Assembly (NCBI GenBank): GCA_016841445.1
Contig: JAENZD010000001.1
Span: 124,001-188,000, forward strand
DNA: 64,000 bases
DNA from: Anaerolineaceae bacterium
GTDB lineage: Bacteria; Chloroflexota; Anaerolineae; Anaerolineales; Anaerolineaceae
Direction: 5' to 3'
Positions 1 through 64,000 of the stretch are shown here, one piece after another (positions within the stretch are counted from its first letter, which is position 1; the number at the start of each line of letters is the position of its first letter). The notes below the pieces were generated by a model that was not told the DNA's origin, did no database searches, and saw only the letters and a program-made list of their open reading frames with translations. Both the position numbers and the translations under genes were made by a program.

Positions 1-1
1 A

Positions 2-3000
2 TATATTCGTGATTATCAACAGCGGCAGCGTTTATCTTTCAGAGCCCTCGATATCGAGCAGATCGGGCACATCTATGAAGGCCTTCTGGAATACAAAGCC
101 GCCAGGGCCGATCAGATCATGATCGGTCTGGAGGGGAATAAAGGCTATCCGTTGCCTTATATGGCGCTCGATGAACTGGAAGCGTATTACAGCAAAGGCA
201 TTAAACAATTATCTAAAGAAGTAAATGAAATTACCAATAAATCACATTCAGCCATCAAGAATGCCTTGGATAAACCGATTGATCTTGAATTTGCTGCCCG
301 GTTGCGGGTTGCCTGCCGCAATCAGGAACAGCTTTATCAGCGGGTAGCACCCTTTGCCTACCTGCTGAGGGAAGATGACTATCAAAATCTGGTCATTATT
401 GAACCCGGCAGTGTGTATGTTACCCTGGGCAGCACTCGCCGTGCCACCGGAACCCACTATACCCCCCGCAGCCTGACAGAACCCATTGTCCAGCATACGC
501 TTGACCCCCTTGTTTACAAAGGTCCTGCAGAGGGTTTGCCCCAGGATGAATGGGATCTGCACCATCCGGCCAAGCTGCTTGATCTCAAAATATGTGATAT
601 GGCCATGGGTTCAGGCTCATTCTTGGTGCAGGTCATTCGTAATTTATCCGAACGTCTGGTGGAAAGCTGGGAAAAACTTCTCCCCGTCACGGATCCTGAA
701 AAACAGCTGGGGCTGTATTTGTCTGCTGAGGGGAAAATCTTGGATACGCCTTCGGATGTCGCCTTACCCAACGATCTGGATGCCCGGTACCTGGTCGCTC
801 GCCGCCTTGTTGCAGATCGTTGTATCTATGGCGTTGATAAGAACCCCCTGGCAGTCGAGATGGCAAAGCTCTCCATCTGGCTGATCACCCTGGATAAGAA
901 CCGCCCCTTTACCTTTCTGGATCATTCCCTCAAATGTGGCGACTCTTTGGTGGGCGCAAGTGAGCAGGATTTCCTAAATTGGGCACACAGCACAGTTAAT
1001 AACACCACCTGGTCCTTGTTTGATGAGGGCATTCGTAATGAATTAGAGGACGCTCGTGCTAAACGGCGAGAGTTGGAAGCATTTGATGTTCGCGATATAA
1101 CCGATTTGGAGATGAAGAAGGACCTTCTCCATCAGGCGGAGCAGGCGGTTCAGCGTGTAAAATTGGGGTGTGATCTCCTAACCGGAGCCCGTTTGAAGGG
1201 GTTGGGTAAGACCGATCAGGAAGCTGAGGAGAGCATACTTCTGATGCAGTGGATGGCGGGAGAGATAGAAGATAATCCCCGTTGCCAAACCGCTTTGAAT
1301 ATATCCCAGAGAGAAAGAGTTTTTCATTGGTTCTTGGAATTTCCGGAAGTTTTCGAAAAAAGCGGATTTGACGCTTTTATTGGAAACCCTCCTTTCTTGG
1401 GGGGGCTAAGAATTAGTACAACTTATGGTGATAATTATCTATCATATATCCACAATAAATTTCTTGGTAAGGGAACTGCAGATCTTTGTTCTTATTTCTT
1501 CATGAATGCTTATGTTTTAATTTCAAGAAAAGGAAATATAGGGTTTATTGCTACCAATACAATCTCACAGGGAGATTCTCGTGAGATTGGATTTGACAGA
1601 ATAATTTCTGAAGGAGGAATCATTTACAGAGCCGATGTTTCTGTGAAATGGCCAGGTACTGCCGCTGTTTATGTGTCAATAATTCATTTGACTAATTCTA
1701 ATAATAATAATTATAAAAAATATCTTAATGGAGAGAAAGTTGAGACAATTTCCCCTTACTTAGATTCTTCAACTCTTTCTGGGAATCCAAAAATTCTCAA
1801 TCAAAATAAAGATATCGCTTTTAATGGTGTTTATGTTTTAGGATTGGGCTTTACACTTGAACCTGATTATGCACAAAGATTGATAGAAAAGGACCCAAAA
1901 AATTCGGATGTGTTGTTTCCATATTTAAATGGTTTCGATTTGAATAACCATCCGTTACAACAACCTAGCAGATGGATTATCAATTTTCATGATTGGCCAA
2001 TAAAAAAAGCTAAAGAGTATGAAGATTGTTTTCATATAATTCGTGAGGAGGTTTATGAAGAGCGCCAAAATAAAAATGATGAAAGGGCTCGAAAATATTG
2101 GTGGCGTTATATGAGGCCTAGACCGAATATGCAGAAAGCCATCTCTGGACTTAATCGAGTTCTTGTTGTTGCAGTTACAAGCAAGACCTTAGGCTTTTGT
2201 TTTGTTCCCAATGATTGGGTTTATGATATTGCTACAGTAGTTTTTGCATTTCAAAGTTATTTAAATTTTGCAATATTACAATCTACTTTTCATGAAAAGT
2301 GGGTTTGGAACTTTTCGTCAACCTTAAAACAAGATTTAAGATATACGCCAGGTACCGTATTCCAAAGTTTCCCGTTTCCCTCAAAATATGGTGAATTAGA
2401 GCAGGCAGGTGAAAAATATTATAAATTTCGAAAGATACTTATGCAAGAAAAATGGCAGGGATTGACAGAAATATACAACCAATTTCACGATCAAACAATA
2501 AAGGATAGCGATTTTAAAGAATTTAGAGAATATCATATGGGTATGGATTTTGCTGTTTCGGAGGCCTACGGTTGGGATGATATAAACCTGCAGCATGGAT
2601 TTCATGAAACACCATACGGGAAAAGGTTTACAATATGTGAAAATGCACGGGTCGAAATTCTGAGGAGATTGGTTGATCTTAATAGTTCTCGTTTTAGAAA
2701 CGAGGTACATAAAACATTTAATAAAGACCAAAGACATGCTTCAAAAAAATCGACAACTACCTCGCAAAAACAAGTAAAGCATGATTCTCAATTAAGGTCT
2801 ACTGGGCAAATAGAACTTGGCCTTGATATAGATTTACCTTCCCAACCTGCTCTTGAAATCGCTCCAAAACCTGCTGGTGCCCTTTCGATTGATCAGCTCG
2901 AAAACTGGTCCTGGTATCGCTGTGCTGCTTGCGGTACCACGGTCATGGGCTTCAGCGCCAAAGAGCATATTCAAGAAAAACATGGCAATGTCGATGTGGG

Positions 3001-3043
3001 GTTTATTAAGCCAAAGGATGCAAATCATCAAATAATAGATTAA
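2..3043 (+). CDS. drmMI: DISARM class 1 adenine DNA methylase DrmMI (5' truncated)
   Basis: N6-adenine DNA methyltransferase of the Eco57I/type IIG kind, expected to mark host DNA so that the DISARM machinery spares it. The frame is open from base 2, and the residues before the first ATG (119) already read as family sequence (LSFRALDIEQIGHIYEGLL), so the true start lies left of the window and ATG 119 is internal. The SAM motif DMAMGSGSF is at about 596-622 and the catalytic NPPF at about 1385-1396. A C-terminal CxxC...HxxxxH zinc-finger-like tail lies at about 2921-2988. Base composition changes inside the gene: the middle (about 1340-2830) is much AT-richer than both ends, suggesting an exchanged target-recognition part. 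The call rests on the family plus the downstream drmA-drmB-drmC order. Confidence 0.85.
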   Translation, partial: YIRDYQQRQRLSFRALDIEQIGHIYEGLLEYKAARADQIMIGLEGNKGYPLPYMALDELEAYYSKGIKQLSKEVNEITNKSHSAIKNALDKPIDLEFAARLRVACRNQEQLYQRVAPFAYLLREDDYQNLVIIEPGSVYVTLGSTRRATGTHYTPRSLTEPIVQHTLDPLVYKGPAEGLPQDEWDLHHPAKLLDLKICDMAMGSGSFLVQVIRNLSERLVESWEKLLPVTDPEKQLGLYLSAEGKILDTPSDVALPNDLDARYLVARRLVADRCIYGVDKNPLAVEMAKLSIWLITLDKNRPFTFLDHSLKCGDSLVGASEQDFLNWAHSTVNNTTWSLFDEGIRNELEDARAKRRELEAFDVRDITDLEMKKDLLHQAEQAVQRVKLGCDLLTGARLKGLGKTDQEAEESILLMQWMAGEIEDNPRCQTALNISQRERVFHWFLEFPEVFEKSGFDAFIGNPPFLGGLRISTTYGDNYLSYIHNKFLGKGTADLCSYFFMNAYVLISRKGNIGFIATNTISQGDSREIGFDRIISEGGIIYRADVSVKWPGTAAVYVSIIHLTNSNNNNYKKYLNGEKVETISPYLDSSTLSGNPKILNQNKDIAFNGVYVLGLGFTLEPDYAQRLIEKDPKNSDVLFPYLNGFDLNNHPLQQPSRWIINFHDWPIKKAKEYEDCFHIIREEVYEERQNKNDERARKYWWRYMRPRPNMQKAISGLNRVLVVAVTSKTLGFCFVPNDWVYDIATVVFAFQSYLNFAILQSTFHEKWVWNFSSTLKQDLRYTPGTVFQSFPFPSKYGELEQAGEKYYKFRKILMQEKWQGLTEIYNQFHDQTIKDSDFKEFREYHMGMDFAVSEAYGWDDINLQHGFHETPYGKRFTICENARVEILRRLVDLNSSRFRNEVHKTFNKDQRHASKKSTTTSQKQVKHDSQLRSTGQIELGLDIDLPSQPALEIAPKPAGALSIDQLENWSWYRCAACGTTVMGFSAKEHIQEKHGNVDVGFIKPKDANHQIID

Positions 3044-3094
3044 TATTGTAATAAGAACCTATGGCTTATTTAGATAATTTGATGGAGATAGATT

Positions 3095-4150
3095 GTGACG
3101 AAATTTGAAAAAACAACGTGGATTGTTATATTAACATTGATAATTATTCCATTAGGAATTAATTTCTATTATGAATATTTGAAAGAAGAAGTTTTATTGA
3201 TTATTCCTGCGGTGATATTATTATTGAATATCGGTTTTATTGGCACGTTGATAAGTAGTATTAAGGAAATAAAAAAATCAAGTAGTCGAAGATTTTATTT
3301 CAAAATTATCATATCTGTATTGTTAATGATCGCTTCTATTATCTTTTGTCTGTACCTTCAAAATAACCCAGAACTTAATCAAAATATTATTTTTTTTATT
3401 TTTCCAAACCTTAGCAATGATACCAATGACATTGCTGTTGAAACAGATAACGCTGAAGAGGAGGTCATAGAAACAATATCACAATCTTCTGATGATGAAA
3501 TTATAAATAATTGGTTTGCAGTTGATTGCATTTCGGAAGAATGGAGTTCGTTTAATATCGAATATGATCATGAAGATGGTTGCTTGTTTTTTAACGAAGT
3601 CTCTATTGAAAGTTTTGAAGGTGGGTTTGGAATACAACACTTAGCAGAGAATGGAATAAACTTTTTAGTTTTTCGACATATAGATAGCTCGATTTCTAAG
3701 ATAACATTCTCAGTTTACATCGAAGAAATAACTACACCAATAATTTCTTTTCCTAACGTTTTTTATTTTGGTTTTATTTCAAAAGATCCTAACTCAAGAT
3801 ATCCTTCAATGACAAATACACCACCAAGTGTTGCTTTTGATGGAGAATTTGTTTTATTTAATGGTTTTGGCGGCGTTAATACCAATGGCCTTATTCGGCA
3901 TGGAATAAATCCCAGTGAGATTTATGATAGAGTTCCAACAGATGTAGATTTTCGACAGAAACATACATACAAAGTGGATATTGATATTGTTGGTAATTAT
4001 TGGAATGTTAAAATAATCGATTTAACTGAATTACGACCCGAATTTTTACTATCAAATTTGAGTACAAAAGGTATGCTCTTGACTTTTGGATTTAAAATCC
4101 CACAAGATGGGATTACTAATATACAAATTTTCGATCTGATTGTTGAATGA
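3095..4150 (+). CDS. Membrane protein with three N-terminal helices and a beta-rich outer domain, inside the DISARM locus
   Basis: I do not recognise this family. The GTG start is 51 bases after the drmMI stop. Residues about 8-28, 33-55 and 70-90 are hydrophobic helices. The loop after helix 2 is basic (KEIKKSSSRR), so by the positive-inside rule the N-terminus is inside and the C-terminal part is outside the cell. An acidic linker (about 115-135) leads to about 215 residues rich in beta-type and aromatic residues, loosely like lectin/glucanase-fold sensor domains. The gene is AT-rich. Its position between drmMI and drmA is unusual and it is separated from the next gene by about 190 bases, so it could be an accessory of the defence locus or an unrelated insertion. 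Confidence 0.6.
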   Translation: MTKFEKTTWIVILTLIIIPLGINFYYEYLKEEVLLIIPAVILLLNIGFIGTLISSIKEIKKSSSRRFYFKIIISVLLMIASIIFCLYLQNNPELNQNIIFFIFPNLSNDTNDIAVETDNAEEEVIETISQSSDDEIINNWFAVDCISEEWSSFNIEYDHEDGCLFFNEVSIESFEGGFGIQHLAENGINFLVFRHIDSSISKITFSVYIEEITTPIISFPNVFYFGFISKDPNSRYPSMTNTPPSVAFDGEFVLFNGFGGVNTNGLIRHGINPSEIYDRVPTDVDFRQKHTYKVDIDIVGNYWNVKIIDLTELRPEFLLSNLSTKGMLLTFGFKIPQDGITNIQIFDLIVE

Positions 4151-4344
4151 TTGATCAGTAATCAATTATAGATGGAACAAAATTTACCTGTAGAATTACA
4201 TTAAATATGATAAGAAAATTCTAGTGAATAGATTGCAATATGTAGTTGATTTCGGAAATTTCACAGCTGTTCTATAGATGTGAGAAAGGTAGATAATGTT
4301 ACTGAAGAATTTAAATATTTCTTTAGGTACAGGTAAGAGGAGTG

Positions 4345-4671
4345 ATGAAAACAACAGCATGGAATAATGGGCAACATTTATCATCCGGTGTGGGGTATGG
4401 GCTCAAGGTGACAATTGAAGATCGTGACCGCTGTTTTGATCAACATTGGGGCAGTATCTGGCTGCGTTTGGAGGGTGAATCTCATGCATTTGAAGTTAAT
4501 GTTACCAAACCATCTTTTTGGGGAAAAACCTGTCATGAGTTAATCCATAAAAACATTGGCAAATGGTTGATCAAGAACCATCTGGCTCCCTGGCCTAAAG
4601 GTAAACCGCCCAAGTTGGAATTAGAACATATCAAGGATAATCACTTTTTCCTAAGGAAGAAAACACAATGA
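4345..4671 (+). CDS. Small unassigned protein (108-109 aa) translationally coupled to drmA
   Basis: Not recognised. ATG 4345 follows AAGAGGAG closely; a GTG at 4342 is the alternative start. The protein is rich in Trp, His and Lys, with no membrane segment and no obvious catalytic motif. Its central part (about residues 37-80: GSIWLRLEGESHAFEVNVTK, then FWGKTCHELIHKNIGKWL) looks like a compact alpha/beta fold. Its stop codon overlaps the drmA start in an ATGA, the tightest coupling in the locus, which suggests a product needed in proportion to DrmA. It may be a DISARM accessory; that is inference from context only. Confidence 0.65.
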   Translation: MKTTAWNNGQHLSSGVGYGLKVTIEDRDRCFDQHWGSIWLRLEGESHAFEVNVTKPSFWGKTCHELIHKNIGKWLIKNHLAPWPKGKPPKLELEHIKDNHFFLRKKTQ

Positions 4672-7600
4672 CATTACAACGATCTTCCACGCGAGAATTG
4701 CGAGCCAAATTACAGAAGATGGTCGAAAAGGATCTCCTTGGTCCAGCCATGGGTGAGGAGGAAGAACTCTTTGATTCTCCCCGTAACCGCTACCTGGTCG
4801 GCCTGCTGGCACCTAAGGGTGAACCCATCCCGGTAGATGAGAATGATGAATTAGCCTTGGATGGGGAGGGGGATGAGGATGAGGGCAGCCCTGAAGGCAA
4901 ACCTGCCCCTTTAGCTTCGATGATGCCCTCTTCAATTGGGTTGACATTTTCAGTCAGTAAAGAGGTTGAATCCATTCAAATTCAAGCGAAATGGGGTCAA
5001 TATACCCGTACTCGCTCTGAGACTTTGACTGAAGAGAGTGGCAAACCCAAATTGGTCTGGCAGCGTAAACAGATTGATCGTACCTCAGATCCAATCCCCC
5101 TTTTCGATGGAAAATTTGGTCCTTGGTCTCCCGAAACGGAATTCTCCGATGTGCAGGTCAAAGGTCTCATTCGGGACAAGGGCGATGCCTGGACGATCTC
5201 ATTGTACTTGGTCAACAATCAGGAAGAACCCGAGAGGCTGAAGAATGAGGCATGGCTCTTTCAACCCGAATTGCATGTTTCCCATCCCGACCACATACCA
5301 GTTTTTATCAAACGACAAACAATGGCAGGTGATCTGACACCAAATATCGAGGATCGACGCATGGAGATGAACTATCGCCACCACCTTGAATTTGTGGTTG
5401 GCCATGGTGTCGGCGCACATGCCACCCTCCCTGTCGACCGCTGGGATCGAGCCATTGAGGTTGAGACCAAGGTGATTCCTTCTTATGAAGTCCTTCGAAT
5501 GGAGGCGCCAGATCCTGAACAAATGCCAGGCATGTCAGGGCTTTTATTGGATATGAGGGCCTTAGCAGAATTGGAAAAAGGTTCATTTTCGGATGCCTTG
5601 ATGCCTTTGATTGATGCTTATGATCTCTGGATCACATCCCTTGAAAATCAACACCCTGTGGATTTGCTGCCCTATGAAAATGATGCCCAATTGGCGCTGC
5701 GGCTCTGCCGGGAAAATCTCAACCGTATTAAAACCGGAATCTTGTTGATTGATCAGGATGAAAATGCGGCTCGTGCATTTAAGTTTGCCAATCGAGCCAT
5801 GGCCGATCAACGTATCAGGACGATATACAGTCGATTGGTTCGCCAGGATGGGCCACCAGACATCGCAGATATTGATATTGCTAAGAACCGCAGTTGGCGT
5901 CCCTTCCAGCTGGCTTTCTTGCTCCTGAATCTTTCTGAAATGGTTGATCCAACCCATCCATACCGCAGTGATCCACATCAGTCTCTGGTTGATTTGCTTT
6001 GGTTTCCTACCGGTGGTGGTAAAACAGAAGCCTATTTAGGATTAACCGCCTTCACCTTAGCTATTCGGCGTCTTCAAAAAGATCCGGGTTGGGCGAACGG
6101 CCAGGCAGGTGTTACCGTTCTGATGCGCTATACCTTGCGCTTGCTAACACTGCAACAGTTTCAGCGTGCATCATCACTGATTTGTGCCTGTGAATTGATC
6201 AGGCGGGAAGATCCAACCACTTGGGGGGATGAACCCTTCAGAATTGGCCTCTGGGTGGGTGAAAAAAGTGCACCTAACCGAACAAAAGACGCAAAGAAGG
6301 AAGTCGATATCAGGCATCATCATATGCCCGCACAGCATGCAGGGCTTAAAGGAACGGTTGCTCAGTTAACCCATTGCCCCTGGTGCGGAAAACACATAGA
6401 TCCCGGGCAGGATATTAAGGTTGAACCATTTAATAAAGGTCGAGGCCGCACCATTCAATTTTGTGGGGATTCACTAGGGGTTTGTCCTTTCAGTCAGCGT
6501 CAATCGCCTGATGAAGGCTTGCCGATTGTTGTTGTTGATGAAGAGATTTACCGTCTATTACCGAGTCTTGTTATTGCAACGGTCGATAAATTCGCCCAGA
6601 TGCCCTGGAAGGGTGAAACCCAAATGCTTTTCGGTAGGGTCAATGGGAAATGCCCTCGTCATGGTTTTAGGTCCCCTGATGTTGAGGATACTGATTCCCA
6701 TCAAGCACTCGGAAGATTTCCCAGAGTCTCAACCATTCCCATGGAACCTTTGCGGCCGCCCGATTTGATCATCCAGGATGAGTTGCACTTGATCAGTGGG
6801 CCGTTAGGGACCCTGGTGGGATTATATGAAACAGCAGTGGATTACCTGTGTGAATGGCAGCTTGGGGAAACAAAAGTCAAACCCAAGATCATTGCCTCAA
6901 CGGCCACCATCCGTCGTGCTCAATCCCAGGTTCATAATCTCTATACCCGCAAAGTCAATATTTTCCCACCATCTGGGTTGAATACAGAGAACAACTTCTT
7001 TTCTAAGCAGGTACCATCATCTGAGAAATATCCGGGTCGATTATATATTGGTATTTGTTCAGCAGGTTTGCGTATTAAAAATGCGCTGTTGGGTGTTTAC
7101 TTTGCTTATATGGCAGCTGCTCAAACGCTATTCAATGAGGTTGGCAGTGATGCCGATCCATGGATGACTACGGTAGGATATTTCAATGCCATGCGTGAGT
7201 TGGGGGGCATGAGGCGCATCGTTGAAGATTCCCTGGGAACGATGCTCCGCAATGCTTATAAACGTGGTTTTGATGATCGAAAAATATATCAGGAGACAAT
7301 TGATGAGTTGAATTCCCGACGTAGTGGTGTGGACATTCCTCAAATTCTTTCCCGTTTGGAGAATAAGTTTCTCCCACCAGATGAAAGGGAAAAATCTTCA
7401 CAACAACCATTAGACATGGTGATGTGCACGAATATGATATCGGTAGGCGTGGATATCGATCGTTTGGGTTTGATGATTGTTGCCGGGCAGCCAAAAGCAA
7501 CTGCAGAGTATATTCAGGCATCCAGTCGGGTCGGCAGGAGATTCCCGGGTATCGTATGTACGGTTTACAACTGGGCTCGTCCTCGTGATCTAAGTCACTA

Positions 7601-8093
7601 TGAGCGTTTTGAACACTACCACGATACATTTTATCAAAATGTCGAGGCTCTCTCGGTGACGCCCTTCTCCCCTCGTGCTTTAGATCGAGGCTTGACGGGT
7701 GCCATGGTTTCCATGGTGCGTTTGGAAGATGATCAATTGAATGCGGATAAATCTGCCAAGGATTTCCGGAGAGATAATCCATTATTCCAACAATCGGCCT
7801 CTGCAATTAAATCTCGAGCGGAAGAAATCACTGAAAATAATGATGCTGTAAACCTTGTGGAGGAAATGTTATCAACAAGAGCTGATTACTGGCAAACTCA
7901 AACCAACAAAGTCAGTGCAGAGTTAACCTATAAGTCATCAAAGGGTATCTCGGTACCGCTTCTCAGCAAACCGCAAAATAAAATTAGGGGGCCCTTCACA
8001 TGTCTGAATTCGTTAAGAGATGTAGAACCAAATGTCAATTTAATACTTAATGTCGATGATGGGGAAGGGAAAGAGGAAGAATCAAATGAGTAA
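4668..8093 (+). CDS. drmA: DISARM helicase DrmA
   Basis: Large superfamily 2 helicase that is one of the three core DISARM proteins and acts with DrmB on incoming DNA. The Walker A motif (FPTGGGKT) is at about residues 446-453 and the Walker B variant DELH at about 704-707. A TATIRR motif III follows, then MISVGVDIDRLG and QASSRVGR (about 950-957) as motifs V and VI. Cysteine pairs (HCPWCGKH, then FCGDSLGVCPF) between motifs I and II suggest a zinc site. The length (1141 aa) fits the family. The start overlaps the upstream small gene by ATGA and the end overlaps drmB by 8 bases. Confidence 0.9.
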   Translation: MTLQRSSTRELRAKLQKMVEKDLLGPAMGEEEELFDSPRNRYLVGLLAPKGEPIPVDENDELALDGEGDEDEGSPEGKPAPLASMMPSSIGLTFSVSKEVESIQIQAKWGQYTRTRSETLTEESGKPKLVWQRKQIDRTSDPIPLFDGKFGPWSPETEFSDVQVKGLIRDKGDAWTISLYLVNNQEEPERLKNEAWLFQPELHVSHPDHIPVFIKRQTMAGDLTPNIEDRRMEMNYRHHLEFVVGHGVGAHATLPVDRWDRAIEVETKVIPSYEVLRMEAPDPEQMPGMSGLLLDMRALAELEKGSFSDALMPLIDAYDLWITSLENQHPVDLLPYENDAQLALRLCRENLNRIKTGILLIDQDENAARAFKFANRAMADQRIRTIYSRLVRQDGPPDIADIDIAKNRSWRPFQLAFLLLNLSEMVDPTHPYRSDPHQSLVDLLWFPTGGGKTEAYLGLTAFTLAIRRLQKDPGWANGQAGVTVLMRYTLRLLTLQQFQRASSLICACELIRREDPTTWGDEPFRIGLWVGEKSAPNRTKDAKKEVDIRHHHMPAQHAGLKGTVAQLTHCPWCGKHIDPGQDIKVEPFNKGRGRTIQFCGDSLGVCPFSQRQSPDEGLPIVVVDEEIYRLLPSLVIATVDKFAQMPWKGETQMLFGRVNGKCPRHGFRSPDVEDTDSHQALGRFPRVSTIPMEPLRPPDLIIQDELHLISGPLGTLVGLYETAVDYLCEWQLGETKVKPKIIASTATIRRAQSQVHNLYTRKVNIFPPSGLNTENNFFSKQVPSSEKYPGRLYIGICSAGLRIKNALLGVYFAYMAAAQTLFNEVGSDADPWMTTVGYFNAMRELGGMRRIVEDSLGTMLRNAYKRGFDDRKIYQETIDELNSRRSGVDIPQILSRLENKFLPPDEREKSSQQPLDMVMCTNMISVGVDIDRLGLMIVAGQPKATAEYIQASSRVGRRFPGIVCTVYNWARPRDLSHYERFEHYHDTFYQNVEALSVTPFSPRALDRGLTGAMVSMVRLEDDQLNADKSAKDFRRDNPLFQQSASAIKSRAEEITENNDAVNLVEEMLSTRADYWQTQTNKVSAELTYKSSKGISVPLLSKPQNKIRGPFTCLNSLRDVEPNVNLILNVDDGEGKEEESNE

Positions 8094-9960
8094 AGTTCAC
8101 ATTGGCGATATCCGGCCCTCCCAGTTTATGTACAGTTATGGTATTGGATCCCTGATTGATCTTCCTTCTTTTTCAGTGATTGTGGACGGTTTAGATTTTT
8201 GGAAGATCGATCAAAACTCAGAACGTATTATCGAGAACCGTCTTCTTCAAGCTGTAAAATATTATGAACCATTTGCCCGGTTTCTGATTCATCCCCCAAC
8301 AGCACCAGATTCGAACCAATATGGTAATCCCTTCTCCGAAGGCGCGCTGGTAGGGCTTCCTGTTTCTGTCTTTCCAAGGTGGATGTATTGCTCAAAATGT
8401 CGGCTTTTGACCCCAATTGATGATGGTCTGTTTGACCTCAAGAAAGACCTTGCTAAACCTGAAAATAATAGATATGAACACACAAACTGTCCCAAAAAGG
8501 GAAGAAGTTTTCGTCCGCCCAAAGCAATCCCGGTTAGGTTCCTGGCGGTTTGTGAAGATGGTCACATGGATGATTTCCCCTGGGTGGAATATGTTCATCA
8601 AAATCAGCCATGTTTAAACCCGTTATTGTATTTTTATGAAGTTGGGTTATCGGGTGAAGCCAGGGGTGTAACTGTTGAATGTGCATCATGTGGTAAGCGC
8701 AGGCAACTGGGTGATGCTTTTCAAAGAAAAAATAGAGAAAATTTGCCGCTATGTAGAGGTTATCATCCACATCTTCGTGATGTAGATCCTGAAGGGTGTG
8801 AAAATCATATCAGGCCCATTGTTCTTGGCGCTTCAAATACCTGGTTTCCGGTGACATTAAATGTGATTGCCATTCCGGTAGAGACTAAGAGGTTAAATGA
8901 GCTGGTTGAGGAACACTGGTCTTATCTGGTGAATGTTAACCAAGTAAGCGACCTTGATATGCTAAGAAGATTAGGTACGCTAAGCAATGAATTATTGGAG
9001 TCATCGAATGAAGACATTTTTAAAGTGATCAATGAAATCAAAGGCGTTTTAGAATCAGAGGATATTCTGACGGAAGAACCTGACTTAAAAAGCCCTGAGT
9101 GGAATACGCTAACCGACCTCTCTAAATCATACAAAACAAAAGATTTCCAATTAAACCCAGTGGATGTTCCTTCATCATTAACCCCCTATATCAAGCGTTT
9201 GGTTTTAGTTGAACGGTTGAGGGAAGTAAGTGCATTAATTGGGTTCACGCGTTTAGATTCATTTGGCGAGGTGATTGAATCGGAACAGGAAATTACTGTT
9301 GACCGTGTTCCGCTTTATAAGTTTAAAAATGATTGTTTCCCTGCGAATGAAATTCGAGGGGAGGGAATTTTTATTCAATTTGATGAGGATGCCATTCAGC
9401 ATTGGGAAAGATTGTCTGTTGTAGCAAGAAGACAAGAAGAATTTTTCTATGCGCATCGTAGTTTTCGTCAAGCACATTTCTTTGCAAATCCTGAAGATAA
9501 TTTTCCGGGCATTAGGTATGTCTTGCTTCATTCATTTTCTCATGCGCTAATGCGTCAGCTCTCACTTTCTTGTGGTTACCCCGTTGCCAGTATCCGGGAA
9601 CGTATTTATTCAGCAAGCGATGATCCAAAGGGTCCCATGGCTGGGATATTGTTATATACAGCAGCACCGGATAGCGAAGGCACCCTGGGTGGTTTAGTTG
9701 AGATGGGCCGAACTGAAAACTTTGAAGCTTTGATGTATGATTTGTTCAATGGAATGAGTTTCTGCTCAAATGATCCGACCTGTGCGGAAAACGATCCGAG
9801 TGAATTAGGTCAAACAATTCATGCAGCAGCCTGTCATGCGTGTCTCTTCTCTCCTGAGACCTCTTGCGAGAAAGGCAACAAATATTTAGATCGTTCGTTG
9901 ATTTGCGATACGATACATCGATCAGATTTGAATTTCTTTGGAAGCCAAAGTGGAAGATAA
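8086..9960 (+). CDS. drmB: DISARM protein DrmB (DUF1998)
   Basis: DUF1998-containing partner of DrmA, core to DISARM. I chose ATG 8086 (MSKVHIGDIRPSQF), which has AGAGGAAGA 5-6 bases upstream and overlaps the drmA stop by 8 bases; an in-frame ATG at 8050 lacks support. The N-terminus IGDIRPSQFMYSYGIGSLID is typical of the family. Cysteine pairs (CSKCRLLTP, then CASCGK) suggest zinc binding. The DUF1998 core LLHSFSHALMRQLSLSCGYP begins at about residue 480, and a C-terminal cysteine cluster (CHACLFSPETSC) starts near 584. Expected length about 624 aa. Confidence 0.88.
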   Translation: MSKVHIGDIRPSQFMYSYGIGSLIDLPSFSVIVDGLDFWKIDQNSERIIENRLLQAVKYYEPFARFLIHPPTAPDSNQYGNPFSEGALVGLPVSVFPRWMYCSKCRLLTPIDDGLFDLKKDLAKPENNRYEHTNCPKKGRSFRPPKAIPVRFLAVCEDGHMDDFPWVEYVHQNQPCLNPLLYFYEVGLSGEARGVTVECASCGKRRQLGDAFQRKNRENLPLCRGYHPHLRDVDPEGCENHIRPIVLGASNTWFPVTLNVIAIPVETKRLNELVEEHWSYLVNVNQVSDLDMLRRLGTLSNELLESSNEDIFKVINEIKGVLESEDILTEEPDLKSPEWNTLTDLSKSYKTKDFQLNPVDVPSSLTPYIKRLVLVERLREVSALIGFTRLDSFGEVIESEQEITVDRVPLYKFKNDCFPANEIRGEGIFIQFDEDAIQHWERLSVVARRQEEFFYAHRSFRQAHFFANPEDNFPGIRYVLLHSFSHALMRQLSLSCGYPVASIRERIYSASDDPKGPMAGILLYTAAPDSEGTLGGLVEMGRTENFEALMYDLFNGMSFCSNDPTCAENDPSELGQTIHAAACHACLFSPETSCEKGNKYLDRSLICDTIHRSDLNFFGSQSGR

Positions 9961-10720
9961 ACAATTAGATGATCTACTAGAAATTTATAATAGCATTCCC
10001 TCATCCTCTCTTGATCGCGTAATTTCGACATTAAGCGCTGGAAAGGATAAGTTTGAGGATATCCAGTTCCTCCAATCGAATTTTGGGTTTTCAGCATCAG
10101 CAAAGGTTCTGATCAGAATGATTTCAGCTGATAATATAAAGCCTTCTGATATCGCTATTATATTGAGGGCATTTCAAAAATCTAAAGAGTCAACACCCGA
10201 AAGCAATTTATCTTTGGTATGGTCAGGTCCCAATTTAATGGGTGTCCCAATTCGCATGACGTCTCAAGTTATCTTAGAGATGATTGATAAATCTGAGGAA
10301 AGTCTATTTATTTCCAGTTTTTCATTCTATAAAATTAATGTAGTGTTTGACGCCCTCGAAAAAGCAATCGCCAGGGGAGTTAAAATTTCTCTCTTGCTTG
10401 AAACCCCGCAATCCAGCCACTATAAAATTAAAAACGATCCAATGGGGGTTTTTAGTGATGCATTTAAATCCAAAGCCTCATTCTACATTTGGCCTTATAA
10501 GAATCGGGTAATACCTGGAGATGATCAAACCGGTTCATTACATGCCAAATTCATTCTTCAAGATGACAAGCGCTTGTTTATCACCAGTGCAAATCTGACA
10601 CAATATGCAATGGATCGCAATATTGAATTGGGAATAATAATTGAAGATCAGGCAATTATTAGTAAGTTTCAAGACCATTTGGATGCATTAATCAGTTCAA
10701 ATGTGATAACAAGAACCTGA
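9950..10720 (+). CDS. drmC: DISARM phospholipase-D-like protein DrmC
   Basis: PLD-family protein, the third core DISARM gene; its nuclease role is assumed from the fold. GTG 9950 is preferred because GGAAG sits 5 bases upstream; a TTG at 9938 is the alternative. Either start overlaps the drmB stop. One complete HKD motif, HAKFILQD (H about 198, K 200, D 205), is followed by a conserved TSANLT stretch. The N-terminal half has the PLD fold pattern (SLFISSFSF) without a second HKD, so a dimer would be needed for two-motif catalysis. The next gene begins 56 bases downstream after an AT-rich gap. Confidence 0.83.
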   Translation: MEDKQLDDLLEIYNSIPSSSLDRVISTLSAGKDKFEDIQFLQSNFGFSASAKVLIRMISADNIKPSDIAIILRAFQKSKESTPESNLSLVWSGPNLMGVPIRMTSQVILEMIDKSEESLFISSFSFYKINVVFDALEKAIARGVKISLLLETPQSSHYKIKNDPMGVFSDAFKSKASFYIWPYKNRVIPGDDQTGSLHAKFILQDDKRLFITSANLTQYAMDRNIELGIIIEDQAIISKFQDHLDALISSNVITRT

Positions 10721-10776
10721 TATGGTGAAATTTTGTAGTTTTTTTGTAATGTTTTTGTTATTAACATAGGATATTT

Positions 10777-11964
10777 ATGCTTTTTGAGAAAGATTTTTAT
10801 TCATTAACATATGATGATCTGAAGAGACTTATTGAAAACGAGGTCCCAGAAGATCGATACCTTGAGTATAAGCTAGATATTCCAGGTAACTCATATGATG
10901 ATGTGAAAGAGTTTCTTGCTGATGTGTCAGCATTTGCGAATGCTTCAGGTGGAACAATTCTCTTTGGCATTACGGAAGAAAGCGGTATTCCAGTTTCTAT
11001 TGATGGTTTGGATATAGAGGATATCGATAGTGAAATATTGAGGTTACAAGATATTATTCGCAATAGTATCAAGCCAGTGATTTCTCAAATATTTATTCGC
11101 TCCATAGATGTTAGTGATAGTCGAAAAGTCTTAATTATTAGTATTGCCCAAAGCTGGTCAGCACCTCATGTCGTGGAATATAAGAAACATTGGCGATTTT
11201 ACACCCGCACTTCAGCAGGAAAACACCCAATGGATATTCAAGAGGTAAGAGAAAAAATGCTTCAGTCAAATACCCTTTCTGAAAAAATGGATCAATTTCG
11301 AAATGAGAGATTGGCATTAATTAAGAATGGCGATTATCCAATAAAATTGATCTCTGATTCAATCATTGCTTTACACCTAATTCCTTTTTCTGCCCTATTC
11401 AGTAAGGGTTCTTCAGCCATCAACTTTAATGTTATCACTCAAAACTTTAATTATATTTCTCCTCTCAACTCTTCTGTCAAAACTTCGAAATATAATCTTG
11501 AGGGTTATATTAATTTCGGTTTTATTGATGATAAAGGAGGAGCATCAGGTTATGTCCAAATTTATCGCAATGGAATAATTGAATCAGTGGATTCCAGTAT
11601 TCTAGGTCTAACTTCTATAAAAACCCCCTCACTTCGAAGCGGGCTTGTAGAAAGAGAGATTGTCAACAAAGTAAAAATATATCTTGAGTATCAAAGAAGA
11701 ATGGGAGTATTGCCCCCTATTGTTTTGTTTGCTTCTTTTTTGAACATTCGAGGTTATTATCTTTCAATGAGCGATCGACAAGAGTATTTTGGTGATGTCC
11801 TACATCGTGATTCTATTTTGATTCCAGAGATTATCTTTGAGGATTTTCCTGATGATATTCCAATTGCCTTGCGAGATTTATTTGATAGGATGTGGAATGC
11901 GTTTGGTTGGGAACGTTCGCTAAGTTATGATGATAAAGGCAATTGGATAGGCACACTTAGGTAG
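10777..11964 (+). CDS. AlbA_2 (Schlafen-type) ATP-binding domain protein
   Basis: The N-terminal about 180 residues match the AlbA_2 domain: YLEYKLDIPG, then VSAFANASGGTILFGI with the conserved glycine turn, and later RFYTRTSAGKHPMDIQEV. Such proteins are often putative regulators or nucleotide-binding factors and are common in defence islands. The C-terminal about 200 residues are not recognised and contain no clear helix-turn-helix. The gene follows drmC in the same direction with a 56-base gap and a similar AT-rich composition, so it may belong to the island. Its function in DISARM, if any, is unknown. Confidence 0.75.
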   Translation: MLFEKDFYSLTYDDLKRLIENEVPEDRYLEYKLDIPGNSYDDVKEFLADVSAFANASGGTILFGITEESGIPVSIDGLDIEDIDSEILRLQDIIRNSIKPVISQIFIRSIDVSDSRKVLIISIAQSWSAPHVVEYKKHWRFYTRTSAGKHPMDIQEVREKMLQSNTLSEKMDQFRNERLALIKNGDYPIKLISDSIIALHLIPFSALFSKGSSAINFNVITQNFNYISPLNSSVKTSKYNLEGYINFGFIDDKGGASGYVQIYRNGIIESVDSSILGLTSIKTPSLRSGLVEREIVNKVKIYLEYQRRMGVLPPIVLFASFLNIRGYYLSMSDRQEYFGDVLHRDSILIPEIIFEDFPDDIPIALRDLFDRMWNAFGWERSLSYDDKGNWIGTLR

Positions 11965-12273
11965 CAGGCTACTACACTATTTTAGATGATATTTCCTCTC
12001 ACGGAAAATCCATTTCCTCAAATCATAGATATTACCTTACCCAAGCATACCAAAGGTGCGCAACTAAGTAACACTAATCCTTAAAAACTGCGTATGCTCA
12101 GATTGGTTTTCCATGGTAATACCTTTGACCCCGAAAGAGCGCTGGGGATTAAATTAGGGCAAGTTGCCATCACGCTTCCATTCTTTTGATTGATTTCTAT
12201 GAGATTGTGTGATTTTCTGGAATTATTTTTCGTCAGATGTCTTGAATAATAAAGGCGAACTTATAGAAAGAAA
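11965..12273. other. Gene-poor junction between the DISARM island and the phage-like module
   Basis: About 310 bases without a supportable gene. It contains a 31-codon open frame at 12094-12189 (+) beginning MLRLVFHGNTFDPERALGIK, with no clear ribosome-binding site; it may be a gene remnant. No transposase, repeat or promoter is convincing. The module on the right runs toward this gap on the minus strand. Confidence 0.4.
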
Positions 12274-12293
12274 GGGTCGCCAAAATGCGACCC
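12274..12293 (-). terminator. Hairpin terminator for the minus-strand module
   Basis: Perfect 7-bp stem GGGTCGC/GCGACCC with a 6-base loop, followed on the minus strand by a T-rich run (TTTCTTTCT). It sits just past the stop of the ATPase gene. Confidence 0.65.
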
Positions 12294-12300
12294 GTAGATC

Positions 12301-13176
12301 TTAATTTGCAATTATTTTTCCATATTCATTAGCGAATCCCACCACAGCTTTTGTCATATCTTCCCATAATGCAGGATCAAATGCAATATTAGCTGATTTG
12401 AGTGCTTCACCAATCTGACTTGGGTTCAACCCCAATGGTTTCCCAAATTCAATCAGATCTTCCTTTGTCCTAACCGGCGCATAAGGTTCACCCTCACTCA
12501 ACCAGGCCAAAATCTCTTTTCCAAAATCCTCACCAGGGTCTTGAATAATTCGATCCTGAAATTGTCCAGTGCGATCTTTGATGACGTTTATGGCATGCTC
12601 CGGACTGATTTCCATCAGTATATCAAACTCATACTCAATTCCCTTCCCCTGCTCTGGTGCTAAGCCAACCCGCGTCGGGCTGGATTTGCCATTGGTGTCT
12701 TGATTGATCGTCCACTCGGTTTTTGTGCGCATGGTGGCAATCAGATGGCCAGGGAAGCGCAGGATTGCCTCAACCATCTTGCTCTGCACAGGAGTCCCAT
12801 CAGACCAGGCTGCCCAGCTATTACCCTTGTACTTCGCTTTGGCCAATTGATCGACCTGGATCAATAGCTCCTTCCAGGAATGTGTGAGTGAATCGATGAT
12901 CAGGACATCATAGGCTCTTGCAGATTTCATCGCTGCGATCAGGTTATCAACCTTCGGCTCATCGAGGTTCAGAACATCAAATCCAAACCGGTCTGCATAC
13001 TTTGAAGCACTGCCAAACTCGGTGTCAATCACAGCAATTTTCCCGCTGTTCGGCTCTGTCATACCCTTCGCCAATCGCAAAGCTGTAAAAGTTTTCCCTG
13101 AACCAGAGGGGCCAAAGATGGCGAGCCTCAGTTTCGATTGGGACTTTGCTGCTTTTGTAAATTCATAAGTTAACAT
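12301..13176 (-). CDS. RecA/Sak4-like phage-type ATPase
   Basis: P-loop ATPase of the type found in phages and integrated elements (AAA_24 / Sak4-like single-strand annealing or recombination ATPases). Walker A GPSGSGKT is at residues 22-29, and the Walker B strand YDVLIIDSLTHSW is near residues 88-100. The total length of 291 aa fits the family. It starts with a good ribosome-binding site (AAGGAG) and is the last gene of a three-gene minus-strand unit with two unknown proteins. It would act on replicating or recombining DNA in the cytoplasm; the precise annealing function is inferred. Confidence 0.7.
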   Translation of the reverse strand: MLTYEFTKAAKSQSKLRLAIFGPSGSGKTFTALRLAKGMTEPNSGKIAVIDTEFGSASKYADRFGFDVLNLDEPKVDNLIAAMKSARAYDVLIIDSLTHSWKELLIQVDQLAKAKYKGNSWAAWSDGTPVQSKMVEAILRFPGHLIATMRTKTEWTINQDTNGKSSPTRVGLAPEQGKGIEYEFDILMEISPEHAINVIKDRTGQFQDRIIQDPGEDFGKEILAWLSEGEPYAPVRTKEDLIEFGKPLGLNPSQIGEALKSANIAFDPALWEDMTKAVVGFANEYGKIIAN

Positions 13177-13187
13177 ATTTCTCCTTC

Positions 13188-13502
13188 CTAATTATTCTCT
13201 TGTTTTTGTTCTGTTATTCCGACGTCGGAATGGGATAACTCTGAGGCTTCGAGGAATTTGCAGTGAATACCGCTTCTATCTATCAAAATTAGGAGTTGCA
13301 TATTGAATAGTGGCGTTTGTATCAATACACCTTCCTTGAAGCGTCGGACTTGCAGACTGCGATAGACGGGATAGACATTGATATCTCCCTGCTGGTCTTC
13401 TTCCAAATTGATCCCGATCAAACGGTTCAGCCAATCCCCGTTGCGATGGGGAATAAACCGCTTCAAGGCTGCAACCAACCTTGCGTTGTGATAAATTTTC
13501 AT
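13188..13502 (-). CDS. Unknown protein of the phage-like module (104 aa)
   Basis: Not recognised. A strong AAAGGAGG precedes the ATG, supporting translation. It has no membrane segments; the middle (VYPVYRSLQVRRFKEGV) is basic and beta-prone. Its 3' end contains one copy of the palindrome ATTCCGACGTCGGAAT, which encodes part of SHSDVGIT. It lies between the unknown 290-aa gene upstream and the ATPase downstream, with short gaps, so the three are probably one transcript. Confidence 0.6.
   Translation of the reverse strand: MKIYHNARLVAALKRFIPHRNGDWLNRLIGINLEEDQQGDINVYPVYRSLQVRRFKEGVLIQTPLFNMQLLILIDRSGIHCKFLEASELSHSDVGITEQKQENN
13216..13231. promoter_or_regulatory. Palindrome copy 1, ATTCCGACGTCGGAAT
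   Basis: A perfect 16-bp palindrome inside the 3' end of the 104-aa gene, identical to the core of the palindrome in the divergent promoter at 14436-14457. It may be a second (auxiliary) operator for the XRE repressor. Confidence 0.5.
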
Positions 13503-13533
13503 GATCCTCCTTTACATCAATAGCCAATCGAAA

Positions 13534-14406
13534 CTAAGCATGAACAAGATTGAATACTTCCCCTAAAGGTGTCTGCATCAATTCCGTCAAGCTGGTTTGA
13601 ACAGGCGAAATCACCCCCTGCAGCCGCCGATGGACCAGGCTGTACTGCTGGTCACTCAAAAATGAAATGAGCACCTTTTGAGATGTTTGGTGATTGTTGA
13701 TTTCCAAAATATAAACAGGAATTTCATCTTGATTGAGGTTACGGATTCTTCGACGGACTTCTCGGTTGGTCAGCCTGCCTGTTTCCATCAATTGTTGAAC
13801 AACCCCCTGTCGGATTTCAGTTTCCGTTATTGTCCCGCCATTCGCTTGTGCAGCTAAGGTTGATTCCTCCATCATCTGGTCAACCATCAACCCGACATTT
13901 CTGGATTGGCTCGGTTGACCTGTAATCGCACATACCAGGTAGGGTGTCAATTCTCGAAGGTTTGATTTCCCCACCTCTTCCCAGACCAATGCCAGATTCA
14001 TCCCCAGGGTATCGGTAAAGTAAGGAAAAACCGTATTGTACAGATCCCTGATATTTGAATATTCTGAGATGCTGATGCCCTGCGCCTTGGCTGCTTCTTG
14101 CATATTTGGAAAGCGGTTAGGATGGATGCTCCAAAGGGCTTCTTCTTCAATTTCCTTGATGATCTTTCCCCGCAATAGAAGCTCAGCCAAACTGAGATCA
14201 CCAATCAGTTTCAATTGCTCAAGTTTGACCATGGCACGAATCTCAGGGTCCGTATAGGCTCCTTGCTCCACCCCTCCAGTAGACATTGCAGTTTCAAGAT
14301 TGAGCCTGGCTGCCTGCTCAGATCGGATCTCAAAATCCGATAAATAACTGGATAGGGTAAGGCTTGTCGAAAAAGAAGCGTTGATTTGTATTGCTGTGTC
14401 AGACAT
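13534..14406 (-). CDS. Unknown protein of the phage-like module (290 aa)
   Basis: Not recognised. It has an excellent ribosome-binding site (AAAGGAGGTTTT before ATG). The protein is soluble and mainly helical; a segment around residues 205-235 (TGRLTNREVRRRIRNLNQDE) is basic and could contact nucleic acid. It is the first gene of the minus-strand unit and is transcribed divergently from the XRE regulator across the 22-bp palindrome, so it is likely repressed by that regulator. Confidence 0.6.
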   Translation of the reverse strand: MSDTAIQINASFSTSLTLSSYLSDFEIRSEQAARLNLETAMSTGGVEQGAYTDPEIRAMVKLEQLKLIGDLSLAELLLRGKIIKEIEEEALWSIHPNRFPNMQEAAKAQGISISEYSNIRDLYNTVFPYFTDTLGMNLALVWEEVGKSNLRELTPYLVCAITGQPSQSRNVGLMVDQMMEESTLAAQANGGTITETEIRQGVVQQLMETGRLTNREVRRRIRNLNQDEIPVYILEINNHQTSQKVLISFLSDQQYSLVHRRLQGVISPVQTSLTELMQTPLGEVFNLVHA

Positions 14407-14435
14407 AAAACCTCCTTTCAGAGATATAAAAGAAT

Positions 14436-14457
14436 CCCATTCCGACGTCGGAATGGG
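14436..14457. promoter_or_regulatory. 22-bp perfect palindrome in a divergent promoter (probable repressor operator)
   Basis: The half-site CCCATTCCGAC is followed by its exact reverse complement. It lies 30 bases upstream of the 290-aa gene and about 105 bases upstream of the XRE gene, the usual place for a phage-type repressor operator. The 16-bp core recurs at 13216-13231. Confidence 0.65.
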
Positions 14458-14561
14458 TTTTTGGATATATTTTGTATGTAACAGAAGACTAGCATGATGT
14501 TATTTTTCGTTGACGAGGCTTCACTTCGGTGATATATTTTAATAAAAGATTGGAGGCTGAT

Positions 14562-14963
14562 ATGTCGCAGATATTGAAGAACCTTGTTGAAGCGAAAATG
14601 AAGGAAGAGAAATTAAGCTTACGAAAAGCTGGAGATAAAGCTGGCGTTGCCCATACCACTATTCAACGGGTCCTGGATGATGAGAGCCTTGACCTCGCAA
14701 CCGTTGAAAAGGTTTGTGATTGGTTAGGTGTGCCGGTATCAGCTGTCTTGAACACAGAATCCGAAGAGTTCAATATGGCTAAAGAAATATCCATTCTTTT
14801 TGCCAAGAATGATGAGTTTGCAGAGGTTTTTTCCAGCTTAGCGAAACATCTCGAATTAGGCGCAATAGACTCCACCATTCTTGCTGAAATTACGGCTTTT
14901 ACTGCATTCCGAATAGATCAGCAATTGAAGAAAAAGAAAAAAATAAGTGTAGAATCAACGTAA
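14562..14963 (+). CDS. XRE-family helix-turn-helix regulator
   Basis: A 133-aa protein with an N-terminal Cro/CI-type HTH at about residues 10-62 (LSLRKAGDKAGVAHTTIQRV, then VCDWLGVPVSAVLN) and a short helical C-terminus ending in a lysine-rich tail. ATG 14562 is chosen because TGGAGG lies 5 bases upstream; the frame is open earlier (14529) without a site. It is divergent from the phage-like genes and probably controls them, and itself, through the palindrome between them. Confidence 0.8.
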   Translation: MSQILKNLVEAKMKEEKLSLRKAGDKAGVAHTTIQRVLDDESLDLATVEKVCDWLGVPVSAVLNTESEEFNMAKEISILFAKNDEFAEVFSSLAKHLELGAIDSTILAEITAFTAFRIDQQLKKKKKISVEST

Positions 14964-15001
14964 TTAAATGACCGTCCTATAGGCTAGCCATACCTCTGCG
15001 G

Positions 15002-15030
15002 TTGACATCTGTGTGTATTTAAAGTACAAT
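15002..15030 (+). promoter_or_regulatory. Sigma-70-type promoter upstream of the tRNA-Gly/Cys pair
   Basis: TTGACA (15002-15007), 17 bases, TACAAT (15025-15030). The transcript would start near 15037 and run through two small hairpins (GGTCGT/ACGACC at 15073-15087 and CCTTCTC/GAGAAGG at 15086-15106) before tRNA-Gly. Confidence 0.6.
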
Positions 15031-15181
15031 TTCTTGCGTTCAAGCATTAGTACCTTCTCTCTTCGCAAATAGGGTCGTAGAACGACCTTCTCACGAAATG
15101 AGAAGGGTTTAAAAATTGAAGCAGAAAAGCACTAAATATGGCGGATCGAAAGCTTATGTCCCCCATATATAGGGGTACTTT

Positions 15182-15253
<72 letters not shown>

Positions 15254-15321
15254 CTTCGGAAGCACGATCGGCTGGTATCGAGCGGCCAATATCGGCCACG
15301 GGTATCAGCTTTTCTTGTCCT

Positions 15322-15393
15322 GGCGACGTAGCCAAGTTGGTAAGGCAAGGGTCTGCAAAACCCCGAGCACGGGTTCGAGTCCCGTCGTCGCCT
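15322..15393 (+). tRNA. tRNA-Cys (anticodon GCA)
   Basis: Acceptor GGCGACG pairs with CGTCGCC; anticodon arm GGGTCTGCAAAACCC gives GCA; T arm CGGGTTCGAGTCCCG. CCA is not encoded. About 68 bases after tRNA-Gly and probably on the same transcript. Confidence 0.95.
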
Positions 15394-15404
15394 CAATTTT
15401 AATA

Positions 15405-15430
15405 AAAACACCTCTTTCGGGAGGTGTTTT
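15405..15430 (+). terminator. Intrinsic terminator after tRNA-Cys
   Basis: Stem AAAACACCTC/GAGGTGTTTT with a 6-base loop and a T run, directly after the tRNA. Confidence 0.85.
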
Positions 15431-15450
15431 TTGATACCACAATTTAAGAT

Positions 15451-15470
15451 GGGCGTTGCGCGCAACGCCC
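15451..15470. repeat. Palindromic intergenic repeat (GGGCGTTGCG type)
   Basis: A 20-bp perfect palindrome (half-site GGGCGTTGCG) followed by CTAC. Related in form to the palindromes at 31067, 42407 and 56640 (ends in GTAG/CTAC, CGTTGC arms). Confidence 0.6.
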
Positions 15471-15512
15471 CTACGAGTAAACCATTAATGCACCTTTAGG
15501 AGGTTGTCTGGT

Positions 15513-15652
15513 ACCTGCTCACCTGCTACCTGATCGCCTGATACCCGATCACCTGCTACCTGGTTGCCTATTCAACCATTCACCACTCACGATTCACCAT
15601 TCACGATTTTTCCCGATTGCCTGCTACCTGATTCCTTATTGCCTGGCACTCC
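15513..15652. repeat. Degenerate 15-bp tandem repeats (CCTGCTACCTGATCG type)
   Basis: At least three adjacent 15-bp units (CCTGCTACCTGATCG, CCTGATACCCGATCA, CCTGCTACCTGGTTG), then short CATTCAC repeats and a further CCTGCTACCTGATTC. No coding function is visible. A similar, weaker text occurs near 36720-36775. Confidence 0.6.
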
Positions 15653-15690
15653 CTCTTGCACATTTTCCTGATCCATAGTATCCTTTTAAT

Positions 15691-15704
15691 ACCGACCGGT
15701 CGGT
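15691..15704. promoter_or_regulatory. Probable TetR-family operator
   Basis: The palindrome ACCGACCGGTCGGT, with an extra CGGT repeat on the right, lies 40 bases upstream of the TetR gene. This is the classical form of operators bound by many TetR regulators, so autoregulation is likely. Confidence 0.7.
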
Positions 15705-15743
15705 CGGTTTATTTCGGAAGCTGCAGGTTTATTATTTGTAATT

Positions 15744-16346
15744 ATGTCTCATTATTCTAAGGGCGTGGACACACGCAATATCATTCTCCATCATTCTTTG
15801 GATTTGTTTTCATCAAACGGTTATGACGCGACCAGTGTGGCACAGATCTGCCACCGGGCGAAGGTGAGCAAGGGCGCTTTTTACTACCACTTTCCCTCGA
15901 AGCAAGACCTGTTCCTGGCGCTCATGACCAGCTGGCTGGATGAGGTGGATGGCATGTTCCAGTCTGCCAGTGACCTGGCGGATAACGTGCCGGAAGCTTT
16001 TGGGAATATGGCCCAAATCTCAGGGCAGCTTTTCGAAGCCCTGAAGGGTGGTTTCCCGATCCTGCTTGAGTTTTGGACGCAGGCCAGCCGGCAGCCCGTC
16101 TTCTGGGAGCAAGCCGTTGCTCCTTACAGGCGGTTTCTGGACTTTTTTGCCAGCATCATCAAGGCAGGGATCGACGAAGGTACATTTGAGGAATCCCTCG
16201 ATCCCGAACCAACGGCAAGGATCGTGATGGCGGTCGCAATGGGTTTAATGCTGCAAGCCACCTTCGATCCGGCAGATACGAATTGGCAGGAAGTCACACA
16301 ATTGGGCATCAGAATGATATTAAGTGGAATGAGGCGTATAGAATGA
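15744..16346 (+). CDS. TetR/AcrR-family transcriptional repressor
   Basis: A 200-aa regulator with an N-terminal TetR HTH (residues about 10-56: IILHHSLDLFSSNGYDATSV, then AKVSKGAFYYHFPSKQDLF) and a helical ligand-binding C-terminus. ATG 15744 follows the operator-like palindrome at 15691. Its stop overlaps the next gene by ATGA, so regulator and dehydrogenase are co-transcribed and probably co-induced by an unknown hydrophobic ligand. Confidence 0.92.
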   Translation: MSHYSKGVDTRNIILHHSLDLFSSNGYDATSVAQICHRAKVSKGAFYYHFPSKQDLFLALMTSWLDEVDGMFQSASDLADNVPEAFGNMAQISGQLFEALKGGFPILLEFWTQASRQPVFWEQAVAPYRRFLDFFASIIKAGIDEGTFEESLDPEPTARIVMAVAMGLMLQATFDPADTNWQEVTQLGIRMILSGMRRIE

Positions 16347-17356
16347 ATTTGGTCACTGGTGGCGCAGGCCATCTCGGTAATGTGTTGGTGAGGGAACTTT
16401 TGGATCGGGATGAATCAGTGCGGGTGCTGGTCCTCCCGGGTGAGGATACCCGTTCACTGGAAGGTTTACAGGTTGAGCTGGTTGAAGGCGATGTGCTCGA
16501 TCCTGATTCTTTGGTACGGGCTATGCAAGGTGTCGATGTGGTTTTTCACCTGGCAGCCCTGGTCTCGATCACCGAGGACAAGGCTTATTTATTGGAAGCT
16601 GTGAATGTTGATGGCACCAAAAATATCATCGCTGCCGCCAAGCAATCCGGGATCAGGAAACTGGTGTATACCAGTTCGATCCATGCCCTGGAGCGGCCGC
16701 CGCTGGGTGTTTCCATCACGGAGAAATGTGCTTTCGACCCGGAGAATCCTGCTGGTCCCTATGATCGTTCAAAAGCCAAAGCTTCGTTGTTGATCCAAAG
16801 TGCAGCAGAAGACGGTCTGGATACCTGTATTGTGTGTCCCACAGGTGTGATTGGCCCTTATGATTACCGGCGTTCTGAAATGGGCGAGCTGATCCTGTCG
16901 TTCATGCAAAAGAGGGTCAACGTCCTGGTGAATGGGGCGTTCGATTTTGTGGATGTGCGGGATGTTGCCCAGGGGCAGATCCTGGCACGTGACAATGGGA
17001 AGTCCGGTGAAACCTATATTTTAGGTGGCGAGCGGATCAAGCTCACTTTCCTGCATAAAATTGTCAAGAAAATTACCGGGAAATCGATCAAACCGGTCAC
17101 TTTCCCTTTGCCCATTGCGATGATCGTAGCACCTATGGCAGAGCTGTATTATAAGATCACTAAACAGAAGCCGCGTTTCACGCGCTACTCGATTGAAACG
17201 GTTGCCAGTAATTCCGATATCAGTTCTGATAAAGCGAAAAGGGAGCTGGGTTATAAGCCACGCTCAATGGTCAAGAGCATCCTGGATACCGTGCGCTGGT
17301 GGCTTGAAAACATTGGGCTGACCAAACGAGCTTTGCGGTTGGGGAAGCAAAAATAA
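16343..17356 (+). CDS. NAD(P)-dependent epimerase/dehydratase (extended SDR)
   Basis: Extended short-chain dehydrogenase, 337 aa. It begins MNLVTGGAGHLGNVL, the Rossmann glycine motif (TGGAGHLG), with the start overlapping the TetR stop (ATGA); an earlier in-frame ATG at 16283 lies inside TetR and is rejected. DVVFHLAAL and the catalytic YDRSKAK (Y-x3-K) are present. It resembles the dihydroflavonol-4-reductase / 3-beta-hydroxysteroid dehydrogenase branch, but the substrate is not readable. The C-terminus (GYKPRSMVKSILDTVRWW) is typical of the branch. Confidence 0.87.
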   Translation: MNLVTGGAGHLGNVLVRELLDRDESVRVLVLPGEDTRSLEGLQVELVEGDVLDPDSLVRAMQGVDVVFHLAALVSITEDKAYLLEAVNVDGTKNIIAAAKQSGIRKLVYTSSIHALERPPLGVSITEKCAFDPENPAGPYDRSKAKASLLIQSAAEDGLDTCIVCPTGVIGPYDYRRSEMGELILSFMQKRVNVLVNGAFDFVDVRDVAQGQILARDNGKSGETYILGGERIKLTFLHKIVKKITGKSIKPVTFPLPIAMIVAPMAELYYKITKQKPRFTRYSIETVASNSDISSDKAKRELGYKPRSMVKSILDTVRWWLENIGLTKRALRLGKQK

Positions 17357-17371
17357 ATTGAGGTTAAAGAG

Positions 17372-17400
17372 AACAAAGGCGTCCGAGAGGGCGCCTTGTT
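17372..17400. terminator. Terminator between convergent SDR and mutM genes
   Basis: Stem AACAA-GGCGTCC/GGGCGCCTTGTT with a GAGA loop and one bulged A, followed by T-rich sequence; it can serve both strands. Confidence 0.7.
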
Positions 17401-17441
17401 TCGTTAATATCCTCGCCTCTACCGTTAACCCTTCCTGAAAA

Positions 17442-18290
17442 TTAACTGGATAATGGTCTGGGCTGGCAGTTGGGGCAATAGTGGGTACCGCGTTGGCCAA
17501 CAAGCGTTTTCTCGATGATCGTCCCGCAGCGCGGGCAGGGTTCGCCTTCCCTCCCATAAACATTGAAATAATTCTGGAAGTTTCCGCCGCGGTAGATCCA
17601 GTCGATGCTGGCGCCGAAATGGCGGATGCCGTCCTGAAGGGTAAGTTGTATCGCATCATACAGTACTTTTGATTCAGCTTTAGTGAGATCTTTCGATTTG
17701 CGAAGAGGATGAATTTTGGCGCGGAACAGGGCTTCATCGGTGTAGAGGTTTCCCATGCCGGCGATGAATGTCTGGTCCAGCAGTAAAGGTTTGATCTGCC
17801 GGCTGTGGCGCTGAAGTATTTCGTATAGCAATTCGCTTGAAAAGGCTGCATCCAGGGGTTCCGGTCCCAGGCCGCCGAAGACTGTTTGTGGGTCTTCGAC
17901 GTACCACATCCGGCCGAACTTGCGGATGTTATTGAAAACCATGCGCCAGTTTGCCGCAAAGTTGATGACCACGCGGTCATGCACCTCGATTGGCAGCGGT
18001 TCTCCTGAGGTGGAAAGCCTCTTCTCCATGCGCATGTCACCGCTCATCCTCAGGTGTGCGATCAAATGGCCTTTGTTCAGTGGAAAATGAAGGTACTTTG
18101 CCCTGCGGCGAGCGTCGATGATGGTCTTTCCGGTCAACTGGCGTTTGAAAGTCTCAGGATCGGGTTCGGCAATGGTTCTGTTCCAATAGACCTGGACGGA
18201 GTGAATGGTATGCCCGGGGACAGGGGGAAAGTCTTGTGTCCCCTGTTTCAGCCTTTGGACAATGGTTTCAACTTCTGGAAGTTCAGGCAT
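17442..18290 (-). CDS. mutM: Formamidopyrimidine-DNA glycosylase (MutM/Fpg)
   Basis: Base-excision repair glycosylase/AP lyase for 8-oxoguanine and formamidopyrimidines. The mature N-terminus PELPEVE supplies the catalytic Pro and Glu. The central DNA-intercalating and lyase regions are present (KYLHFPL, and FIAGMGNLYTDEALF with the conserved Asn). The C-terminal zinc finger CPRC-x16-CPNC lies at about 251-275. At 282 aa it is of family size. It is the last gene of a DtxR-methyltransferase-mutM operon, 27 bases after the methyltransferase. Confidence 0.95.
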   Translation of the reverse strand: MPELPEVETIVQRLKQGTQDFPPVPGHTIHSVQVYWNRTIAEPDPETFKRQLTGKTIIDARRRAKYLHFPLNKGHLIAHLRMSGDMRMEKRLSTSGEPLPIEVHDRVVINFAANWRMVFNNIRKFGRMWYVEDPQTVFGGLGPEPLDAAFSSELLYEILQRHSRQIKPLLLDQTFIAGMGNLYTDEALFRAKIHPLRKSKDLTKAESKVLYDAIQLTLQDGIRHFGASIDWIYRGGNFQNYFNVYGREGEPCPRCGTIIEKTLVGQRGTHYCPNCQPRPLSS

Positions 18291-18317
18291 ATATTCTCCG
18301 AAAAAAATCTGTCTTTA

Positions 18318-18983
18318 TCATTCATTTGGTTGATTTGCTTTACAAAGTGCTATTTGGATGGGGAGACCCCAATCCATGTATTTTTCTTGATACAGGATTC
18401 TAAACCCACTTTGTAGTAGCAGATCAAGCAGGGGTATCGGGCGGCAGTCCAACATGGTGGGGAAGATCTGGTGGGCAACCTCGTAGAGTCTTTCCGGTAG
18501 CGTTCTGGGTTCTTGCGAAAGCGATATCACAACCAATCGTCCCTCAGGTTTCAACACCCGTTGGATTTCTAGTAAAACAACGCTTATCTCTTCTTTTGAA
18601 AATAGCTCAAGTGTGAAGGAGCAAAACACGGCATCAAAAATCCCTCCCGTCAATGGTAATTGGGCGCCATCCCCCTGGGCCAAATAACATAAATGGGTGA
18701 AATCTTTAAGTTTCTCCAGGCTGGTTATAATCATCTTATGCGAGAGATCCAGCCCGAACAAAGTGCCCTCTCCGGCAAGATCTTCAGCTATAAATCTCAT
18801 CCCCGCACCAGTTCCGGACCCAATATCCAGGATCATTTCTTCTGGGGAAGGAGAGAGAATGTCAACCCCTTTTTGGATCAGTTTCGTTTCACTGGCAGTC
18901 AGCCAATCGTAGCTGTGGCTGATCCTATCGTAAAAACGACGAGCGCTGTGCTTTGAGCGGTTAACTGGAAGGATGTTGCTCAT
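18318..18983 (-). CDS. Class I SAM-dependent methyltransferase
   Basis: A 221-aa UbiE/MenG-like methyltransferase of unknown substrate. Motif I ILDIGSGTGAGM lies near residues 54-65, the acidic post-I residue in FGLDLSHKM, and FDAVFCSFTLE is motif IV. The ATG overlaps the DtxR stop (ATGA), so it is translationally coupled to the metal regulator. It could act on a quinone, lipid or small metabolite; nothing in the sequence decides. Confidence 0.85.
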   Translation of the reverse strand: MSNILPVNRSKHSARRFYDRISHSYDWLTASETKLIQKGVDILSPSPEEMILDIGSGTGAGMRFIAEDLAGEGTLFGLDLSHKMIITSLEKLKDFTHLCYLAQGDGAQLPLTGGIFDAVFCSFTLELFSKEEISVVLLEIQRVLKPEGRLVVISLSQEPRTLPERLYEVAHQIFPTMLDCRPIPLLDLLLQSGFRILYQEKYMDWGLPIQIALCKANQPNE

Positions 18984-19657
18984 GGTTTGATCGTAAGTGT
19001 GATTTGACTTCCCAGTGTTGGGCCAATCACGACTTCTTCTTCGACATCAGTAATCCTGACCCGCATGGTTTGATCATAAGGTGTTCGAGAGAGCAGTTCG
19101 ATTTTTACACCTGGCCGCAAGCCACATTTGCCTAAGTAGCGCAGAACCTGGGGATCTTCGTGGGGCACTCGGATGATCAACCCCGATTGGCCAATAGTCA
19201 TCTGGCTGAGCGTTGTTTCTTCGATGTAGGGCATTTGGAGATTCTCATCAGGGATAGGGTCACCATGAGGATCAAATTCCGGGAAGCCCAGGGCAGCATC
19301 GATTCTCTTCTCGAGCAAAGGCGACATGGCATGCTCCAGGATTTCTGCCTCTGCATGGACTTCATCCCAGGCATAACCTAATTTTTGAACAAGATAATCC
19401 TCGATCAGACGGTGACGCCGAATGATCTTCAAGGCGATCATCCGGCCGGCCTCCGTCAGCTGAACCCCCTGGTGTTTCTGATAGGTCACATACGGTGGCT
19501 GGGTAAGCGAGAGTTTCTGGATCATATTGGTTACCGAGGCCGCGGATACACCCAGGCTTTGCGCAAGCTGGCTGGTTGCAGCCTTGCCGCCTTTTGATGT
19601 CAGATCGTAGATTCTTTTCAGGTAGTCCTGTATATTATGGCTTAATAACTCCGGCAT
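18980..19657 (-). CDS. DtxR/MntR-family metal-dependent regulator
   Basis: A 225-aa regulator. The winged helix is at residues 1-65 (QDYLKRIYDL, then TSQLAQSLGVSAASVTNMIQ). The dimerisation and metal-binding helix follows (HRLIEDYLVQKLG, then EVHAEAEILEHAMS). The family marker FDPHGDPIP is present, and a C-terminal FeoA/SH3-like domain spans about 150-225. An inverted repeat of the metal-box type lies just upstream. No metal transporter is adjacent; the co-transcribed genes are a methyltransferase and mutM. Confidence 0.92.
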   Translation of the reverse strand: MPELLSHNIQDYLKRIYDLTSKGGKAATSQLAQSLGVSAASVTNMIQKLSLTQPPYVTYQKHQGVQLTEAGRMIALKIIRRHRLIEDYLVQKLGYAWDEVHAEAEILEHAMSPLLEKRIDAALGFPEFDPHGDPIPDENLQMPYIEETTLSQMTIGQSGLIIRVPHEDPQVLRYLGKCGLRPGVKIELLSRTPYDQTMRVRITDVEEEVVIGPTLGSQITLTIKP

Positions 19658-19684
19658 GATCTTCCTTATGGTTCGCTAAAATAT

Positions 19685-19704
19685 AATTTAGGTACGGCTA
19701 AATT
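19685..19704. promoter_or_regulatory. Putative DtxR/MntR operator
   Basis: Inverted repeat AATTTAG-N6-CTAAATT, 28 bases upstream of the dtxR-like ATG and adjoining an AT-rich -10-like stretch. Its form fits DtxR-family boxes, suggesting autoregulation. Confidence 0.6.
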
Positions 19705-19818
19705 TATGATAGCATACGGACTGTTTTTCGTCAATAGAGATGAGATCCACTGAGATTTATGAACCTGATTTGGGTATCCGAGTTTTATCGCTTAGAATAA
19801 ATGGAGATAAGGAGTTCA

Positions 19819-20643
19819 ATGAAAAAACCATTTTTTATAATTTTAAGCATCGTAGTCGTGATCGTCATATTAATCTGGTTGGGTTTGAAGATCAAACCCA
19901 AACCAATTAAGCCCCTGACGGAAACCAGTCCAGGATCCCCGGACACTTTTCAATTGCCGGAGAACCTTCCTGCCCCGGTTGAACGGTTTTATGAATTGGT
20001 TTATGGGGATACACTGCCTTATGTTGAGACATTCATTATTTCTGGACGCGGGCGTATCAGGTTTCAAGGAATCACGATGCCTGCGAAATTGCGCTTCATT
20101 CACACAGCAGGGCAGGGCTACCGTCACTTGATGGAAACAACTTTCTGGGGAATTTCAATTTTGAAGGTTGATGAGGTGTTCATCGATTGGAAAAGCCGTT
20201 TAGAATTGCCTTTTGGTGTTGTTGAAAATGAGCCAAAAATTGATGAAGCAGCAAATCTCGGACTTTGGAGTGAAACTTTGATGTTCCCATCGGTCTACCT
20301 CAGTACCGAGGGTGTACGCTGGGTTGAGATTGACGGATCGACGGCGAAATTGATTGTTCCATTCAAAGGAAGCGAAGATCGTTTCACAGTGTATTTCAAT
20401 GAAGACACCGGGTTGATAGATTATATGGAAACCATGCGCTGGAAAGAAGCGGATGACCCGGAAAAAACGCGCTGGCAAGCACAGGCCCTGGCCTGGGGAG
20501 AGGTCAATGGACTGATCATGCCGACAAGTTTTGCTGCCCAGTGGAAGGACGAAGATTCTCCATGGTTGGTTGCAGAAATTGAAGAAGCCGTTTTTAATGT
20601 AGATGTTTCAGATTACTTCGATCTGGAGGGCTCGGAAAAATAA
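19819..20643 (+). CDS. DUF6544-like membrane-anchored protein
   Basis: A 274-aa protein with an N-terminal anchor helix (KPFFIILSIVVVIVILIWLGL) and a large outer domain of the DUF6544 type: LPAPVERFYELVYGD, then ISGRGRIRFQGITMPAKLRF and ALAWGEVNGLIMPTSF. ATG 19819 is preferred over 19801 because AAGGAG lies 4 bases before it. Function unknown; possibly a surface lipid- or protein-handling domain. A terminator follows at once. Confidence 0.75.
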   Translation: MKKPFFIILSIVVVIVILIWLGLKIKPKPIKPLTETSPGSPDTFQLPENLPAPVERFYELVYGDTLPYVETFIISGRGRIRFQGITMPAKLRFIHTAGQGYRHLMETTFWGISILKVDEVFIDWKSRLELPFGVVENEPKIDEAANLGLWSETLMFPSVYLSTEGVRWVEIDGSTAKLIVPFKGSEDRFTVYFNEDTGLIDYMETMRWKEADDPEKTRWQAQALAWGEVNGLIMPTSFAAQWKDEDSPWLVAEIEEAVFNVDVSDYFDLEGSEK

Positions 20644-20676
20644 ACCTCCTGTTCGTTTAAGAGAGCAACAGGAGGT
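20644..20676. terminator. Terminator between convergent genes
   Basis: A 10-bp perfect stem ACCTCCTGTT/AACAGGAGGT with a 13-base loop immediately after the DUF6544 stop; it serves the plus strand and possibly the MFS gene from the other side. Confidence 0.65.
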
Positions 20677-20733
20677 CCTTTGGCGTGAAAATAATCAGGA
20701 AACGATGTTTTGTTGTTTCCTGGATGTTGGCTT

Positions 20734-22032
20734 TTAAACTTCGTTTTCCAGTGCTAAAGCATCTGTCTCGCTGGATGTGCTATTTTCTTTCCCCAAGTTA
20801 ATGATGCTGGGGATAAAGATCCCAATCACACCGCCTAACGTTGTCAGGATGCCCCCTAACAGGAACCAAAACTGGCTGTTGGTGGCATCAGAGACGGGAC
20901 CTGCGATTGCCAAACCCAGCGGGCTGGCCAGGCTTGCGCCGGCATGCAGGAAGCTAAAGACCCGTCCCTGCAGCTCCGGTTCCACTTTTTCCTGCATGAC
21001 AGCGAATAGCGGTCCGTTGATGATGGGGTTGAGAAATCCAAAAAAAACCATCCCGATCAGTGCCATCAGGTACATATTTGATGGTGCTATCCCCACAGTA
21101 AATGCAGCTAAGCCGGAAATACACAGCGCAACCAATGAGGTGTAAATACGGTTCTTAAAGCCGCCCCAGGCACTCAGCACAAGACCGCCGATGATCACGC
21201 CAATTCCGAAAACGGAGTTGATCAGCCCCAATTCATAAGCCCCTTTTTTGAAATGTTCGGTGATGACCAACGGCAGCAGTGAAAAAGCCGGGGTGATCAT
21301 GAAGTTCACAAACATTGCCAGGATGATCACAGCGAACAAACCGGACCAACCGGTCACATATTTCCAGCCTTCAGCCAGCTCTCGAAAAACGGAGGGTTTT
21401 TTGATATTTTTCCCGGTTGTGGAACCCTTCCTGACTGGCTGAGGAATTTTGAAAAGTGAAAGTAAACCGACCGCAATGAAGGCGGTGGAGACATCAATCA
21501 GCAGCACGCCCTGGATGGGTAGGGCTGCAATCAACAATGCGCCCAGGGCAGGGCCAAGGATGTTCATAACACCATTTAGTGTTTGGTTTGCACCCTGAAC
21601 GCGGGACAAGTGTTTTCTGGGAACCATTAATGATGTTGAAGCGGTCATTGCTGCATATTGGAATTGACCGCATGTCGAGCGAACAAACATGACCAGGAAA
21701 ATGTGCCAAATTTGAGCGATATCGAAGATAAAAAATAATGCAACCAGGAGTGTGAACAGCGCAGTGATGCTGTCAAAGATAGCCATGACCAGCTTGCGGT
21801 TCCAGCGATCTGAAAGGGTACCTGCGATGGGTGCGATCAGAACTTGTGGCAAGAGCTGCACAAGGGTGCCGATTGTTAATACGGTCGCTGATCCGGTTTT
21901 TTCCGTCAGATACCAGACAAATGCAAACCCCACTAAAGAGCTTCCGAGCATTGAAAACGCCTGGCCGGTCCAGATTGTAAAGAATCGAGACTTCCATTTT
22001 TGGTTTGTGTCAGCAGTGGTTTCGTCCGTCAT
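20734..22032 (-). CDS. MFS transporter (EntS/MFS_3-like)
   Basis: A 432-aa major facilitator protein with about 12 hydrophobic helices. The N-terminus (FFTIWTGQAFSMLGSSLVGF) and loop 2-3 (AGTLSDRWNRKLVM) are typical of the MFS_3/EntS branch, often multidrug or siderophore exporters. Substrate unknown. The gene stands alone on the minus strand, separated from the upstream DUF2089 operon by a strong hairpin. Confidence 0.9.
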   Translation of the reverse strand: MTDETTADTNQKWKSRFFTIWTGQAFSMLGSSLVGFAFVWYLTEKTGSATVLTIGTLVQLLPQVLIAPIAGTLSDRWNRKLVMAIFDSITALFTLLVALFFIFDIAQIWHIFLVMFVRSTCGQFQYAAMTASTSLMVPRKHLSRVQGANQTLNGVMNILGPALGALLIAALPIQGVLLIDVSTAFIAVGLLSLFKIPQPVRKGSTTGKNIKKPSVFRELAEGWKYVTGWSGLFAVIILAMFVNFMITPAFSLLPLVITEHFKKGAYELGLINSVFGIGVIIGGLVLSAWGGFKNRIYTSLVALCISGLAAFTVGIAPSNMYLMALIGMVFFGFLNPIINGPLFAVMQEKVEPELQGRVFSFLHAGASLASPLGLAIAGPVSDATNSQFWFLLGGILTTLGGVIGIFIPSIINLGKENSTSSETDALALENEV

Positions 22033-22136
22033 TTTATCCGTTAACTACCATTTTTATTTACAGTAAATTTCTTGATTTTTATTGGTTTCCGTAGATCAAG
22101 CAGAATGGGAAATTCACCTATGATATATAAATGATA

Positions 22137-22168
22137 TTAATGCGCCTGAATTGACTCAGGCGCATTAA
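22137..22168 (-). terminator. Strong hairpin downstream of the DUF2089/SHOCT operon
   Basis: A 13-bp perfect stem TTAATGCGCCTGA/TCAGGCGCATTAA with a 6-base loop, 30 bases past the stop of the SHOCT-like gene and followed by AT-rich sequence. Confidence 0.75.
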
Positions 22169-22198
22169 ATGTCAAATAATTTTTAGGTTGATTAAGGT

Positions 22199-22594
22199 TT
22201 ATTCAAGAAAGACTTCGATATGCTCGCCGTCTTCATCGTCAAAGATATCAACGATTTGGCCGACTTCTCCTGAATTGAGCCAACCGTTTAGTTCTTCCAT
22301 ATCAAGGCCTTCAATTTCAGGTGCAAAACGAGCCCCCATACGCATCCCCGAATTGATCAGCGATACAGGCAGGCGTACATTGACACGAGATTTTCCTGTA
22401 TCCGTATCCGTGATCAAAACACGCAAGTAATGGGGCTTTCTCCCGCTGGCTATGCTTTTTGATGTTGGCGCCGTGGGTGCTGAGGGTTCATGAAGTTCAT
22501 CCAGCGCTTCAATCAACTGCGCACCTTCTGCAGCGGATATTTTCCCTTCCTGGATCATCATTAAAATTCGCATTCGTTCTTCAGTTGAGGCCAT
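22199..22594 (-). CDS. SHOCT-like / YvlB-type small regulator
   Basis: A 131-aa protein. The N-terminal about 35 residues (EERMRILMMIQEGKISAAEG) are the SHOCT-like/YvlB helix pair. The middle (KPHYLRVLITDTDTGKSRVNVRLP) is the beta region usual in DUF2089-associated proteins, and the C-terminus is acidic. It follows the DUF2089 gene by 2 bases, so the two form one operon; such pairs usually act in envelope-stress or growth control, but the ligand is unknown. Confidence 0.75.
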   Translation of the reverse strand: MASTEERMRILMMIQEGKISAAEGAQLIEALDELHEPSAPTAPTSKSIASGRKPHYLRVLITDTDTGKSRVNVRLPVSLINSGMRMGARFAPEIEGLDMEELNGWLNSGEVGQIVDIFDDEDGEHIEVFLE

Positions 22595-22596
22595 GG

Positions 22597-23004
22597 TTAA
22601 TCTCCTTTCTTGGATTCTACTTCCAGACCTTGGAGTAACTGCTGAGCCTGGAGGGGAGAAATCTTACCTTTTTCAAGTTCATCCAGAATTCTTCGCCTGT
22701 CTTCTGGGGAGAGGGTGGGTTCTTCTTCTTTGCCCGGTTCGTATCCCAACGCCCGGATGACGTCGTACAGACGGTTCCGCAAAGTGGGGTAGGAAAGGTT
22801 GAGTTCCTCTTCCATTCGGTTGAAACGGCCTTCACAGCGTACAAATGTCAGAACAAAGTTGATTTGTTCATCCGTCAAATCAGCGAAAGGACCGGAATGG
22901 GGTTGAAAATGTCCCTCTATGACTGAATCACAGCGTGGACAGAAGAACCGTGAAACCAGTATCTCGGATTTGCAGATTGGGCACTTTTCCGGCAATTTTT
23001 GCAT
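22597..23004 (-). CDS. DUF2089 domain protein with zinc ribbon
   Basis: A 135-aa protein. The N-terminal zinc ribbon (CPICKSEI, then CPRCDS) precedes a helix-turn-helix-like core (FVRCEGRFNRMEEELNLSYP, then TLRNRLYDVIRALGY) and a C-terminal SHOCT-like pair (LDELEKGKISPLQAQQLLQG). This layout is the DUF2089 family, likely DNA-binding. It is first in a two-gene operon, with a promoter-like inverted repeat region upstream. Confidence 0.82.
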   Translation of the reverse strand: MQKLPEKCPICKSEILVSRFFCPRCDSVIEGHFQPHSGPFADLTDEQINFVLTFVRCEGRFNRMEEELNLSYPTLRNRLYDVIRALGYEPGKEEEPTLSPEDRRRILDELEKGKISPLQAQQLLQGLEVESKKGD

Positions 23005-23071
23005 GGATGCCTCCTTCTCTCTTTCTCATTACTTTCGGAATAATTATGGTACAATCATTTTTAATGAAGTG

Positions 23072-23092
23072 ATAATTAAAAATATTAATTAT
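23072..23092. promoter_or_regulatory. AT-rich inverted repeat upstream of the DUF2089 operon
   Basis: ATAATTAA-N5-TTAATTAT, a perfect 8-bp inverted repeat lying between the promoter region and the DUF2089 start; possible operator. Confidence 0.4.
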
Positions 23093-23145
23093 TGCGATGA
23101 AAGTTATAATCAAAATTTAGTATCTTTTTGATTTCCTTGGGATTA

Positions 23146-23190
23146 TTGTAACATAAAGTTTCATTTTGTCAATAGAAATATTGACAAAAT
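23146..23190. promoter_or_regulatory. Inverted repeat with outward-facing -35 boxes
   Basis: ATTTTGTCAA-N8-TTGACAAAAT contains TTGACA on each strand. On the minus strand a TACAAT follows after about 15-16 bases, giving a good promoter for the DUF2089 operon. On the plus strand the nearest -10 (TACGAT) is about 20 bases away and weaker. The 23005-23440 gap otherwise holds the orphan terminator at 23248 and the osmC upstream region. Confidence 0.55.
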
Positions 23191-23247
23191 TTATTTTAAA
23201 TCCAAATACGATAAGAATTATTTATAGACATTTTATAAAAACCCAAA

Positions 23248-23281
23248 AGAGGCGCAAGAATATTGATATTTTTGTGCCTCT
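23248..23281. terminator. Orphan bidirectional terminator
   Basis: A stem of about 15 bp (AGAGGCGCAAGAATA with its partner, a few G-T pairs) with a TTGA loop, a T run on the plus strand and a T-rich run on the minus strand. No annotated gene ends at it on either strand. Confidence 0.7.
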
Positions 23282-23440
23282 CCTTTTTTTAAAGAATGCT
23301 TTGCTAAAGTGGTGACCATTTGCAGGCATTATCATGATTAAGTACTAATAAAAATTTTTATTCCAATTCAAATCCTCTGGTAAAATTATTCGGTTTTAAA
23401 TTTTCAATAGTTTATTTCACTGACAAGGAGTAAATAACAA

Positions 23441-23872
23441 ATGATAAGTACAATTAAAGTTTCAGGCACCTGGAAGGGTGGTTATCGTGTAGATGTTCAG
23501 GCTGGTGATCACGTTATGATTGTGGATCAACCTGAAGCCGGCGGTGGAAAGAATGAAGGGCCCAATCCTTTGGAAATTATATTAGCCGCATTAGCGAGCT
23601 GCCTGGGAACCATCGCTGCAATCATTGCCCGACAGGAACGAATTGAATTGCGGGATTTCGATGTTACTGTTGAAGGTGATATCGATAAAGCTTATTTGTT
23701 GGGAAAGACTAAAGAAGGTCGCTCTGGATTCACTGAGATTCGTGTAATGGTGAATATTGATGCTGACATGACCGATGAAGAAAAGAAAGCTTTCTTAGCG
23801 CGCGTGGACGACCGCTGCCCGATTTCAGATAATGTTATCAAAAACACAAAAGTTGTTTTTGATGTCGCCTGA
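23441..23872 (+). CDS. OsmC family protein (first of two)
   Basis: A 143-aa OsmC/Ohr-like protein; the family reduces organic hydroperoxides or handles sulfur chemistry using two cysteines. The first Cys is in LAALASCLGTIAA and the second in RVDDRCPISDN, the usual pattern of the YhfA/OsmC subgroup. ATG 23441 has AAGGAG upstream. A terminator follows directly. A second, divergent OsmC gene lies at 60763. Confidence 0.88.
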   Translation: MISTIKVSGTWKGGYRVDVQAGDHVMIVDQPEAGGGKNEGPNPLEIILAALASCLGTIAAIIARQERIELRDFDVTVEGDIDKAYLLGKTKEGRSGFTEIRVMVNIDADMTDEEKKAFLARVDDRCPISDNVIKNTKVVFDVA

Positions 23873-23894
23873 GAATTACAAAATTTTTGAAATC

Positions 23895-23918
23895 ACAGGT
23901 CACCCTACGGTGGCCTGT
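23895..23918 (+). terminator. Intrinsic terminator after osmC
   Basis: ACAGGTCACC/GGTGGCCTGT stem (one T-G pair), 4-base loop, then TTTTTT. Confidence 0.85.
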
Positions 23919-23999
23919 TTTTTATATTAATTTTGGTTTCTGGTGAGTCTGTTGAGGATATTGGTATAATTCCTTAACACTAATCAATCAGGAGAGAAT

Positions 24000-25550
24000 A
24001 TGCCAAAACAAATAGTTGAATGCATTCCTAATTTTTCTGAAGCTCGCCGGCCTGAGGTGGTTGTTGAGATCATCAATGAAATTCAAACAGTGGGTGAAGT
24101 CAGTATTCTCGACCAGCACTCTGACATGGATCATAACCGGACGGTTGTGACATTTGTAGGATCCCCTGAGGCTGTTGAAGAAGCAGCTTATAAGGCGATA
24201 GCGAAAGCCGCTGAATTAATCGATCTGGAGCAGCACCAGGGCGAACATCCTCGCATAGGCGCAACGGACGTGGTGCCGTTTGTCCCAATATCAGGGGTCA
24301 CCATGGTGGAATGTATTGAGATTGCACGCCGTCTGGGGAAGCGGGTTGGGGAAACGTTGAATATCCCGGTTTACCTTTATGAAGAAGCAGCAACCCGACC
24401 CGAGCGAACGAACCTCGAAAATATTCGGCGGGGGCAGTATGAGACTCTCAAAGTTGAGATTGGCAGTGAGCCCTCACGTGAGCCTGATTTTGGTCCTGCC
24501 AAGCTGACTGGCGCCGGAGCAACGGTGATTGGTGCTCGCCAGCCTTTGATCGCGTTCAATGTTTATTTGACCACAGATGATGTTGCGATTGCTAATAAAA
24601 TCGCGCGCGCCATCCGCCATTCATCGGGTGGTTTACGGTTTGTGAAATCGATGGGCTTTCTGGTTGAGGGTCAGGCACAGGTTTCTATGAATCTGACAAA
24701 TTTTCACAAGACTTCCATGCCCACCGTTGTGGAAATGATTCGGCGTGAAGCATCGCGCTATGGGGTACAGGTTCATCATTCTGAGCTGGTCGGCCTTGTG
24801 CCCAGTAAAGCGCTGGTGGATTCGGCAGTCTGGTACATGCAAATGGACCAGTTTGAGCCGAACCAGGTTTTGGAGACACGGTTGTATGAGAGCTCACCTT
24901 TGGAAAGGGCAGGCGCAGCGCAAACGGAAGCACCAGGGTTTTTAGATGCGCTAGCTTCCGGCGAACCGACACCGGGTGGTGGCTCTGCATCTGCTTATGG
25001 CGCAGCAATGGCTGCTTCTTTGGTGGCGATGGTCGGCCGTTTGACTGTAGGTAAGAAAAAATACGCGGATGTTGAGAGCCAAATGTGGGATATGATCGAA
25101 AAGGCAATAGCCTTACAAGGAGAAATGCGCCAGGCCGTTAAAAATGATGCAGAGGCTTTTGAAGCTTACATGAACGCCATGCGCTTACCGAGGAACACAG
25201 AACAACAAAAATCTGATAGGATACAGGCTATGCGAGCGGCATCAATCGATGCTGCCAAAGTACCGCTGCATGTAGCCCGACAATCACTGGAAATTATGAT
25301 GTTGGCTTTGAAAGCTGCAGAATTGGGGAATGTGAATGCCATCTCCGATGCAGGGTCTTCGGCCAGTTTTGCCCAGGCTGCAATGAAGGCTGCAGGGTTT
25401 AATGTGCGAATCAATCTGCTGGGGCAGGAGAAGGAGACAATCCCGGCAAGAATGCTGAACGAGTTGAAAGGACTTGAAAAGCAAGCTGACAAAATTGATG
25501 TCTCGATCTACAATGTTCTGCATGATCGCGGTGGTTTGGATATCTCCTGA
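24000..25550 (+). CDS. ftcD: Glutamate formiminotransferase / formiminotetrahydrofolate cyclodeaminase fusion
   Basis: Bifunctional folate enzyme of histidine and purine catabolism: it transfers the formimino group from formiminoglutamate to THF, then deaminates it to methenyl-THF. Residues 1-about 300 are the transferase (IVECIPNFSEARR; LDQHSDMDHNRTVVTF; GEHPRIGATDVVPFVP). Residues about 315-516 are the cyclodeaminase (FLDALASGEPTPGGGSASAY). The fused form is like the animal enzyme. No hut genes are adjacent, so it may serve glycine/one-carbon or histidine breakdown encoded elsewhere. Confidence 0.94.
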   Translation: MPKQIVECIPNFSEARRPEVVVEIINEIQTVGEVSILDQHSDMDHNRTVVTFVGSPEAVEEAAYKAIAKAAELIDLEQHQGEHPRIGATDVVPFVPISGVTMVECIEIARRLGKRVGETLNIPVYLYEEAATRPERTNLENIRRGQYETLKVEIGSEPSREPDFGPAKLTGAGATVIGARQPLIAFNVYLTTDDVAIANKIARAIRHSSGGLRFVKSMGFLVEGQAQVSMNLTNFHKTSMPTVVEMIRREASRYGVQVHHSELVGLVPSKALVDSAVWYMQMDQFEPNQVLETRLYESSPLERAGAAQTEAPGFLDALASGEPTPGGGSASAYGAAMAASLVAMVGRLTVGKKKYADVESQMWDMIEKAIALQGEMRQAVKNDAEAFEAYMNAMRLPRNTEQQKSDRIQAMRAASIDAAKVPLHVARQSLEIMMLALKAAELGNVNAISDAGSSASFAQAAMKAAGFNVRINLLGQEKETIPARMLNELKGLEKQADKIDVSIYNVLHDRGGLDIS

Positions 25551-25556
25551 TTCCCG

Positions 25557-26597
25557 ATGCAAACGCTGCCACTATTAAAAATCATTTCAATGGGTCTGCT
25601 TATATTTGCTGTTACAGCATGCAATCCTGTCCCTGACCTACCCCAAGGTGCACCTACCATAACCGTACTGCCAACAAATGAGGAGGTACCTGGCACCAAA
25701 ACTGAAATCGCTGCCACTTCAACAATGACACCTGCGGCTTCAACAATCCCACCTGTTGTAACAGAAGTTCAGGAAACATTCACGGTGATCGATTTGCTTC
25801 ACTGCGGCGAAATCTTTTGCCAGGCACCATGGGATGGCTTTCTCAACCGTCCGATTGGAGAAACCTTCCGGGATACCATTGACCCGACCTATCCCTATGC
25901 CAGCACGCGTGATGGCACATTGGAAATTCACCATGGGGTTGAGTTTGTTAATTCCTCGGGGACGCCTGTTATGGCAGCACAGGATGGTGAAGTTGTCTAC
26001 GCTGGTACGGATATGGATATCCTGATGGGGCCTTATAACAATTTTTACGGCAATGTTGTGATCCTGAAACACCCCGATCTTTTTGATGGTAAAGACATCT
26101 TCAGTTTATATGCTCACCTTTCAGTGATGGGTGTTGAGGTTGGTGATCAGGTTAAGTCTGGAGAGTCGATTGGTAATGTCGGCGCCACGGGTTCTGCCAT
26201 TGGCTCACATTTACATTTTGAGGTCCGGGTTGGGCAAAATGATTACGACCACACCGTCAACCCGATTTTGTGGTTCCCTGCGGCGTTACCGTCTGAAAAA
26301 TACCGATCAGCAGTGTTAGCAGGCAAAATAACTGATCGGAATGGCGATCCGGTTCAAGATCTTTCGATTTCTCTTGAGAGATTAGGTCCGAATGGTGGAA
26401 TTGAAGCTTATATTTATGGCCAGACCTATCAAACAACAGGCATAAATGGCTATCCGGATTTGGAAGAAAACTTTGCCATCCCTGATATCCCACCGGGTGA
26501 ATACCGGTTAGCCTTTGTGTATGGTACGCTGCATGAAGTATTTTTTACGCTGGAACCGGGTTATTTAGGATTCGTTGAGATCCAACTTGACCAGTAA
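25557..26597 (+). CDS. M23/LytM-domain lipoprotein
   Basis: Surface lipoprotein, 346 aa. A lipobox (IFAVTAC) follows a short signal peptide, then comes a Thr/Pro-rich linker. The LytM/M23 domain spans about 115-240. Expected metal ligands are seen in YAHLS and SHLHFEVR, but the usual H-x3-D motif reads HHGVE, with Glu in place of Asp. A C-terminal carboxypeptidase-regulatory-like beta domain (GKITDRNGDPVQDLSISL) follows. It starts 6 bases after ftcD. Probable wall endopeptidase, or a degenerate structural copy. Confidence 0.82.
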   Translation: MQTLPLLKIISMGLLIFAVTACNPVPDLPQGAPTITVLPTNEEVPGTKTEIAATSTMTPAASTIPPVVTEVQETFTVIDLLHCGEIFCQAPWDGFLNRPIGETFRDTIDPTYPYASTRDGTLEIHHGVEFVNSSGTPVMAAQDGEVVYAGTDMDILMGPYNNFYGNVVILKHPDLFDGKDIFSLYAHLSVMGVEVGDQVKSGESIGNVGATGSAIGSHLHFEVRVGQNDYDHTVNPILWFPAALPSEKYRSAVLAGKITDRNGDPVQDLSISLERLGPNGGIEAYIYGQTYQTTGINGYPDLEENFAIPDIPPGEYRLAFVYGTLHEVFFTLEPGYLGFVEIQLDQ

Positions 26598-26689
26598 ACG
26601 TTGTAAATTTGAATTATTTTTGGTTATAAAGAATCCCAATCATGCTTGAACGGATGAAATCTAAGACAAATTTATTAGGATAGAGAAGT

Positions 26690-27220
26690 ATGAAAAAAAT
26701 CATCGTAGCATCAACGAACCCTGTTAAGTTAACTGCTGTGCTTAATGGTTTTCAGAGGATGTTTCCGGGCGAGGTGTTCAAGATCGGTTCGATTAATGTC
26801 CCTTCGGGTGTATCTGATCAACCGATGACAGACACGGAGTCACGTCAGGGTGCTGAGAACCGGGCTGAAAATGCGAAACAGGCTGCACCTGGTGGAGATT
26901 ACTGGGTTGGTGTTGAAGGGGGATGCGGTTATCTTGGGTCAGACCTGGTGGCATATGCCTGGATTTTTGTTATCAGTCAAAAAGCCCAGGGATGCGCACA
27001 AACAGCATTATTCAGGCTTCCTAAGAAAGTTCAGGACCTGGTCGAATCAGGGCTTGAACTGGGCGACGCGGATGATATTGTTTTTGGAAAGACGAATTCG
27101 AAGCAAGAATCAGGTGCTGTGGGTTTATTAACGGGTGATGTTGTCACCCGGACGTCATTATATGAACAAGCAGTTATACTGGCGTTGATCCCCTTTAAAA
27201 ACCCGGATTTATACCGGTGA
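26690..27220 (+). CDS. yjjX: Inosine/xanthosine triphosphatase (YjjX/DUF84 family)
   Basis: A 176-aa NTP house-cleaning enzyme that hydrolyses non-canonical ITP/XTP in the cytoplasm. Family hallmarks: MKKIIVASTNPVKLTAV at the N-terminus (ASxNPxK), DTESRQGAENRAENA, YWVGVEGG, and the SGAVGLLTGDVVTR segment. The length is standard. It is a single gene with about 90 bases of upstream sequence, convergent with the CapA lipoprotein. Confidence 0.9.
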   Translation: MKKIIVASTNPVKLTAVLNGFQRMFPGEVFKIGSINVPSGVSDQPMTDTESRQGAENRAENAKQAAPGGDYWVGVEGGCGYLGSDLVAYAWIFVISQKAQGCAQTALFRLPKKVQDLVESGLELGDADDIVFGKTNSKQESGAVGLLTGDVVTRTSLYEQAVILALIPFKNPDLYR

Positions 27221-27244
27221 TCATTTTGTGGGCGGAAAAAATCT

Positions 27245-28333
27245 TTATTCGTCCAGATCATATTCCATGATCTGGGGGACACCGTTTAACTGGACGACAA
27301 CATCGATCATTTCGTAGGATTCAACACCATCCGGAGTCAGAACAGCGCTGAAAATAGCGGAGTAATTAGGGGGAAAGAGGAAATTATCAAACACAAAATT
27401 TCCCATGCTGTAAACGATCAACCCGTTCTGGTACGATTCAATACGCTGCAAGACATGCGGGTGGCTGCCAATCACCAGGGAAGCGCCGCTTTCAATGGCA
27501 AGGTGGGCTGTATCTTGTTGCGCTCCTGAGACCTTTTGTGCGAATTCGTAACCGTTATGGACTAATACAACGACGATATCTGCTGTCTCCTTCGCGGCCA
27601 TTACTCCTTCACGCACCCTGCTGCTATGTGCCCAGGCTACACCAGGTTTCTCTTTTGCTGCCTCCCAGCTCAGGTAATCATAATCCTGGGTAGGGACATC
27701 AACAAATGCCAGGAATGCAATTTTCAAACCGTCAACATCGAAAATAACAGGGTGATATGCCTTGGCTTCATCCTGACCTGCACCAACCGTCAGAATTTGA
27801 TTCTGGTTAAGAAGTTCAATCGTGTTATCGAGGGCGGTATCACCGTAATCCAGGCTGTGGTTGTTGGCCAGGCTGATCAGGTCAAACCCTGCAAAAGCGA
27901 GGGATTCGCCTGCTTCTGGTGGGGCGCGAAAGACATATTTCTTCTCCACGGCAGTTCCCCTGGTCGAAATGGCACATTCCAGGTTGCCCACGGTGATATC
28001 CGCAGTCTGGAGTGTTTCAGCAGTAAATAGGAAAGGTGCTTCAATGCCCTGGTCAATGATCAGATCACCGATTGTTCGCCCCAGCATGATATCTCCCACT
28101 ACCATGAGGGTCACACTGCGGTCGGGTGTTGGTGATGGATTGTGCGTGGCGGAAGGACTTATTGTTGCAGTCGGTTCAAAAGGAGTGGTCGCTGTTGGTT
28201 GAAATTCTACCGCGTTCGTGCTGGTCAGGGTTGGGAAGATTATTTCGGTTGGCGCAGCAGTTTCAGCTTCTATCACCTGGCAGCCGGTTAATACAAAGAT
28301 CGTGAGGATACTTATAAAAAGAAACTTTCTCAT
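27245..28333 (-). CDS. CapA-family (PGA_cap) lipoprotein
   Basis: Metallophosphatase-fold protein of the CapA/poly-gamma-glutamate family, anchored as a lipoprotein (lipobox VLTGC after MRKFLFISILTIF). ATG 28333 is chosen as the start of the signal peptide; an upstream TTG (28366) is in frame. The fold motifs VVGDIMLGR, GNLECAI, LANNHSLDYG, VLVHNGYEF and IGSHPHVLQ are present in order. No capB/capC neighbours are present, so poly-glutamate synthesis is not implied; a role in surface polymer handling is likely. Confidence 0.87.
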   Translation of the reverse strand: MRKFLFISILTIFVLTGCQVIEAETAAPTEIIFPTLTSTNAVEFQPTATTPFEPTATISPSATHNPSPTPDRSVTLMVVGDIMLGRTIGDLIIDQGIEAPFLFTAETLQTADITVGNLECAISTRGTAVEKKYVFRAPPEAGESLAFAGFDLISLANNHSLDYGDTALDNTIELLNQNQILTVGAGQDEAKAYHPVIFDVDGLKIAFLAFVDVPTQDYDYLSWEAAKEKPGVAWAHSSRVREGVMAAKETADIVVVLVHNGYEFAQKVSGAQQDTAHLAIESGASLVIGSHPHVLQRIESYQNGLIVYSMGNFVFDNFLFPPNYSAIFSAVLTPDGVESYEMIDVVVQLNGVPQIMEYDLDE

Positions 28334-28431
28334 GCCTAAAAGATGGCTGGTTTGGTTAAAATACAATCATTCATCCAGGTTCAGTAATAATTTATTGTGA
28401 GCAGCCCAGGCTGTGATCGTCGTTGATGACA

Positions 28432-28830
28432 TTACTCTTTTGCACGCCTGAGAAATAAGATCAACAATCCCAGGATAAAGCCACCAAAAATGATCAAGAG
28501 GGCATCCTGGCGTTCATTCCTGTTCTCCAGGAAGACAAAAGCTTCTGTGTGGCCGACTTTCGCAGCCGGTTGTTCTTCAGTTTTTGTTTGCTTACCAGGT
28601 TTTGATCCAACTATCACTTTTTCCGGTGCCTTTCCGATGAATAGATAGGGCTCAAGGGAAACCAATTTTGTGTCATTGATTCCGGGTACAGCAGTTAGAT
28701 CCTTGATCGTCTGATAAGGACGACCATTTATGATATTTTTTGCCAGGCTGGGTCCAATTCCCTTGATTGCAATCAAATCCTGCTCTGAATCCTTATTGAT
28801 ATCTACCTGAGGATGCTGTTTGTCAGTCAT
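28432..28830 (-). CDS. Helix-hairpin-helix protein with a C-terminal membrane anchor
   Basis: A 132-aa protein. Residues about 10-65 hold a ComEA-like helix-hairpin-helix domain (DLIAIKGIGPSLAKNIINGR, then LTAVPGINDTKLVSLEPYL), a DNA-binding fold. A charged linker leads to one C-terminal helix (ALLIIFGGFILGLLILFLRRAKE), making it tail-anchored with the HHH domain probably in the cytoplasm. This is opposite to ComEA, whose anchor is N-terminal, so a competence role is uncertain. It has a GGAG-type ribosome-binding site. Confidence 0.72.
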   Translation of the reverse strand: MTDKQHPQVDINKDSEQDLIAIKGIGPSLAKNIINGRPYQTIKDLTAVPGINDTKLVSLEPYLFIGKAPEKVIVGSKPGKQTKTEEQPAAKVGHTEAFVFLENRNERQDALLIIFGGFILGLLILFLRRAKE

Positions 28831-29000
28831 TTTGTTCTCCTACGTATCGAAATCCTAAAAATGTATCCAGGTTGAATGTATCTAACTTAATTCAAGTATA
28901 ACTTGAAGTGCACCTTTATTCAATTTAATTAAGGTTTACACTGAATCAAAGTTGTGCTATAAAAGAAAACTAGTTCAAGTACAATTCACTGATAGATCTT

Positions 29001-29477
29001 ATGAGAATTGAAGTTAATATGGAACAGAAGCTAAATCAGGGGTTTCCATTTTGGAAAACAAAAGCACTCGCTGAGATGACTGTAGCTGAGTGGGAATCTC
29101 TTTGTGACGGATGCGGAAAATGCTGCCTCTTTAAAATTGAAGATACGGACACAGGCCGGGTGCATTACACTGATATTGCCTGCCGGATGCTGGACCTGAA
29201 CACCTGCCGCTGTAAAATTTATGAACACCGCTTTGAAGTGATCAAAGATTGTTTGTCTTTAACATACACAAAATTACAGGAGATTGATTGGCTGCCCGAA
29301 TCCTGTGCTTATCGCCGACTGTATGAAGGGAAAGATTTACCTTCGTGGCACCCCCTGGTTTCAGGCAGTCAGGATACCGTGCGGCAGGCAAGTATTTCCG
29401 TGTGTGGTCGGGCGCTTCCAGAGCTGAGCGTTGACCTGTTGACTATTGATGATCACATCGTCGATTGGTTCGATTGA
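29001..29477 (+). CDS. YcgN-family cysteine-cluster protein (UPF0260)
   Basis: A 158-aa protein with the UPF0260/YkgJ-type metal-binding cysteines: CDGCGKCCLFK, DIACRMLD, CRCKIYEHR and KDCLSL, followed by LPESCAYRRLYEG. The family probably binds a metal or an iron-sulfur cluster; its function is unknown. An internal ATG at 29019 (MEQKLN) aligns better with the usual N-terminus and may be the real start; neither has a strong ribosome-binding site. Confidence 0.85.
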   Translation: MRIEVNMEQKLNQGFPFWKTKALAEMTVAEWESLCDGCGKCCLFKIEDTDTGRVHYTDIACRMLDLNTCRCKIYEHRFEVIKDCLSLTYTKLQEIDWLPESCAYRRLYEGKDLPSWHPLVSGSQDTVRQASISVCGRALPELSVDLLTIDDHIVDWFD

Positions 29478-29603
29478 CAGCTTTATTAATATGTCTGCTT
29501 TGGAGGAAATTAAATTTCCACGAATAAATTGAATTAAGATTAAGGTATACTTATGGAAACGCAAAATTTATTGGCAGTTCGTATTAAAAAATAGGATTTA
29601 TCA

Positions 29604-29957
29604 ATGTCAGAATCAGGAAAATCGGAGCAAGAAATGAACGACCTGTTGGTTGCCGTTGTTCAGGGCCAGGATGCAGACATTGCCATAGAGTCGCTGCTTG
29701 ATGAAGGTTTTGGGGTGACGCGCCTGCCCAGCATGGGGGGATTCTTGGGACGTAAGAGTGCGACCCTGATGATTGGTGCAAGTATGGAAAAGGTCGAACA
29801 AGCTATTGATATCCTGGAGAAGAACTGCCGGAAAAGAGTTGCCTTCATTGCGATGCCGATGGAAAACTCACCTCTGCCAATGCCTGCGCCAACGCCTATC
29901 ACGGTCGGCGGAGCCAGTATATTTGCGCTTAAAGTTGATCATTACGAGGATTATTAG
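29604..29957 (+). CDS. DarA-like cyclic-di-AMP receptor (DUF970), copy 1
   Basis: A 117-aa PII-like protein of the DUF970/DarA family, which in Firmicutes binds cyclic di-AMP as a trimer. Typical features: NDLLVAVVQGQDADIAIESL, then VTRLPSMGGFLGRKSATLMIG and the C-terminal beta hairpin. It is followed after 2 bases by a second member of the family, so the two are co-transcribed and could form mixed trimers. Confidence 0.86.
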   Translation: MSESGKSEQEMNDLLVAVVQGQDADIAIESLLDEGFGVTRLPSMGGFLGRKSATLMIGASMEKVEQAIDILEKNCRKRVAFIAMPMENSPLPMPAPTPITVGGASIFALKVDHYEDY

Positions 29958-29959
29958 CG

Positions 29960-30226
29960 ATGAAATTGATAATAGCGATCATAAAAGATGAAGACAATGA
30001 TGCGGTTTCATCCGCCTTAACCCAAAAAGAATTCCGTGTAACGCTGATTGCATCCACTGGTGGTTTCTTGCGCAGTGGGCGCAGCACTTTGCTCATTGGA
30101 CTTGAAGATGAACAGGTCGAGACGGCGTTGGAAACCATTCGCAATAATTGCAAAAAGCCGGATGAGGAAAAGGGGAAACGGGCGACAATCTTTGTGCTGC
30201 CCGTTGATCAATTTACACAGGTTTGA
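29960..30226 (+). CDS. DarA-like protein (DUF970), copy 2
   Basis: An 88-aa protein of the same family as the preceding gene but shorter, lacking the N-terminal tail and part of the B-loop/C-terminal insert. It keeps the nucleotide-binding stretch (VTLIASTGGFLRSGRSTLLIG). The two are clearly paralogous but diverged, suggesting a tandem duplication with division of labour. Whether both bind cyclic di-AMP cannot be read from the sequence. Confidence 0.83.
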   Translation: MKLIIAIIKDEDNDAVSSALTQKEFRVTLIASTGGFLRSGRSTLLIGLEDEQVETALETIRNNCKKPDEEKGKRATIFVLPVDQFTQV

Positions 30227-30338
30227 TCAGAAAATCTTTATCAAACCTGAAAGCCCAGTGGCGGTGTTGAGAATGACCAACAATCATCATCTGGGTCTGA
30301 AAGATTGTATTATAAAAATAATAAATTAAGAAAGGAAT

Positions 30339-31007
30339 ATGATCATGAATTTCGGTTTAGCATTCAGTTATGTGTTTAAGGACAAGAAGTGGTTTGAGAA
30401 GATTCTCCTGCCAGCCCTGTGCAGTCTCATTCCTGTAATTGGGCCATTTATCACTCAAGGTTGGGGGTTAAAAGCTGCAAAAAATGTGATGGAAGGGCGC
30501 AATGAGGACCCGCTGCCCAATTTGGAATTTGGTGCGGATCTCGGACGAGGGTTCTTAGCTGCTGTTATTACGTTTATCTATAATTTGCCAGGTATTATCA
30601 TTGGAGGTATTGGAGCATTTTTATTGGTATCGATTTCTGATACAAACAATACACTGCCGGCAATATTTGGTATTTGTCTTGGCCTTCTCATCGCAATTTT
30701 GGCTTTGCTATTGAATTTCATGAGCATCGTAGCGATTGCTAATTTTGTTGGTAAAGGAAAATTTGGCGCAGCTTTCAGTTTCAAAGAAATTTTTGCGATG
30801 CTCAAGAAATCCTTTGTGTCCTGGTTGCTGGTATTACTGGGTCAAATATTGACCATGTCGATCATTGCACCTTTGGGAGCGATAGCCTTGTTTATTGGAG
30901 CTATTCTAACAACAACCTACGCAACAGCCGTTTATTCTCATCTGATTGGCCAGGCTTATAATAAATCCACAGAACCCGGTTTGATGGAAGTGGAAATCCT
31001 CGAATAA
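30339..31007 (+). CDS. DUF4013 membrane protein
   Basis: A 222-aa integral membrane protein with about five hydrophobic segments; the N-terminus (FGLAFSYVFKDKKWFEKILL) and GWGLKAAKNVMEGRNEDPLP are DUF4013 signatures. Function unknown; possibly an envelope scaffold. It is alone on the plus strand, followed by a terminator and a palindromic repeat. Confidence 0.85.
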   Translation: MIMNFGLAFSYVFKDKKWFEKILLPALCSLIPVIGPFITQGWGLKAAKNVMEGRNEDPLPNLEFGADLGRGFLAAVITFIYNLPGIIIGGIGAFLLVSISDTNNTLPAIFGICLGLLIAILALLLNFMSIVAIANFVGKGKFGAAFSFKEIFAMLKKSFVSWLLVLLGQILTMSIIAPLGAIALFIGAILTTTYATAVYSHLIGQAYNKSTEPGLMEVEILE

Positions 31008-31031
31008 AATAGATAAAAATAATTTCATAAG

Positions 31032-31055
31032 AGTGCTTCATTCGTGGAGCACTTT
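31032..31055 (+). terminator. Terminator after the DUF4013 gene
   Basis: AGTGCT/AGCACT stem with an inner loop and a TTTTT tail, about 25 bases past the stop. Confidence 0.7.
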
Positions 31056-31066
31056 TTAGTTTAAAA

Positions 31067-31094
31067 GTTGAGACGTTGCATGCAACGTCTCAAC
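31067..31094. repeat. 28-bp palindromic intergenic repeat (GTTGAGACGTTGCA half-site)
   Basis: Perfect palindrome, half-site GTTGAGACGTTGCA. Same family as 42407-42436 (half-site CGTAGAGACGTTGCA) and the GC-rich variant at 56640. Confidence 0.8.
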
Positions 31095-31150
31095 AATAGG
31101 TTAAATTTCTACGTTAGGCTAAATTTCTGATTTCTTCAGAAAAAAATAGC

Positions 31151-31720
31151 TCACTCACTAAATTCTTCAACCTGGTATTTATAGATTTGTAGAGGTTTCT
31201 TGCGCCATAAGTCCCCGGGCGCTCCCATTTTCATACAAAGCTGTGAAAGAAATTTATTTGGATCTGGAATTTTTTCCCATACCTGGGGTAAGAAGGTAGC
31301 TTTCCGAAAACCATCCTGCAGGACCACACCATCAATCCCTGGTTGTATTTTATTGAGCAAATCTTGCGCATCGGTATACATAACAGGGCTTTTAGGAGTC
31401 AGGATAGAGATCTCAATTTTGATCGAGGGTAATTCTTCTGGCTGGACATTGGGAAACCTGAAATCTTGCATTCCCGCAGCGACGGCATGTTCCTGGACAT
31501 CCTTGGCCAGCGGTTGGTATGCTTCCAATGTACCAATACATCCCCGCAAACGATCATTCATAGTGAGTGTAACAAACGATGCGCCATCTTCTTGCAAAGA
31601 ATTGGGAAGTTTAGAAAATATGATTTCAGGTAATGGTTCGTAATGGACTGCGTTAACTAACGCTTCTCGGGCAATCTTCAACAAAATTTCTTGTTCAGGT
31701 TTTTTTAATTGTCGTACCAT
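31151..31720 (-). CDS. AMMECR1-domain protein (AmmeMemoRadiSam protein A type)
   Basis: A 190-aa protein of the AMMECR1 family. The invariant LRGCIGTLEA motif is at about residue 60, followed by AVAAGMQDFRFPNV and KIEISILTPKSPV. ATG 31720 overlaps the stop of the upstream flavin reductase (TAATG), preferred to an earlier in-frame ATG. In many bacteria this domain works with a Memo protein and a radical-SAM enzyme, but neither partner is present here. Function unknown. Confidence 0.87.
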   Translation of the reverse strand: MVRQLKKPEQEILLKIAREALVNAVHYEPLPEIIFSKLPNSLQEDGASFVTLTMNDRLRGCIGTLEAYQPLAKDVQEHAVAAGMQDFRFPNVQPEELPSIKIEISILTPKSPVMYTDAQDLLNKIQPGIDGVVLQDGFRKATFLPQVWEKIPDPNKFLSQLCMKMGAPGDLWRKKPLQIYKYQVEEFSE

Positions 31721-32214
31721 TATTCGGCTAGCTTTCTCCATTGTCGATTAAAGTAAAGCAAGGGCTTGTTTCCATCTGTCCCAATTTCAGCACGTAAGAC
31801 CTCTCCGAGGAATACCGTTGTATCCCCAATATCAAAAGAATGGACGACCTTGCAATCCAAATAAGCCATCGCATCCTTAATCAGTGGTGCACCTGTCTCA
31901 AGGTTAAAGGTTTCAACACCTTCAAAACGAGGGGTATCTGAATGAGTCTGTCCAGCAAATCGCTGTGCAAGTTTGCGTTGGGATTTATTCAGGATGCTGA
32001 CACCAAAAACACCCCCATCTTTCACAAGATGCCGGGTTCGTGTATGCTGAGCCAATGCAACAAGCACTGTGGGTGGGGACAAGGCGATGGAATTGAAACT
32101 GTTGGCGGTCATACCGTGGACATTTCCCTCATGATGTCCTGTGATGATCGCAACCCCTGTGATCCAGGTTCGCATCGCTTGTTTTAATTGTTCAGGATTT
32201 ATATTATTATTCAT
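31720..32214 (-). CDS. Flavin reductase family protein (FMN-binding split barrel)
   Basis: A 164-aa protein matching the flavin reductase like domain: LKQAMRTWITGVAIITGHHE, then GMTANSFNSIALSPPTVLVA, and VAYLDCKVVHSFDIGDTTVFLGEV. It likely supplies reduced FMN/FAD to a partner oxygenase or acts in redox housekeeping. ATG 32214 is chosen because AGGA lies 7 bases upstream; the longer frame (to 32322) adds unlikely residues. Coupled by TAATG to the AMMECR1 gene. Confidence 0.86.
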   Translation of the reverse strand: MNNNINPEQLKQAMRTWITGVAIITGHHEGNVHGMTANSFNSIALSPPTVLVALAQHTRTRHLVKDGGVFGVSILNKSQRKLAQRFAGQTHSDTPRFEGVETFNLETGAPLIKDAMAYLDCKVVHSFDIGDTTVFLGEVLRAEIGTDGNKPLLYFNRQWRKLAE

Positions 32215-32353
32215 AATTTTCCTAAAAACTAATTTCTTTATACTTTGTACGGACAACCCCGTCAAGTTTCTGGAGAGGGTTGGATTTTTTAGCGAAAAAT
32301 AATGCGCAAATTGCTCTATCAAGCTAAAGAAAATTAAGGTAAGATTTATATCA

Positions 32354-33208
32354 ATGGAACCATTTGATGCTCATGAACAAGACAGGGTTGAAGAGACCGA
32401 AATTGGGTCTGAAAATGCTGCACCCACAGTTAAGAAACCCAAGATCAGGAAGGATCAACCTTTTAACTTCTGGAGGGGATTGCAAACCGCGATTGGTGCT
32501 GCGTTTGTCATCGCTACAATCTTTACATTGTGGACGCCGGGGAGTCTTGTTGCGAGCAGCCTGGAAGCAAGAATGGCGGAAGCGCTCGTATCCGGGCCGG
32601 TTGAAGGGGTTGTGGAAACCACACTTGACCCTGAAGAAATAGCGCGATCGAACAAGATCGGGATTGTTGCAGGTCACTATGGCGCGAATGATCCAGGCGC
32701 TGTGTGTCCAAATGGGGCGACGGAGGTTTCTTTCAATCTTGAAATTGCCACATTGGTTCAAAAAGCCCTGACTGATCTTGGCTACCAGGTTGACCTTTTG
32801 GAGGAATTCGATACCAGGTTGGATGGGTACCAGGCAGCCGTGGTCGTTTCTATTCACCTTGATTCTTGCCAGTACATCAATGACCTTGCAACAGGTTATA
32901 AAGTTGCAGGTGCAATTTCAAACCAGGACTACAGCGCGAGTCAACGGCTGACAGCCTGCCTGTCTCAACGTTATGGCGAAATGACAGGTCTCCCTTATCA
33001 TGCTGGATCGGTCACGGATGATATGACCTATTACCATGCATTTAATGAAATTGCTGCGGAAACGAACGCGGCTATCATTGAAGCTGGATTTCTCAATCAA
33101 GATTTCCAATATATCACCGAACAAACTGATCAGATTGCTGAAGGGATTGTTGCTGGCATCCTGTGTTTTTTGAACGGTGAAAGCCCCCAATCGACGCAAG
33201 TCCCATAA
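32354..33208 (+). CDS. N-acetylmuramoyl-L-alanine amidase (Amidase_3), membrane-anchored
   Basis: Zinc amidase that cleaves the stem peptide from muramic acid, 284 aa. One N-terminal helix (about residues 38-60) anchors it; the catalytic domain outside has the zinc ligands H in VAGHYG, E in GATEVSFN and H in VSIHLDS, plus the catalytic Glu in AAIIEAGFL. Length fits. It begins a block with two L,D-transpeptidases (gaps 3 and 20 bases), suggesting coordinated wall remodelling. Confidence 0.9.
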   Translation: MEPFDAHEQDRVEETEIGSENAAPTVKKPKIRKDQPFNFWRGLQTAIGAAFVIATIFTLWTPGSLVASSLEARMAEALVSGPVEGVVETTLDPEEIARSNKIGIVAGHYGANDPGAVCPNGATEVSFNLEIATLVQKALTDLGYQVDLLEEFDTRLDGYQAAVVVSIHLDSCQYINDLATGYKVAGAISNQDYSASQRLTACLSQRYGEMTGLPYHAGSVTDDMTYYHAFNEIAAETNAAIIEAGFLNQDFQYITEQTDQIAEGIVAGILCFLNGESPQSTQVP

Positions 33209-33211
33209 AAT

Positions 33212-34225
33212 ATGATGAATGAATCCTCTGCAGCACTGATTAACAGAGCGAAAGCTGCTCTTCGTCGGGGAGACCGGACTCTTGCCCGGCGCCTGGCACA
33301 AAAAGCGGTTGCCCTGGATCGAAAAAATGTTGAGGGTTGGCTGCTGCTTGCAGGGCTTTCACAACCGGTTGCAGGCTTGAGCTATGCTGAAAAAGCGCTT
33401 AACCTCGCACCCAATAACCCCGTTGTTATTCAAGCATATGAATGGGCAAGCAGTCGCTTACCCATTGAGACTCCCATAGATCAAGAGCAAACCCAGGCAA
33501 TTTATTATCCGGTTCCATCAAAGAACCAATTACCACCAATGCCCGTGGTTGAAACGCATAAACCGGTTTGGATCTGGACTTTCGTAATATTAATTTTGGT
33601 TTCTTTGGTATTCCTTGGGATGGAATTTGTTCCCTCAGGGTGGGCTCATGCTGAAAAGAGATCCGCCCCACTTTACCAGGAAGATTTTTCTAAACCGAGT
33701 TTGACGCCAACAGTCACCCAAACCCTGACACCAACGCCGACACCGACCCTGACCCCAACCAGCATTCCAACGAACACACCTACGGCGACATCTACTGTCA
33801 CGCCTACTGCCACAGCAACATCAACGCCCTTGATAGAGCCAACACAGGAGCCGGTCGCCCTTGAAGATATTGATGGGCACTGGATTGACATTGATCTCTC
33901 AGAGCAGCGTTTATACGCATACGATGGACAGAATTTAGTCCGGTCGTTTGTTGTTTCAACCGGGACGTATCTTCACCCCACACCCGTTGGACGATATTCG
34001 GTTTACATTAAACTGCGCTATACGGATATGGCTGGTCCGGGGTATTACTTACCGGATGTACCATACACAATGTATTTTTACAGCGGTTATGGCATCCATG
34101 GGACTTACTGGCATGACAATTTCGGCACACCGATGAGTCATGGATGCATCAACATGGTCACTGAAGAAGCAGGTTGGCTGTTTGATTGGTCTTTTGTTGG
34201 GATCACCGTAAATATTCACAACTAA
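33212..34225 (+). CDS. L,D-transpeptidase (YkuD) with TPR-like N-terminus
   Basis: A 337-aa bitopic protein. Residues 1-about 90 are TPR-like and cytoplasmic (AALINRAKAALRRGDRTLAR). A transmembrane helix lies at about 118-140, then a Thr/Pro repeat linker (about 165-215) and the YkuD domain outside. The catalytic motif HGTYWHDNFG...SHGCINM has its Cys at about 312. It would make 3-3 cross-links or attach proteins to the wall. A TPR plus YkuD arrangement with the TPR inside is unusual and may link wall synthesis to a cytoplasmic partner. Confidence 0.9.
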   Translation: MMNESSAALINRAKAALRRGDRTLARRLAQKAVALDRKNVEGWLLLAGLSQPVAGLSYAEKALNLAPNNPVVIQAYEWASSRLPIETPIDQEQTQAIYYPVPSKNQLPPMPVVETHKPVWIWTFVILILVSLVFLGMEFVPSGWAHAEKRSAPLYQEDFSKPSLTPTVTQTLTPTPTPTLTPTSIPTNTPTATSTVTPTATATSTPLIEPTQEPVALEDIDGHWIDIDLSEQRLYAYDGQNLVRSFVVSTGTYLHPTPVGRYSVYIKLRYTDMAGPGYYLPDVPYTMYFYSGYGIHGTYWHDNFGTPMSHGCINMVTEEAGWLFDWSFVGITVNIHN

Positions 34226-34245
34226 CTTTTATCTAAAACAATAAC

Positions 34246-35283
34246 ATGGCATCAGGATTTACTCGTCGCAAGTTTCTGCAATATTTTGGTTTGAGTTTTG
34301 CTGGGTTAATGATCCCAAATAAGGTGATAAATAACTTTATCAATTACCCAAAGGAATCTCTTCCCAGTACGATGTTTGGGCGTGCAGCACAATGGGGTGT
34401 CAATTTGCGGCGTCAGCCTGATACAGATTCAGAAATCCTGGAAGAATTATCGCTTGATGAAATAAGGCCGATCACAGGTGTTCGCATTAATGAAGATAAT
34501 GGATCCAACCCCATCTGGTTTGAGCTGGATGGCAAAGGCTATGCCTATTCCCGTTATATTCAACCGGTGAAAAATGTTTTTAACGAACCGGCTGCTTCCA
34601 TTCCGGAAGATGGATGCCTTGGCGAAATCACAGTTCCCTTTGTAGATGCCTATTCTAGCATGAACCAAAACCGGAGCGTCATCTACCGATTTTATTTTGC
34701 CGCTACGTTTTGGATTTTAGACAGGATTGAAGATCAGGATCAAAAAGTTTGGTATGAGCTGCTTGATGACCGAGATTACCGGGTATTCTTCATCCCGGCT
34801 GAGACCATGCGGGTAGTGCCAGATTCAGAATTGTCCCCCATTTCACCGGAAGTATCTTCTGAGGATAAGAAGCTGGTTGTAGACCTGGGCACTCAAATCA
34901 TGACAGCATATGAAGGCGAAAGAGCCATTTTCAAGACGAAGATCTCAAGCGGTGTAAGGCTGCAGGAGGGTGGTTTCGCTACACCAAAAGGTAATTATCG
35001 CATTATCCGCAAGCGTCCATGCCGGCATATGGCCAACCCTGCCAACGCCTACGGCAGCGGGTTTGACCTGCCTGGTGTGCCCTGGGTCAGCTATTTTACA
35101 TCGGATGGTGTTGCGTTCCACGGCACCTACTGGCACAATGATTTTGGCGTGCCGCACAGCCATGGATGCATCAACATGACGCCGCAAACAGCCAAATGGG
35201 TCTATCGCTGGTCAACGCCGACTGTCCCAACTGAAAATTATTATTATTCTGATACGAATGGCACCCGAGTCATCATCGAATAA
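34246..35283 (+). CDS. Second L,D-transpeptidase (YkuD), Tat-exported
   Basis: A 345-aa protein with a twin-arginine signal (TRRKFLQYFGLSFAG). A probable SH3-like region follows (AAQWGVNLRRQPDTDSEILE), and the C-terminal YkuD domain ends in HGTYWHNDFG...HSHGCINM (Cys about 308). The motif is nearly identical to the preceding gene, but the N-terminal organisation and export route differ. Located 20 bases downstream of the first enzyme and probably co-transcribed. Tat export implies folding before secretion. Confidence 0.9.
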   Translation: MASGFTRRKFLQYFGLSFAGLMIPNKVINNFINYPKESLPSTMFGRAAQWGVNLRRQPDTDSEILEELSLDEIRPITGVRINEDNGSNPIWFELDGKGYAYSRYIQPVKNVFNEPAASIPEDGCLGEITVPFVDAYSSMNQNRSVIYRFYFAATFWILDRIEDQDQKVWYELLDDRDYRVFFIPAETMRVVPDSELSPISPEVSSEDKKLVVDLGTQIMTAYEGERAIFKTKISSGVRLQEGGFATPKGNYRIIRKRPCRHMANPANAYGSGFDLPGVPWVSYFTSDGVAFHGTYWHNDFGVPHSHGCINMTPQTAKWVYRWSTPTVPTENYYYSDTNGTRVIIE

Positions 35284-35385
35284 CAACTGTTTTTCACTGA
35301 AAATCATAGAAAAAGTTAATCCGAATCTTATAACTCGAGAATATACTTTGAACCTAAGATTGATAGTATCTATATGGAGGACGGA

Positions 35386-35811
35386 TTGACTGCGAAACCT
35401 GTTTTTGAAGGCCTGGTTTATGATGAATATGACAACCCAGTGGAATCTGGCTGGATTGGCAGCGAACCATGCTATATTGTTGATGATGACGGCTTCAAAC
35501 GCCATATTCCGGCAGAGGATGTTGACCGCCAGGTCTGGCAGCATATGCAGGAACAGATAGAGGGTCACGAAGATTTAATCATGAAACAGGCAGCAGATAT
35601 GCTGGGCATGGACGATATATTCTCAATGGCAGCGATGCAGAATCAGTTGAAGAACCTGGACAACCAGTTCGAACAACTCCAGAATGCCGGTATTCCCGAA
35701 GAAAGCAGGTTATATATGGGGATGATCGGTTTTCGCATCATCATATCGATCCATGGAGACGTCTTAGAGATTGTGCAGCCCGGCATTATTGATGAATCAG
35801 GTGATGAATAA
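35386..35811 (+). CDS. Unknown acidic protein (141-145 aa)
   Basis: Not recognised. TTG 35386 has GGAGG 5 bases upstream and is preferred; an ATG at 35374 overlaps that site and is the alternative. The protein is acidic and soluble: an N-terminal beta-like part (FEGLVYDEYDNPVESGWIGS), a Met/Gln-rich helical middle and a short beta C-terminus. It lies 47 bases before the thioredoxin-TPR gene, so it may share its transcript. Confidence 0.65.
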   Translation: MTAKPVFEGLVYDEYDNPVESGWIGSEPCYIVDDDGFKRHIPAEDVDRQVWQHMQEQIEGHEDLIMKQAADMLGMDDIFSMAAMQNQLKNLDNQFEQLQNAGIPEESRLYMGMIGFRIIISIHGDVLEIVQPGIIDESGDE

Positions 35812-35858
35812 ACGTTCAAGCTGCCGTTTTGGAGTAGAATCGGTATGAAGGAGTAATG

Positions 35859-36689
35859 ATGGTTTCTGATTTTATCGTCAATGTTGACGAATCAGATTTT
35901 GAATACGAAGTTCTGCAGTACTCCACCCATGTGCCTGTTCTTGTGGATTTCTGGGCACCATGGTGCGTCCCATGCCGTGTGCTCAGCCCGAAATTGGAGG
36001 ATCTTGCCCGGGAAGGTGGCGGAAGTTTTCGCCTGGCAAAGGTTAATGTTGATGAAAATGCACGCCTGACAAAGCAGTATAAGGTCCGCAACATACCGGT
36101 TGTAAAAGCCTTCGTGGATGGGAATATGGTTGCTGAATTTTCAGGTGTGATCTCCGAAGATAGCATGCGTGATTTCATCCGCCGTCTGGCGCCGGCACCG
36201 GAGGACTTGTTATATGCAAAAGGTGTCAACCTGCTGGCGTTGGAAGCCTATAATGAAGCGGAAGATGCCTTTCGTGAATTTCTGACCTCCCAACCCCGCC
36301 ATCCAGGTGCGTTATTGGGTTTGATCCGGTCACTGTTGTTCCAGGGCAAAGGTCAGGAAGCCGGGGTTCTCCTGAGAAATTTCCCTGCCAGTCCGGCTTA
36401 TAATACGGCGCAGCTCCTCAAACCTGTTGCCAAAGTTTTTGTTGAGGTTGGAAGTAAAGGTGTGACCGTTGATGATCCGCTTGAGGCAGCTTTCAAGAAT
36501 AGTGTAAGGCTGGCGAAAATTGGCAACATCCTCGCAGCGATGGATGGTTTCTTGGGGATATTACGCCAGAACAAACATTATAGAGATGATGAAGTCAAAG
36601 ATGTGTTCGTTGGTCTGCTTGCCTTAATCGGAGAAGCGCATCCAGATGCACGCCAATACAGGCAGGAGTTGTCCTCGGTTTTGTTCTAG
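35859..36689 (+). CDS. Thioredoxin-TPR protein (CnoX/YbbN-like co-chaperone)
   Basis: A 276-aa protein. A thioredoxin domain (residues 1-about 110, active site WCVPC with Cys 36 and 39) is followed by a helical TPR-like C-terminus (DLLYAKGVNLLALEAYNEAE). This is the CnoX/YbbN arrangement, a chaperedoxin that protects clients and passes them to GroEL or DnaK. The intact CxxC suggests redox activity, unlike E. coli YbbN (SxxC). ATG 35859 has AAGGAG 5 bases upstream. Confidence 0.88.
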   Translation: MVSDFIVNVDESDFEYEVLQYSTHVPVLVDFWAPWCVPCRVLSPKLEDLAREGGGSFRLAKVNVDENARLTKQYKVRNIPVVKAFVDGNMVAEFSGVISEDSMRDFIRRLAPAPEDLLYAKGVNLLALEAYNEAEDAFREFLTSQPRHPGALLGLIRSLLFQGKGQEAGVLLRNFPASPAYNTAQLLKPVAKVFVEVGSKGVTVDDPLEAAFKNSVRLAKIGNILAAMDGFLGILRQNKHYRDDEVKDVFVGLLALIGEAHPDARQYRQELSSVLF

Positions 36690-36827
36690 CGGGTGGGGGG
36701 ATGGTGAGTGGGGTATTTTGAATAGGGTATTAGGTATCAGGGTTTAGAAATCAGGAAAACAGGCAGCAGGATTCAGCTTGTTGTACTGCAATCTGACGAT
36801 GTCGTTATTTCATTGTGATGAATTTCG

Positions 36828-37322
36828 CTATGGTAATTGATTCACCAGCAAAGTCATATCTTCAATGAATTCAATGGTTTTCTCTTCAATTTGATATCTA
36901 AGTGCATCAGGCTTGTCAAAATCAGGTTTCTCTACCAGAACGGAATCGATGATGGAATCGATTCCCGGGCTTACGCTCGAAAGTTGATATTTTCCCAGAT
37001 TTTTTTCGCTGAGTTGGTTGATCACTTCAGTTTGGATTTTTCGGTTTGATCCTGCCAGCCAGGCTTCGAATCTGCATGCTTCATGTAGAAAAACAATGGC
37101 GATCTTCAACTTTTTTTCTTTTAAGTGGATGGGCGTGAACGCAAAATAGGTCATATCCATATACCCGAAATATAAGCTGCTCGTTGAAAATTCCGGATAT
37201 TTATCGGTTAGATATGATTTCTCACTGGACATGAAGGCCATGATCCCGGCATAGGCTTTTTGAATATGTCCTTTGTTAAGTTGCTTTTGATATTCCTGAA
37301 TATGGTCGCAAAGAGTATTCAT
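36828..37322 (-). CDS. Unknown protein resembling DUF7000
   Basis: A 164-aa soluble helical protein. The pattern YAGIMAFMSSEKSYLTDKYP, then YFGYMDMTYFAFTPIHLKEK and HEACRFEAWLAGSNRKIQ, recalls the DUF7000 family, of unknown function. The gene stands alone on the minus strand. The gap to its right (36690-36827) contains GGTATCAGG-type sequence like the degenerate repeats at 15.5 kb. Confidence 0.6.
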   Translation of the reverse strand: MNTLCDHIQEYQKQLNKGHIQKAYAGIMAFMSSEKSYLTDKYPEFSTSSLYFGYMDMTYFAFTPIHLKEKKLKIAIVFLHEACRFEAWLAGSNRKIQTEVINQLSEKNLGKYQLSSVSPGIDSIIDSVLVEKPDFDKPDALRYQIEEKTIEFIEDMTLLVNQLP

Positions 37323-37428
37323 CTATCACTTCCTCATCCGAAACCTACAGCTCATGTTGAAGAGCTACAAAAAATCGAGTAACGATCTAAGGCTGTATTT
37401 TGGATTCTCCATCAATAGGTTGTTGTCT

Positions 37429-37833
37429 TTAGTGATGATTCCCTGTTTCATAGCACCATTCCGCAATCTCGCCGATGAGTTCTAAGGGAATTTTCTCGTT
37501 GTAAGGAAACTGAATGGCTCCCTTACTGGTTTTGTGTTCTTTCAAACGTTCAGAGAAATGCACGATGGCTTCCGGGCCAGGATATAACCCAATGTGATTC
37601 TTGTGGGCTGCAAAATGGATGATATTATGCCCCTGCCAATACGTTGGCATCCGCCAGGATATTCGTTCCTGCGCCCCTGGTAATACATTACGGATTGCAT
37701 CCCGGACTTGACTTAAATAAGGCCGCACTTTCTCGGATTGGGCGGCAATATAGGCATCAATTGGTGTCTCAACACAGTTGTGATCCTCATGATCAGTCTC
37801 GAATTTGCGTTCACATTTTGGACATTGCCACAT
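37429..37833 (-). CDS. DUF1801 protein with N-terminal zinc ribbon
   Basis: A 134-aa protein. An N-terminal Cys/His cluster (WQCPKCERKFETDHEDHNC) precedes a DUF1801/YdhG-like domain (VRPYLSQVRDAIRNVLPGAQ, then ISWRMPTYWQGHNIIHFAAH and KGAIQFPYNEKIPLELI). The family includes the iron-chaperone-like frataxin-fold proteins; the role here is unknown. It is last in a four-gene minus-strand operon beginning with a VOC protein. Confidence 0.82.
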   Translation of the reverse strand: MWQCPKCERKFETDHEDHNCVETPIDAYIAAQSEKVRPYLSQVRDAIRNVLPGAQERISWRMPTYWQGHNIIHFAAHKNHIGLYPGPEAIVHFSERLKEHKTSKGAIQFPYNEKIPLELIGEIAEWCYETGNHH

Positions 37834-37840
37834 ATCAACC

Positions 37841-38128
37841 TCAGCTTTCTCTTTCTTTAATTGTTACCTCCACACGGTCGCCCGGTTGTTTGCTAATTTT
37901 AGTGCGAATATCTTTGCGAATCCCAATGATAGTGCAGATGCTGCCATCCTCTTTCTTAATGCCCATATTGACAATACTGCCGTCATAAGGTTCCCCATCA
38001 AATGTGGCGTGGACTTTGACTCTTCCCTTCCCAAACACCTCTCGAATATCAAATGGCATTTCGATATAGGCCCCATCGATATCAGGAACTTTTTTAATGA
38101 CGCCTTCAAAGGCATAGGATTTATTCAT
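37841..38128 (-). CDS. DUF1905 domain protein
   Basis: A 95-aa protein matching DUF1905 ([20 protein letters not shown], then [20 protein letters not shown] and [20 protein letters not shown]), a small beta-barrel of unknown function often paired with DUF1801 or YdeI proteins, as here. Seven bases separate it from the downstream DUF1801 gene. Confidence 0.85.
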
Positions 38129-38173
38129 TATTAGCTCTCGGTTTTGTTGCTTATCTGAACAACCAGCGATTTT

Positions 38174-38632
38174 CTACTTCCTTTTGACAGAGTCTTCGTA
38201 AAGTTCAATAAATTCATCTACTGTCATTTTCTGACATAATTCAGCAACCAGGTCATAAGGGATATGATCAGGGTTTTTGAACCGGATACAGCTTTTGCCC
38301 ATATCAAGCTTGGTGGGCACCCGATCAGTGTATTCTTTGGTGAACCATGCTTCCAATTTTGGTTTTCCATATATGCCCATATGGTATAAAGCGATGAAGT
38401 TCTTTTGAGATGCCAGAGAAAGGAAGGGCAGCGGTTCACCTTTTTTGGCGTGGTAGCCTTGGGGATACCGGGATAATGGGACAACATACCCGATCATGCC
38501 GTAGGATAGCTGCTCAGTGAAACCCTCGGGCAAATTGGACAGGATCACACTGCGGAGTTTTTCAATGACAGGTTTCCTGTCTTCTGGCAGCGCTTTGATA
38601 TATTCAGCAACAGAATTGACGTCATATTGCAT
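38174..38632 (-). CDS. DUF1801 protein
   Basis: A 152-aa protein beginning MQYDVNSVAEYIKALPEDRK, with the DUF1801 features LRSVILSNLPEGFTEQLSYG, then FIALYHMGIYGK and SCIRFKNPDHIPYDLVAELC. ATG 38632 lies one base after the stop of the VOC gene; the long upstream extension of the frame overlaps that gene and is rejected. Together with the VOC and DUF1905 genes this looks like a small-molecule or stress-response operon. Confidence 0.85.
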   Translation of the reverse strand: MQYDVNSVAEYIKALPEDRKPVIEKLRSVILSNLPEGFTEQLSYGMIGYVVPLSRYPQGYHAKKGEPLPFLSLASQKNFIALYHMGIYGKPKLEAWFTKEYTDRVPTKLDMGKSCIRFKNPDHIPYDLVAELCQKMTVDEFIELYEDSVKRK

Positions 38633-38633
38633 C

Positions 38634-39071
38634 TTAGTCTTCACTTTCTTCCCACAGCTTTTTCCGTTCTTCAAAACTGACCTCTTTGTGAATTTGGTGC
38701 AGCATCCAAACATAACCAAACGGATCGCTAAAAATGGCATTTGAGACACCAAAATCAGGAATTTCAGTGACAGGTTGAATTTCATCGCAGCCAACGGTCA
38801 TAGCTTTATCATAGGTTTTATTAATATCGTCTACCAAAATATTGAACCATATGGGCTTCGGATCGCCGGGTTTGGGAGCTGTCAAATTAAATTCAGGATT
38901 TTCATCCAGCATATGGAACCTGGATCCATAAAGCGTGAAAACGACCTCATTTTGCCCCTTAGGAAAGTCAGTAACCTCAACCCGATCAATCTCGAATATT
39001 TTCTCATAGAGTTCCAAAGCTTTCAGCGCATCAGTCAGGACCATATCTATTTCTACACCTGTAACCATCAT
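38634..39071 (-). CDS. VOC superfamily protein (PhnB/glyoxalase-like)
   Basis: A 145-aa member of the vicinal oxygen chelate fold: LTDALKALELYEKIFEIDRV, a central beta pair (VVFTLYGSRFHMLDENPEFN), then PKPIWFNILVDDINKTYDKA and the family-typical FSDPFGYVWMLHQ at the C-terminus. It may be a resistance-type or glyoxalase-type binding protein; the substrate is unknown. First gene of a four-gene operon. Confidence 0.87.
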   Translation of the reverse strand: MMVTGVEIDMVLTDALKALELYEKIFEIDRVEVTDFPKGQNEVVFTLYGSRFHMLDENPEFNLTAPKPGDPKPIWFNILVDDINKTYDKAMTVGCDEIQPVTEIPDFGVSNAIFSDPFGYVWMLHQIHKEVSFEERKKLWEESED

Positions 39072-39479
39072 TTTGCTCCTTTATTTGTTCATTGAATTAA
39101 TTATCCTATTAAATTCTTGATAATTCGAGGGTTTATGGATTTCGTTTATGGAATCAAACAGGGAGTTCTTGATAAATATTTACAGCTAGTTAATCTCCTT
39201 GAGAAACGATGAAAGGCGATGTTTCTGTGAGGGGAAAACAGTCCATAATTTTTTGGCTATATAAAAATGTAAATGAATGCGACAATGAAAATTAAAATGT
39301 TTCGACAATTGTGTCCTACTTGGATGGTTTCGGTTTCGATATTCATTCACAGTTCCTTTCAAAAAAGTTGCGTATCTGTGAATGATATATAGCCATTTAA
39401 TAAACAAGACCGAAATATTATCCCCACAGCTTTCTGTTAATTATTATGATTCGTTTGTTGCCTTTGTCCTGTTGGTACG
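39072..39479. other. Intergenic region, nothing recognisable
   Basis: About 400 AT-rich bases between two minus-strand genes. A 73-codon open frame (39186-39407, minus) lacks a ribosome-binding site and family features. I see no RNA, repeat or strong promoter. Confidence 0.5.
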
Positions 39480-39857
39480 TCATTTTTGCATTGAATATTC
39501 ATAGCTGGCAGCAATGCAATTCATTAACTCATCATCGAGGTCTTTAATATTCTGAGCAATCACATGATGTGTCCAACGGTTAGGATAGGGTTCCACAGCT
39601 TCTACAATGCGCGGTGACTTGATACGATAAGGTAAACCAAAAGAAATTATGATATAAACTTCCGGTCTTTCTTTCATTTTGCGGATTGGCAACCAAACAT
39701 AGGCAAAGCTATGTTTATTAGAAAAGGAAATCATAGATTTATTAATTATGATCGTTACGTCTGGATAATTTAAATTGATTTTTTCTTTAAAAGCTAAATA
39801 TAGAGGGAAAGCCTTAGGTATTTTATTGAAAAATTGAATGTCGTCAATTTCCATCAT
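39480..39857 (-). CDS. DUF5655-like protein
   Basis: A 125-aa protein. The sequence (FFNKIPKAFPLYLAFKEKIN, then ISFSNKHSFAYVWLPIRKMK, then YIIISFGLPYRIKSPRIVEA and the C-terminal RWTHHVIAQNIKDLDDELMN) fits the DUF5655 family, small proteins of unknown function often found as a domain near nuclease-like folds. Alone on the minus strand. Confidence 0.72.
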   Translation of the reverse strand: MMEIDDIQFFNKIPKAFPLYLAFKEKINLNYPDVTIIINKSMISFSNKHSFAYVWLPIRKMKERPEVYIIISFGLPYRIKSPRIVEAVEPYPNRWTHHVIAQNIKDLDDELMNCIAASYEYSMQK

Positions 39858-40303
39858 GTAGCTCTCCCTAAATTTCTTCTGATCTTTGTTAAAGCAACTA
39901 AATATTTGTTTTGATCAAAGATTACTTTCTTGCCGGAAAATGGTCCGGAAAATTGAGAGTCTCTTGTTTACATATTGTTTAGATCATAACCTTGTAAAAA
40001 TGAATTATGTATTCTGTTTGGCAAAATAATGACCGAAAACATATGTAAAATAATTAACAAAAATGTCCTTGCTTTCAAACTTACCTTGGCTTTGGGGCAT
40101 ACCTGATCGAACATAGGATCTCAAACCTTAAACAGCTTGAAAATAACTTGAACACAGGTTCTTCATAAATTATCCTGATATTTGATGGTTTCCTCTCTGA
40201 AAGGTTCCAAATCACCAACAAAAGGGTCTAGCAGCCGGAGGTTGTTGTCATCATTTGTTCCAAATTATCGGAATCTGTCATGGAAAGGTGAAGTTCTTTT
40301 AAT
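39858..40303. other. Intergenic region, nothing recognisable
   Basis: About 450 bases of AT-rich DNA upstream of the DUF5655 gene and downstream of a methyltransferase. No open frame, hairpin with T run or repeat stood out. Confidence 0.5.
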
Positions 40304-41014
40304 TCAAATACTTTTTCCCGTTATTGAAACAAGGTTCATATACCTTCCATGATCGGCTGCCATCATTTTTCTATCCATAATTGCATATGGATCATCAGTA
40401 GAAAGCCAATCACCCCATGCTCGATCAAAACATGTCATCTCTTTTACTTCCAAATCCCTGAGTTTCCCTTCAAACATTTCTTTCCACCAGTTAACGCCGT
40501 GCCAGGTAATGAGCGCCTTATCTGGCCAAAATGGCTTCATTTCATCAGGAACGTTTTTGTGCAATTCATATTTCATTCCAGGAATCGAAATTGCAACCAG
40601 CGCATCTTTCTTTAGAAGAGGCTTGAGGTGTTCGTCATAATATTTATCATCGCATCCAAAATATTGATAAGCATCAATGCTGACCACAGCATCGAAATAC
40701 CCATCTGCAAATGGAAGTTGGTGTGCATCGGCGTGGAGAGGGATGACAAGATCTTCAGCATGAACTTGCTGCAGACGTTGATAATTTTTAGTTGCATTGA
40801 TCCACAGATCTACAGCAAAAACCTGGACGCCAAATTCTGTTGCCAAAAAGACTGAACTTAACGCCTTGCCACAACCCAAATCCAATACTTTTATCTCTCT
40901 CTGAAGTTTTATATTCCCTAAAAGTTCTTCGAGAATCACCATTGAATTTGGTCCCATCATATTTTGATCTACAAAATTTTTGTTATAATTATCAGCTTTA
41001 TAATTCTTGGGCAT
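40304..41014 (-). CDS. Class I SAM-dependent methyltransferase (ubiquinone/sterol-type)
   Basis: A 236-aa methyltransferase. SAM motif I IKVLDLGCGKALSSVFLA, acidic strand-2 end in VFAVDLW, LPFADGYFDAVVSIDAYQYF as motif IV. The start at MPKNYKADNYNKNFVDQNMM (about 41014) is preferred; the frame is open to 41083. The pattern is close to small-molecule methyltransferases such as the SmtA/UbiE type, but the substrate is unknown. Single gene. Confidence 0.83.
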   Translation of the reverse strand: MPKNYKADNYNKNFVDQNMMGPNSMVILEELLGNIKLQREIKVLDLGCGKALSSVFLATEFGVQVFAVDLWINATKNYQRLQQVHAEDLVIPLHADAHQLPFADGYFDAVVSIDAYQYFGCDDKYYDEHLKPLLKKDALVAISIPGMKYELHKNVPDEMKPFWPDKALITWHGVNWWKEMFEGKLRDLEVKEMTCFDRAWGDWLSTDDPYAIMDRKMMAADHGRYMNLVSITGKSI

Positions 41015-41149
41015 CAATATTTTTCCTCGATTGCAATAATTTGTTAAAACAAAGCCAACAAAATTAGTCCCTTCAGTCGGCATTTACCTTAACTTGAACT
41101 TATCGGAATGATCAGGTTCAAAATAAACTCAAATGCTGGAATTTTCTGA

Positions 41150-42382
41150 TTATTTTCTCTCCAAAAAAACAACAGTCTCCACATGCCCCGTTTGTGGGAA
41201 CTGGTCAAAGGGAGTCACGGAGACAAGCTCATAACCCTTACTTATGATCTTCTTTAGATCTCGTGCCAGGGTTGCCGGGTCACAGGAGATATAGGCGATT
41301 TGTTGGGGGAGCAGCTTGCCCAACGCATCATGAACAGAGGGATCCAGGCCTGCGCGGGGTGGGTCAGCGACCAGGACATCCATTGGCAGGTTCAAATTGG
41401 TGATTACCTCTTCTGCCTGGGCTTCGTACAGGGTCACGTTATCAAATTCATCCAGGTTGGTGATGAAGTCGTGGCAGGCTGAGCCAGAACTTTCGACGGC
41501 TGTCAGTGAGCTGACCTTTGGCGCGATAAACGCGCTGAACAGCCCGACGCCGGCATAAAGTTCCAGGACGCGGGTTTGATCATTGAGGTGCAGGTTATCG
41601 AGAAGATGCTGCACCATTTTCTCTGCGATCGGAGGATTGACCTGGAAGAAAGATCGCGCAGATACCTGGAGGTTGCGGCCGAGTAATTCAAAGACCAGGT
41701 GATCTTCACCGGCCAGGACCGTCAGCCGGGCGTCAGCAGGTGTGTAGACCGCGGAGACCGGGATATCTTCGCTGTATTCCGGGGGCTTGTTGTCTTCCCC
41801 CTCCATAATCAGCATGATCTCCTCGTAGGAATCTGCGCGGATGCCCAGCCGGTAAACGCCTGACTCTTCGCCTAGCTCGATCTGCGGCCAAAGTTCGTTG
41901 ATTTGGGTTTGTGGGAGGTGGCATTCCTCGATGATCAGCATGTGCTCGCCATCGGCATGCACGTATCCTAATTCGCCTTTCTGACCAACATGGAACTGCA
42001 CATAGTTGCGGTAATTCCAGGGCGAAGGGGATGGGACAATGGGTTTAATGGGTGGGTCTTCAATCTTACCAATCCGCTGAAATTGATCCAGCAGGATGGA
42101 TTCCTTAACTTTCAATTGGTTTTCATAGGTCAAATTCTGGTACTGGCACCCGCCGCACTCACCGAAATGAATGCATCTGGGGAGGATCCGGTCAGGGGAC
42201 TCTTCCAGGATTTCGATTGGGAAACCCCGTGCAAAACGCTTTTTATTATCGGTGATCTTGACCTGGACAGTCTCCCCAGGCAGCACAAACGAGACGAAAA
42301 CTGCACGTCCATCCGGCAGCCTGCCTAAACCGTCACCGCCGAAGACCAGTTTATCAATTTTGATTGTAAAAGTTTCAGACAT
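41150..42382 (-). CDS. rlmD: 23S rRNA (uracil-5-)-methyltransferase, RlmD/RumA family
   Basis: A 410-aa RNA m5U methyltransferase. The N-terminal TRAM domain (FTIKIDKLVFGGDGLGRLPD) binds RNA, and an iron-sulfur motif follows (C-x5-C-x2-C in RCIHFGECGGCQYQNL, with a further Cys in EECHLPQ). The Rossmann core has LELYAGVGLFS, VADPPRAGL, and the catalytic SCDPATLARDL. ATG 42382 begins the TRAM domain; the open frame upstream runs through the palindromic repeat at 42407. Could equally be an RlmC/RlmD/TrmA-type isofunction. Confidence 0.9.
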   Translation of the reverse strand: MSETFTIKIDKLVFGGDGLGRLPDGRAVFVSFVLPGETVQVKITDNKKRFARGFPIEILEESPDRILPRCIHFGECGGCQYQNLTYENQLKVKESILLDQFQRIGKIEDPPIKPIVPSPSPWNYRNYVQFHVGQKGELGYVHADGEHMLIIEECHLPQTQINELWPQIELGEESGVYRLGIRADSYEEIMLIMEGEDNKPPEYSEDIPVSAVYTPADARLTVLAGEDHLVFELLGRNLQVSARSFFQVNPPIAEKMVQHLLDNLHLNDQTRVLELYAGVGLFSAFIAPKVSSLTAVESSGSACHDFITNLDEFDNVTLYEAQAEEVITNLNLPMDVLVADPPRAGLDPSVHDALGKLLPQQIAYISCDPATLARDLKKIISKGYELVSVTPFDQFPQTGHVETVVFLERK

Positions 42383-42406
42383 GTTGGAGTCCAATTCCGA
42401 AATTAA

Positions 42407-42436
42407 CGTAGAGACGTTGCATGCAACGTCTCTACG
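42407..42436. repeat. 30-bp palindromic intergenic repeat
   Basis: Perfect palindrome, half-site CGTAGAGACGTTGCA, immediately upstream of the rlmD start. Same family as 31067-31094. Confidence 0.85.
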
Positions 42437-42484
42437 GGTATTAGGTAATATTGGGATGGTGAATAGCAACCATCTTGCATAAAT

Positions 42485-43555
42485 TTACATCTTCGCCATA
42501 AATGTCTCAAACGCATCTAACAACTCGTCAACATGATGCATTTGGGTTTGGCCCATGTGTGCGATGCGGAAAGTCTTGTTCTTGAGATCACCGTACCCGT
42601 TGGCAATGCGCATGCCCTTATCCATTAAGAACTTGTTGAATGCCGGGATATCCACGCCGCGGGTATTTTTAATGGTGGAGACTGTTTTGGAGCGGTAGCC
42701 TTCCGGAGCGAGAGGCTCCATGCCATTTTCATAAGCCCAGGTTTGGACTCGATCGGCCATAGCAGTATGCCGTGCGAAGCGATTCTCCAACCCTTCATCA
42801 AGCATTTTATCAAGCTGGACATCCAGGGCATTGATCAGGGAGACCGTTGGGGTCATGGCTGTGGAGTTTTTGATGCGGTGTTTTTCCATGCGCAGGAGGT
42901 CGAAATACCAACCGCGGTTCTCGACGGTCTCTGCTTTCTTGAGCGCCCGATCTGAAACAGCAGCAAAAGACATACCCGGGGGCAGCGCCATGCATTTCTG
43001 GGAAGAGGTCAGTATGAAATCAAGCCCCCAGTCATCGGTTTCGATCTTGACACCGCCCAGGGAGGAAACAGCATCAACCAGGATCATTGTTTCAGGGCTG
43101 AACTCTTGGACCACGGCCGCTAACGCTTTGAGCGGGTTCTCAGCTCCGGTTGAGGTTTCATTATGCACGATGGTAACCGCTTCGTAAAATTTTCTCTTGA
43201 GTGCTTCTGCCAGCATATCGGGGGGGATGATCTCTCCCCAGGGAACATCTAACCGGTCTGCTTGCTTGCCGTTAGTGACTGCTACCTGGTACCAGCGCTC
43301 GCTGAATGCACCATTGATGCAGGAGAGGACATCTTTTTGGGCTAGGTTGCGGACACCGGTTTCCTGCATGCCGCTGCCTGAAGCTGGGGCCTGGAAAACG
43401 CGTGTATCTGTAAAAAACACCTTCTTAAGTTTGGCTTCTGTCCCGCGGAAGAGCTGTTCGAACTCGGCCGAACGGTGCGGGATCATCTGTTTGGTCTGGG
43501 CTGCCAGTACATCGGGATCGACATCCACTGGACCAGGAATAAACATGTGTGCCAT
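42485..43555 (-). CDS. Class V PLP aminotransferase (alanine/serine-glyoxylate type)
   Basis: A 356-aa fold-type I enzyme. N-terminus FIPGPVDVDPDVLAAQTKQM (substrate/PLP loop), GSGMQETGVRNL, the Asp-containing ILVDAVSSLGGVKIETDDWG, and the Schiff-base Lys in TSSQKCMALPPG. Likely alanine-glyoxylate or serine-pyruvate aminotransferase, or a related phosphonate aminotransferase; substrate choice is not decided. Single gene upstream of rlmD. Confidence 0.88.
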   Translation of the reverse strand: MAHMFIPGPVDVDPDVLAAQTKQMIPHRSAEFEQLFRGTEAKLKKVFFTDTRVFQAPASGSGMQETGVRNLAQKDVLSCINGAFSERWYQVAVTNGKQADRLDVPWGEIIPPDMLAEALKRKFYEAVTIVHNETSTGAENPLKALAAVVQEFSPETMILVDAVSSLGGVKIETDDWGLDFILTSSQKCMALPPGMSFAAVSDRALKKAETVENRGWYFDLLRMEKHRIKNSTAMTPTVSLINALDVQLDKMLDEGLENRFARHTAMADRVQTWAYENGMEPLAPEGYRSKTVSTIKNTRGVDIPAFNKFLMDKGMRIANGYGDLKNKTFRIAHMGQTQMHHVDELLDAFETFMAKM

Positions 43556-43680
43556 TGACGACTCCTTATTGAATATGAGATTTAGGTGGTTCCTTTACCT
43601 GGCTTAATCTTAACATGCAGTCCATAGGCTGACAAGGATGGAAATAACGAAAAGCAACCGCCGTCCGGCAGGTTTTCCTC

Positions 43681-43709
43681 TTGATTTTATTGCCTTCAGG
43701 CTGTATAAT
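43681..43709 (+). promoter_or_regulatory. Promoter of tRNA-Val
   Basis: TTGATT (43681-43686), 17-base spacer, TATAAT (43704-43709), with the tRNA beginning 12 bases later. Confidence 0.8.
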
Positions 43710-43721
43710 GCTTAGACCCTC

Positions 43722-43795
43722 GGGTGGTTAGCTCAGTTGGTTAGAGCGTCGCGTTGACATCGCGGAGGTCGTAGGTTCGAGCCCTATACCACCCA
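43722..43795 (+). tRNA. tRNA-Val (anticodon GAC)
   Basis: Acceptor GGGTGGT pairs with ACCACCC, anticodon arm CGCGTTGACATCGCG, T arm GTAGGTTCGAGCCCTAT, discriminator A. CCA not encoded. Confidence 0.95.
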
Positions 43796-43798
43796 TCA

Positions 43799-43830
43799 AG
43801 CGCCTGTGTTACAGCAGGTGCTTTTTATTT
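43799..43830 (+). terminator. Terminator after tRNA-Val
   Basis: AGCGCCTG/CAGGTGCT hairpin with a TTTTT tail, starting a few bases after the tRNA; also lies at the 3' end of the convergent Fpg-like gene. Confidence 0.8.
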
Positions 43831-43835
43831 AAGTT

Positions 43836-44669
43836 CTACTCCAGGGCTTGGCAGGTCGGGCAGGTGTAGATACTGCCGCCCATATAGGATTCTTTACGGA
43901 TCGGCGTGCCGCATCTTGGGCAGGGCTGGTCTTTATTGCCTGCGCACATCACCACCGGGTAGCCGCCGGGTTCCCCGAACAGGTCCTTTTCCGTGCTCCG
44001 TCCGCCCATATCAGCCATCTTTGCCAAGGTTGTTTTCAGGCTGGTAAACAGATCCTGCATCTGTTGATCTGAAAGGGCATGGGTCTTCTGCTTTGGGTGA
44101 AGTTTTGCTTGCCAGAGGATATCTTGCAGGCAGCCATTCCCCAAACCCGGGATGCGCTGTTCGGTTGCCAAGGCTCCTTTCAGGGAGAGCTTCTGCACAT
44201 CCTCAGGTGCTAAGATTTCCTTGAAATAAGCTTCCGAAAATGCATCGGTGAGCGGTGAAGGTTTCTCCAGCGCGATTTTGTAATAGGGATTATCAAAAGC
44301 TTCCCCTTTATCCCAGCAGTAAATACCGCCGTACATCGAAAGTGAGGCTGAAAGATGGGTTCCATCATCCAAGCCCAGGAGCAATTGATGCTTCTTGGGG
44401 ACGGGTCCTGCTGTCGGGTGCAGGCGAAGATTGACCCCGTCGCTGAACAGAAGGATGGCATTGGACAGCGTGATCTCGACAAACATCCCAAATCCCCGGG
44501 CTGAAATAAATTCACACGCTTCAAGCCGGTGGGCATAATCAGCAGGGTCGCCATAGTACCAGGCAAATTTATGGGGAGAGGATGCAGCAAGAACAGACGT
44601 GATGGTTTTGCCTATTAATGTTTCATTAATTTGACGAGCATAAGTGGCGGATTCTGGTATTTCAATCAT
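43836..44669 (-). CDS. Fpg/Nei-family protein lacking the N-terminal proline
   Basis: A 277-aa protein with the Fpg/Nei fold. The N-terminal beta region, the conserved ATEQRIPGLGNGCLQDILWQ helix-turn region (Asn retained), and a C-terminal zinc finger CPRC-x16-CPTC (about 249-272) are all present. The mature N-terminus is IEIPE instead of PELPE, so the catalytic Pro is replaced by Ile while the Glu is kept. Similar proteins occur in other bacteria as DNA-formamidopyrimidine glycosylase family members of unproven activity. A canonical MutM is also present in this window (17442). Confidence 0.85.
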   Translation of the reverse strand: MIEIPESATYARQINETLIGKTITSVLAASSPHKFAWYYGDPADYAHRLEACEFISARGFGMFVEITLSNAILLFSDGVNLRLHPTAGPVPKKHQLLLGLDDGTHLSASLSMYGGIYCWDKGEAFDNPYYKIALEKPSPLTDAFSEAYFKEILAPEDVQKLSLKGALATEQRIPGLGNGCLQDILWQAKLHPKQKTHALSDQQMQDLFTSLKTTLAKMADMGGRSTEKDLFGEPGGYPVVMCAGNKDQPCPRCGTPIRKESYMGGSIYTCPTCQALE

Positions 44670-44740
44670 TTTTTCCTCTTCGGTGGTAATTATGTGCTAA
44701 GGGTAACATTCAGGATTCTATCACAGCAAGCCTGGAAAAC

Positions 44741-44769
44741 TTGCAAATTCGGACAAATAATAGTATATT
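44741..44769 (+). promoter_or_regulatory. Promoter of the T-box/thrS transcript
   Basis: TTGCAA (44741-44746), 17-base spacer, TATATT (44764-44769); the transcript would start just before the T-box structure. Confidence 0.65.
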
Positions 44770-44775
44770 TTTATC

Positions 44776-45025
44776 AATCAAACAGCGATGACGCGGGACG
44801 AGTAAGCTGCGCATCTGGCTACCAGTGAGACGCCGTTTAGTGGAAAAGCGTTTAGCAGACCAGCCGAAAACCACCCGCCAGCTTGAACCGGAAAAGCCAA
44901 TGGCCCAGTATGGAACACGGCAGCCCCGTTACCGGCAGCAGAGATGCCCGAGAAATCCGTTTCAAGGGTAATCTGGGTGGAACCGCGTGAGAACACTCTC
45001 GCCCCAGTGGGTGAGGGTTTTTTGT
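44776..45025 (+). promoter_or_regulatory. T-box riboswitch controlling thrS
   Basis: Leader of about 250 bases. The T-box motif CTGGGTGGAACCGCG is at 44974-44988, in which TGGA would pair with the 3' UCCA of uncharged tRNA-Thr. Stem I begins after the promoter and carries the GACGAGTAA motif; ACC (Thr) specifier candidates are in GCTACCAGT and AAAACCACC. A terminator follows: ACTCTCGCCC/GGGTGAGGGT stem (44996-45019) with a TTTTTT tail. The readout is antitermination when tRNA-Thr is uncharged. Confidence 0.92.
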
Positions 45026-45101
45026 TTAAATATCAACACAGCCGTTGTGTGAGATCTTTCTCCGGCGGTTGATGCGAAAGATTTATCCGAAGGAGGATAA
45101 A

Positions 45102-46889
45102 ATGGCAGAAAAAGAAAAATATGAAGAATCAAAACTTTACCGGCTGAGGCACTCTGCAGCGCATGTCATGGCGCAGGCGGTGCTGGAGAAATTTCCAGAA
45201 GGCAAGGTTGCTATTGGGCCGCCGATCGATGACGGTTTCTATTATGACTTTGACCTGCCGCGTCCATTGACCCCGGAAGATCTGGATGAAATTGAAGCGC
45301 GCATGAAGGAGATCATCAAGAACGACAGCGAGTTCATCCGTCAAGAGGTCTCCGCTGAGGAAGCGCGAGAGATCTTCAATGGCCAACCTTATAAGCTTGA
45401 ACTGATCCAGGGGCTGGAAGAAGGCGGTCTTGATGAGCATGGCGAACCCGTAGATGAAAAACCAGTTATTTCGATTTATAAAGACGATACATTTGTGGAC
45501 CTCTGCCGGGGCCCGCATCTCAAGAGCACGGGTGAGATCCATCCCAATGCGATTAAATTGATGAATGTGGCTGGTGCATACTGGCGCGGGGATGAAAATA
45601 AACCCATGCTTCAGCGCATCTATGGGACAGCATGGCTCACGCCCAAAGAGCTCAAGCAGTATTTGTGGCGATTGGAAGAAGCTAAAAAGCGCGACCACCG
45701 GAAACTAGGACGCGAGCTGGATTTGTTCAGCGTCAATGAAGAGGTCGGTTCGGGTTTGGTGCTCTGGCATCCCAAAGGCGCAAAGATTCGCTTCCTGGCA
45801 GAAAGGTTCTGGGAGGACGAGCATATCAAGAATGATTATGAGTTTGTCTATACGCCCCATATCGGGAAGGCTGACCTTTGGGAGACGAGCGGCCACCTGG
45901 GTTTTTATGCTGAGAACATGTATGCACCGATCGAAATTGAGAACCAGAAGTACTACCTCAAACCGATGAACTGCCCATTCCATATTGAGATCTATAAAAC
46001 CGGTATCCGGTCGTATCGTGACCTGCCAATGCGCCTGGCAGAAAAAGGCACGGTTTATCGATATGAGCGCAGCGGTGTGATGCACGGTTTGATGCGCGTG
46101 CGTGGCTTTACACAGGATGATGCCCATCACTTCTGTGCGCCCAGCCAGATGCCCGAAGAGATCGATTTTGTGCTTTCCTTCAGTTTAAATATGCTCCGGT
46201 CTTTTGGCTTTGATGAGATCAAAGCTTATCTCAGTACGATGCCAGAGAAAGCTGTTGGTGAACCAAAGCAGTGGCATGATGCAGAAGATGCCCTGGAAGC
46301 CGCGTTGAAGCGAGCGGAACTGCCTTATGAAGTTGATGAAGGCGGCGGTGCATTCTACGGCCCCAAGATTGATCTCAAGATCAATGATGCCATTGGTCGT
46401 GAATGGCAGCTTTCAACGATTCAATTTGATTTTAACCTGCCTGAGCGATTTGATATGACCTATATTGAAGAGGACGGTCAGCCCCACCGGCCGTATATGA
46501 TCCACCGTGCGCTCCTGGGCAGCATCGAACGCTTCTTTGGCGTCTTGATCGAGCATTACGGCGGTGCATTCCCGGTCTGGCTTTCTCCTGTGCAGGTGGT
46601 GATCATCCCGATTGCTGACCGGCACGCTGAATTTGCCCATGGCGTTGCAGATGAGTTGAAACAAGCCGGCTTGCGTGTAGAAGTCAATGACAGCAGTGAC
46701 CGGATGAATGCTAAGATCCGGGATGCTGAAAAACAGAAGGTACCTTTTATGCTGGTGGTGGGTGACCGCGAGATGGAAGAAGGCGCGGTAGATGTCCGCC
46801 GGCGCAGCAGCGAGCGTTTAGGTGCAATGAAGGTCGGGGAATTTAAGGAACTGGTAGTGAAAGAAGTAGAAGAGAAGGCTACCGAGTAG
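45102..46889 (+). CDS. thrS: Threonyl-tRNA synthetase without the TGS domain
   Basis: Charges tRNA-Thr, 595 aa. The start is ATG 45102 (AAGGAGG 5 bases upstream), after the T-box; the frame is open from 45045. It begins directly at the N2 editing domain (LRHSAAHVMAQAV; LCRGPHL), so the usual about 60-residue N-terminal TGS domain is absent. The class II catalytic core has MNCPFH, YRYERSGVMHGLMRVRGFTQ, and the C-terminal anticodon-binding domain (VQVVIIPIADRHAEFAHGVA). Regulated by the T-box. Confidence 0.95.
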   Translation: MAEKEKYEESKLYRLRHSAAHVMAQAVLEKFPEGKVAIGPPIDDGFYYDFDLPRPLTPEDLDEIEARMKEIIKNDSEFIRQEVSAEEAREIFNGQPYKLELIQGLEEGGLDEHGEPVDEKPVISIYKDDTFVDLCRGPHLKSTGEIHPNAIKLMNVAGAYWRGDENKPMLQRIYGTAWLTPKELKQYLWRLEEAKKRDHRKLGRELDLFSVNEEVGSGLVLWHPKGAKIRFLAERFWEDEHIKNDYEFVYTPHIGKADLWETSGHLGFYAENMYAPIEIENQKYYLKPMNCPFHIEIYKTGIRSYRDLPMRLAEKGTVYRYERSGVMHGLMRVRGFTQDDAHHFCAPSQMPEEIDFVLSFSLNMLRSFGFDEIKAYLSTMPEKAVGEPKQWHDAEDALEAALKRAELPYEVDEGGGAFYGPKIDLKINDAIGREWQLSTIQFDFNLPERFDMTYIEEDGQPHRPYMIHRALLGSIERFFGVLIEHYGGAFPVWLSPVQVVIIPIADRHAEFAHGVADELKQAGLRVEVNDSSDRMNAKIRDAEKQKVPFMLVVGDREMEEGAVDVRRRSSERLGAMKVGEFKELVVKEVEEKATE

Positions 46890-46921
46890 ATTTCTTTGGT
46901 CGCCGTTAGTTTAGAAAAAGC

Positions 46922-46953
46922 ATCTCGCTGGTCTATTGATCAGTGAGATTTTT
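46922..46953 (+). terminator. Terminator after thrS
   Basis: A 9-bp stem ATCTCGCTG/CAGTGAGAT (one G-T pair), 10-base loop, TTTTT tail. Confidence 0.8.
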
Positions 46954-47038
46954 AATTTGTTAGTCGGTTATATTAAAATTAGAAGTTATGTAAACGCTAA
47001 AAAGGCGTTTATTGCAAAGGTTCACTTCCCATGAATGC

Positions 47039-47842
47039 TTATACTAAGCGTCGTGATTTATCATATCTCAAAATAGTAGAACCCTGGAAGTGCAGTACTC
47101 GCTTAACTTTTTTAATCGGCAGTGTCTTTAATGCATCCAGCAAGTTTTTATACTGGGCAATTTCTTCAAAAGTGGCATTACCAAATTGGATTGTCCCTGT
47201 TTCAGAAAACCACAATTTATCGATTGTAGATTCGTTATAAGAAATCGTTGGATATTCTGCGTCAGGGGGTCCATCCAAGGATGGTATGAATTTATAGCCT
47301 AACCAAGGTCGGGAATTGATTATTTTCTTTACGACAAGATTTACTATTCTATTCTGCTTCTTTTGAGGAGATAATTCTACGTGATACAACAAATGCCCCC
47401 AATAGGATACCTCACACCTTAAGCTGCCGACTGAAAAGATTTTTATTGGAGATATGTCTGCATATAGTTTAGGAATTCCTAAATCTTCCCTGCCGCAAAT
47501 CATCGGCCAAGCCTGGTTCTCAAACATAACAAGGATATAGTCACCTTCAATATTATCCTTTTGCCCAATAAACTGGGCGGAAACTTGGATTGCTGCAAGA
47601 ATATACCCACCACCGGCCATAAAATCTAACCCATTATTGTAGCTAAAAATAAAGGTTACCTGTGGTTCTTTTCCTACCTCATAACACTCTGGAAGCAGTG
47701 CAGAGATGGCACTGGAATCAGTTAAATATTGCAGTGCTACAACTTCTGATTGTTGATAAAGGAATTTAGGTTTTCCCCCCTCCCATTGCGGACCCATAAT
47801 CAGGGGCATTCGGTAGTAATTATTTGGTTGAATTTTCATCAT
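47039..47842 (-). CDS. Acetoacetate decarboxylase-family protein
   Basis: A 267-aa member of the ADC superfamily: YLTDSSAISALLPECYEVGK, then FMAGGGYILAAIQVSAQFIG and the active-site stretch ICGREDLGIPKLYADI. The Schiff-base Lys of ADC is retained in IPK, but the adjacent pKa-lowering Lys (PKK in true ADC) is Leu here, so a different reaction is likely, as in other ADC-like enzymes. No solvent-pathway genes adjoin. Single gene. Confidence 0.82.
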   Translation of the reverse strand: MMKIQPNNYYRMPLIMGPQWEGGKPKFLYQQSEVVALQYLTDSSAISALLPECYEVGKEPQVTFIFSYNNGLDFMAGGGYILAAIQVSAQFIGQKDNIEGDYILVMFENQAWPMICGREDLGIPKLYADISPIKIFSVGSLRCEVSYWGHLLYHVELSPQKKQNRIVNLVVKKIINSRPWLGYKFIPSLDGPPDAEYPTISYNESTIDKLWFSETGTIQFGNATFEEIAQYKNLLDALKTLPIKKVKRVLHFQGSTILRYDKSRRLV

Positions 47843-48196
47843 ATCATCCCATTGACTTCAAATTTGGATAGAAATCGATAATGGAGAATTGATTTATTAA
47901 GGTAGAAGAAAAAATGCTTCTAGTTCATTATACGAAATTTTGGGCTTTAAATAAAATTAATTAGATACTGCATATTCATGAAAATTCCTCTCGAGCAAGT
48001 TCTTATCTCAAGAGATGTTTCGAATTTATTGATCTTTAATACCCTTTTCCCTTGCCCGGGAGGAGAACATGACGAGAGGCAATTTAAAAATCTCTTTGAT
48101 ATTAACTGATCAACAATGGAGTATAATATTGCTCTCATAACCTGTTGACGATTCAGCCCGGGTTATGGTAAGATATATTTCGTTCCCTTCCAGGGA
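47843..48196. other. Intergenic region and infC promoter/leader
   Basis: About 350 bases. TTGACG (48145-48150) and TAAGAT (48169-48174), spaced 18, form the likely promoter of infC-rpmI-rplT. A small hairpin TTCCCT-TCC-AGGGAA follows just before the open frame. A 63-codon frame on the minus strand has no support. Confidence 0.6.
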
Positions 48197-48763
48197 ATGA
48201 ATTTTGTGTTAAATCAGTATCAACAACCAAGAAAGAGAGAAACAGCTATAAGTAGCAAAGACGATTACCGCATCAATAAACAAATCCGCGCAACGAAAAT
48301 TCGTTTGATCGATGAAGATGGCAATAATGTCGGAGTCGTTCCCTTACGTGAAGGCCTTGAACGGGCAGAAAAAGCCGAATTAGACCTCGTGGAAGTTGCT
48401 CCAAACGCAAACCCACCCGTTGCCAGAGTCATGAATTTTGGCAAGTTCCTGTATGAAAAAGAGAAGAAGGAACGGGAAGCGCGCAAGGCACAGACTAAAA
48501 TTGAAATCAAAGAGATTCAATTGCGCCCTAAAACAACCGACCACCATAAAGGTTTCAAGGTCAAGAACGCTCGAGGTTGGTTAGAACATGGGATGAAAGT
48601 CAGGGTGACAATCCGTTTCAGAGGACGGGAGATCACTTATCCGGAGCTTGCACTGCAGGACCTGCGTGAGATTGCCGAAGATCTTTCAGACGTATCAATC
48701 GTTGAGCAGGCTCCCAAAATGGAAGGGCGCTCAATGTTTATGATGTTGGCACCAGAGAAATAG
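48197..48763 (+). CDS. infC: Translation initiation factor IF-3
   Basis: Binds the 30S subunit, blocks premature 50S joining and proofreads start codons. DDYRINKQIRATKIRLIDED and LDLVEVAPNANPPVARVMNF form the N-domain, a KEKKEREARK linker follows, and the C-domain ends in APKMEGRSMFMMLAPEK. The coordinates use ATG 48197, but that codon lies one base from an AGGGA and adds 17 residues not typical of the family. ATA at 48248 would give a start just before SSKDDYRIN, matching Bacillus IF-3 (which uses AUU). First gene of infC-rpmI-rplT. Confidence 0.93.
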   Translation: MNFVLNQYQQPRKRETAISSKDDYRINKQIRATKIRLIDEDGNNVGVVPLREGLERAEKAELDLVEVAPNANPPVARVMNFGKFLYEKEKKEREARKAQTKIEIKEIQLRPKTTDHHKGFKVKNARGWLEHGMKVRVTIRFRGREITYPELALQDLREIAEDLSDVSIVEQAPKMEGRSMFMMLAPEK

Positions 48764-48809
48764 CGAATTCTCTTTACTGGAAGAAGCAGCAAATTTAATA
48801 GGTAGATAC

Positions 48810-48838
48810 CCTACGGTTCTGTCAGCTTGCACCGTAGG
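48810..48838 (+). promoter_or_regulatory. Hairpin leader before rpmI
   Basis: CCTACGGT/ACCGTAGG, an 8-bp perfect stem with a 13-base loop, between infC and rpmI and followed by ATTTTCTT and the rpmI ribosome-binding site. It may be part of an L20-type autogenous control region or an attenuator. A second hairpin, GTTGCG/CGCAAC, lies in the rpmI-rplT gap (about 49121-49145). Confidence 0.5.
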
Positions 48839-48862
48839 ATTTTCTTGAAAGGAGTATTGAAA

Positions 48863-49099
48863 ATGCCACGAAAACAATCAAGTGGTAAGTACAAAATGAA
48901 GACTCATAAGGCGACAGCGAAACGGTTCAAAATGACCGGTTCCGGTCAGATCTTGCGCACAAAGATTGGCAAAGGCCACTTACGCCGCAGGACACCAGAT
49001 CGGACCAAGGCATTGTTCGAGAAGATGATCCCGGTTAAAGGGAAATCTATTCAAAAGAAAATTCGTCGTCTTGCGCCTTATATGAGCAAACAAAAATAA
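48863..49099 (+). CDS. rpmI: 50S ribosomal protein L35
   Basis: A 78-aa basic protein of the large subunit. It begins MPRKQSSGKYKMKTHKATAK with AAAGGAG 8 bases upstream of ATG 48863; the open frame reaches back to 48827 without support. SGQILRTKIGKGHLRRRTPD is the L35 core. Middle gene of the conserved infC-rpmI-rplT operon. Confidence 0.93.
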   Translation: MPRKQSSGKYKMKTHKATAKRFKMTGSGQILRTKIGKGHLRRRTPDRTKALFEKMIPVKGKSIQKKIRRLAPYMSKQK

Positions 49100-49195
49100 T
49101 TTGTTGGATTAATTTTATGGTTGCGGCTGTTGGGTGTTCGCAACGGGTGATGAACGCTAGTCGCCGACGCCCAGGGGTTCGCAAAGGAGTGTGAA

Positions 49196-49543
49196 ATGGC
49201 ACGTGTAAAAAGTGGTCCGCATGGGTACAAGCGGCACAAGAAAATACTGAAGCTCAATAAAGGTTACTACGGTACCAAGAGCAAACTATTCCGACGGGCG
49301 AACGAGCAGTACCTCAAAAGCCAGTGGTATGCTTATCGCGACCGAAGGGTCCGTAAACGTGATTTGCGGAAATTGTGGATTGCCCGCATCAATGCCGCTG
49401 CCCGGATGAACGGCACGACATACAGCCGGCTGATCCACGGCTTGAAGCAGACCCAGATCAACCTCAATCGCAAGATGCTGGCTGACCTGGCTGTTCGAGA
49501 GCCAGAAGCTTTTACCGCTATCGTTGAAAAAGCGATGGGATAA
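49196..49543 (+). CDS. rplT: 50S ribosomal protein L20
   Basis: A 115-aa large-subunit assembly protein: [20 protein letters not shown], then [20 protein letters not shown] and [20 protein letters not shown], all family signatures. AAAGGAG upstream. In other bacteria L20 represses this operon by binding its leader; the hairpins upstream of rpmI and rplT are candidates for that. Terminated by the hairpin at 49564. Confidence 0.96.
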
Positions 49544-49563
49544 ATAAATCTTAAGATGGAAAA

Positions 49564-49590
49564 GGGGTCACCAAACGGTGGCCTCTTTTT
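49564..49590 (+). terminator. Terminator of the infC-rpmI-rplT operon
   Basis: GGGGTCACC/GGTGGCCTC stem (with G-T pairs), AAAC loop, TTTTT tail. Confidence 0.85.
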
Positions 49591-49600
49591 GTTTAACCCT

Positions 49601-49955
49601 TAGTCACTGCGAACGGAGTAACTGCGAAGCGTCCTTTATGGAAGCAGTCTCAAGGTGTGCTTTCGCAGCCAGTAGGATGCGGTCTGATTTTGATCCACCA
49701 TCGATGAAGTGGATGTTGGGAAAAGTAAGTTCGCGCCGGTCTCCTGACCGAACGCCCGTCAACCGCTGGTCAGATACACCCGCTGGTGAGGACACCAGCA
49801 AGAATGTGGGTTGTCACTTGGAGTTTACGAAGCAGTCTCATGATGCGCTAGCACAATACAGATGAGAAGATAACAAAACTGCCTTATAGCAGGTTTGCAT
49901 GCCAAGCCCCGAATGTTTCATAGAACAGGCTACCGCTGGTGAGGACACCAGCTTG
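49601..49955. repeat. Intergenic two-hairpin repeat, copy A plus an extra hairpin
   Basis: The repeat starts with GTCACTGCGAACGGAGTAAC-like text, a degenerate form of the widespread GTCATTGCGAGCGAAGC repeat, and continues through GCAGTCTCAAGGTGTGC and GATGAAGTGGATGTTGGG. Two small hairpins follow: GGTCTCCTGACC (49738-49749) and GCTGGTGAGGACACCAGC (49782-49799). A lone copy of the second hairpin is at 49935-49952. The open frame at 49578-49865 is not conserved between copies and is not called a gene. Confidence 0.75.
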
Positions 49956-50015
49956 AACAGGGACTCAATTAATGCCTGGCGCCCGTCAATCTCCTCAAGA
50001 GCTCAAGAATTCTTA

Positions 50016-51257
50016 TTACTTTAATATTAATGGCAGATATATTGGTGTCGTGGGTTCCTTTTCATAGGCACCAATATCACAACCAGATAATTGCGGTCGC
50101 TCCACACCACGTTGGTCCGTATCAGGACAGGAATCCAAATCACCTGCATCAATAGCAATTGAACTGGACAGCAGCGCGTGCGTTTGCGTTAGACCACCAT
50201 GATTCCCCAATGAACCGATCGAAGGGTCGCCGCTATATGTCGCGCTGCAGCCACCATCTTCAACCAGATTGTTGAGGTTAATTCCAATTGAGCCGCTGTT
50301 ATGGCAATCATCCCCGGCCGTGGCGTTGGCAATGATTGTATTCGTGAAATTTAAAGTACCATCCAGGTACAATCCAGCGCCCTGTGAAGCTGCATTCTCT
50401 GAAAAAGTGCTGTTTGTAACTGTAACAACGTAGGAGGTGCCTTCATAAATCGCACCTCCGAAATTTGTTGCAGAATTCCCTGAAAACGTGCTGTTAAGGA
50501 TGTCAATATTTCCATAACTTAAGATTGCGCCACCTCCTGCTGCACTATTGTCCGAAAATGTACTTTTTCTAATATCTATATTGTGCCCAGGACCATTGTA
50601 TATCGCACCTCCATTCGTCAATCCGCCATCGTTTTTAGCGATATTTGATGAAATTGTGCTGTTAGAGATGTACAGGTCTCCATTGTTTAATATTGCCCCA
50701 CCATATACGCCTATATTATCTGTGATGACGCTGTAACTAATGTGCACCAGGCCACCATTATAAATAACACCACCATTTAGATTATCAATATTCTTCCCAT
50801 ACCGAAGGGTGAGATGATTGAGATTTAAATCACCTGATGCAGAAACCCAAAATAATTCGTGGTCGTTGGTACAAGTTTCTTGAGTAGGATTGCAGCTGGA
50901 AGCCTGGATAATTGTTGTTTCTGCGCTTTCCCCGTTGATCGTGATGGGATTGCTTATTGTGGGCAGTTGGTCGTCTATCGTGTAAATGTAAGGATCAATG
51001 CCATTCTGGTCAAATGTAATCACTGAGCTGATATCCCCCCCGGTACAGCCATAATAATTACCATCATAGATTTTAATCGCTGAAATGGCTTCCCGAAGAG
51101 AACAATAAGAATCGTCAATATCTTCATCATCATTGGTGGTATTTACAACAACAGAAACGGCATGGACGGGGATGATATCAATACTACAATAAATGAATGA
51201 CATCAGCAGGATAATAGCAATTCTTAAATAATTATTGAGCCGAACCGGGACCGACAT
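50016..51257 (-). CDS. Secreted CSLREA-domain beta-helix protein
   Basis: A 413-aa exported protein. Signal peptide (LRIAIILLMSFIYCSIDIIP), the CSLREA motif (DDSYCSLREAI), then polymorphic beta-helix repeats with GGAIYNG/GGAILNNG units, and a choice-of-anchor-Q region (LSSSIAIDAGDLDSCPDTDQ, GCDIGAYE). The C-terminus is IYLPLILK, a short hydrophobic ending seen on many Chloroflexota secreted proteins. ATG 51257 has a perfect AAAGGAG 5 bases upstream. Probable surface or adhesion protein. Confidence 0.85.
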   Translation of the reverse strand: MSVPVRLNNYLRIAIILLMSFIYCSIDIIPVHAVSVVVNTTNDDEDIDDSYCSLREAISAIKIYDGNYYGCTGGDISSVITFDQNGIDPYIYTIDDQLPTISNPITINGESAETTIIQASSCNPTQETCTNDHELFWVSASGDLNLNHLTLRYGKNIDNLNGGVIYNGGLVHISYSVITDNIGVYGGAILNNGDLYISNSTISSNIAKNDGGLTNGGAIYNGPGHNIDIRKSTFSDNSAAGGGAILSYGNIDILNSTFSGNSATNFGGAIYEGTSYVVTVTNSTFSENAASQGAGLYLDGTLNFTNTIIANATAGDDCHNSGSIGINLNNLVEDGGCSATYSGDPSIGSLGNHGGLTQTHALLSSSIAIDAGDLDSCPDTDQRGVERPQLSGCDIGAYEKEPTTPIYLPLILK

Positions 51258-51430
51258 ATTTGCTCCTTTCATTAATATTAGCAAATGGTGATTTGAAAGA
51301 TTGAGAATATATTAAAGAGATTGTTATCATTATATAAAAAATTATCGATGTGTGTCAAATAAAATCAATCTGTATGATTAAAGAACTTAGAAGACGCCCT
51401 TACATGTAAACGGAGTTTATTGTTAGCGAT

Positions 51431-51785
51431 GGTCTCCTGACCGAGCGAGGAATGGATTTTTGGTGTGATCATCCGCTGGTAGGGATACCAGTGAGAACCG
51501 AGGAGTTTGTGACTGCGAACGAAGTGACACTTACGCCAAGCTGCGCTTGCACAGCCAGTAAGGTGCGGTCCGATCTTGACTGCACCATTGATGAAGTGGA
51601 TGTTGGGGGAAAACAGGTTCGCGACAGTCGCCTGACCGAATACCCATCAACCTCTGATCAGACGCACGTGCTAGTGAGGACACCAGCTAGAACAGTGGGG
51701 GTGTCACTGTGAGCAAAGAGAAGCAGTCTCAGGGTGTGCTTGCGAAGCCAGTAGGGTGCGGCTTGGTTTTGACCGCACCCTACAA
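51431..51785. repeat. Intergenic two-hairpin repeat, copies B1-B3
   Basis: B1: GGTCTCCTGACC (51431-51442) and CTGGTAGGGATACCAG (51476-51491), the latter with compensating base changes that keep the stem. B2: the longer element (GTGACTGCGAACGAAGTGAC-like start) with GTCGCCTGAC (51627-51636) and GCTAGTGAGGACACCAGC (51670-51687). B3: a partial copy (GCAGTCTCAGGGTGTGC at about 51722). The spacing between the two hairpins is 32-33 bases in copies A, B1 and B2. The open frame at 51452-51712 is not called. Confidence 0.75.
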
Positions 51786-54700
51786 CTATTCCACACCATC
51801 AAAGGGTTCGCCGAAACCGTCTTCCCCCAGCAGTTGATCATCCGTGTTCCCCATCTCTGCTACCAGCTCTGCAACAGGAAAGCGCATCAGGCGGTTATTG
51901 AGCGCGTCGCTCACCCAGACCTGGCCTTCAGGATCGATGGCGATCCCGCCAACAATCCCAATTTCATTCAAACCGGCACCGAAACCACCGAATGCTAAAA
52001 TGAAATTCCCATTCATGTCGAATACCAGCACCCTGCCCATGATCGGGTCTGCGACATAGGTGCGGTATGCATCATCAACGGCAAGGTAAGGTTTGTTTTC
52101 AAGGGATTCACTGTACCAGGCATCGATATCCCAGGTGATATGCGAGGGGTAGCTCAGCTCTTCCCCTGCCGGGATCATGACCTGCACGCGGGCGTTCCAG
52201 CTATCGGCAATGTAGATCCGCCCCTGGTCATCCACATCAATGCCAACCGGCTCGTCAAATTGGCCAACCCCTAATCCTGCGCCGCCGAACTCGTCCAGGT
52301 CGTTTCCATTGCTGTCGAAGATCACAACTCGCTTGTTCCCGGTATCGGCCACATAAACCCGGCCTTCGCTGTCAACTGCCACGCCGCGCGGCCCCCAGAA
52401 ATCGTAGGCTGTTTCTGCAGCACCGAATTCACCCCACTTCGTGATGTAATTACCATCCGTATCGAATTTCTGGATGCGGTTATTCCAGGTGTCCGCCACA
52501 TACACAAACCCATCCGGGCTGACTGCCACGCCCCAGGGCTCGTTGAATGTGCTGTTGGGTGCCATCAAGTTGGTGTTGTAATCGCTGGCGCCAAATTGAC
52601 CGAATGAATCAAGATAATTGCCATTTTCATCCAGGATCAAAATCCGGTGGTTGCGTGCATCAGCGACGTAAATCCTGCCGTCCGGTCCGATAGCGAGATC
52701 CTTTGGGGCATTCATCTGGAAATCAGCGTTCCCGGTGATGACCAGATCGGCGTCAATGTTAATGGTGTTGGCTTCATAGGGGTCAACGGTTGGCTCAAGG
52801 GAGACCGGCGTGGCACCGTATTCCCAAATCTGCGAGACCAGATCTTTTCGGATGTACATCCGGAAGGAATCGGAGGGCTGCCAGTTTTCCAGGGTCAGGG
52901 TGTTGATGCCTGCCAGGGCGGAATAAGGCTGGTAATTGCGGTTGAACCAGATCTGCCAGAGGGCAGAGCGCATGGCGGGGTCCGATAGGGCATTCCAGGC
53001 GCGTTCGAATGTCAGGTCGTAATAAGCCTGGGTAGGCCACCACAGGCGGTGGTAATCATAGCGAATGTAATCATCCCCAACAACAGGGTCGATCAGTCCG
53101 TAATTCCCGCTGCCGACGAGAATGATCGGCGCATCACGCAGGTCCCGGGTGGGATTTTCAGAATACCAGCGTTTGTTGGGGTAATCCCGGAAATACCACC
53201 AGTAGGGGTAGAGCAGGTCGCTGTCATAAGCAACAATGATATCTTTTCCGCCGGTTGTACGCTGGCTGATCTCTTCCACCTGCTTCAGGACATCTTTTGG
53301 GTCACCCGCAGCATGGGCGTAAACCAGAAATTCTTTGGCGGTATCGTACAGGATAAAGTTGGCGCGGTATGCTGTCCGGATGGTGATCACGGAGAGGATG
53401 CCAACGAACAGGATCAGTGCGAACCGTGCGATTTGTTTAATGGGCCAGTTTATCACCAGGAAAGATAAGCCTACAGATGAACCGATCATGCCAACCAGCG
53501 CCAGTAGGAAGGTGCTGGTTGCTTCTAACTGCGATAACGTTTTGCCCTGGAAGGGGGGATTAGCACTGAATAAAACGCCGAAAGTTTGGGCTGTCGCCAG
53601 GAGGAAGATCAGCAGGACGAGCGCGACCAGCCAGCCGCGGTAGCGTTTGGTTAGCTTCCAATCGAAATATTCCAGCAGCCGCCCAAAACTCCAGCCGCTG
53701 GTCAGGATCATGGGCATGGCGATGTGCGTGGTCAGCCAGGGCATGCGTTCGCCGGCAAAGCTGAACGCGATCAAGCTCATGACGGACCAGAACAGCAGCA
53801 GTCCTAAAACAGGTGGTTCCCGGAGGATGCCCTCGTTATCAACGATCCTTGATGGGGGCTCTTCCTCGAATTCTTCACCTACTAGACCCTCCTCCAATGG
53901 TGTTTCAACGCTGCTTTCAATTTGAGCCGGGGTTGTTTCGGGTGATGATTCTTCAATAATCTCTTCTGCTTGTTGTTCAGCGGCATTAATGTTGTTTTGA
54001 CCTTCCAGGTTTTCTTCCTGGTGTTTCTTACGAGCTGCAATGAATTTCCTGATCGCCAGTGGGATACCCATCAGTGCGGCCAATATCGTGCCAAACGCGG
54101 GCAGGTATTCGTACATGGGGATCTGAACAATTGCGTAGTAATACAGCGGTTGGGTGCCGCGTGTCACGCCTTGCTGTGCCATCCAGTAACCCAGAGCACC
54201 CATCAACCCCATTGCAAAACCGCTGCCCTGGGTGAAAAGCGTCGTGTAGAACAGCATGAAAATGCCCCAGAAGATGCCGATGTTGAGCAGCCAGGTCTTC
54301 CAGTTCCACCAGATACCGATCACCACGGCGATGATCAGAAGCGGAAGGATGAACAGGACTGAAGTAATGATGCCCTCTGAGCTGTAATCCAGGGGGTTGA
54401 ACCCGAGGATATCCATGGGCAGCGCAGCTAAAAGCGGCAGGACGATCGTCCCCTGCATGATCAAGAGGTCAAACGTGCGTTCATCACGGATATCGTGCCA
54501 TCCCAAACCTTTGACGAGGAAGAACGCTGCAATCCCCAACCCCACGAGAACTGCCAGACCTAACCCGCCGATGATCACCCGGGTGGTGACGGGCAGCTCG
54601 TTGAACATGATCCCCACAGCGTCTTCTTCCGTGGATTCGGGCGCATTTGAGAGGGTGGTGTAGCCAAATGCAAACAAGGCCATTCCCAAAACCATTACAA

Positions 54701-55391
54701 TCCCCGCAGTCACCAGCACGATCGATCTTAAGTTCTTCGACCGCCAGGGTTTGGTGATCACCTTTGCCAGGAAGACCACGGCCAAAAAGATCAGCAGCTC
54801 GGCTGTGAAAATATAAGATGTCGCTTTATCCGTGAAGTGCAGGGCGGTGATGATGGTGATGAAGATCAGCGTGCGCTTTCGGCCAAATTCAAGGTATCGC
54901 AGAATGCCCCAGATCAGCGCCATCCCCCAGAACACGATATAAATTTCGTTGCGGGTGTAGCGGCTGTAAAATGAAATGTAGGGGGAGATGGTGAACAAAA
55001 ACCCCGCAATAAGTGAGCCGGCCCTGCCCAGGTAGCGCTTGAATGCGAAAATAGCAAAAACCACCACCCCGATGCCGAATACCGCATCGGGGACTCGGGC
55101 TGAGAAATCGCTGTCGCCAAACAGCATGTAGGAAAGGGTGATAAAATGGAATTGGAGCGGTCCATGGGTGACAGGGTCATACCTGTACCCGGACCCGGTG
55201 TAGAAATTATACGACGGCACCACGTGGTTGACTTCATCGTGGCTCATGGTTCGTTCACCTAAAATGATGAAGCGGCTGAGAACAGCCGATAGCAGGATCA
55301 TGCCAACGATGAGGTGATAAATTGTAAACTTCGGCCAGATTGAAAAGACCGGTCGATCCAACCATGTATTGATTTTCGAGTTCTTTTTCAT
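51786..55391 (-). CDS. TIGR03663/Agl23-type membrane glycosyltransferase fused to NHL repeats
   Basis: A 1201-aa protein. Residues 1-about 480 and 540-700 hold a dozen or more transmembrane helices of the GT-C/PMT-like TIGR03663 family (FIILGERTMSHDEVNHVVPS with the early acidic motif; ISPYISFYSRYTRNEIYIVF). An acidic linker (about 465-535) interrupts them. Residues about 890-1190 are NHL beta-propeller repeats (DLAIGPDGRIYVADARNHRI, and WGVAVSPDGFVYVADTWNNR). Likely transfers sugars to a lipid or surface protein, with the propeller outside. Fusion with NHL repeats is a Chloroflexota feature. Confidence 0.85.
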   Translation of the reverse strand: MKKNSKINTWLDRPVFSIWPKFTIYHLIVGMILLSAVLSRFIILGERTMSHDEVNHVVPSYNFYTGSGYRYDPVTHGPLQFHFITLSYMLFGDSDFSARVPDAVFGIGVVVFAIFAFKRYLGRAGSLIAGFLFTISPYISFYSRYTRNEIYIVFWGMALIWGILRYLEFGRKRTLIFITIITALHFTDKATSYIFTAELLIFLAVVFLAKVITKPWRSKNLRSIVLVTAGIVMVLGMALFAFGYTTLSNAPESTEEDAVGIMFNELPVTTRVIIGGLGLAVLVGLGIAAFFLVKGLGWHDIRDERTFDLLIMQGTIVLPLLAALPMDILGFNPLDYSSEGIITSVLFILPLLIIAVVIGIWWNWKTWLLNIGIFWGIFMLFYTTLFTQGSGFAMGLMGALGYWMAQQGVTRGTQPLYYYAIVQIPMYEYLPAFGTILAALMGIPLAIRKFIAARKKHQEENLEGQNNINAAEQQAEEIIEESSPETTPAQIESSVETPLEEGLVGEEFEEEPPSRIVDNEGILREPPVLGLLLFWSVMSLIAFSFAGERMPWLTTHIAMPMILTSGWSFGRLLEYFDWKLTKRYRGWLVALVLLIFLLATAQTFGVLFSANPPFQGKTLSQLEATSTFLLALVGMIGSSVGLSFLVINWPIKQIARFALILFVGILSVITIRTAYRANFILYDTAKEFLVYAHAAGDPKDVLKQVEEISQRTTGGKDIIVAYDSDLLYPYWWYFRDYPNKRWYSENPTRDLRDAPIILVGSGNYGLIDPVVGDDYIRYDYHRLWWPTQAYYDLTFERAWNALSDPAMRSALWQIWFNRNYQPYSALAGINTLTLENWQPSDSFRMYIRKDLVSQIWEYGATPVSLEPTVDPYEANTINIDADLVITGNADFQMNAPKDLAIGPDGRIYVADARNHRILILDENGNYLDSFGQFGASDYNTNLMAPNSTFNEPWGVAVSPDGFVYVADTWNNRIQKFDTDGNYITKWGEFGAAETAYDFWGPRGVAVDSEGRVYVADTGNKRVVIFDSNGNDLDEFGGAGLGVGQFDEPVGIDVDDQGRIYIADSWNARVQVMIPAGEELSYPSHITWDIDAWYSESLENKPYLAVDDAYRTYVADPIMGRVLVFDMNGNFILAFGGFGAGLNEIGIVGGIAIDPEGQVWVSDALNNRLMRFPVAELVAEMGNTDDQLLGEDGFGEPFDGVE

Positions 55392-55550
55392 AGATCTTCT
55401 TTTATCACTTTGATGGTTTTGAATGAGTGCTAAACCTCTTGATTTTAGAACTATACTTTAATCCCCACTTCCTGACAAGGCAGGATTAATGGGTTATAAT
55501 GGTGCTCTTTCCCAATTCGCCGATTAAGGTAAAATCTAGGTTTATTGAAA

Positions 55551-56573
55551 ATGATTAAAAAAGTTTTGATTTGTTCTTTCCTGCTGCTTATATTGACATC
55601 TTGTGCTGGTGAAATGACGCCCACCAGTCTGCCTTCTTTGGATTCGACAAGCTTGTATGAAACGGCTGTGATGGTTTCAACGAACGAGTATGCTGAGACG
55701 CAAGGTTTACTGCCGACTGAAACCACAACACCTGCCAGCACTCTAACGCCGATCCCAACGATTGACCGCACTCGGGGCGCAATTCAATCACCAACCTCGG
55801 AAGTTCCTTGTAATATTGCTGCAGCCGGCCATCCGCTTGATATTTCCATCCCTGATGACACAGTTATGGCACCCGGGCAGGCATTTTCGAAGACCTGGCG
55901 CCTGGAAAACGCGGGGTCCTGCAAGTGGACGCGGCTGTATACGGTCACTTTTTTCTCCGGGAACAGCCTGGATGCTTACCAGACCCACAACCTCTTGGCT
56001 GAGGTGGAACCCGGGCAGTCAATTGATATCACCATTGATATGGAAGCGCCGCAAAAGCCTGGTGAATACCAGAGCAACTGGATGCTGAGTGACCCCAACG
56101 GCGAGCTTTTTGGGATTGGACCAAACGGCGATGCCCCGTTCTGGGCTCGGATCGAGGTTGTGTCAATCACAACAGAAACACCGCAGCCTTCGCCAACATC
56201 AACCAGCACACCGGTCATTTACATCACTGGTGAAACCGGATTGGTCGATGGCGATCTCTTTGACCTGGATTCCGGTACCATCAACCCGGCTGATGGGACG
56301 CAGGCAGACCTGGATTATGCCTACGGCGGCAGCTCGACGCATATCCTGACGAACTTGAACGGCGTGACCTGGATGGTTTATGGTGAATCAGCACCGACGT
56401 ACAGCCAATGTATCAGCGCACTGAAAACGAGCAGCCCCCTCAGCTTTGATGAGGTTCCGGTTGGTACATATGTTTGCTACCAGACCTCGGAACTGCTGCC
56501 CGGGCGGCTGTTGTTTGAGGGATTTAGTGCAGGGGAGCTGACCTTTACGTTCCTCACCTGGTCAGTGCCTTAA
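55551..56573 (+). CDS. Lipoprotein with NBR1-type Ig-like domain
   Basis: A 340-aa surface lipoprotein. Lipobox LILTSC follows MIKKVLICSFLLLI; a Thr/Pro-rich linker leads to an NBR1-Ig-like domain (APGQAFSKTWRLENAGSCKW, and LLAEVEPGQSIDITIDMEAP with SNWMLSDPNGELFGIG) at about 90-205. The C-terminal about 120 residues are unrecognised. ATG 55551 is preferred over the TTG at 55545. This domain is common in Anaerolineae lipoproteins. Confidence 0.85.
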   Translation: MIKKVLICSFLLLILTSCAGEMTPTSLPSLDSTSLYETAVMVSTNEYAETQGLLPTETTTPASTLTPIPTIDRTRGAIQSPTSEVPCNIAAAGHPLDISIPDDTVMAPGQAFSKTWRLENAGSCKWTRLYTVTFFSGNSLDAYQTHNLLAEVEPGQSIDITIDMEAPQKPGEYQSNWMLSDPNGELFGIGPNGDAPFWARIEVVSITTETPQPSPTSTSTPVIYITGETGLVDGDLFDLDSGTINPADGTQADLDYAYGGSSTHILTNLNGVTWMVYGESAPTYSQCISALKTSSPLSFDEVPVGTYVCYQTSELLPGRLLFEGFSAGELTFTFLTWSVP

Positions 56574-56596
56574 GATAAACCTGATTTAAACACAGA

Positions 56597-56626
56597 AGGA
56601 CATCCTGTTGATATAGATCAGGGTGT
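56597..56626 (+). terminator. Terminator after the NBR1-Ig lipoprotein
   Basis: GGACATCCTG/CAGGGTGTC hairpin with a run of seven Ts. Confidence 0.8.
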
Positions 56627-56639
56627 CTTTTTTTATTGT

Positions 56640-56670
56640 CGTAGAGACGCCCCGTCGGGGCGTCTCTACG
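56640..56670. repeat. Palindromic intergenic repeat (GTAGAGACGCCCC type)
   Basis: A 14-bp perfect stem with half-site CGTAGAGACGCCCC and a 3-base loop. Same ends (GTAGAGACG/CGTCTCTAC) as 42407-42436 with a GC-rich core. Confidence 0.8.
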
Positions 56671-56696
56671 TAAATCAATAGATGGCCTAACGGGGT

Positions 56697-56921
56697 TCAG
56701 AACAGGCTGCGGACGATCAGCATAACAGCGAAGATGATCAGCGGGATCCCGATGATGGCACCAATCACTGTTAGCGTCAGGATGCCGCCCACGATCAGCA
56801 GCACCAGTCCCAGGATGGCACCAATCAGCCTGCCGGTCGCTTCAATAATCCAAATCACGGCACGCCAGATCAGCCAAAAGGGGTACAGCAGCCAGTGAAC
56901 GCGTTTTTTATGTTCTGTCAT
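56697..56921 (-). CDS. Small membrane protein
   Basis: A 74-aa protein with a basic N-terminus (TEHKKRVHW) and two or three hydrophobic segments (LLYPFWLIWRAVIWII, LIGAILGLVLLIVGGILTLT, and IGIPLIIFAVMLIVRSLF). It resembles small DUF-type inner membrane proteins; not assigned. ATG 56921 or the earlier ATG 56933. Confidence 0.65.
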   Translation of the reverse strand: MTEHKKRVHWLLYPFWLIWRAVIWIIEATGRLIGAILGLVLLIVGGILTLTVIGAIIGIPLIIFAVMLIVRSLF

Positions 56922-56933
56922 ATGTTCCTCCAT

Positions 56934-57255
56934 TTAAGTATACGGGTTTTACCTGGAAAAGTTGCAAACCAAATTGGTTTTGTCCAATTTCTCACTAGTT
57001 AAATGTGTTGTTTGGGCACCTATCCTGGTTAGATTAAAGTGAATAGAACGGGTATATATTTTGGGGTTAACTTTTGTTATAATGTTATTGGGGCTTTGAT
57101 TTTATGAATTTAGCTGAAAACGAAAAAATGGTTTGAATACTGTTTGCTTAACTATTCATAGAATCATTCTTCACTGAGAAAACACCTTTGATTCCCCAGG
57201 AAGTTAATAAATAATTTCTCTACATTAAATGTTGTGTGTTCAGTGGAGGATGGTC
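56934..57255. other. Intergenic region upstream of the HEAT-repeat gene
   Basis: About 320 AT-rich bases between divergent genes. A TATAAT at 57078-57083 has no clear -35 partner. No RNA or repeat seen. Confidence 0.45.
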
Positions 57256-59121
57256 ATGGAACGAAGTATTTTTCCTAAGCAACTTTTACTTCTGGTTTTG
57301 GTAATTGGATTAATTCCATTTGCTGGATGCTCGCCAAACATCCAGAAGCTTGAAGATAAGCAAGATATTAAGGGGTTAATAAAAATTCTGGGGACAAACA
57401 ATGCAGAGAAAATTCGTGAAGCACAGGATGCCCTTATCCGAATTGGTGAGCCCTCAGTTGACCTGCTGATAACTGCCATTAAAGACCAAAATGTGAAGTT
57501 ACGTATCCATTCCCCGGTTGTTTTAGGTGAGATTGGAGATGACCGTGCAGTATCTCCACTCATAACGGCGCTTAGAGATGCTAACTTCACTGTGCGTGAT
57601 AATGCAGCACTTGCTTTGGGAGAAATCGGTGATGTAAGGGCAATCCAACCGCTTATTATTGAATATGGGTTTGGCATGGAGAGTGCTGGCGGTGCACTTC
57701 AGAGCATTGGAGAACCTGTCATAGAACCTTTAATTAATGCGCTCGAAAGTGAATTTCAGACACATCGTGAGAGATATGTGGATTTATTGGTTCAATTTGG
57801 AGAACCTGCGATCGATCCATTGATTGGCGCGCTCTATGGACAATCACGTTACGTGAAAGAGAGTGCTGCTTTAGCATTGGTTAGGATTGGGGGTCTTGCT
57901 GTTGGACCACTGATTGAGGCACTTGATGGTGAGGAAAAAGATGTACGTTCAAGCACAATTAATTTATTAGGTCGCATCGGAGACGAAAGGGCGATTGAAC
58001 CACTGATCCCATTTCTGAGAGAGCCAGAATTGGCTGCAGATGCCGTAAAAGCATTAGATTTAATTGGATGGGAACCTGAAGGAGAGAGTGAAGCCTGGTA
58101 TTGGGTGGCTAAAAATGAATTTTTAATTGCATCAGAACTTGGTTCTGCCGCCGTTGAGCCCCTTACGGATGCTATGTTGGGTTATACGAGTGATGATCTT
58201 ATTGCTGCACTGGTGCAAATTGGTGAGCCTGCTGTAGAGTCTCTCATTCCACTACTTTCGGATGCTGAGGGTTTGTGTTTTTCCGCAACAAATGTGCTTG
58301 TTAGAATTGGTGAACCCGCAGTTGCCCCTCTAATTAATAGTTTCAAAAATGAGGACGTTCGAAATATGTCTTCCAATGTCCTTCTTCAAATTGGTGAACC
58401 AGCTGTGCTGCCTCTTATCGCAGCGCTTGAGAATGAAGACACTTTTATCCGTGAGCAAGCTGCATTCACTCTGGGAAACATTGGAGATATAAGAGCAGTT
58501 GAACCGTTAATAATTCTGCTCAATGATGCAGATGCGATGGTGCGCGAAAAAGCTGCAAGGGCTCTGGGAAAAATTGGGGACAAGTTGGCAGTCAATGCCC
58601 TCATTGCTGTTCTCAAGGATGAGAACGAAAATGTCCGTAGTAATGCTGCTTATGCGCTTGGAAAGATCGGTGATAATTTAGCCCTGCAACCGCTAATTGG
58701 GGCTTTGTCGGATCAAAATGATATTGTGGTTAAGAATGCCATAACTGCTCTTGGAGAAATTGGGGATGTTGGTGCAGTTCAGCCGCTGATTGCTGCTCTA
58801 TTGGATGAGGAGACTCAAAAGGAATCAGAAGGGGCACTAATCAAAATATGCCAGGACCAGCCACCCGTTTTAGTACCTTACTTGAATTACAGCACAACTT
58901 TTCAGGTTTATCGAGTACTCATCCGTTTAGGTGATAGTTCAACTGTGTCAGCTCTTATTAATACTCTCAACAGGTTCGGAACTACAGAGATGGCATTGAT
59001 CTATTTAACGTGTGTTAATGGTCAATTGGAAGACGCTGGTGAAGAATGGCTCGAGGCAAATGGTTATTGGGTAATGCAAAGAGGAGAAGGCGGAAGTGAA
59101 GGGTATCGATGGGGAGAATGA
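57256..59121 (+). CDS. HEAT/PBS-lyase-repeat lipoprotein
   Basis: A 621-aa lipoprotein. Signal peptide and lipobox (LVIGLIPFAGC), then more than a dozen HEAT-like repeats of about 31 residues (consensus LIxALxDxxxxVRxxAAxALGxIGDxRAVEPL), e.g. LITALRDANFTVRDNAALAL and LIALLN-type units. A short unrecognised C-terminal region follows. The repeats form an alpha-solenoid for protein binding at the cell surface. ATG 57256 has GGAGG 6 bases upstream; ATG 57250 is possible. Confidence 0.88.
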   Translation: MERSIFPKQLLLLVLVIGLIPFAGCSPNIQKLEDKQDIKGLIKILGTNNAEKIREAQDALIRIGEPSVDLLITAIKDQNVKLRIHSPVVLGEIGDDRAVSPLITALRDANFTVRDNAALALGEIGDVRAIQPLIIEYGFGMESAGGALQSIGEPVIEPLINALESEFQTHRERYVDLLVQFGEPAIDPLIGALYGQSRYVKESAALALVRIGGLAVGPLIEALDGEEKDVRSSTINLLGRIGDERAIEPLIPFLREPELAADAVKALDLIGWEPEGESEAWYWVAKNEFLIASELGSAAVEPLTDAMLGYTSDDLIAALVQIGEPAVESLIPLLSDAEGLCFSATNVLVRIGEPAVAPLINSFKNEDVRNMSSNVLLQIGEPAVLPLIAALENEDTFIREQAAFTLGNIGDIRAVEPLIILLNDADAMVREKAARALGKIGDKLAVNALIAVLKDENENVRSNAAYALGKIGDNLALQPLIGALSDQNDIVVKNAITALGEIGDVGAVQPLIAALLDEETQKESEGALIKICQDQPPVLVPYLNYSTTFQVYRVLIRLGDSSTVSALINTLNRFGTTEMALIYLTCVNGQLEDAGEEWLEANGYWVMQRGEGGSEGYRWGE

Positions 59122-59291
59122 TCGAATAATTGGGATATGTTGTTATTCTATAGGGAAGTTTTTGCGCTGTTTTTCTAAGTAAATTGTTTGATATCAATAA
59201 AAACCTTTTCAAATATTGATACCCTTGATCACTTGATTCTGTTCTCACATAATAAAATTCAAAACCGATTTTATAATGTGAAGCAGAGGAC

Positions 59292-59320
59292 TTAACATGT
59301 TTTCCCTTCTCTGGTATAAT
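59292..59320 (+). promoter_or_regulatory. Promoter of tRNA-Ser
   Basis: TTAACA (59292-59297), 17-base spacer, TATAAT (59315-59320), about 22 bases before the tRNA. Confidence 0.75.
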
Positions 59321-59342
59321 TTTCCTCGCTTAAAAACATATT

Positions 59343-59430
<88 letters not shown>

Positions 59431-59440
59431 TCCGAAAAAT

Positions 59441-59466
59441 CGCTCAGTAATTTGACTGAGCGGTTT
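59441..59466 (+). terminator. Terminator after tRNA-Ser
   Basis: CGCTCAGT/ACTGAGCG perfect stem, 6-base loop, TTTTATTTT tail. Confidence 0.85.
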
Positions 59467-59485
59467 TATTTTAAACTTACGTTTT

Positions 59486-59532
59486 CGCTGGTGTCCTCAC
59501 CAGCGTGTTATTAAGCGCACGGTCAGGAGACC
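59486..59532. repeat. Two-hairpin intergenic repeat, copy C (reverse orientation)
   Basis: CGCTGGTGTCCTCACCAGCG (59486-59505) then GGTCAGGAGACC (59521-59532): the reverse complement and reverse order of the pair at 49.7 and 51.4 kb, with a shortened 15-base spacer. Confidence 0.75.
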
Positions 59533-59556
59533 AGCGCTAACGGGTCAAATGTTCTG

Positions 59557-59608
59557 GTGGTTCGAATCCACAATCCCAGGGAAATGCTTCATATTCCCCT
59601 CCGCTCCA
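59557..59608 (+). other. tRNA 3'-end-like relic
   Basis: GTGGTTCGAATCCAC (59557-59571) is a T-arm like that of tRNA-Ser just upstream. Further on, CCTCCGCTCCAA (59598-59609) echoes the tRNA-Ser 3' end (CTCTCCGCTCCGA). No 5' half exists, so this is not a functional tRNA; it may mark an old integration or duplication. Confidence 0.45.
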
Positions 59609-59794
59609 ACAAATTGTTTAGATATTTCGCTGAACGGATTCGTTTGAGTTAAAGAAATCTATAAGCATTCATGCGCTCAAATGCCATTCATTTAGCAAAC
59701 CAGTTTGAGATTAAATTGGAAAAGCCATCCGTTATTTTATATAATTAGGTCACAGCTTTTATAAAATCAGGTTAAATTTAAGGGAGAGTGCAAG

Positions 59795-60436
59795 ATGAAT
59801 AAAAAATTTCGATTAGTCTTTATCCTTATTTTATTGGTATTCACGTCAGCCTGCAGCCTTCAAAGTTTATTTGGAGGATCAGGTAAAGATCAGGCACGTA
59901 CTTATTACGACACATTGGACCTGAGCACGCCGGAAGAAGCTGTGAAGACGTTCACTGAAGCTTTCCAAAAAGAAGACTTCATGACCGTTTACATGGTGTT
60001 AGATCAATCGACACAATTTAGACTTAATCAATATTTACGAATGTTAGATTATCATTCTTTGATTCAGTTTGAGGATCGAGAGGATCTCGAGGAAATTTTC
60101 GATGATGTCGCATGTATCTCTGACGGGCTTGGGTCAGGGGAGCATTCCTGTGGTGATATGTGGTACATCTTCGATGAAATGATGCTCTCAGCTAAAAAGA
60201 ATGATGCTTTGCTGATTGACCTGAGCGGGGAAGTTGAGGTCATTGAAACGGAAGATTCGGAGACAGAAAGCGATGAAGATGCTATGGATGTGATCACTAC
60301 CGTCGAAGGGATTGATGGTGAAGTTGTCTTTCGAATGGTTGAATCAAACGAGGGACGTTGGCGGGTGTACCAGGTGATTCTGGAAGATGGCGATGAAGAA
60401 ATGCGCCCCTGGTCCGTGCCGAATGAGGATGAGTAG
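59795..60436 (+). CDS. Unknown acidic lipoprotein
   Basis: A 213-aa protein with a lipobox (LVFTSAC) after MNKKFRLVFILILL. The first folded part (LSTPEEAVKTFTEAFQKEDF, then MTVYMVLDQSTQFRLNQYLR) looks like an NTF2/SnoaL-like region; the rest is acidic (ETEDSETESDEDAMD). GGGAGAG upstream of ATG 59795. No assigned function. Alone, with a 330-base gap downstream. Confidence 0.75.
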   Translation: MNKKFRLVFILILLVFTSACSLQSLFGGSGKDQARTYYDTLDLSTPEEAVKTFTEAFQKEDFMTVYMVLDQSTQFRLNQYLRMLDYHSLIQFEDREDLEEIFDDVACISDGLGSGEHSCGDMWYIFDEMMLSAKKNDALLIDLSGEVEVIETEDSETESDEDAMDVITTVEGIDGEVVFRMVESNEGRWRVYQVILEDGDEEMRPWSVPNEDE

Positions 60437-60685
60437 TCTTTGAATCGTTGATGCTAAAACGAACTTGTTTTTATTAATAGATTTTTTTGCGATCACACCT
60501 GCATTGGTATATGTTGAGTCCTTAAATCGGGTCTGATAGTAATAACATATTTGTTTCACTCACTATTTTGCCCAAAGCGGTTCTCAAGGATTTAGAAATT
60601 TTGGGGATATTCCCGTTTGGAAGATTTTTCCATTTAATTCTTATCCTCCGATTGTTTAGTTAACGTTTTTCTTACAATGAATTAG
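60437..60685. other. Intergenic region before the second OsmC promoter
   Basis: About 250 bases downstream of the lipoprotein gene with T-rich runs (GTTTTTATTAA, ATTTTTTTGCG) but no clear hairpin terminator. Nothing else recognisable. Confidence 0.45.
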
Positions 60686-60737
60686 TTGACAAAATAGATA
60701 AGATAAGTACAATTAGATTGTGAAAATAATCACAATC
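60686..60737 (+). promoter_or_regulatory. Promoter with overlapping CRP/FNR-like operator before osmC
   Basis: TTGACA (60686-60691), 16 bases, TACAAT (60708-60713), immediately followed by GATTGTGA-N6-TCACAATC (60716-60737). The operator sits at about the transcription start, where binding would repress. TGTGA-N6-TCACA is the consensus form of CRP-family sites. Confidence 0.7.
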
Positions 60738-60762
60738 AAATCTTTAGAAGGAGTTTACAAGT

Positions 60763-61209
60763 ATGGCACTCGCAACATTCAAAGCATCAAGCCGGTTATT
60801 GGAAGGTTTACAGGTTGAAAATAAGGTCCGCAACTTCACAATGCGGATGGACGAGCCCAAAAGCCTGGGCGGAACGGATACCGGCATGAACCCGGTTGAA
60901 GCACAATTAGCTGCTTTAGGATCTTGTTTAACCATCGTATCCGCGGCATTTGCCAAAGCGCATCATATCGATTTGCAGGAAATTACATTTGATGTCGAAG
61001 GTGATCTTGACCCAGATGGTTTTCTGAAAGGGGTCGAGGGTATCCGGATGGGCTTCAAGGAAATCCGCTTCACACCGCATATCAAGACGACATCTTCCCC
61101 TGAGGAGGTTGAGAAATTCATGAAATTTGTGAAATCTCGCTGTCCGGTGAGCGATGTATATGGCTGCGGTACAGAAGTGGTTCCATTAGAGCCGGTAATC
61201 GTAGCATAG
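60763..61209 (+). CDS. OsmC family protein (second copy)
   Basis: A 148-aa OsmC-like protein. Cys residues in ALGSCLTIVSAA and KSRCPVSDVYG give the two-cysteine active site of the YhfA-like subgroup. The sequence clearly differs from the copy at 23441, so this is an ancient paralogue rather than a recent duplication. AAGGAG upstream of ATG 60763. It may be regulated by the palindrome at its promoter and is closed by a terminator. Confidence 0.88.
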   Translation: MALATFKASSRLLEGLQVENKVRNFTMRMDEPKSLGGTDTGMNPVEAQLAALGSCLTIVSAAFAKAHHIDLQEITFDVEGDLDPDGFLKGVEGIRMGFKEIRFTPHIKTTSSPEEVEKFMKFVKSRCPVSDVYGCGTEVVPLEPVIVA

Positions 61210-61236
61210 ATAGTAAAACGATAATCATTTTAGCTG

Positions 61237-61270
61237 AAGTGGCTGATTATTCAGAAAATCAGCCACTTTT
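61237..61270 (+). terminator. Terminator after the second osmC
   Basis: A 12-bp perfect stem AAGTGGCTGATT/AATCAGCCACTT, 8-base loop, TTTT. Confidence 0.85.
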
Positions 61271-61642
61271 CTTAATATTTATTTAATTGAAATATTTTTA
61301 GTAACAAAAATGAAATATTTGTCTCACGATTTGGCGAAAATAAAATTTTTTACGTTTGTCATAGATATGATATTATTTTTGTGAATACATGGATTTCTAC
61401 AAATCGGATAAAATATGATCTGATAAATCACCCTCGATTTCAAGGGTATAATTATCTTAGTAAATTTCGAACCTCGTCGAGCCGTTTTACCAAGGAGTTT
61501 ACCGTTGCGTTGAACAGTGGCCCCGTCAACGGTAACGACTTGACCTCAGGAGAAAAGTTTTAGAATTTATTGTCAGTAAAACAACAAAATAAAATATCGA
61601 AATTTAAATAGCCAATCGTTTTTTCTGTAGACGGAGGGAAGT
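61271..61642. other. Leader region of the complex-I-like operon
   Basis: About 370 bases. An inverted repeat TACCGTTG/CAACGGTA (arms near 61499-61506 and 61526-61533) lies about 110 bases before the first gene, with a T-rich stretch and a GGAGGGA ribosome-binding site after it. A 60-codon open frame (61381-61563) overlaps this and is not supported as a gene. Possible structured leader. Confidence 0.45.
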
Positions 61643-61900
61643 GTGACGCCTACCACGTGGTTTATTCTGATAATCGCCATCTTATTTCTGATGACGTCAT
61701 TTTTGGTTTTATTTGCCAAGAACCTGATTGCCATCATTACATCGATTGGGTTGGGCAGTGTCCTCATTGCCATCATTTTCTTTATTTTTGATGCCCCTTA
61801 TGCTGGTGCATTTGAATTGAGCGTTGGCGCCGGTCTGATCAGTGTGTTCTTTATCATCGCAACCAGTGTCACAGATCGCGCCGCGGATGTGGAAGAGTGA
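61643..61900 (+). CDS. DUF4040/MbhD-like membrane subunit
   Basis: An 85-aa protein with three membrane helices. The segment AGAFELSVGAGLISVFFIIAT matches the DUF4040 motif of MbhD / the C-terminal part of MrpA. GTG 61643 has GGAGGGA 5 bases upstream. First gene of an Mrp/Mbh/complex-I-like set; the stop overlaps the next gene's start. Confidence 0.75.
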   Translation: MTPTTWFILIIAILFLMTSFLVLFAKNLIAIITSIGLGSVLIAIIFFIFDAPYAGAFELSVGAGLISVFFIIATSVTDRAADVEE

Positions 61901-62133
61901 TGATGAATCGAAAGAAGGTCATGATTGCCTTGTTTATTGTCCTGACGGTTTCAGGATTAATATTGTTTCGCTTGTTTAATAATGAGAAGACGACGGCTTC
62001 AGATGAATCGGATTTTAGGGCATGGTTTTGGGAACACCGCACACTTGATTTAGCGGTGCAGGTTGTGCTGATCTTTGCGGGCGCTCTGGGGATTGCAGCG
62101 ATATTACCCATTGAGAAAGAGACCCATGACTGA
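61900..62133 (+). CDS. MbhE/MrpB-like membrane subunit
   Basis: A 77-aa protein with an N-terminal helix (KVMIALFIVLTVSGLILF), a short outer loop (FWEHRTLDLAVQVVLIFAGA) typical of the MbhE/NuoJ-like hydrogenase subunits, and a second helix. ATG 61900 overlaps the previous stop; ATG 61903 is equally possible. Overlaps the next gene by 8 bases. Confidence 0.72.
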   Translation: MMNRKKVMIALFIVLTVSGLILFRLFNNEKTTASDESDFRAWFWEHRTLDLAVQVVLIFAGALGIAAILPIEKETHD

Positions 62134-62437
62134 ATTGGTGTTACCTGGCTGGATGATCACTTTCATCCATATTTGTATTCTTATTGTCTTCCTGGTTGGC
62201 CTGTTATGTTTTTTTCTCCGGAAAAAATATATCAGACAGCTTTTTGGTTTGAAATTAATGCTCCAAAGTGTCAGCCTGGGCTTGATCCTGACTGGCTGGC
62301 AAAGAAATGAAATGTTTTTAGCCCAGTCGATGATCATCTCCGCTTTGGTGCTTGAAGCAGTGGTGATTGGGTTAGCGTTGACAATGTTGATCCACATCAC
62401 AAAACATGCAAAAGATGAAAAGGACATGGTGCAATAG
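62126..62437 (+). CDS. NuoK/MrpC-like subunit
   Basis: A 103-aa protein with three helices, matching the NuoK/MnhC family: VGLLCFFLRKKYIRQLFGLK, then QSVSLGLILTGWQ and SALVLEAVVIGLALTMLIHI with the conserved Glu in the last helix (ALVLEAVVIGLA). ATG 62126 lies inside the previous gene. Part of the proton/sodium-translocating module. Confidence 0.82.
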   Translation: MTELVLPGWMITFIHICILIVFLVGLLCFFLRKKYIRQLFGLKLMLQSVSLGLILTGWQRNEMFLAQSMIISALVLEAVVIGLALTMLIHITKHAKDEKDMVQ

Positions 62438-62456
62438 CCGGTCATGGAAACTGTTT

Positions 62457-64000
62457 ATGTTGCGTTTTAACCTGGTCAATTTACTCATTCTGACGATTTT
62501 TATTTCCCCTTTGATAATTGGGTTATTGAGCTATTTAATGAAAGCCAGGATCACCTCACGATTATTGCTGAGTGAAGCCGGTTTTCTGATTGCAAACTTG
62601 TTTGGTTTGCTCTTATTGGGTGAACATGAAATTACAACAGCACTGCGTTTCATGGGGGAAGTGGTCACTTTTAGTTTACAACCCAAACCTGTGTTATTAA
62701 CAATTTCGGTATTGATCGTCTTTGCTATCCAGATCTGGCGCCTTCAGAGTAAAAAACCGCTGGTGGGCTATTTTAAGTTCATCATATTGAATATTGGAAT
62801 ATCTTTTGGGTTCCTTGCGTTTATCAGCGGTCAATTTATGATCCGCTACATTGCATTAGATGTTGTGGGATTGATGGCCGCACTAACCGTTATCGATTGG
62901 GGCAGGGGTAAGCAGTCTTTCAAGGATTTTGTCACGATATTCTTGATTTTAAGGCTTGGTGATCTCAGTCTTTTAGTATCAATATTACTGATCAATTCAT
63001 TTTCAGGGACACTGGATATAACCCGTATGATCGACTCTGTCAGCAGGATGCCAGCTTCAAGCCAAGCCATAGCAATTTTGGGCTTCCTCCTGGCGATTCT
63101 GATCAAAATTGGGGGCTGGCCGTTTGGATATTGGGTTCACCGTGCCAGGCAATCAGCAAAGGATGCCGCTTTCTGGCTGGCGGGTTTCCTGATGCCTGCC
63201 CTGGGTTACTATCTTCTTTACCGTGTTATACCGATAATCATGCTCAGACCCGCATACCAAATTTTAGTCATTATTGTTGGGATCATTGGGTTAGTCAACT
63301 GTATCGTGGTAGATGGCTTTGGCCTGGTCATGTTTGACCGGTTCAAATATGTTGGCGTGATCACTGGAAGTATTTTGTTGTGTACAACAGCAATGTTTGG
63401 GTCCCAGTCAATCATACTATTTATGGTTGGATTAATGATCTACCGCCTCTTGGTTTACCTGAATGAAGAAAAACGATTGGCAGTTCCAGGGTTCATCAAC
63501 CTGGCTTTCCCGTTAGTGTTTAATGGATTATTCTGGATTATCAATCCCGATGTTTTTTCTATCCGAACGGCTTTTCTCTGGATTCTATTAACCGGTTTAT
63601 GGATATTTGGAGATTGGATCATCAGCCGACGGAAGGGAAAAAAGCCAATCTTCGGCGGGGAATCAAGGATGTTTGAATTGCTTCCAGAGGAATCATCAGA
63701 TGTACTTGCTAAAGGTGCAGGGTGGTTGAACCAGCATATTGAAAAAGGTCTATCATCCCTTGCCTTTTCCGGTAGCTTACTGGTGGGCACAGCTCGCTGG
63801 GTGAATCGTAATATTGAAATCGGTCTTTTTTCTACAGGCATTTCACGTCTTGCAGGCTTTTTTGTGAAATTCGCCCGGTGGAACACTGAAAAGATTGAGA
63901 AACGGTTAGAAGAGGCCTGGACATGGATTGGAAAGGAACTTTTGTCTCTTTCCAAAGGCACTTTATCGATTGTTGAAGTTGAAGCATCTCAAAAAACCGA
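62457..64000 (+). CDS. NuoL/MrpA/MrpD-like antiporter subunit (3' truncated by the window)
   Basis: Frame open from ATG 62457 to the right edge (at least 514 residues), so it is incomplete here. It begins MLRFNLVNLLILTIFISPLI and has more than ten helices. Antiporter motifs are recognisable but divergent: ALDVVGLMAALTVIDWG (the usual WE is LD), FLILRLGDLSLLVSILL, and ILIKIGGWPFGYWVHRA with the conserved Lys. The C-terminal about 110 residues before the edge are amphipathic (WVNRNIEIGLFSTGISRLAG). Probably the ion-translocating subunit of an Mrp- or Mbh-type complex whose other genes lie right of the window. Confidence 0.78.
   Translation, partial: MLRFNLVNLLILTIFISPLIIGLLSYLMKARITSRLLLSEAGFLIANLFGLLLLGEHEITTALRFMGEVVTFSLQPKPVLLTISVLIVFAIQIWRLQSKKPLVGYFKFIILNIGISFGFLAFISGQFMIRYIALDVVGLMAALTVIDWGRGKQSFKDFVTIFLILRLGDLSLLVSILLINSFSGTLDITRMIDSVSRMPASSQAIAILGFLLAILIKIGGWPFGYWVHRARQSAKDAAFWLAGFLMPALGYYLLYRVIPIIMLRPAYQILVIIVGIIGLVNCIVVDGFGLVMFDRFKYVGVITGSILLCTTAMFGSQSIILFMVGLMIYRLLVYLNEEKRLAVPGFINLAFPLVFNGLFWIINPDVFSIRTAFLWILLTGLWIFGDWIISRRKGKKPIFGGESRMFELLPEESSDVLAKGAGWLNQHIEKGLSSLAFSGSLLVGTARWVNRNIEIGLFSTGISRLAGFFVKFARWNTEKIEKRLEEAWTWIGKELLSLSKGTLSIVEVEASQKT

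Follow-up and report, generated by a model that had tools for sequence, protein, structure and literature searches.

A small gene lying between the methyltransferase gene drmMI and the helicase gene drmA in a DISARM operon of class I from an Anaerolineaceae bacterium (contig JAENZD010000001.1; the 64,000 nt analyzed here, positions 124,001 to 188,000, are referred to as the window) encodes a 108-aa protein for which structural models favor a B3/EcoRII-N-type DNA-binding fold. The reading we prefer, and to which we would give about an even chance, is that this single-domain B3-like protein is an optional accessory of restriction-type defense systems, carried here as cargo between drmMI and drmA. 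Because drmA operons without the gene exist and the family is found mostly away from drmA, the protein is described as an optional accessory and not as a constitutive subunit.

The gene runs on the forward strand from an ATG at 4345 to a TGA at 4669-4671. The mechanically called reading frame opens at GTG 4342, and the ATG was preferred because relatives start with M[IKV]xTAWNN and an AGAGGAG stands just upstream. Since relatives sharing 36-56% identity occur in several phyla, the frame was accepted as a gene and not a chance ORF. Its stop codon overlaps the drmA start codon (ATG 4668-4670), as the initial annotation had stated when it described a small gene joined by ATGA to a DrmA helicase; both the overlap and the identity of the neighbor were borne out (Table 1). 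The gene belongs to a complete DISARM operon of class I, comprising drmD, drmMI, a gene for a 351-aa protein, the B3-like gene, drmA, drmB, drmC and an AlbA-type Schlafen gene. Here, drmD precedes drmMI upstream of the window (locus L074; DrmD 1347.4 bits), the true start of drmB may lie slightly downstream of the listed one, and an AT-rich gap of 194 nt precedes the B3-like gene. Some 4.5 to 6 kb before the window begins, the reverse strand of L074 (1-1452) encodes, divergently from drmD, a TmtA-like protein (E 8.8e-34 in PADLOC) that the fetched stretch does not cover completely; it constitutes a second candidate defense gene of the island.

Table 1 Features of the class I DISARM operon in the window, with the evidence for each assignment.
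Feature	Position	Strand	Evidence
drmMI methyltransferase, 3' part (gene of 1414 aa, start upstream of the window)	1..3043	+	DrmMI 1627.9 bits on L074
drmMI-drmA interval, 1624 nt, cargo differs between related operons	3044..4667	+	operon comparison
351-aa AT-rich protein, co-cargo of the interval	3095..4150	+	weak PycTM match, E 4.7e-5; GC 29.6%
Stand-alone B3-like protein, 108 aa	4345..4671	+	ORF, relatives, AlphaFold model and fold match
ATGA overlap, B3-like stop / drmA start	4668..4671	+	sequence
drmA, DISARM helicase of class I (short form)	4668..8093	+	NF038325 1347.7 bits, cut-off 950
drmB	8050..9960	+	NF038324 648.7 bits; profile match from residue 18
drmC, PLD-type nuclease	9938..10720	+	NF038319 201.8 bits; Pfam PLDc_2
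AlbA_2 Schlafen-domain protein, directly after drmC	10777-11964		Pfam E 1.7e-16

The protein had been described as lacking a recognizable family, and nothing significant was found in Pfam, PADLOC or NCBIfam (no match up to E 1) or in PHROGs (only E 0.18 and 0.39). Structure prediction of the protein alone, which the initial annotation had proposed, yielded confident models: the AlphaFold2 model of the window protein, built from a 22-row alignment, had a mean pLDDT of 93.7, and the AlphaFold model of an archaeal member (L026) one of 94.5, both being built on the same 22 sequences. Foldseek found no PDB match to the window model at E 0.001, the best being the N-terminal domain of LlaJI.R1 (E 0.019). 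When Foldseek's list was re-scored using VIA-align, 22 of the top 23 rows (ranks 1-21 and 23) were B3/EcoRII-N domains with Z between 7.1 and 4.6, including the B3 domain of R.NgoAVII (Z 7.1, rmsd 3.2, 99 aligned residues), FUS3 (6.9), LlaJI.R1 (6.5), BfiI (6.0) and EcoRII-N (4.9). MraZ, to whose fold the modeled protein may be related, occupied rank 22 (Z 4.8), and the next row, outside the DNA-binding barrels, had a Z of 3.2. For the L026 model, the top 26 rows were all B3/EcoRII-N domains (Z 7.6 to 4.3; next row 3.5), with R.NgoAVII B3 matching at Z 7.6 and rmsd 3.1 over 97 residues. In these lists the VRN1, At1g16640 and ARF rows were presumed to be B3 domains. Given the gap in Z to the following rows and the full coverage, the models favor a B3/EcoRII-N DNA-binding pseudobarrel over the whole domain, despite a middling Z near 7 and the sequences shared between the two models.

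Sequence comparison gave no match to B3 families for the window protein (Pfam to E 1), the family profile matched nothing in the PDB up to E 10, and the 22 members searched against Pfam to E 0.1 matched no B3-type family. LolB alone was matched, in two of the 22 members (best E 0.043), which, like a BolA match in the PDB (E 0.69), is at chance level. Searches with PF09217 and PF02362 over 151 genomes each returned no match, and as the control genomes likewise gave none, these searches carry no information. Among the residues that at least 90% of the rows keep are W6, N7, N8, G9, G15, G17, Y18, G19, D26, R27, D28, F31, F58, W59, E65, L66, G72, W74, A81, W83, P88, P89 and F101. By structural element, conservation was 3.74 bits in b1, 3.10 in the b1-b2 loop, 3.54 in b2 and 3.25 in the a2-b6 loop, with 2.69, about average, in the b4-b5 loop, the supposed second DNA arm. 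The N-arm of B3 domains lies at the b1-b2 loop; as the b4-b5 loop is averagely conserved, conservation speaks for no more than one arm. The N-terminal strand-loop-strand WNNGxHxxSGxGYG is strongly conserved across genomic contexts, and the alignment hints, weakly, that family members may share one DNA feature and that their target is not diversified as in restriction-modification (R-M) specificity domains.

A single-sequence search of genome contigs with the window protein found no relative, and a four-row profile search of GTDB species genomes returned 22 loci, 21 of them usable; the doubtful one (L027, a 49-residue match with no ORF match) was left out of the second, 22-member alignment and of the final locus count. 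The family is present in four of 101 genomes comprising the own genome (included in the four) and its relatives. Later searches added members in G166, G530, G707, G750, G761, G764, G817 and G840, whereas order-sample matches at L009, L014, L015 and L019 repeated known loci, giving a total of 30 distinct loci in bacteria and archaea, window included, some with short flanks (L018, L023, L009 and L090). Members were found in Chloroflexota, Methanosarcinaceae, Methanophagales, Phycisphaerae, Bacteroidetes, Chlorobiaceae, Nitrospirales, Deltaproteobacteria, Proteobacteria, Thermomicrobiales and Zixibacteria. The Proteobacteria include a Shewanella bin, in which a ParA-like gene was seen nearby by eye. 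In trees computed without L028 (dropped as a fragment), G166 and L027, the members linked to DISARM do not group into a supported clade, but the deep forks are weak. The Methanolobus locus L017 (7439-8788) holds a 449-aa ORF with the B3-like domain at its C-terminus, together with a bacterial PH domain, a weak, sub-threshold zinc ribbon and an unmatched middle part.

Computed charge exceeded +3 in 13 of 22 members and lay between -4.5 and +0.8 in the other nine; an acidic DNA-mimic anti-restriction protein was rejected on the basis of the 13 clearly basic members. A phage structural gene was likewise rejected (no PHROGs match better than E 0.18; none in BFVD at E <= 0.001), and no sign was found of the phage or housekeeping origin that the initial annotation had named as evidence against a DISARM role, although one IMG/VR contig (L068) carries a copy. 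Using tblastn, the window protein matched nothing in plasmids or phages, the latter searched with this protein alone, and of two other members run against plasmids one matched nothing and one gave a 45-residue match (E 0.02), which falls inside an annotated substrate-binding protein. The four-row profile found no match in IMG/VR and the 22-member profile found L068 only, a contig that may be of virus origin and on which both the B3-like protein and the BREX genes look identical to those of L022 (9.4 of 28.5 kb read).

Among 271 genomes sampled from the window's order, the family occurs in 11 and drmA in 11 (nine over the cut-off), with both in four against 0.45 expected (hypergeometric P 4.3e-4, or P 0.0039 for three of 270 without the window genome; the genomes are not independent and both values are a guide only). 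A solitary gene with a chance link to DISARM was dropped as an explanation after these counts. In all four genomes the B3-like gene is physically linked to drmA on the strand of the operon, and within the order the repeated co-occurrence that the initial annotation named as support for a subunit was found. The gene lies between drmMI and drmA in three of them: in the window, in G840 (L084; drmMI, 108 aa, 206 aa, GmrSD-like, B3-like, drmA, drmB, drmC) and in G761 (L085; drmD, drmMI, 210 aa, B3-like, 1260 aa, drmA, drmB, drmC). The 1260-aa slot protein of L085 (7063-10845) has no Pfam or PADLOC match. In the fourth (G488, L009), the order is B3-like, GmrSD-like and drmA. The drmA match there shifts frame around residue 470 and stops at residue 678, which makes this locus either a remnant or an artifact of assembly.

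The gene is missing from the other seven of the order's 11 drmA genomes: the family is absent from six other drmA operons (L091-L096), and the seventh genome (G071) is absent from the family matches in the order sample. Across 400 genomes of the phylum, the family was found in three and a drmA match at E <= 1e-60 in 47 (31 over the curated cut-off), 46 of which are without the B3-like gene, the window genome alone being in both lists; the family and drmA draws were taken as the same 400 genomes, since their listed handles coincide. Among the 22 records that contain the profile loci, three have a drmA match (G488, G496 and G503), linked to the B3-like gene in G488 alone; drmA is on another contig in G496 and, going by the contig number of the record, apparently so in G503. 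Altogether, drmA is linked at four of the 30 family loci, and no linked drmA is seen at the other 26.

These counts bear directly on the earlier proposal of an undescribed DISARM subunit made stoichiometrically with DrmA. The ATGA overlap itself and the presence of the gene in four of the order's 11 drmA genomes speak for such a constitutive subunit. Stoichiometric production is nevertheless a weaker inference than the overlap suggested, as drmA and the ORF preceding it share exactly 4 nt at five of 30 drmA loci, the window's and four more (mechanical starts were used, and no upstream ORF is visible at four of the 30). The gene is absent from 46 of the 47 drmA genomes of the phylum sample, and 26 of 30 family loci have no linked drmA. 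A constitutive role is highly improbable, and the drmA operons that lack the gene already go most of the way to refuting it, unless those carry an unrelated substitute. What stands of the proposal is recurrent, linked co-occurrence within the order; confinement to DISARM does not, homologues being mostly elsewhere. Overall, the gene lacks the distribution of a core subunit, occurring in four of 11 (order) and one of 47 (phylum) drmA genomes within a family not confined to DISARM, and shows that of a DISARM accessory, with drmA linkage recurring at the window, L084, L085 and, with truncated drmA, L009.

The interval in which the gene sits is itself variable, measuring 18 to 5500 nt in the eight operons with both ends visible. 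It holds ATPases matching PtuA, AriA or LmuB models in L091 and L092, GmrSD-like proteins in L084 and, by PADLOC pattern, L092, a KAP NTPase in L093, weakly CHAT/DUF6642-like proteins in L084 and L085, a 229-aa protein without PADLOC match in L096 and no gene in L094. In L095, where the drmMI end is off the contig, a PtuA/AriA-like ATPase and a weakly AriB-like partner precede drmA. The drmMI-drmA interval is thus a slot for changeable cargo in class I DISARM of this order, of which the B3-like gene is one.

Away from DISARM, five family loci without linked drmA have genes of type I R-M, BREX or type IIG systems nearby. In L015 (the same locus as L006) the B3-like gene precedes type I R-M genes, a KAP NTPase gene (PDC-S20) and an Mrr-type gene, and L013, a cut-off sibling, shows the same context by eye; L014, which is syntenic with L015 on the opposite side of the B3-like gene, lacks these neighbors. 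The archaeal genome G530 (L073) has hsdR, hsdS, hsdM and then, 61 nt on and on the same strand, the B3-like ORF. In L022 the gene points away from the BREX genes brxA, brxB and brxC, from which two ORFs without assignment separate it, and in L026 a type IIG enzyme lies ~1.9 kb upstream. N6_Mtase was found within 5 kb at two loci against 0.16 expected (P 0.012; a rough, post hoc and weak estimate from 63 matches, a hand-summed 88.9 Mb and 22 loci, omitting G022 and G034 as copies of G494 and G498). No defense system was recognized at 21 of the 30 loci, judged mostly by eye from translations with few proteins scanned.

Several other neighbors were noted. By eye, a Y-family polymerase gene lies behind the B3-like gene in L022, and L008 contains a MazF-like gene that is matched by no PADLOC model. 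At L089 (9339-10018) the B3-like gene overlaps by 4 nt a preceding gene for a 119-aa protein, MmcQ/YjbR-like by eye and without PADLOC match. Nuclease-like proteins adjoin the gene at L010 (10411-10908; GIY-YIG) and L016 (9257-9574; PD-(D/E)XK), again by eye, and neither matched a Pfam or PADLOC model.

VP1/RAV domains are B3 domains. Proteins with such domains are described in MORC restriction neighborhoods (Iyer et al. 2008, PMC2292703), in a passage that does not define their sequence family. According to PMC4267653, CglI/NgoAVII systems combine a methyltransferase, an SF2 helicase/ATPase, a PLD nuclease and a B3 reader, and in isolation the R.CglI and R.NgoAVII B3 domains show specific binding to cognate DNA; the B3 domains of R.NgoAVII and BfiI bind as monomers (PMC4267653; PMC5737866). 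The predicted fold of the window protein matches the R.NgoAVII and BfiI B3 domains over nearly its whole length (Z 7.1 and 6.0). However, in the PLD restriction enzymes R.NgoAVII, R.CglI and BfiI the barrel is a domain, whereas here it is a separate protein with no sequence relation detected, and the neighboring nuclease and helicase are those of DISARM. The EcoRII-N effector domain and the N-terminal domain of LlaJI.R1 (Z 4.9 and 6.5) belong to the same fold class but sit in larger restriction proteins, unlike this stand-alone protein. Like other class I DISARM accessory genes, the B3-like gene lies within the operon, on the same strand, between drmMI and drmA; it is not one of the named Drm proteins, and up to E 1 it has no match among the PADLOC models. 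None of the open-licence papers retrieved deals, judging by title or abstract opening, with this family or with a B3 protein in DISARM, and the searchable text of a YprA-helicase preprint (PMC12458937) contained no 'B3-like', 'B3 domain' or 'pseudobarrel'.

From its predicted fold, the B3-like protein would bind DNA, probably as a monomer, and the help it might give a defense system could consist of adding a double-strand DNA reader. Optional accessory status is supported by the existence of the family, two confident models, recurrent DISARM linkage in the order and placement by R-M-type systems; the middling Z, the lack of a B3 sequence match, the 21 of 30 loci without recognized defense, the sequences shared by the two models, the nine of 22 members that are not basic, the weak N6_Mtase test, the lack of a common upstream motif and the merely average conservation of the b4-b5 loop count against it. 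A more specific version, which we regard as quite unlikely, would make the protein a trans-acting target-recognition subunit, that is, a swappable sequence- or modification-specific dsDNA reader for DISARM and, elsewhere, for type I R-M or BREX. DISARM with this protein would then resemble a split CglI/NgoAVII enzyme made of methyltransferase, B3 reader, SF2 helicase and PLD nuclease.

The data leave readings of the protein as adaptor, regulator or passenger unseparated. Small DNA-binding regulators control operons in other defense loci, and a protein that is small, often basic and predicted to have a DNA-binding fold could bind upstream DNA and control its own operon, which would fit the 194-nt AT-rich gap before the gene in the window and its divergence from the BREX gene group in L022 and L068. 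Against this, the gene follows hsdM on the same strand in L073 and is mid-operon in L085. Upstream regions at 20 of the 30 loci share no k-mer beyond shuffles (top k-mers are no commoner, and 6-mers are commoner in shuffles than in the data), and promoter-like sites in window positions 3000-4800 number nine against 9.4 in shuffles; transcriptional regulation is considered unlikely. Unlikely, too, is an independent mobile gene, whether a solo defense gene or another kind, that travels in defense islands with no functional link to DISARM. The patchy spread across phyla, the 21 of 30 loci without a recognized system and the two records in which drmA and the gene are unlinked (G496 and G503) would suit such a passenger, as would the pair L014 and L015, whose synteny covers one side of the gene, with type I genes adjoining it in L015 alone. 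Conversely, all four order genomes that carry both genes have them linked, always on the operon's strand.

A small protein family that none of four libraries lists is defined by this analysis, and the drmMI-drmA interval emerges as a place of changeable cargo in class I DISARM of this order. The published DrmAB structure suggests that DNA is chosen by its structure, a 5' overhang displacing a trigger loop, and not by sequence (PMC9142583). An optional, predicted DNA reader encoded repeatedly next to drmA, and next to other restriction systems, would give a direct handle on added specificity in DISARM's choice of phage DNA.
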